A stretch of 20,118 nt of DNA from a virus, in IMG/VR virus record IMGVR_UViG_3300033145_001171, positions 1 to 20,118 of that record; one strand, 5' to 3'. Shown piece by piece: positions 1 through 20,118 of the stretch. The stretch's first letter is position 1; every line of letters starts with the position of its first letter. The notes beneath the pieces are model-generated. The model worked only from the letters and a program-made list of their open reading frames with translations, was not told where the DNA came from and made no database searches. Position numbers and translations under genes: made by a program.

Positions 1-575
1 TTTTCGGCCAAATGCGTATTAAGGTTGCTTTGTACTGCATCCACTGTATCCTTCCTAGCAATGTCATCACTCGCGGAAGGGACTGCCACCTTTGCCCGGC
101 CCGAGGCGTCCCGCATCATAATTCGGTTTGCGGTAGCGGCAGCCGTCGCGGAGTGTGCGGAGGTGAGCGCCGCATGGGTGTCCACCTTAGCCTGGGCACC
201 GGATGGTGTTTCAGCTCCTATGTCCGTAGGCGTAAGCTGGTCCGCGCCGCCGCTGGCATGGGTGGTTTTATGCACCGCTGGGATAAAGCTGGTTGGCTTA
301 TCGTCGATGTCGCCCCACTTCACCACGCCCACCTTGGCCCAGGCCGTGCCGGTATCGCGATAGATGATTTGCGTATCCGTAGCCACATAGAGCCGGCCAG
401 CCGTCCCCGCGGCGGGCTTATCTGCGTCCAAGCCCGCTTGGACGGAGGGGGTGTCGCCCATATCGCCAACGGCCTTTTGGTCAATAATGTCCCAGTTCTC
501 GTTGAACGCCGCCCGGGAAACAGTTTCATTGCCCAATGGCTTTTTAATCCCCAGTTTTGGTGTTAAGTCAGGCAT
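1..575 (-). CDS. Tail fibre protein, N-terminal part (cut at window edge)
   Basis: A frame open for 191 codons runs from ATG 575 to the left edge without a stop. It opens MPDLTPKLGIKKPLGNETVS followed by RAAFNENWDIIDQKA, a common start for Firmicute tail fibres, and continues with AGTAGRLYVATDTQIIYRDT, the motif HASGGADQLTPTDIGAETPS and NRIMMRDASGRAKVAVPSAS, then DDIARKDTVDAVQSNLNTHL, all typical of phage fibre shafts. It should attach to the baseplate through this N-terminus; the receptor-binding end lies outside the window. GGAGGTG stands eight bases before the ATG, which overlaps the XkdU stop. Plus-strand frames across the same bases are shadows. Confidence 0.9.
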   Translation of the reverse strand, partial: MPDLTPKLGIKKPLGNETVSRAAFNENWDIIDQKAVGDMGDTPSVQAGLDADKPAAGTAGRLYVATDTQIIYRDTGTAWAKVGVVKWGDIDDKPTSFIPAVHKTTHASGGADQLTPTDIGAETPSGAQAKVDTHAALTSAHSATAAATANRIMMRDASGRAKVAVPSASDDIARKDTVDAVQSNLNTHLAE

Positions 576-1144
576 CAATCATACACCTCCAATTCATCCC
601 AGGTGAGGGCCAAAGCATCAAGTTGATCCCATGTCCAATTCTTACTATCTAATTCATCCCAGATGAAATAATTAAATTCATATTGTATCTCCAAGTGCGC
701 CGGTACCACCGCCCGAACCGCTTTTTTGAGATCCTCCAGGTTAGGCGGCACCCCGGTTGTATCCACGAAATGTACCGTGATAGTATAGGCCGCATGGTCT
801 TCTACAATATCTATGGCACCTTTGTCGTAAGCCTCGGCCACGTTTTTCACCACGTATATTGTCGCCGTCCCGTAACCCCGCAATCTAGAAATAATTTTGT
901 CCCGCCGTTCGGCCTCGGGCTGGTCGGGAGTGATCGGCAGCCCCAACTCTTCCTCCCATGTATCCAGTTCCCAGGTGGCTGTGTTGACGAAAAACTGGTT
1001 TAACGTTTCGTCCAGGGCCTGGCGCAAATTGTCAAATTCGGTTCCTTCTGCCTGAAGGATGGATTTAACCACTCTGCTGGTTTCGTAATAAAAAGGCAGA
1101 TAAGTTAACATAATTTTCCCGCGTTCGCTCGTCAATTCGCTCAT
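575..1144 (-). CDS. xkdU: Baseplate/tail protein, XkdU family (DUF2313, YmfQ-like)
   Basis: The 189-residue protein follows the family pattern: LPFYYETSRVVKSILQAEGT, EFDNLRQALDETLNQFFVNT, TWELDTWEEELGLPITPDQP, AERRDKIISRLRGYGTATIY and HFVDTTGVPPNLEDLKKAVR with VVPAHLEIQYEF. It is the gp48/gpI-like part that prepares attachment of fibres. Its C-terminus is an exact ten-residue tryptophan repeat (W162, W172, W182, each WDxL). The start at 1144 is supported by the ATGA overlap with XkdT, though the ribosome site is weak, suggesting coupled translation. Its stop overlaps the fibre ATG by one base. Confidence 0.92.
   Translation of the reverse strand: MSELTSERGKIMLTYLPFYYETSRVVKSILQAEGTEFDNLRQALDETLNQFFVNTATWELDTWEEELGLPITPDQPEAERRDKIISRLRGYGTATIYVVKNVAEAYDKGAIDIVEDHAAYTITVHFVDTTGVPPNLEDLKKAVRAVVPAHLEIQYEFNYFIWDELDSKNWTWDQLDALALTWDELEVYD
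591..661 (-). repeat. Three diverged copies of an 11-base unit in the XkdU 3' end
   Basis: TGGGATGAATT occurs exactly at 601-591 and 661-651, with a diverged copy (ATGGGATCAAC) at 632-622, spacing about 30 bases. They encode the WDEL/WDQL repeats of the XkdU C-terminus, one per ten residues, so the repeat is a coding one rather than a regulatory site. Confidence 0.7.
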
Positions 1145-2709
1145 ATCAGGTTCACACTCCCTATTACAGCCACCTCCTGGTCACCTATAGCTACGTTGGC
1201 TGTACCGCCGTTCACGGTTAGATTGCTGTAGTCTTTTACGCCTGGGGTGTCTAAGATAGCCTGGCCGATGCGGACGTAGCGCACGTCGTTGTCTGAAGTG
1301 AATGCCAGAGACTTGATATAAGCCGCGATGTTGTCTTCCACCGCGCTCTTAACGCTGTCTGCATTATAACCGGCTGAAATGGTGAGGGTGGCCGAAACGT
1401 TGATCAGTACTGCCATGGCAGGTTCCACCGTAACCCTTGCACCGACTGGGGCCTTGCCTTCGCCGGTGTCCTTACTAAAAGTAGACCGGTAAACTGCCCG
1501 GTCCACCCAGATAGTGGTCGCAGTATCCGTGGTAAGGCGGGTAATGCGAAGCTCTACCTGATCCTGACCGTTCCAGTAAAACTCCTGTATTACATCCGCA
1601 AAAGCTATTGCTAAATCGCCAGCCTTAAGCGTGGTAACCGCGTCAGTAGCACCCCCAGGCGTGGTCTTACACCAGGCTGCGCCAGAAACATTCCAGACTC
1701 CTACCTGGAGTAGGTCGGTTTCTCCTGCTGCACTGTCCACCTTCACCCGCACCCGGGCCTGCCAGATGCCCGGCTGGTCCAGCAGAGTATGCAGGTTCTC
1801 GTGGGTGATGGTTCCGTCTCCCTGTGCATCATATATCATTTTTACGCTATCGCCGGTGTCGTCTTCCTGGGTGTCGTCTATGCTGGCACCGTATCCGCCC
1901 AGGGTCATTGCCTCGGCTTCGACCTCATTTACCCAGGGCGGGGCAATGTAATCCTGCACCTGATCAATAAGAGCCTGATCAGCTGGCACTTTGTTGGTAT
2001 TAATAATGGCGATGCTCACCGTCCCCGGTCCGTCCCGCACGGGAACCACCGAAACCCCGCCCACACCGACAACTTCAAGCGTCCAGTTGACATAATCGGC
2101 CTTGTTGCCGCCTGCCGAAGGGGATCTTACCTTCTGCAGGTACCGGGACAGCAGGACGGCGTCGTCCTCCTCATCCAGTCCTCCGGTGGTCGCCACAGCA
2201 TTGGTTACCCCGGTAACACCGGAAATCGGCTCGCTCAAGAAAATGATCGTCCCTGCCGCTACGTTGCCGTCGGCTCCTGCTTCCACGGCCTCAATGCCCA
2301 CGGTAACCGTCCCTTCTCCGCCAATGGTCGCCTCACTCGTGGTCACAAAAACAATGGCTGGTGCAGCCTCGCTACTGGACGTGCTCACTTTTGTCCCAGC
2401 AGGGATTACCGTGTCCGGCGTACCGGTGAAAATCACCTGCCCGTAAGCCTTCACTGCTGCGCGCCTGGTAAGGCCGTGTTCTTCACAACGAAGGTCCAGG
2501 TACTGGCCGAACGTGGTAGAAGCAAACCCGCGCTCAAGGACCTGTTGTGCCCAAATAGCGGCTAAAGCCAATTCGATAGCTGCCAGAGAAAGAACGTCCC
2601 AGATAAAGGAACCTTCGCTTTTATCTAAATCCGTCGGCAAAGCGTCCAGCATCCGTTGTAATATGCCCTCGTAAGTTTGGTCAGTTAAGTAATCGGGTAG
2701 CTCAGGCAC
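1141..2709 (-). CDS. xkdT: Baseplate J protein, XkdT family, with inserted domain
   Basis: This 522-residue protein is the wedge component that links the hub to the fibres. Residues 1-255 and 416-522 fit the baseplate J family: YEGILQRMLDALPTDLDKSE, GSFIWDVLSLAAIELALAAI, YLDLRCEEHGLTRRAAVKAY, RYLQKVRSPSAGGNKADYVN, and at the end KAPVGARVTVEPAMAVLINV with VRYVRIGQAILDTPGVKDYS. Between them, about 262-415, lies a beta-rich segment (GIWQARVRVKVDSAAGETDL, LLQVGVWNVSGAAWCKTTPG, EFYWNGQDQVELRITRLTTD) not present in the usual shorter proteins, looking like a jelly-roll insertion at a surface loop. The start is GTG with GAGGTGA properly spaced. It overlaps XkdU by four bases (ATGA). Confidence 0.93.
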   Translation of the reverse strand: MPELPDYLTDQTYEGILQRMLDALPTDLDKSEGSFIWDVLSLAAIELALAAIWAQQVLERGFASTTFGQYLDLRCEEHGLTRRAAVKAYGQVIFTGTPDTVIPAGTKVSTSSSEAAPAIVFVTTSEATIGGEGTVTVGIEAVEAGADGNVAAGTIIFLSEPISGVTGVTNAVATTGGLDEEDDAVLLSRYLQKVRSPSAGGNKADYVNWTLEVVGVGGVSVVPVRDGPGTVSIAIINTNKVPADQALIDQVQDYIAPPWVNEVEAEAMTLGGYGASIDDTQEDDTGDSVKMIYDAQGDGTITHENLHTLLDQPGIWQARVRVKVDSAAGETDLLQVGVWNVSGAAWCKTTPGGATDAVTTLKAGDLAIAFADVIQEFYWNGQDQVELRITRLTTDTATTIWVDRAVYRSTFSKDTGEGKAPVGARVTVEPAMAVLINVSATLTISAGYNADSVKSAVEDNIAAYIKSLAFTSDNDVRYVRIGQAILDTPGVKDYSNLTVNGGTANVAIGDQEVAVIGSVNLI

Positions 2710-3148
2710 TTAACTTCACCTCGATCCTCTCCTGCGTTCCTATTACAGGTACTGCAGTAAACGCTATATACATTTCATCTCCTTGCCACTCAAAAGAAAA
2801 ATCCCGGACCACTTCCGTCCGAGGGTCGACCAGCAGGGCCTCCGTGATCACCCGCTCCAGCTCCGCTTCAATGGCTTTTCTGGATGGCTGCTTCAGTGCC
2901 TGCTCAAGCTCTGCCCCGTAATCATCGCTATAAATCACGTGAGCGAACCGCTCCGTCAGGACGGCCTTCACGCACCACTGCGCCCAGGCCTGGTACCCGT
3001 CAGCTTCCACCACACGGCCAGCGCCACCTAAAACAAAGTCACCCTTCTCAAAATCAAAAAGCCAGCTTTTCCCGTATTTTGGAGCTGGCTCTGTTTGTTG
3101 TTGCTCAACTACTTCCGGCATCTCGAAAAAAGGATATAAGCTTGGCAT
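2702..3148 (-). CDS. xkdS: Baseplate wedge protein, XkdS/DUF2634 (gp25/gpW-like)
   Basis: The 148-residue protein has the DUF2634 layout: a variable proline/glutamine-rich head (MPEVVEQQQTEPAPKYG), then WLFDFEKGDFVLGGAGRVVE, the conserved GYQAWAQWCVKAVLTERFAH, VIYSDDYGAELEQALKQPSR, and the gp25-like strand region RTEVVRDFSFEWQGDEMYIA. These proteins nucleate sheath assembly at the baseplate together with XkdT. The ATG starts immediately after the XkdR stop, with GGTGAG about nine bases upstream. Its end overlaps the XkdT GTG by eight bases, and the XkdT ribosome site GAGGTGA is inside it. Confidence 0.93.
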   Translation of the reverse strand: MPSLYPFFEMPEVVEQQQTEPAPKYGKSWLFDFEKGDFVLGGAGRVVEADGYQAWAQWCVKAVLTERFAHVIYSDDYGAELEQALKQPSRKAIEAELERVITEALLVDPRTEVVRDFSFEWQGDEMYIAFTAVPVIGTQERIEVKLSA

Positions 3149-3499
3149 TTATGAACTCACCACCACGTCAATTACTATAGGATCTATACCGTTATTACAC
3201 CAAGCCACCAACACTCTATCTCCAGGAACAAGGGAGGCAAGCTGTGCTGGCCGCGGGACATCATGACTGTGTGAACCGTGATCGCCTACAGTTGCTTCCG
3301 TAGTGATTGCCATAGGGTCCGGCAATGTCAGACTCCGGCACACCAGATAATCCCCTTGCGGTATCGGCACCGCAAAACGGTCCAACTTGAGGCTCATATC
3401 TGCCTGGATCGTGCCCAGTTCCAGCGTATCAGGCCGCTGTGTCTGGCTGGCTATCCTTTCCGCAATTACCTGCGCTAATTTATTTGCCCCACTACCCAA
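3149..3499 (-). CDS. xkdR: Baseplate protein, XkdR/DUF2577 family
   Basis: This small protein (116 residues from the chosen start) resembles DUF2577: a helical N-terminus (NKLAQVIAERIASQTQRPDT), LELGTIQADMSLKLDRFAVP, a His-rich loop GDHGSHSHDVP and the closing strand pair LVPGDRVLVAWCNNGIDPIV. It probably belongs to the hub or spike region. Start choice: the ORF opens at TTG 3508, but GGAGG lies directly against that codon with no spacer; TTG 3499 is nine bases from it, the proper distance, so I prefer 3499. Both starts leave all conserved parts intact. Its stop TAA abuts the next ATG. Confidence 0.87.
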   Translation of the reverse strand: MGSGANKLAQVIAERIASQTQRPDTLELGTIQADMSLKLDRFAVPIPQGDYLVCRSLTLPDPMAITTEATVGDHGSHSHDVPRPAQLASLVPGDRVLVAWCNNGIDPIVIDVVVSS

Positions 3500-4493
3500 C
3501 GTCCTCAACCTCCATGCTCATAATTCGTTGGGTGGCATTGTGAATAACCCCAGACACAAGGTAGTAGCCGTTTAAAGTCCCTGCCGCAACCTTTACCTTG
3601 TCGCCTTTCCGCAAGAAGGGCAGGTCCGGGGCCTGCACCCTGCGTTTCCGCCTCGGCTGCCCTCGCTCTTTCAGAATATCCTCTGCCGCGCTTTTTGCCG
3701 CCGCAGGAGTGTCAAACTGGCGCTGATAAACAACTTCTTGCAGTACACCGAATTCCGTTCTGTCGTCCAGCTGTGCCACTACCGGTGCACGGCCTTCGCT
3801 GTCTTCGGCGCCGATTATTTTCACTCTGGTGACCAGGTCCTCAATGTCCCGCCGGTCTTCTATGCTGTCTACGTTGGAATCCGCAGTAAAACAATAGACC
3901 GGGCTGTTCTGCCCCGGCCTGATTATATCTACCTTGCCTTGTTTACTCTGCACCACCCACTTACCAGCACCACGCTTTTTAGCCTGGTCCAGCACGTCGA
4001 AAATTATATCGGCCACGGTCTGGCCCCGGAACACCTGCTTGGCCAGGGCCACGTCCGGGCCTTCTACGGTGCCGAGGGGAATATTCCAGGCTTTGGCTAT
4101 GTCCTGGATTATCGCCTTGGCCGTTGCCCCACCTTTGTAGTACCTGTCGTCCTTGCTCTTGGTCAAGTAGATCAAAGGATCATAAACGGTAACCGTGAAG
4201 TGCCCCAGCGGGTCCGTCTGGTAGTCCCAGACAAAGATTGTGCCGCGAAAAACCTCCTGCATACCTACTCCCCAATCAGCAAGCAAAAATACCTGCCCAC
4301 CAAGAGGAATAAGCTGGTGCAGATATTTTCCACCGGCAAGTTGTATATTCTGCAGTTCTGCTTCCATCCTTACGGCCAGTTCATTTTCGCATTCTTCCCA
4401 GGATAGATTGCGTATGAACGGCTGCAGATCTAGCTTTTGACCATCAGGCTGTAACAACATTAGGGAGTAGCGTATTTTTGCAACATATATCAT
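3492..4493 (-). CDS. xkdQ: Baseplate hub protein, XkdQ family (gp27/gpD-like)
   Basis: This 333-residue protein is the likely central hub ring joining tube and spike. Features include a beta-rich N-terminus (LQPFIRNLSWEECENELAVR), VFRGTIFVWDYQTDPLGHFT, TVTVYDPLIYLTKSKDDRYY, AKAIIQDIAKAWNIPLGTVE, the conserved VADIIFDVLDQAKKRGAGKW, the strand IEDLVTRVKIIG, and a C-terminal part DLPFLRKGDKVKVAAGTLNG. Length matches the family. The ATG at 4493 is supported by GGCGGTGA seven bases upstream. Its last 17 bases overlap the ORF of the next gene if that gene uses its outermost TTG. Confidence 0.93.
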   Translation of the reverse strand: MIYVAKIRYSLMLLQPDGQKLDLQPFIRNLSWEECENELAVRMEAELQNIQLAGGKYLHQLIPLGGQVFLLADWGVGMQEVFRGTIFVWDYQTDPLGHFTVTVYDPLIYLTKSKDDRYYKGGATAKAIIQDIAKAWNIPLGTVEGPDVALAKQVFRGQTVADIIFDVLDQAKKRGAGKWVVQSKQGKVDIIRPGQNSPVYCFTADSNVDSIEDRRDIEDLVTRVKIIGAEDSEGRAPVVAQLDDRTEFGVLQEVVYQRQFDTPAAAKSAAEDILKERGQPRRKRRVQAPDLPFLRKGDKVKVAAGTLNGYYLVSGVIHNATQRIMSMEVEDVG

Positions 4494-4508
4494 ATCAGCT
4501 TCACCGCC

Positions 4509-5159
4509 TCATGCTATCCGCAATACCTGGCCGGGAAAGATTAGGTTTGGGTCTTTGCCTATCACGCTTACATTGTTATTATAAATTTCCCTCCAGCGGC
4601 TGCCGTCATTTAGAGTTTTTTTGGCTATCGCCCAGAGGGTGTCGCCAGACTTAACTGTATAAGTCTTAGGGGCAGGTGGCGCCGGCCTGGACGGAGCAGC
4701 ACCGGCAACCATAGTTACTGCCTGCCTCATCTCCCCTTCAGCCAAAATGACCAGTTCCCGTACCTCGACCAGCCGGATGGAATACCAGCAGTCCCCGTGC
4801 CCGCCGCGCCACTCGTGTTCGAAGCTGCCATCACCGGCAAAATAGACGTCGTGGTTGATTGGTGTCTCAGTTACCAGCAGGCGCAGCTTGATCCCTTTGT
4901 TGCGCCATTGAGAGAGCAAACTGGCAAGTTCCTTTGGAGGCCTCCAGCTTTTTATATTTGGATCGTTCTTGCGTGCTGTTCCCGGGAAAAAACCTTCAAA
5001 AGAAAAACGAACAGGCACCCGGCCCCGGGGCAAAGATATTTCACCAAAGCTTATAACATCAAAGGTCAATATTCTGTTACCTGTATCGCACGTTATTTTT
5101 TCCGGGTTAACCGGGAAATGAATACGGCTCCCGTCAGGAGCCGTGAGGTAGAAGTCCAT
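4509..5159 (-). CDS. xkdP: LysM-domain tail protein, XkdP family
   Basis: The 216-residue protein has an N-terminal phage domain (MDFYLTAPDGSRIHFPVNPE, then ILTFDVISFGEISLPRG and RVPVRFSFEGFFPGT) typical of XkdP/T4 gp53-like proteins, a proline/alanine linker (155-165) and a C-terminal LysM at 166-215 (YTVKSGDTLWAIAKKTLNDG to PNLIFPGQVLRIA). LysM binds N-acetylglucosamine-containing polymers such as peptidoglycan; in tail proteins it probably helps hub assembly or wall contact. Its place after the tape measure region and before the hub is normal. The ATG has GTGGTGA seven bases upstream. The next gene starts 15 bases downstream. Confidence 0.93.
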   Translation of the reverse strand: MDFYLTAPDGSRIHFPVNPEKITCDTGNRILTFDVISFGEISLPRGRVPVRFSFEGFFPGTARKNDPNIKSWRPPKELASLLSQWRNKGIKLRLLVTETPINHDVYFAGDGSFEHEWRGGHGDCWYSIRLVEVRELVILAEGEMRQAVTMVAGAAPSRPAPPAPKTYTVKSGDTLWAIAKKTLNDGSRWREIYNNNVSVIGKDPNLIFPGQVLRIA

Positions 5160-5182
5160 GGGGCGATCACCACGTTATTACC

Positions 5183-5767
5183 CTATTTAAGCCATTCCTT
5201 CTTGTTGCGGGCCGGATCAGATCGAAAAACGCTGCGCCAGAACCTGAACTCCTCCACCACGAGGTTGTCTTCCGGCTCCTCGTCTTCCTCTCCGGGTTGT
5301 ACTACCGCTGTAAACCTCTGGTCCAGTTCCTTGAAAATCGTTCGGGCTATCTTTTGGCCCTCTCCCCAATCCCATAGCTGACCCTTGTAGCCCATGGTGA
5401 TCCGCACTTCGCACGACCCTTCCGGCCCTGGAATTACCACAATGGATCCTTCATAGCCGGAGAGCATCGTCACAGTCGAACGGGTCTTGAATACCACCAG
5501 GCCCGCATCCTTGTTGGCATTCTGTAACCTGTGGCCCAGGTCGCTGACGATCCGCAACAACGCCTCAAACAGGTCCTCTCTGGTCGCCCGGTAAACCCTG
5601 CTGGTCATGCTCTGCCTAGAACTACCCGGTGGATTAAGCGAGCCGGTAATACTACTTATTATGCCAGCAATGATGACTATCACGAGCAAGGGACCGGCGA
5701 TAATCCACGCCCCGGGAATGGCCATGCCCACGAGCACCAACAAAATCGCCGCAAGTAGCCACTTCAT
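5183..5767 (-). CDS. Membrane-anchored hypothetical protein inserted in the tail operon
   Basis: The 194-residue protein starts MKWLLAAILLVLVGMAIPGA and has two hydrophobic stretches (about 3-18 and 21-41) separated by a short PGAW turn, so it should be anchored in the cytoplasmic membrane with its main domain facing the cytoplasm. Residues 56-155 form a mixed alpha/beta domain (YRATREDLFEALLRIVSDLG, DAGLVVFKTRSTVTMLSGYE, EVRITMGYKGQLWDWGEGQK), then an acidic stretch (PGEEDEEPED) and a basic end (RNKKEWLK). The domain resembles small domains found in membrane-anchored or lipoprotein-like hypothetical proteins, but I do not recognise a named family. Standard PBSX-like modules go directly from tape measure to XkdP, so this is an insertion. 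A phage-encoded membrane function, for example superinfection exclusion, is possible but unproven. Confidence 0.8.
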   Translation of the reverse strand: MKWLLAAILLVLVGMAIPGAWIIAGPLLVIVIIAGIISSITGSLNPPGSSRQSMTSRVYRATREDLFEALLRIVSDLGHRLQNANKDAGLVVFKTRSTVTMLSGYEGSIVVIPGPEGSCEVRITMGYKGQLWDWGEGQKIARTIFKELDQRFTAVVQPGEEDEEPEDNLVVEEFRFWRSVFRSDPARNKKEWLK

Positions 5768-5777
5768 GGATTAATCA

Positions 5778-5806
5778 CCCCCTGCCAATTATTCTATGGC
5801 AGGGGG
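5778..5806 (-). promoter_or_regulatory. Hairpin that buries the ribosome site of the next gene
   Basis: A perfect 10-bp inverted repeat, TGGCAGGGGG and CCCCCTGCCA arms (5797-5806 and 5778-5787) with a 9-base loop, fills the gap between the tape measure stop (5815) and the membrane protein ATG (5767). In the minus-strand message the 3' arm contains AGGGGG, the ribosome site of the membrane protein gene, so the site is paired unless a ribosome finishing the tape measure opens the stem. This predicts coupled or lowered translation of the downstream gene. Confidence 0.6.
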
Positions 5807-5813
5807 GTTTTTT
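5778..5813 (+). terminator. Possible plus-strand intrinsic terminator
   Basis: Read on the plus strand, the same 10-bp GC-rich stem is followed at once by TTTTTT (5808-5813), a textbook Rho-independent terminator. No plus-strand gene leads into it in this window, so it might stop antisense transcription into the tape measure gene or be a by-product of the ribosome-site hairpin. Confidence 0.45.
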
Positions 5814-5814
5814 C

Positions 5815-8121
5815 CTACCGTTGTTGCGGCATATTCCTGTAGGCACCTTCGGCACTATCTGCAATGTCCCAAGCAATCTCGTCCGCGATAGCCTTGCGAT
5901 GTGCCCGGATGACCCGCAGTACGTCCTGCCCGTCCGTGGCGGTCACGTTGAATGTAACGTTAATCGGCCCAGCGCTGATGATAGCGGAAGCGCCCGCAAA
6001 AGCAGGAGCGGCCAACGGCACGGCGCCAAGCCTCCGCCCCGTCTCCGCCCAGAGCCCCAGGGCCCGGTCCCGCATCCTGGCGGAGAGCGGGATAATAGCT
6101 TCAGGACCGGCTTCGGCTATCAAAGCTAAGTGCGGACGATCGTATATCCCGCCCACGGCCCGCTTAGCAGGGCCAATACTGGTGCCGCCGTACATGGGCT
6201 GCTGGATGCGCTTTTCAGGCGGCAACCAGCGGTTCGCTTCCCACTGCAAGTACTGGTGCCGCTCGAATTCGGTCCAGGCGCGGGCCTGTTCGGCTATTTT
6301 GCGTTCGGCATAGGCGGTAGTCCCTTTAACCTTGGGTGCGACGTACTCTGTCGCCGTTTCGGCCCCCTTGACCACCCAGGGCGTTGCAGCGATCCCGCCG
6401 CCTACCAGGACTTTCGCCCAAATCGGGCCAGGGGTCTTACTTCCTACCCAGGCGCCCAGCAAGGCTGCGGTTAAGGGATCGCTCTTAATAGCCTCCCATA
6501 AGCCCTGAATTACTCCCTGGCCGAGTTGCGCTCCCAGCTTGGCGCCCACTTCGGCCATCTTGGGGACTACCTGCCGATCTACCTCCTCGATCAGGATGAG
6601 CAACTTCCCCGCCCAGTCAGCTTTCTGCCAGTCCTCGCGCCTGGCGAGCTGGTCGAAGAATGCCTTGGCTTTCTTGTAGACCGCTTCAAACCGCTCTCCA
6701 ATCTCGCGGCCTGCCCGCTGCAGCTTGGCCTTGAACGCTTCGAATTTCTCCCCTGTATAGTCGCTCCAGCCCACTATGTCCAGCAGTATTCGCTTCACCG
6801 GCCCGGCCATGCCGGTGCCGAAGTTCATTACCACTAGGTTAGCCGTGTCCTTCACCGTGGACACGAGGCCCAGTAAGCTCTGCGACATTTTCTCCATACC
6901 GCCTGCAAAGTTCTTTTCTAGAGCCCGAATAATGGCTTCCATGGCGACCTTGGCCGAAATACCCTGCTTACCTAGATCCTGCAAGGCGTCACCCGTGAGG
7001 CCGAGCTCCTTCAGCACTATGTCCATGGGAATCAAAAGGTTCTCCGTCACTTGGCGTAGTTCTTCCATCTGCAGCTTACCCATCGTTCCGATCTGCCGGA
7101 AGCCGAGCAAAGCCCGCTCCATGCCTTCTATGCCCGCCCCGGTAAACCCGGCGGCGTCACCAAAGGCCGTGATGGAACGGATCGTTTCGTCCATCGCCTT
7201 ATCGACGCTGTACATGTTCTTATACAGTGGCATCAAACCCGTAGCTACATCCCGCACTTGGGCGAACTCGAAGGGCGTCCTAGCAGCGAACGCCTGCAGG
7301 CGTTTCAAAAAGTCCATTCCGCGTTCCGCGCTCTCTGTGAAGTACTCCATGGCGATCTGCGCCTGTTCCATTTGCCCGGCCAACTTTAGCGGGTATGCTA
7401 TCGTCGCCGTGGCCCCTAATCCGCCGATACCGACACCCAGCAAACCGAGCGGACTGGTGATCAGCCTGCCGATCCGCCCTATTGCGCTGGTTATCCTATC
7501 TTTTGCTTGGAGGGTGATAGTCCACACCCGGCCCGTTAGCCCCCGTAGCGTGGTCATAACCACCCGCGCCCTGGCCGTTACCCTGTCGCGCAAAGTCACC
7601 TGCGGTTCCGCCCTGACCCGGTCCAATTGTCGGGCTACCGTCATAGCCCGGGTGAGCTGGCCGTACAACTTACCCCGCAGTTCCGCAACCGGCGCGGATT
7701 TCATCTTGCTCAATGCCACCAGCGCGGTCCTGGCTTCGTTAATTTCGTCCTTCAGCGGACCTTTCAAGTCGGCCAGCACATCGATCTGCCCTTTATCCAG
7801 GGCCTCAAGAACCCGGTTAATCCGCAGTACCACGGCAGAGATCCGATCCTGCGCCGCGAGGACAGGGGCAGCCTGCTCTGCGCCCAGCGTTTTGACCAGT
7901 TTGTCCGCCTTGAGCACGCCGGCGGTGAGCTTGTCCCGCACCCGCATGATGGGCTCGATGCGGAGCTTGGCAACCTGCTCGAAGTGCTTGCGCGTCATCT
8001 CGGTTCGCCGCCGGGCCTCTTGCTCGAAGCGGCTCACCCGTTGCCCGGCCTGCTGCAACGGCGCCTCGGTCTGATCCTCCACGATTATCGGGATCTCTAT
8101 TCTATATACCTCGGCTGCCAC
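5815..8121 (-). CDS. Tail tape measure protein
   Basis: This 768-residue protein sets tail length and is later expelled with the DNA. Residues 15-215 carry a loosely repeated motif (EDQTEAPL 15-22, RDKLTAGVL 62-70, QDRISAVVL 91-99, RDRVTARA 178-185, KDRITSAI 207-214). Residues 219-245 are a hydrophobic glycine-rich segment, and 245-440 match the tape-measure N-terminal domain (MEQAQIAMEYFTESAERG, AFAARTPFEFAQV, ELRQVTENLLIPMDIVLKEL). The end contains FxxxGGxxxxPxxALIAEAGPEAIIPL-type motif (DRPHLALIAEAGPEAIIPLS) common at tape-measure C-termini. At about 1.5 angstroms per residue, tail length would be near 115 nm (inference). The start is GTG, preceded by AGAGGGG. No lysozyme or peptidase domain is seen. 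Confidence 0.94.
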   Translation of the reverse strand: MAAEVYRIEIPIIVEDQTEAPLQQAGQRVSRFEQEARRRTEMTRKHFEQVAKLRIEPIMRVRDKLTAGVLKADKLVKTLGAEQAAPVLAAQDRISAVVLRINRVLEALDKGQIDVLADLKGPLKDEINEARTALVALSKMKSAPVAELRGKLYGQLTRAMTVARQLDRVRAEPQVTLRDRVTARARVVMTTLRGLTGRVWTITLQAKDRITSAIGRIGRLITSPLGLLGVGIGGLGATATIAYPLKLAGQMEQAQIAMEYFTESAERGMDFLKRLQAFAARTPFEFAQVRDVATGLMPLYKNMYSVDKAMDETIRSITAFGDAAGFTGAGIEGMERALLGFRQIGTMGKLQMEELRQVTENLLIPMDIVLKELGLTGDALQDLGKQGISAKVAMEAIIRALEKNFAGGMEKMSQSLLGLVSTVKDTANLVVMNFGTGMAGPVKRILLDIVGWSDYTGEKFEAFKAKLQRAGREIGERFEAVYKKAKAFFDQLARREDWQKADWAGKLLILIEEVDRQVVPKMAEVGAKLGAQLGQGVIQGLWEAIKSDPLTAALLGAWVGSKTPGPIWAKVLVGGGIAATPWVVKGAETATEYVAPKVKGTTAYAERKIAEQARAWTEFERHQYLQWEANRWLPPEKRIQQPMYGGTSIGPAKRAVGGIYDRPHLALIAEAGPEAIIPLSARMRDRALGLWAETGRRLGAVPLAAPAFAGASAIISAGPINVTFNVTATDGQDVLRVIRAHRKAIADEIAWDIADSAEGAYRNMPQQR

Positions 8122-8778
8122 CGCGCCCCGCCCCTCTTTCTAGCCTCTTCTCTTCGTCTTCAGTCTCGAGTTGTACCCGCATGGAAGCCATCATAAAAGC
8201 CCTAACCTTGTAAGGCTTTGCGTAGAACTCATCGGGAGGAATGCCAAGACGTTGAAAAATATGGTGTAGTAACGCCGCTCGCCCCCCGGCTTTTATGAGT
8301 TTTTTAATGCTTCTTCGGTCGTTTCTGCTTCCTCGTTCGCGTAGCCGCTCAGTTTCTCGATCAGCTCTATCGCCTTATCTTTTTCGCCCCGCTTCAGAAC
8401 TTTGTCCACTAATTGCCAACCAGAAACCACTTTTGCCTTATTCCACAGATCCTTGTTATCCCAGATGGCCCTGCGGTCGTCCGAATGCGTGGCAGTATAG
8501 ATCACCAACGAATTGAACTTCGCGACGTTAAACTCTCTAGGCACGGCCAGGCTCCCCAGCCTGCGGTCTTTGGCCATCTTTGTAGACTGGTCACGGCACT
8601 TTTCAAACTCTTCGTCATCTAAACCCCGCACCCTGAAAGAGAACAGCTTTTTACCGTCCCTAGCCACTTCAAAAACTTCATACGTTGTAATGGTCTCCAT
8701 GGCCTCCAGGACACCGCCCACGTCCTTGAGAACCGTATTTTCAGCCTCAAGCAGCTCATCTTTCTTTACCTCGTCCAT
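8102..8778 (-). CDS. Tail assembly chaperone, long form made by -1 frameshift
   Basis: If ribosomes slip by -1 on A AAA AAC (8305-8299), translation passes the zero-frame stop and reads 65 more residues to a TAG at 8104-8102, giving about 225 residues. The added part reads LIKAGGRAALLHHIFQRLGI, then PPDEFYAKPYKVRAFMMASM and RVQLETEDEEKRLERGAGRG. The 'FYxxPxxxRAFMMAS' pattern is the familiar C-terminal half of tail chaperones (the T part of lambda gpGT-type fusions), and it has no start codon with a ribosome site of its own, so fusion is the natural reading. It ends 20 bases inside the tape measure gene, overlapping its GTG start. Known for many tailed phages; here deduced from sequence only. 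Confidence 0.85.
8293..8778 (-). CDS. xkdN: Tail assembly chaperone, short form (XkdN-like, zero frame)
   Basis: The 161-residue zero-frame product matches XkdN-type chaperones: a helical acidic N-terminus, VFEVARDGKKLFSFRVRGLD, EFEKCRDQSTKMAKDRRLGS, FNSLVIYTATHSDDRRAIWD and WQLVDKVLKRGEKDKAIELI. Chaperones of this kind coat the tape measure before tube proteins polymerise around it and are not part of the finished virion. Its stop (TAA, 8295-8293) comes six bases after a slippery heptamer, so it is the shorter of two products from this locus. The ATG has GGAGGGATAAC directly upstream. Position between tube and tape measure is diagnostic. Confidence 0.93.
   Translation of the reverse strand: MDEVKKDELLEAENTVLKDVGGVLEAMETITTYEVFEVARDGKKLFSFRVRGLDDEEFEKCRDQSTKMAKDRRLGSLAVPREFNVAKFNSLVIYTATHSDDRRAIWDNKDLWNKAKVVSGWQLVDKVLKRGEKDKAIELIEKLSGYANEEAETTEEALKNS
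8299..8305 (-). other. -1 ribosomal frameshift slippery site A AAA AAC
   Basis: On the minus strand the zero-frame codons are GCA TTA AAA AAC TCA TAA, which contain the X XXY YYZ heptamer A AAA AAC in register. It is one of the most efficient bacterial -1 slip sites. The zero-frame stop is two codons later. A GC-rich tract with a possible weak 4-bp stem (GCCG 8290-8287 with CGGC 8277-8274) begins about eight bases downstream and could assist. Confidence 0.85.
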
Positions 8779-8790
8779 GTTATCCCTCCG

Positions 8791-9237
8791 TTATTGATTA
8801 TGCCCGCGCAGTACGCCCATGAAGTTCAGCACCGCATCAGGCTCACCTTTTTTCAGCCCCGCAATCACTTTTTGCAGAATCCGGGCATCTTTGATAACTG
8901 TCTCTGTAAATGTAAGAGTAACAGTATAGCTCTGCGGAATAGCCCAGGTTAATTTGCTACCCGCCGGCTGATAATCTGTATTGGTGAAATTAACCTGCGC
9001 CTGCCAGGTATTAACCTCTGCGAGAAAATTACCGTCACCGTCATACAACTCTCCATTGTAACCCCGGAGGATACCTCTTGGGTCAAAAGTGCCGCTGTCT
9101 AAAAGCTCCTGCAGGTCGGGCACATCATTCACCCGGAAGGACCATGCTCTACTAACAATGTCCCCTGAAGACACGTTCGCAATATCAATAGCTCCGTCGG
9201 GTACACAGTTCCTAAAGATATAGCGTCCGTCAGACAT
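8791..9237 (-). CDS. xkdM: Tail tube protein, XkdM family
   Basis: The 148-residue protein forms the inner tube through which DNA passes. It has the size and pattern of XkdM-type tube proteins: variable start, LQELLDSGTFDPRGILRGYN, GDGNFLAEVNTWQAQVNFTN, then YQPAGSKLTWAIPQSYTVTL with the paired strand FTETVIKD and the C-terminal helix ARILQKVIAGLKKGEPDAVL. It follows the sheath directly, the usual order. The ATG is preceded by GGAGGTGA at eight bases. Twelve bases separate its stop from the chaperone start. Confidence 0.93.
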   Translation of the reverse strand: MSDGRYIFRNCVPDGAIDIANVSSGDIVSRAWSFRVNDVPDLQELLDSGTFDPRGILRGYNGELYDGDGNFLAEVNTWQAQVNFTNTDYQPAGSKLTWAIPQSYTVTLTFTETVIKDARILQKVIAGLKKGEPDAVLNFMGVLRGHNQ

Positions 9238-9251
9238 TTAGCTCACCTCCA

Positions 9252-10685
9252 TTAAGCCGCTAAAGTCGGGCTAAATGAAAACCCGAAAGTGATGTAAACG
9301 TGTTCTGCGCTGTCAAGATCATCTACCTGCACCACAAACCAAGCACTGTCGCCGGCTGGTGGGTTGTTGGGGTCTTCGTAGATAGTCCCGGCCAACAGCG
9401 CTCCTTCTACAATCATCTGGTTAATAATCCCCTGGGCTGTAGCTATCAAAGTTGCTCTGCCGTCTGCATTGTTGTTTACTTTGCCTATTAAGGGATCCCA
9501 GGTAGCCGTAATACGGTCAATCAAGTTGTCTCGCGTTTTCACTCTACGGATTTTCTTCCAGCCGGCATCATGGTCAGCGTCAGGCGTTACAAAAGTATTG
9601 ATGCCGTATTCAATATGCACCTGCTTCTGTGCCGACATAGTAAATACCAGAGCGCCAGACTGGATAGCCTGCTCTATTTCGGCATTAGTGAGTGCGCCAA
9701 CCAGTTCCGTGGCATTACGGACGACCGCATGAGTAAGGCTATCGGTAATCTCCGCCGCCGCTACCATGCCGGCCACCCGGGCCGCGGCCTGGTAGCCTTC
9801 TCTAGTTGTGCCGTCAGCATACTTGAAACCGTTTGCCACGTAGATAATTGCATAGTCATTGAACGCTGCTGCGTTGGTCAGCCTGGTTGCCAAAGCAACA
9901 CTGGTCGGCTCTCCTATTACGGCCAGAACTCGCTTACCTTCACTGCGTACCCGGTCAATATAAGTCTGCACTGTAGCGTGGGTCGCTGCGTCTTCACTGT
10001 CCACAGCTAATACGTTCCAATCTAAAGCTTCAATTGCCGTTAAGCCGTTACTATAATCTTCACCGGTTACCGTGGGGTCAGTCCCGCCGGTCAGAGCCTG
10101 CTGTGTAACGTCCGCCAATATCCCGTTGCCGTCTGCAAGTTTAGTAGCAGTTATCCAGGGACTATCGGAAGCTGTCACCGCGTCCACCAGGTCCTGTGGT
10201 TCAGTGCTCCCTTTAGCGAAGGTTATCGTCTGCCGCAGGGTGGTCCCTTCATAGACCAGCAGTTCCCGCTCGGTCGCCGGATTGACAAGAGAATCTCGAA
10301 CGGTCACCTTAAAATCATTACCCCTGGTGCCTTCATACTTTGCAGTTATAGTTACTACGTCTAAGGGAGTTGTATCAGTATCCTTGAGCGTAATCGATGC
10401 TTTTGCACCTTCACTGCCCAGTCGGTACGCCAGCACCTGCCAGCATCCGCCTTTGAAAGCTTCTTCCGCGGTGTCCAGCGTGCCTCCGCTGCCGTATGTC
10501 GAAATAATCGAGTTGCTGTTCTCCAGTGTAATAACTTCGTTCAACGGCCCCCAGGAAGCTTGTAAGAGTGCCGCCACTACACCTTGCGGGACTACAGCTT
10601 CCGGCGGACCGCCTTCGGAAGTTACCCGGACGTATATACCCGGACGTATTTTGGTTTCGCCTACCTGAAAAGTAGAACCAGCCAT
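9252..10685 (-). CDS. xkdK: Contractile tail sheath protein, XkdK family
   Basis: The 477-residue protein forms the contractile sheath and marks this as a myovirus. It opens with the family start GSTFQVGETKIRPGIYVRVT and VVPQGVVAALLQASWGP, has a central variable region, then EALDWNVLAVDSEDAATHA (domain I), AAAARVAG-type AAARVAGMVAAAEITDSLTH and the conserved C-terminal part INTFVTPDADHDAGWKKIRR, KVNNNADGRATLIATAQGII and the final handshake strand VQVDDLDSAEHVYITFGFSF. Complete and of usual size. The ATG follows GGAAGGTG by eight bases and the tube gene begins 14 bases downstream. Confidence 0.96.
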   Translation of the reverse strand: MAGSTFQVGETKIRPGIYVRVTSEGGPPEAVVPQGVVAALLQASWGPLNEVITLENSNSIISTYGSGGTLDTAEEAFKGGCWQVLAYRLGSEGAKASITLKDTDTTPLDVVTITAKYEGTRGNDFKVTVRDSLVNPATERELLVYEGTTLRQTITFAKGSTEPQDLVDAVTASDSPWITATKLADGNGILADVTQQALTGGTDPTVTGEDYSNGLTAIEALDWNVLAVDSEDAATHATVQTYIDRVRSEGKRVLAVIGEPTSVALATRLTNAAAFNDYAIIYVANGFKYADGTTREGYQAAARVAGMVAAAEITDSLTHAVVRNATELVGALTNAEIEQAIQSGALVFTMSAQKQVHIEYGINTFVTPDADHDAGWKKIRRVKTRDNLIDRITATWDPLIGKVNNNADGRATLIATAQGIINQMIVEGALLAGTIYEDPNNPPAGDSAWFVVQVDDLDSAEHVYITFGFSFSPTLAA

Positions 10686-10689
10686 CTAT

Positions 10690-10881
10690 TTACACCTTCC
10701 TTCTTAGAAACTTTCTAATAGCCTCTTCAGCTTCCGTTCGCGTCATACTGTTTTTCCCAGCCAGCCGCAATGCCCCGGCCACCACTTCCGGCTTCACACC
10801 AAAAGAAGAAGCCGCGTTGATTAACTCCTCGCGGCCGTAAGTATGTTCAATATAAGGTGCAAGATTTTCTTTCTTTCGCAA
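10690..10881 (-). CDS. Small helical hypothetical protein before the sheath gene
   Basis: A 63-residue, mostly helical, basic protein (RKKENLAPYIEHTYGREELI at the start, ending TRTEAEEAIRKFLRRKV). It has no membrane segment or cysteine. The start is TTG, strongly supported by GGGGAGGTGA about seven bases upstream, and the frame is pinned by tight flanking genes: it begins one base after the terminator stop and ends four bases before the sheath ATG. Such small ORFs occur between terminator and sheath genes in related phages; by position it may act in tail assembly, but no function is known to me. Confidence 0.75.
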   Translation of the reverse strand: MRKKENLAPYIEHTYGREELINAASSFGVKPEVVAGALRLAGKNSMTRTEAEEAIRKFLRRKV

Positions 10882-10882
10882 A

Positions 10883-11716
10883 CTACGTCACCTCCCCACT
10901 GGCTGCTCCACTAACAACGGCCCTGCCCAAAATTTCAGCCTGGGCTGCGGGCTGCAGCACCCCGAACCTAGCCGTCACCTGCACCTGTCCCCGCCTCATC
11001 GGGTCGGCTTCGCTGTCAGCAGTAACCTTTAGCAGTTCCAATGGACCCCCGTCACTCATTGTAAGCCTGCGCTGCTTTGCTAAGCCTTCAGTGATTTTGC
11101 GTATCCAAGTAAGCCTTACCGACGCATTGGGAGCTAGAACATGCGCTGTTATTTGCACCTCCAGCCAGTTTACCGCTGCTGTAATCTGCGCTGGTATTAA
11201 CCGCACCAAACGCCAATAGATCCCGGGGGAGGCGTCCGCTGGTGTCCATGTTGCAGGATCCGTATGCACATCCGGCCAGGTGGTTGCCGTCCAGGTCTGC
11301 AAAGCGGCCACCGGGTCTGGCTCGTAAGTCAATCCATTAAGCCAGCCCAGGGCGAACACCCTAAAGCGCAGGCCCCGGGTGATGGCGTCCCATTCATCAT
11401 CTGCAAAGTCCTGGCCAACAGTACCAAGGTAGTCTATCAAATACTGCTCCCCGCCATCGGCAAAGCGGGATCTGTGCAGTACGTTAATCACTGCTCCAGC
11501 CAAAGCATCAACCTGCTGAAAGGTAGTACGGTCAACATACGGCCATACCTCGACAACAGTCGAAAATGCGGCCCAATCAGCACCCCTGTCCTGGACGCCT
11601 TCCCTGACCACAAGGAACGGTTTTCCTGTACCCGGATTGGCGACGTGAGGTTCGTAAACTCGTCCCTGCACCTGGGGAATATTTTCAATGAGCATCTGCC
11701 TGATTGTCGCCCGCAT
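10883..11716 (-). CDS. Tail terminator protein, extended two-part form
   Basis: At 277 residues this is about twice the usual size of a tail terminator. Residues 1-125 look like the family: RATIRQMLIENIPQVQGRVY, KPFLVVREGVQDRG, FSTVVEVWPYV and a final strand GLRFRVFALGW. Residues 126-277 are additional: a tryptophan/threonine-rich linker (TWTATTWPDVHTDPATWTPA, 141-160) and a second region with YWRLVRLI, VQITAHVLAPNASVRLTWI and QVQVTARFGVL that could be a second terminator-like domain. Position before sheath and tube genes fits a role in capping the tail. The ATG starts one base after the preceding stop. The next gene's ribosome site lies in its last codons. Confidence 0.72.
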   Translation of the reverse strand: MRATIRQMLIENIPQVQGRVYEPHVANPGTGKPFLVVREGVQDRGADWAAFSTVVEVWPYVDRTTFQQVDALAGAVINVLHRSRFADGGEQYLIDYLGTVGQDFADDEWDAITRGLRFRVFALGWLNGLTYEPDPVAALQTWTATTWPDVHTDPATWTPADASPGIYWRLVRLIPAQITAAVNWLEVQITAHVLAPNASVRLTWIRKITEGLAKQRRLTMSDGGPLELLKVTADSEADPMRRGQVQVTARFGVLQPAAQAEILGRAVVSGAASGEVT

Positions 11717-11717
11717 A

Positions 11718-12131
11718 TCAATCGCCCCAGTAGTCGAGTATGTCCCTCGTAATATCGCCTATGTTTGCGTCAACCGTCGGCACAAGCACGGCATAAGATT
11801 TTGTCCCAGGATGCTTGATTTTTTTTGTAACAGGGTGTTTTGCGCCAGGCCAGTACAAAGCCTTCTTGAGTTCCGGCTCTATTTCATGCGGCTGCACTCC
11901 CGTTTCGAGAAAGCGGGCATGCCATGCCGTGTGCTCTAGGTACAGCACAAAACTACCTCTGCGGCTTACTACTCCAGCATGTATGCCTCGCCTCGCTTCT
12001 CCCGTCCGGTCAGTCCAGGCGGCATGGGTCTGCGCGTACTCCTGCAAGTCGGTGGCGATTTCCTGCAACAACGCCCGCATGCCCGCCATTTTGTTCCGTA
12101 TGCGCTGCCGCGTCTGGTCGCCCAGAGCCAC
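11718..12131 (-). CDS. HK97 gp10-like neck / tail completion protein
   Basis: The 137-residue protein shows features of the gp10-like group: a helical N-terminus (RNKMAGMRALLQEIATDLQE), TWTDRTGEARRGI-type motif (AAWTDRTGEARRGIHAG) and FVLYLEHTAWHARFLETG before a basic loop (ALYWPGAKHPVTKKIKHPGT) and a C-terminal helix. Members sit between head closure and tail terminator and help join the preformed tail to the head. The start is GTG with GAGGTGA seven bases upstream. Only one base separates its stop from the next ATG. Confidence 0.85.
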   Translation of the reverse strand: MALGDQTRQRIRNKMAGMRALLQEIATDLQEYAQTHAAWTDRTGEARRGIHAGVVSRRGSFVLYLEHTAWHARFLETGVQPHEIEPELKKALYWPGAKHPVTKKIKHPGTKSYAVLVPTVDANIGDITRDILDYWGD

Positions 12132-12137
12132 TTTGTT

Positions 12138-12455
12138 TCACCTCAGTTCGGCGCACATAATTTGCAGGAATCTCCTGCGCCCGTCCGGGTCCAAGATAGC
12201 CTTTATATCTAAAACTCTACTACCGACTTTCACCTGCATGTGCGGGTCTATATCTTGCCGCCACCTTATTGTTATCCTGGTTGTGACCAGGGAGGCATCA
12301 CCCAGCATCCGCGTCTGGATATAATCCCGCCCGGAGAGGTCTTCCACCTTAGCCCAGACCGTCACATAATCCACCCAGTCAGTGAGGCCGCCAGTAGCGG
12401 GGTCAACATCGCGTTTTTGAAATGTGACGCGGTGGCGGAGTTCCCCGGCTCTCAT
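12138..12455 (-). CDS. Head closure protein (SPP1 gp16 / head-tail adaptor family)
   Basis: The 105-residue protein matches the small beta-barrel head-tail joining family: MRAGELRHRVTFQKRDVDPA at the N-terminus, VWAKVEDLSGRDYIQ in the middle, then TTRITIRWRQDIDP and VGSRVLDIKAILDPDGRRRF near the C-terminus, all in the family order. It closes the neck after DNA packaging and provides the platform for the tail. Length is normal. It overlaps the connector gene by four bases and ends six bases before the next GTG, whose ribosome site GAGGTGA spans its stop. Confidence 0.92.
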   Translation of the reverse strand: MRAGELRHRVTFQKRDVDPATGGLTDWVDYVTVWAKVEDLSGRDYIQTRMLGDASLVTTRITIRWRQDIDPHMQVKVGSRVLDIKAILDPDGRRRFLQIMCAELR

Positions 12456-13042
12456 ACCGGCACCACCCGTTCCTGCCAGAGCAGCGCCTTTGCGCCGAAC
12501 GGCAACTCGCTCAACGCCTTTTCGACGCCCTCTTCCCGGCGTTCGTACAGATGTCCCAGGACCAGCTTTATCGCCGCCTTGATTTTCTCCGGCACGTTAG
12601 CGGCCAGGTCCTCCCCTTCTGCCGGATAGCCCGCCACGAACTCCACACACACTGCATTGGCCGGGCGCAGGGTGACCGATGGCCAGCTTTTATTGTAGGT
12701 TAATACCGCTCTTCCAGGCTCGGACTTCGTGTCAACGAAATAGTTTTCAGCATCAAAGACGTATTCTGTATCGTCTGTGCCGTAATACTTGACGCTGGAA
12801 ATGCTCTGGAGAGGGGGCCTGGGTATGATGATCCGGTCCTTGTCCGGCCAGTCGTCGAGCCACAATTGCCAGGTCTGGGTGACATAGGCCCGGTTCTGGA
12901 AGGCTTCACAGTACCCCCGGGCAGCGGTGATTAGGGCAGTGATTAATGTATCGTCGTCCGCAATATCTACACGCAGGTGGGTTTTCGCTTCAATCAAGTT
13001 AATCGGCTCTACAGCTGGCGGAGTTACAAGCACAAGCCCCAA
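12452..13042 (-). CDS. Head-tail connector protein, HK97 gp6-like
   Basis: This 196-residue protein should form the ring beneath the portal that begins the neck. The opening LVTPPAVEPINLIEAKTHLR followed by VDIADDDTLITALITAARGYCEAFQNRAYVTQTW is the family signature of gp6/phiE125 gp8-like connectors, with the typical WP-x-I-x-L-PRPPLQSISSVKYYG segment next and a helical C-terminal part (KAAIKLVLGHLYERREE). The ORF start is TTG at 13042 with a purine-rich AGGGGGCGG about eight bases upstream; a GTG three codons in (13033) is a possible alternative. The stop overlaps the next ATG as ATGA, indicating translational coupling to the head closure gene. Confidence 0.9.
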   Translation of the reverse strand: MGLVLVTPPAVEPINLIEAKTHLRVDIADDDTLITALITAARGYCEAFQNRAYVTQTWQLWLDDWPDKDRIIIPRPPLQSISSVKYYGTDDTEYVFDAENYFVDTKSEPGRAVLTYNKSWPSVTLRPANAVCVEFVAGYPAEGEDLAANVPEKIKAAIKLVLGHLYERREEGVEKALSELPFGAKALLWQERVVPV

Positions 13043-13069
13043 GGTCTACCGCCCCCTCTCCTTCCCGCC

Positions 13070-13354
13070 TTACTTCGCCTTACCTCTCGCCCTGCGGGGC
13101 CTATTCGCAGGCTCAAACTCTCCCGCTTCTCCGTCTCCGAGAGCCTTCGGCTCCCCGGCGTCCTCGTTCGCTTCGGGTTTTACGCCCCGTGCCTTCTCGG
13201 CTGGAGACTCCGGCAAAGGCTCCGGATCGATCACGCTTTTTTCGACCATCCTCTTGGCCCGCGCCGCCAAGGTCACTTCTATCGTTTCACCCGGGTAGCG
13301 GCGCTGACCCGTTTCCAGGTCCACGAATTCGGCTATCACCCGGTAGTTAGGCAT
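13070..13354 (-). CDS. Small hypothetical phage protein with disordered charged tail
   Basis: Ninety-four residues. The first 40 (MPNYRVIAEFVDLETGQRRY, then PGETIEVTLAARAKRMVEKS) look like a small folded beta module of the sort common in phage head operons, where a residue-tracking domain reads 'fxDletgxxyxxGdxiev'. The rest is low complexity, proline/glutamate/alanine rich (about 42-82), and ends in a basic cluster RPRRARGKAK. The ATG has AGGGGTGA six bases upstream, overlapping the preceding stop. Its role is unknown; location between capsid and connector genes suggests a minor head part or an assembly helper. Confidence 0.68.
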   Translation of the reverse strand: MPNYRVIAEFVDLETGQRRYPGETIEVTLAARAKRMVEKSVIDPEPLPESPAEKARGVKPEANEDAGEPKALGDGEAGEFEPANRPRRARGKAK

Positions 13355-13366
13355 TGGCCTTCACCC

Positions 13367-13768
13367 CTAGCCACGGAAGGACAGGTCGCCGAAAATCAGA
13401 ACCGCTGCTCCGTTGACGGCCACGGCGTCATCGCTGCTCACCTGCACTGCAACGTGGGTATAGCCGTTCGCTAAATCAAGGTCCGAGGCTTTCGCTTCGA
13501 CCTGCAGGAAGATAACTTCCCCACCAGCATCGGCAACCTTTTCAACGGCAGTGCCCAGGACTTTGGCACCAGTTCCCTGATCATCCTTAGCTTGCATCAG
13601 TTGGATGGTAGCCTTCTTCGTTTCAGCGACGGTAGCCGTGGTAAGTACTGCAAGCACCCGCCCAATGCCGGCCATGCTGTAGTAAGAACTGGTCTTTCCG
13701 CCAACAATATCCTGTGGTGTAACGCCCTCTTGAACCTGCACAAGCTCGGAAAGCTTCATATGGGTCAT
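13367..13768 (-). CDS. Putative capsid decoration / head structural protein
   Basis: A 133-residue protein directly after the capsid gene. It is rich in alanine, valine, threonine and glycine with alternating hydrophobic pattern, suggesting a beta-sandwich; no cysteine, membrane segment or signal peptide is present. The pattern GKTSSYYSMAGIGRVLAVL, then TIQLMQAKDDQGTGAKVLGT and LANGYTHVAVQVSS, resembles a recurrent class of small phage proteins encoded beside HK97-type capsid genes. By position it is likely to decorate or stabilise the shell, but I cannot confirm this from sequence. The first ATG (13768) is preferred over the ATG three codons later because AAGGAGAG stands eight bases before it. 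The next gene follows after 12 bases. Confidence 0.72.
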   Translation of the reverse strand: MTHMKLSELVQVQEGVTPQDIVGGKTSSYYSMAGIGRVLAVLTTATVAETKKATIQLMQAKDDQGTGAKVLGTAVEKVADAGGEVIFLQVEAKASDLDLANGYTHVAVQVSSDDAVAVNGAAVLIFGDLSFRG

Positions 13769-13793
13769 GGGATATCTCTCCTTTCAAAGATTA

Positions 13794-13817
13794 GGGAGGG
13801 GAATGTCTGCCCCTCCC
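13794..13817 (-). promoter_or_regulatory. Hairpin just downstream of the capsid gene
   Basis: GGGAGGGG (13794-13801) and CCCCTCCC (13810-13817) form a perfect 8-bp GC-rich stem with an 8-base loop, lying 22 bases after the capsid stop and before the ribosome site of the next gene. On the transcribed minus strand it is followed by TAATCTTTG, with no proper U run, so it is a poor terminator. It could be a partial terminator or a structure that protects the 3' end of the capsid message. Function is inferred only. Confidence 0.5.
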
Positions 13818-13839
13818 GATTGGTTTGTCAGTTAACTAC

Positions 13840-15195
13840 TTAAGCAGCTGGTACGTCGAGCACCACATAGGGACTAACCTGAGTGGTACCATCCTCGAGC
13901 GTCAGAGGCTCATTCACCCAGCCCTTGCCATCAACGTTCCAGTAGATTTTGACCACGGTCTTATTCTGCTTGAAGTAGACGTGCTCGGAAGCGGCTACAA
14001 ACGGCCCCGAACCGTCTTTAATCAGGTAGTAGGTGAAGTCTACCAGCATCAGATCGCCCTGGCTGCCCAGGGTCGGAGTCTTGCCGGTAAACTTTATGGG
14101 AATGCCGGCAAGAGTCGCAGGAATTCCCCGGGTAGCGTCACCCTGAATGAAGATATAGTTCCCAGCGCCGTCTTGCAAGGCAGTGATCTTAGGCAATACC
14201 CCCTGATTAGCAATCCAGACGGCCCGGCTTACAGATTCAGGCAGTAGCTTAGCCAGCATATTTACGATGTCAACGTATTGGATATCATTGGCAGCAGTGC
14301 GGTTCACGGCCAGCGCGCCCGTGCCGTTCAAAACGCCTACCGGCTTTGCCACGCCGTTGCCGCGCAAGAAACCAACGTCCTCGGACGCTACAACCGCGTT
14401 TTGTAGCAATGTAGAAATAAAGGTCGAAGCGGCTTCCCAATTGCGAAGCAGCTTATCAGTAACCACGGTATGCGCAGCTGCCTCGTGGGGCTGCAACGAG
14501 ACTTCCTTAAGGCCAGCCCCGGTCTCAGGTTTTTCTTCACCTTCGCCAACCCAATAGACTTCCACACCACCAAAAACGCCTTTAGCGCCCTGATCAAAAG
14601 CGGGAATGGTGAGCATGGCGTCAGGCGGGTCACCAGCGGGAATGACGGTTGCCCTGGGCCGCACGATAGCCCCTTCCGGCCGGATCATCAGCATCTCAGG
14701 CCGGAACTGAGTAGGTACGGCGAACCCACCGCTAGCACCTTCGTCCATGCGCCATTCAGCCCGGAACTTCCAGGGTGCAATTCGGGCCTTGAAGGCATCT
14801 GGCACTTCAATCCCGCCACCCTGGCCCTGGCCGCGGGGCAGGTCATTCAACCGGCCCTTGGGATCGCCGAACCGCACGGCGTGAATGAACTCGCCCAGGC
14901 TCTTGAATCCAGCATCGTTCAGCTTGTCTTGCTGCCTGTAACCCACGTCAATTCTAGGATCGACCATCGGGCGAAAAGGCTTGCTCTCGGGTTTGCTCAA
15001 GTCATCAGCCCTCGCCTGAATCGCTTCAGCCGCCTTGATCGTTTCGTTCAACCCGTCAATCTGCTTCTGCAACGCCTCAAACTGCGCCTTCTCCTCATCC
15101 GTTATGGACCGGCTTTCGGCAATGGCCTTGTCCACAATGGCCTGCTGCTGGTCGCAAAGCTTTCCAAGTTTTTGCTTGAGTTCCCACAGATCCAT
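13840..15195 (-). CDS. HK97-fold major capsid protein with N-terminal scaffolding arm
   Basis: The 451-residue protein builds the icosahedral shell. Residues 1-70 are a charged coiled coil (ELKQKLGKLCDQQQAIVDKA and onward) matching the delta domain that acts as a built-in scaffold and is removed by the protease encoded next door. The linker about 70-150 is disordered and glycine/proline rich, so cleavage probably falls there. From about residue 155 the HK97 fold begins (GGFAVPTQFRPEMLMIRPEG, then the E-loop region AIVRPRATVIPAGD, and later RNWEAASTFISTLLQNAV and WIANQGVLPKI). The C-terminus ends in VSPYVVLDVPAA. The ATG has GGGAGGTAA nine bases upstream, overlapping the protease stop. No frameshift or missing part is seen. 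Confidence 0.96.
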   Translation of the reverse strand: MDLWELKQKLGKLCDQQQAIVDKAIAESRSITDEEKAQFEALQKQIDGLNETIKAAEAIQARADDLSKPESKPFRPMVDPRIDVGYRQQDKLNDAGFKSLGEFIHAVRFGDPKGRLNDLPRGQGQGGGIEVPDAFKARIAPWKFRAEWRMDEGASGGFAVPTQFRPEMLMIRPEGAIVRPRATVIPAGDPPDAMLTIPAFDQGAKGVFGGVEVYWVGEGEEKPETGAGLKEVSLQPHEAAAHTVVTDKLLRNWEAASTFISTLLQNAVVASEDVGFLRGNGVAKPVGVLNGTGALAVNRTAANDIQYVDIVNMLAKLLPESVSRAVWIANQGVLPKITALQDGAGNYIFIQGDATRGIPATLAGIPIKFTGKTPTLGSQGDLMLVDFTYYLIKDGSGPFVAASEHVYFKQNKTVVKIYWNVDGKGWVNEPLTLEDGTTQVSPYVVLDVPAA

Positions 15196-15200
15196 GGTCT

Positions 15201-16541
15201 TTACCTCCCGATCCTATTTTTGTTAGACTTTATTTTCGCCTTGTATAAAGACAGCAGCGAGAACCGCTGCTGGGACAACGGTGTTTCTGTGGCCTTGTCT
15301 TCTTTATCTTCCCTGGCCAGTTGATCCAGCACCTCGTTTAAAATGTCCCTCGCCTGCCGGATACGCTGCTCATTGGCAGCAGAGAGGACCCGACCTTCGC
15401 CTTTAGGCTCCGGGAAAAGGGCCTTGCGCAAAGCCAGCCACCGCGCGGCCAGGTCAAGATCAAGGTTGGTATGGTCCCGCAAAATCCGGCTTACCTGAAC
15501 GTACTCCCGCCAGGCATCCTCTTGCTCTTCCCAGGGCGGCGTGCGGTCAAACTGCCGGTAGTGGCTGCCGAGATGGGCCTGTACCTTGCTTACGTCTTCG
15601 CTCGGAATGTCCGACTGGGGCAGTCTTGCCGCCGCGTTCGCCACACCCCGCCATACCACAGCACCATCGGAAGGCCGGTGGTGAGGGAGCTTCAAATCGC
15701 CGAACCTCTCCGGCGGCATGGCGGCGGCCCAGGCGTAGTGGCCCGCTATGCGGCGCTTCTCAGCATCGGATAGGTCGCCCCAGGACTCGTCCGTAAAGTC
15801 AGATAGCGTTGGGGCCTCCCATTCTTCATCTTCCGGGGCCTTTTCGCGGGACACATCTCTGGGCACTACACCGGCAAAAAACTGCGGCATAAAGCGCAGT
15901 CCCGCCGGCACATTGCGAAACCGCGCCAGGTCGAATTCCTGCCCGTTGACTACCAGTTTGCTCCCCCTGACGGTTGCCGCAATCTGTTTGGTTTGCTCAA
16001 TCTCGTCCGCAAAGCCAAGCTCTACTGCTTCTTCCGCGGTCATCCAGGTTTCGGCGTCCATCATCTCAACAATCTTTTCCCGCTCCAGGCCGCTCTTGCC
16101 CTGGTAGGCCACAATAAGGGATTCCCTGATCTTGTCCATGTCGTCAGCCAGCTTGCGGAAATCATCCGCGTTGCCCACGGCGATGGTCCAGGGGTTATGG
16201 ATCATCATCATGGCGTTCTTCGGCATGTAGATCATGTCCCCAGCCATAGCCACGACTGAAGCTATGGAAGCGGCCAACCCGTCCACATAGACAGTCACCC
16301 TGGCCTTGTGCCGCTTCAGTATGCTATAGATGGCCTGGCCTGCAAATATGTCGCCACCGTCTGAATTGATATAGACCCTGATTTCGTCCACATCCCCCAG
16401 GGCGTCCAGGTCCTCTTTGAACTGTTTCGGGGTTACCTCATCTTCCCACCAGCTGTAGTCGCTAATGATGCCGTAGAGCAGGAGCTCACCAGCTTTTGGA
16501 TCGTCGGCTGCGGCCCGGAACTGCCAGAACTTTTTCTTCAA
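15201..16541 (-). CDS. ClpP-type prohead protease with long C-terminal extension
   Basis: This 446-residue protein should mature the prohead by cleaving the capsid protein's scaffolding arm. Residues 20-185 are a ClpP (S14) fold: YINSDGGDIFAGQAIY at 57-72, nucleophile S92 in GLAASIAS, and H115 in MMIHNPW. The segment aligning with the ClpP catalytic aspartate reads AETWMTAEEAVELGFAD, so the acid is probably E164 or nearby D162. Residues 245-335 form a second module (AGHYAWAAAMPPERFGDLKL, then HHRPSDGAVVWRGV and HLGSHYRQF) that I recognise from phage prohead-protease proteins, followed by a charged helical tail. The start is TTG, supported by GGGAGGTGA seven bases upstream; the encoded start KKKFWQF is plausible. 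It sits between portal and capsid genes, as expected. Confidence 0.9.
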   Translation of the reverse strand: MKKKFWQFRAAADDPKAGELLLYGIISDYSWWEDEVTPKQFKEDLDALGDVDEIRVYINSDGGDIFAGQAIYSILKRHKARVTVYVDGLAASIASVVAMAGDMIYMPKNAMMMIHNPWTIAVGNADDFRKLADDMDKIRESLIVAYQGKSGLEREKIVEMMDAETWMTAEEAVELGFADEIEQTKQIAATVRGSKLVVNGQEFDLARFRNVPAGLRFMPQFFAGVVPRDVSREKAPEDEEWEAPTLSDFTDESWGDLSDAEKRRIAGHYAWAAAMPPERFGDLKLPHHRPSDGAVVWRGVANAAARLPQSDIPSEDVSKVQAHLGSHYRQFDRTPPWEEQEDAWREYVQVSRILRDHTNLDLDLAARWLALRKALFPEPKGEGRVLSAANEQRIRQARDILNEVLDQLAREDKEDKATETPLSQQRFSLLSLYKAKIKSNKNRIGR

Positions 16542-16542
16542 G

Positions 16543-17838
16543 CTAAATCACCTCCCGCATCCATCTTCTTAAAGGCTTAGGCTCACTTACTGGCTCAGTC
16601 GGCTCCTGGCTTTCCGTCGTCTTGCCCTGGCCGGCGGACCCGATAGGGATCATGTTCCCGTTTACCAGATACACTTTGCCGCTACCGTCCTCAATCGGGT
16701 TCATCTCCTCGAGCTCCCTCCATTCGTCGGCGTTGATAACCCCGTCCTGGCGCATGATATGCAGCGCCTGGGCACGGCTCCTGGCGTCTCCCCGGAGCAG
16801 GCCAGAAAGATTAAACTTGGCATAATAACCCTGCTCCCGCTCCTGCCGGGTGAAGAGCTTCCAATTGATGGCCTGCTCCCACCGCTTTACCCAGGGCAAC
16901 ATGGTGTACATCACGAACTCCAGCGACTGATGCTCGATATTTCCATAGGTTGCTTTTTCCAAGTTCGCGATGAGGTGTGGCGGGACTCTGAAAAGCCCAC
17001 AAATTTCGTCCCTGGTAAATTTTCGGTTTTCAAGGAATTGGGCATCTGTCAGCGGCATAGGAATGCGCGTCCACTTCATTCCTTCTTCCAGGATGAGCGG
17101 CCGCCACGCATTGGCCAGGCCTGCGCCGTGTTCTTCTAGTGATTTTCTCAAGTGCTCCAGCGCTTTATCGCCAAGGCTTCCGGGATGCTCGAGCACGCCA
17201 CCGAACATCATTCCCTGGCCGTAGAACCGCGCTGCAAACTCGGTAGCGGCCAGGCCCAACCCGATGGCCTCTTGAGCCATGCGGATGGGCGAGTAGCCTC
17301 GGATGCCGTCAAACCCCAGGCCGGGGACATGAAATACCTTTTCCGGCGGAAATATCTCATACGTGCTTGATGCATCAGGGTAAACGTGATACTCGAGCCT
17401 CCTCGTTTCGCGATTGCGGATTACCGCTACGCGCTGCCACTCGACGGGATAAAGATCGATCACCTGCCCCCGGCGATTGGTGGTTATGATCGAGTAGCAG
17501 TTCCCCGAGAGCACCAGATGGCCCATCATGGTTTCGCGCCAAGTTAATGAGGTCATCTCGCCATTCGGCAAATCGTGCAACAGACTGTAGACCGGGTGGT
17601 CGCGGGCCTTGTCCGCGCCGCCTCCAGGCCGCTCCTTATAGACGAACAAGGGCAGGGAGGCCAGGGTCTCAGCCAGCACCCGCATGCAGGAATAAACTGT
17701 GACATAGCGCATTGCTGTCTGCTCGTTTACCGCTACGCCGGAGAGGCTGGGCTGCCCAGCTCCCAGCCAGGCCCTAACGTCCCGGTCCATATCCTCCATA
17801 GTGTAGTTCTTGAAAACCAAGCGGGAGATAAGGCCCAT
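16543..17838 (-). CDS. HK97-family portal protein
   Basis: The portal forms the dodecameric ring at one capsid vertex through which DNA enters and leaves, and it nucleates head assembly. The 431-residue sequence carries the family hallmark near the N-terminus (ALNEQ-type VAVNEQTAMRYVTVYSCMRV, about residues 35-54, followed by LAETLASLPLFVYK), the central segment VIDLYPVEWQRVAV, and the clip/crown region with EICGLFRVPPHLI and YGNIEHQSLEFVMYT typical of this family. The C-terminus turns basic (LRRWMREVI). The ATG at 17838 has GAGGGGTGA eight bases upstream, inside the preceding small gene. The stop lies one base before the protease TTG start. Nothing appears truncated. Confidence 0.95.
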   Translation of the reverse strand: MGLISRLVFKNYTMEDMDRDVRAWLGAGQPSLSGVAVNEQTAMRYVTVYSCMRVLAETLASLPLFVYKERPGGGADKARDHPVYSLLHDLPNGEMTSLTWRETMMGHLVLSGNCYSIITTNRRGQVIDLYPVEWQRVAVIRNRETRRLEYHVYPDASSTYEIFPPEKVFHVPGLGFDGIRGYSPIRMAQEAIGLGLAATEFAARFYGQGMMFGGVLEHPGSLGDKALEHLRKSLEEHGAGLANAWRPLILEEGMKWTRIPMPLTDAQFLENRKFTRDEICGLFRVPPHLIANLEKATYGNIEHQSLEFVMYTMLPWVKRWEQAINWKLFTRQEREQGYYAKFNLSGLLRGDARSRAQALHIMRQDGVINADEWRELEEMNPIEDGSGKVYLVNGNMIPIGSAGQGKTTESQEPTEPVSEPKPLRRWMREVI

Positions 17839-18014
17839 CAGCGTTCACCCCTCGGCGACTTCGGCGGTCCGGGCGGCAGGCCCAGCCAGATCAGCAGGGC
17901 CCCACAAGCGATCCAGGCTGCAGGCTCGTAGATGAGCCGCAGGCCCCACGCAAGCATAAGAAAGCCTGCCACCAGGCAGGCTTCGCGGATGTAATCCTCG
18001 GTCTTGGTCTTCAC
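17838..18014 (-). CDS. Small two-helix membrane protein between TerL and portal
   Basis: A 58-residue frame starts at GTG 18014, overlapping the terminase stop as GTGA, and its TGA overlaps the portal ATG by one base, so the two overlaps together pin the frame. A GAGGG ribosome site lies about ten bases upstream. The protein begins VKTKTEDYIREACLVAG, then has two hydrophobic stretches (about residues 13-29 and 32-47, with W and L rich in both) and ends in a proline-rich basic tail PPGPPKSPRGER. That predicts a short hairpin in the cytoplasmic membrane with charged ends inside. Small hydrophobic ORFs recur at this position in related phages, with no function I can name. An alternative minus-strand frame over the same bases (17845-18063) lacks these overlaps and looks like a shadow. 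Confidence 0.7.
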   Translation of the reverse strand: MKTKTEDYIREACLVAGFLMLAWGLRLIYEPAAWIACGALLIWLGLPPGPPKSPRGER

Positions 18015-19567
18015 GCCTGAACGATCCCTCTTTTCTCGTACACGCTCTGCTGAGGCCCTTCATGGAGTATTGCCCGAGCCAGAGCGTTGATCAGCGCCAC
18101 AATGCCGTCTATCCGCTCTGTGCTCTTTCCCTTGATAGGGCGTATGTTGCCGTTCTCATCTTCCTTAACTTCCAAATTCCCAAACATCCACCTGGCTACA
18201 GGGTTGCCGCCATGGGCGATTTCCTGACCGACTATCAGTCTTTCAAGCTCCTTCATGGCTGGGCTCATGGACTTATAGCCTTGCCGAACCTCCACCATAT
18301 TAAGGCCCTCGTCGGCAAGCTGTAAGGCTATCTGCATGGCGTTCCAGGGGTCAAAGCCGATCTCCTGAATATCATAGAGGTCCCGGCTGGCCAGAACATC
18401 TTTCTTGATAAAGTCGTAGTCGATGACGTTTCCGGGAGTGACCTTGACCAGGCCCTGCTTTACCCAGCGGTTATAAGGGATCTTGTCGCGCCGGACCCGT
18501 TCCTTCATGTTATCCTCCGGGATCCAGAAGCGCCAGAGTACTCGCCACAACTTATCCTCTTCGGTAGGTGGAAAGGCGAGGGCATAGGCCGTTATGTCAA
18601 GTGTGCTGGAAAGGTCAATTCCCCCGTAGCACTTGCGACCCTTTAGGTCTTCGGGCACTACCAGGCCGGCGGTAGCATCCCACTTGTCCAGCGAGACCCA
18701 TTTGGCGGCTTTGGTTTTTACCCACTGGTTAAGTCGCAACTGACGGAAGGAGCGCTCCTTCGCTAGGTTATCTATAGCCTTGATAACCGACTCTCTGACC
18801 GTTTCTATCTTGATTGTGTGCCCCAGACTGGGGTTGGCCTTACACCAGTTGCCCTCGTCCAACCAGTCATCTTCCTCGTCGATGCCATAAATAACTGCGT
18901 AGAACGTTGGGTCAACCTTGGTTCCATCTAAGACGGCTTTGGCGTAACTATGAACTTCCCAACCTATGCTGGTGCGATCCGGGTCGTCGCCGGCAGTGGT
19001 GATTAAAAAGAACAGGGGCTGCGTCCTGGCATCGCCGCTACCTTCGGTCAGCACGTCGTAGAGGTCCCGGCTAGGCTGGGCGTGCAGTTCGTCAAAGATA
19101 ACCCCGTGCACGTTGAAGCCGTGCTTGGTGTAGGCTTCAGCCGATAGCACCTGGTAAAAGCTTTCGGTACTGGGCACCACGATGCGCTTGACAGAGTCTA
19201 TAATTTTGCACCGCTTTTCCAGTGCCGGGCACATGCGGACCATGCTGGCCGCTACGTTGAACACAATAGAGGCTTGCATCCTGTCGGCTGCCGCTGAGTA
19301 AATTTCCGCCGCTGGCTCCCCATCGGCAAACAGAAGGTAAAGGGCCACGGCGGCGGCAAGCTCGGATTTGCCGTTCTTTTTGGGAACCTCAATGTAAGCC
19401 GTCTTGTATTGGCGGTAGCCGTCCGGCTTAACGATACCGAAAATATCCCGGACGATTTTCTCCTGCCAAGGAAGCAGGGTAAACGGTACGCCGCGCCATC
19501 GGCCCTTGGTGTGCTTCAGGTTTTTAATGAACTCAACCGCTCGGTCGGCCTTGGCCTTGTCGTACAC
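18011..19567 (-). CDS. terL: Phage terminase large subunit (ATPase and nuclease)
   Basis: This 518-residue protein is the packaging motor that pumps DNA into the prohead through the portal and cuts it. A Walker A variant PKKNGKSE is at residues 62-69, Walker B GVIFDELHAQ at 155-164 with D159/E160, and an ITTAG coupling motif at 189-193. The C-terminal RNase H-like nuclease shows the acidic residues expected for metal binding: D318 in YGGIDLSS, D406 in EIGFDPWNA and probably D487 in ERIDGIV. Full length for an HK97/P27-type large subunit and apparently intact. The start is GTG with only a weak ribosome site (GGTGG), so translation probably depends on coupling to the small subunit. The stop overlaps the next gene's start by four bases. 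Confidence 0.96.
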   Translation of the reverse strand: MYDKAKADRAVEFIKNLKHTKGRWRGVPFTLLPWQEKIVRDIFGIVKPDGYRQYKTAYIEVPKKNGKSELAAAVALYLLFADGEPAAEIYSAAADRMQASIVFNVAASMVRMCPALEKRCKIIDSVKRIVVPSTESFYQVLSAEAYTKHGFNVHGVIFDELHAQPSRDLYDVLTEGSGDARTQPLFFLITTAGDDPDRTSIGWEVHSYAKAVLDGTKVDPTFYAVIYGIDEEDDWLDEGNWCKANPSLGHTIKIETVRESVIKAIDNLAKERSFRQLRLNQWVKTKAAKWVSLDKWDATAGLVVPEDLKGRKCYGGIDLSSTLDITAYALAFPPTEEDKLWRVLWRFWIPEDNMKERVRRDKIPYNRWVKQGLVKVTPGNVIDYDFIKKDVLASRDLYDIQEIGFDPWNAMQIALQLADEGLNMVEVRQGYKSMSPAMKELERLIVGQEIAHGGNPVARWMFGNLEVKEDENGNIRPIKGKSTERIDGIVALINALARAILHEGPQQSVYEKRGIVQA

Positions 19568-19569
19568 TT

Positions 19570-20073
19570 TTAACCACCGGTCTTCTGGAGCAGAGCCTCC
19601 ATCGGATCAAGCTCGCCTTCAGCTAGCTTAACGTTAATCCGAGTGCGGCTGGCTGGCGTCAGACCGAATTCGGAGCAGAAAGCCCGGAACGCCTCCAGTG
19701 CTTTTTGGCCGATCTTAACCTCCGGGCGCTCGATGACATTTGTGTCACCGTGTTTGTTGGTGTACTCATAGGTCCTGCCATAGGGCCTCCCGGTGTCCGG
19801 GTTCTTCTTTTTAAAGAACCGCTCACACTCGACCCATACGCCGTAAGACTGGCAGGCGGCCGCAAAGGCCTGGCCATCCACAACGGTGAGCAATCCTAAG
19901 CGCTCCAACTCCGGAGCCAACTGCTTCCACATCTTCTTGCCCTCGCGGTTGAGCCAGGAGGGACGCCGGGGAGCCAGGGGCCGGGGCTTCGGCTCGTTTG
20001 CCGACAGAGGGCGCTTGCCCGGATTGCCCTCGATGACTTTTAAGCTTGTTGGCTTGGGTGGCCGTCCTCTCAC
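19570..20073 (-). CDS. terS: Phage terminase small subunit, P27 family
   Basis: This 167-residue protein is the DNA-recognition subunit of the packaging motor: it binds the phage genome near the packaging start and delivers it to the large subunit. The N-terminus MRGRPPKPTSLKVIEGNPGK is the hallmark opening of P27-type small terminases, followed by a proline-rich linker and a helical region with the typical LTVVDGQAFAAACQSYGVW segment (about residues 60-80). Length is normal for the family. The start is GTG, chosen because GGGGGTGA stands about seven bases upstream and because the family motif begins immediately. The gene ends two bases before the large terminase start, consistent with coupled translation of the two subunits. 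Confidence 0.93.
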   Translation of the reverse strand: MRGRPPKPTSLKVIEGNPGKRPLSANEPKPRPLAPRRPSWLNREGKKMWKQLAPELERLGLLTVVDGQAFAAACQSYGVWVECERFFKKKNPDTGRPYGRTYEYTNKHGDTNVIERPEVKIGQKALEAFRAFCSEFGLTPASRTRINVKLAEGELDPMEALLQKTGG

Positions 20074-20118
20074 GGCTTATCACCCCCCTTGTGAATTTCG
20101 CGAAGTCTTGCGTTGAGT
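20070..20118 (-). CDS. C-terminal end of an upstream gene (partial)
   Basis: A minus-strand reading frame enters from the right edge and codes for LNARLREIHKGGDKP before a TGA at 20072-20070. Its stop overlaps the GTG start of the small terminase in a GTGA arrangement, the four-base overlap seen between many genes here, and the terminase ribosome site (GGGGGTGA) lies inside it. Genes at this position in related phages often encode an HNH endonuclease, but fifteen residues are far too few to name a family. A second frame is also open at this edge, so the frame choice rests mainly on the overlap. Confidence 0.35.
   Translation of the reverse strand, partial: LNARLREIHKGGDKP

Follow-up and report, generated by a model that had tools for sequence, protein, structure and literature searches.

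Programmed -1 ribosomal frameshifting of the lambda G/GT kind is widely conserved among long-tailed phages, in which gpG and gpGT both bind the tape measure protein, the T part being the binding partner of the tube protein (PMC5009743). In the GeneTack survey, frameshifting of 6-7% was measured for a cluster of likewise frameshifted tail chaperone genes, termed HK97-like there (PMC3711429), and the phage G chaperones have been named by the same frameshift signature (PMC8570332). For the Paenibacillus larvae phages BN12, Dragolir and others, a G/GT-like frameshift at AAAAAAG or AAAAAAC has been predicted (PMC6003738), and they resemble the locus described here in the predicted frameshift and the heptamer. 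YqbN (PDB 3klu) and the HK97 protein 2ob9 are both treated as tail assembly chaperones in a passage of PMC9603447 that cites Pell et al. 2013. Two papers in which the name XkdN is used, on PBSX-like particles or C. difficile phages, do not discuss the frameshift. Among open-access papers we found none describing a family-wide slip for XkdN/Phage_TAC_5 proteins; the subscription papers Xu 2004 and Pell 2013 may contain it.

The locus studied here is located in a virus record of 20,118 bases, which is termed the window in the following. Genes on the minus strand are arranged in the order terminase, portal, ClpP-like protease, capsid, sheath, tube, chaperone, tape measure and baseplate, i.e., a gene order of the contractile-tail type, and the slip site is flanked by the tail tube gene on one side and the tape measure gene on the other, the placement by which the G/GT type is recognized (Table 1). 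Very probably, the XkdN-type (Phage_TAC_5) chaperone gene of this contractile-tailed, Firmicutes-type phage is subject to programmed -1 ribosomal frameshifting as in lambda G/GT. Unlike phage lambda, the window phage has a contractile tail, and the slip site, G GGA AAG in lambda, reads A AAA AAC in the window. Two other gene products of the window have features of their own: the ClpP-like prohead protease (15201-16541, minus strand) carries more than 200 additional C-terminal residues without a convincing match in Pfam, and a 194-aa protein whose gene is flanked by the tape measure gene and the LysM gene (5183-5767, minus strand) has a hydrophobic N-terminal stretch and no convincing family match in Pfam or PHROG.

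Table 1. Features of the frameshift locus and its surroundings; positions are those of the window.
Feature	Position	Strand	Basis
Sheath	9252-10685	-	Part of the order sheath, tube, chaperone, tape measure
Tube	8791-9237	-	DUF2001, score just under the Pfam cut-off
Zero-frame tail assembly chaperone, gpG-like, XkdN/YqbN type, 161 aa	8293..8778	-	PF08890, phrog_389, 3klu
Slippery heptamer A_AAA_AAC, in register; P site AAA, A site AAC	8299..8305	-	Kept in relatives
Zero-frame stop TAA, one codon (TCA) past the slip	8293..8295	-	Distance of 0 or 1 codon throughout the relatives
-1 extension, T-like domain, 65 aa + TAG; fusion of 225 aa	8102..8299	-	Homologues, pS/pN, model
Weak candidate downstream RNA structure	8245..8288	-	Folding vs. 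controls
Tape measure protein	5815-8121	-	PF20155, E 4e-24; GTG start at 8121

The zero-frame product is a member of the Phage_TAC_5/XkdN-YqbN family by profile and by fold. It matches PF08890 with E 3e-15 (56.7 bits vs. a curated cut-off of 27) and phrog_389 with E 6e-22, and its profile matches the solved structure of Bacillus subtilis YqbN, 3klu, with E 2e-13. The same structure was the top match in the PDB when the predicted chaperone structure was submitted to Foldseek (E 1e-3, probability 1.00), followed by a weak match to the HK97 chaperone 2ob9 (E 0.4). The Pfam model spans the zero-frame part only, so that the -1 extension falls outside it.

The anatomy of the slip site is established from the sequence. 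As stated in the original prediction, the chaperone reading frame (8778-8293) contains an in-register A AAA AAC at 8305-8299; it ends beside this heptamer, not two codons after it as had been claimed, but with a single sense codon, TCA, before TAA. The 3' end of the gene thus reads GCA TTA AAA AAC TCA TAA, a register that fits tandem -1 slippage, and the last residue shared by both products is N160 rather than residue 159. By itself, AAAAAAC is unremarkable, as five copies are present in the window compared with 2.9 expected, and ten in-register slip heptamers occur in the window's 23 genes; only that at 8305-8299 combines the end of a gene with a long -1 reading frame. Chance does not account for its register, for its position next to the stop or for the open -1 frame, which is conserved. 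When base 8299 is read twice, translation continues as LIKAGGRAALLHHIFQRLGIPPDEFYAKPYKVRAFMMASM... for 65 codons (8299-8105) up to TAG at 8104-8102. The predicted length of this frame and its termination inside the tape measure gene, 20 bases into it, were borne out, as was the gene-free stretch of 171 bases that separates the zero-frame TAA from the GTG of the tape measure gene.

From this arrangement we infer that slippage occurs. Most ribosomes would terminate at the TAA at 8295-8293 and release the chaperone of 161 residues, whose expected task is to coat the tape measure protein. On A_AAA_AAC, a minority would move one base back, with tRNA-Lys and tRNA-Asn re-pairing one base upstream, and produce the 225-residue fusion; its terminal three-helix domain is expected, from the example of lambda gpGT, to recruit subunits of the tail tube. 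That frameshifting at the tail chaperone locus is established for many tailed phages, as the original prediction had it, agrees with the review cited above (PMC5009743).

The extension had been called the recognizable second half of a tail chaperone, a description that did not hold: neither Pfam nor NCBIfam models match it, and its sole family match in a search that also covered PHROG is phrog_4503, a family of unknown function (E 4e-4). Matches between the PDB and a profile of the extension included TAL effectors, which were rejected as artefacts of short repeats in which no single stretch reached significance. In an AlphaFold2 model (mean pLDDT 86), three helices are packed into a compact unit; a fold search with it gave no match in the PDB and, in a viral library, only uncharacterized small phage proteins, with J9QD13 of Clostridium phage phiMMP02 as the best geometric match. 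Compared with its nearest relatives, the extension shows 60, 24 and 279 differences at the first, second and third codon positions, respectively, with pS of 0.60-0.84 and pN of 0.03-0.10, and the other two frames show the opposite pattern. Family-wide, 253 pairs gave a mean pS of 0.63 vs. a mean pN of 0.08 and a median dN/dS of 0.07 in the -1 frame. This substitution pattern indicates that the extension is protein-coding in the -1 frame and under strong purifying selection in that frame only. A T-like domain of the tail chaperone is probably the role of phrog_4503; a new name could be given to this family and to phrog_10943, both of which are listed as of unknown function and match the extension that the -1 frame adds to XkdN-type chaperones.

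A conserved coding frame could also belong to a separate small protein that is translated without any slippage, either from a start of its own or by reinitiation. The original prediction had denied the region a start codon with its own ribosome binding site, while an internal ATG at 8194 is in fact preceded by a weak AGGG 5 nt upstream, and short internal ORFs have been annotated at the position of the extension in PBP180 (ORF21), Jimmer1 (gp22) and Lietuvens (ORF17). Translation from 8194 would nevertheless yield just the last 30 residues, with a loss of 35 of the 65 residues including most of the conserved ones, and the conserved block opens at the slip codon (LI.AGG), ahead of any ATG, GTG or TTG in the -1 frame of the window. 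As this explanation also leaves the invariant in-register heptamer unaccounted for, we regard it as very unlikely. The records of phiC2, MismyG, KC5a and phiOH2 leave a gap at the extension, and a joined frameshift product is present in none of the eight annotated records inspected, the eighth being that of Streptococcus phage EJ-1 with its fused ORF, in line with the expectation that a standard ORF call would miss the fusion. The annotation is corrected accordingly: a second chaperone product is absent from the inspected phage records, though its signal is conserved to the same degree as the chaperone.

Conservation was assessed in three sets that overlap in some loci. The first, based on the extension, comprises 146 loci including that of the window, derived from viral contigs, genomes and phage records and corresponding to about 100 distinct loci at 90% DNA identity and to 35 groups below 80% identity. 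AAAAAAC is kept in register at the same codon in all 146, as predicted, and the zero-frame stop follows 0 or 1 codon past the heptamer in every one of them. For more distant relatives, a profile of the extension alignment was run on about 690 Clostridia and Bacilli genomes, the alignment serving as query in place of the phrog_4503 model, which proved too weak to search genomes. A_AAA_AAC was found in 54 of 55 hits, the remaining one (L153) carrying A_AAA_AAG; another candidate, L165, was rejected as a false hit, and two weak earlier hits were not confirmed. The third, reciprocal set was selected with PF08890 and without use of the extension. Among its 60 loci 58 were readable, and 57 of these have an in-register slip heptamer together with a -1 extension (55 AAAAAAC, one AAAAAAG and one AAAAAAA). 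The -1 frame of relatives, in which stops would have spoken against the prediction, is open and evolves as protein, with one shortened copy in the PF08890-selected set (L222, ending after 18 codons). Judged from these sequences, the slip is near-invariant across Phage_TAC_5. Frameshifts of this kind are already known from long-tailed phages, and the near-invariance within this family and the role of phrog_4503 are a small addition.

The same data bear on two further explanations. In the case of transcriptional slippage, RNA polymerase would slip on the A run and the fusion would stem from edited mRNA. Polymerase slippage on A runs is known and the run consists of six A, which is, however, short for efficient transcriptional slippage. 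Moreover, exactly six A precede the C in nearly all loci, whereas lengthening of the run would be expected under selection and is not seen; this explanation appears even less probable than a separate start. That a single gene was split by a sequencing error or recent indel, for which a homopolymer run is a typical place and to which a fused ORF in Streptococcus phage EJ-1 might point, is refuted by the relatives, as the same split, heptamer and stop recur in isolates, MAGs and viral contigs, at about 100 distinct loci. The EJ-1 sequence (L267, 980-1000) has one extra base just 5' of the heptamer compared with MismyG, so that the chaperone and the extension are joined in a single annotated ORF of 198 codons (EJ-1p55). 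This in-frame fusion, which also counts in favor of the programmed frameshift, may be either natural or an artefact of an old sequencing error.

Elements that could stimulate the programmed frameshift are less uniform than the heptamer. In the window, the candidate structure downstream of the slip site folds no better than codon-matched (synonymous) controls (z +0.3), and a longer stretch reaches z -1.3 vs. dinucleotide shuffles. Across 100 loci, the 51 nt beginning 6 nt past the heptamer on average fold better than codon-matched controls (mean z -0.93), with values below -2 in 22 loci; hairpins differ between clades, and no common stem register was found family-wide downstream of the heptamer. 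A single conserved hairpin in which the AGG codons would pair with those for LLH was considered and rejected, being perfect in L003 and L004 and equal to codon-matched controls family-wide. Upstream of the heptamer, at a distance of 5-9 nt, Shine-Dalgarno-like sequence is in excess in the family (z about -4). As the window itself has no strong element of this type 5-10 nt upstream of the heptamer and no exceptional hairpin downstream of it, frameshift efficiency may be low in this phage.

The near absence of A_AAA_AAG, with about one locus per set, suggests that the less shifty heptamer may be selected. We give an even chance to the proposal that Phage_TAC_5 relies wholly on A_AAA_AAC and the adjoining stop, the less shifty heptamer being selected to set the ratio of chaperone to fusion and stimulators being free to turn over between clades. 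With the loci collected here, the question of why a single heptamer is retained amid varying stimulators can be addressed on a large natural collection. Variation is also observed at the distal end of the extension: in L025, a Eubacterium MAG, the extension frame, from about position 3001, meets no stop and continues as the tape measure frame (1053 codons), and in its close relatives L026 and L031 the extension stops after 54-59 codons.
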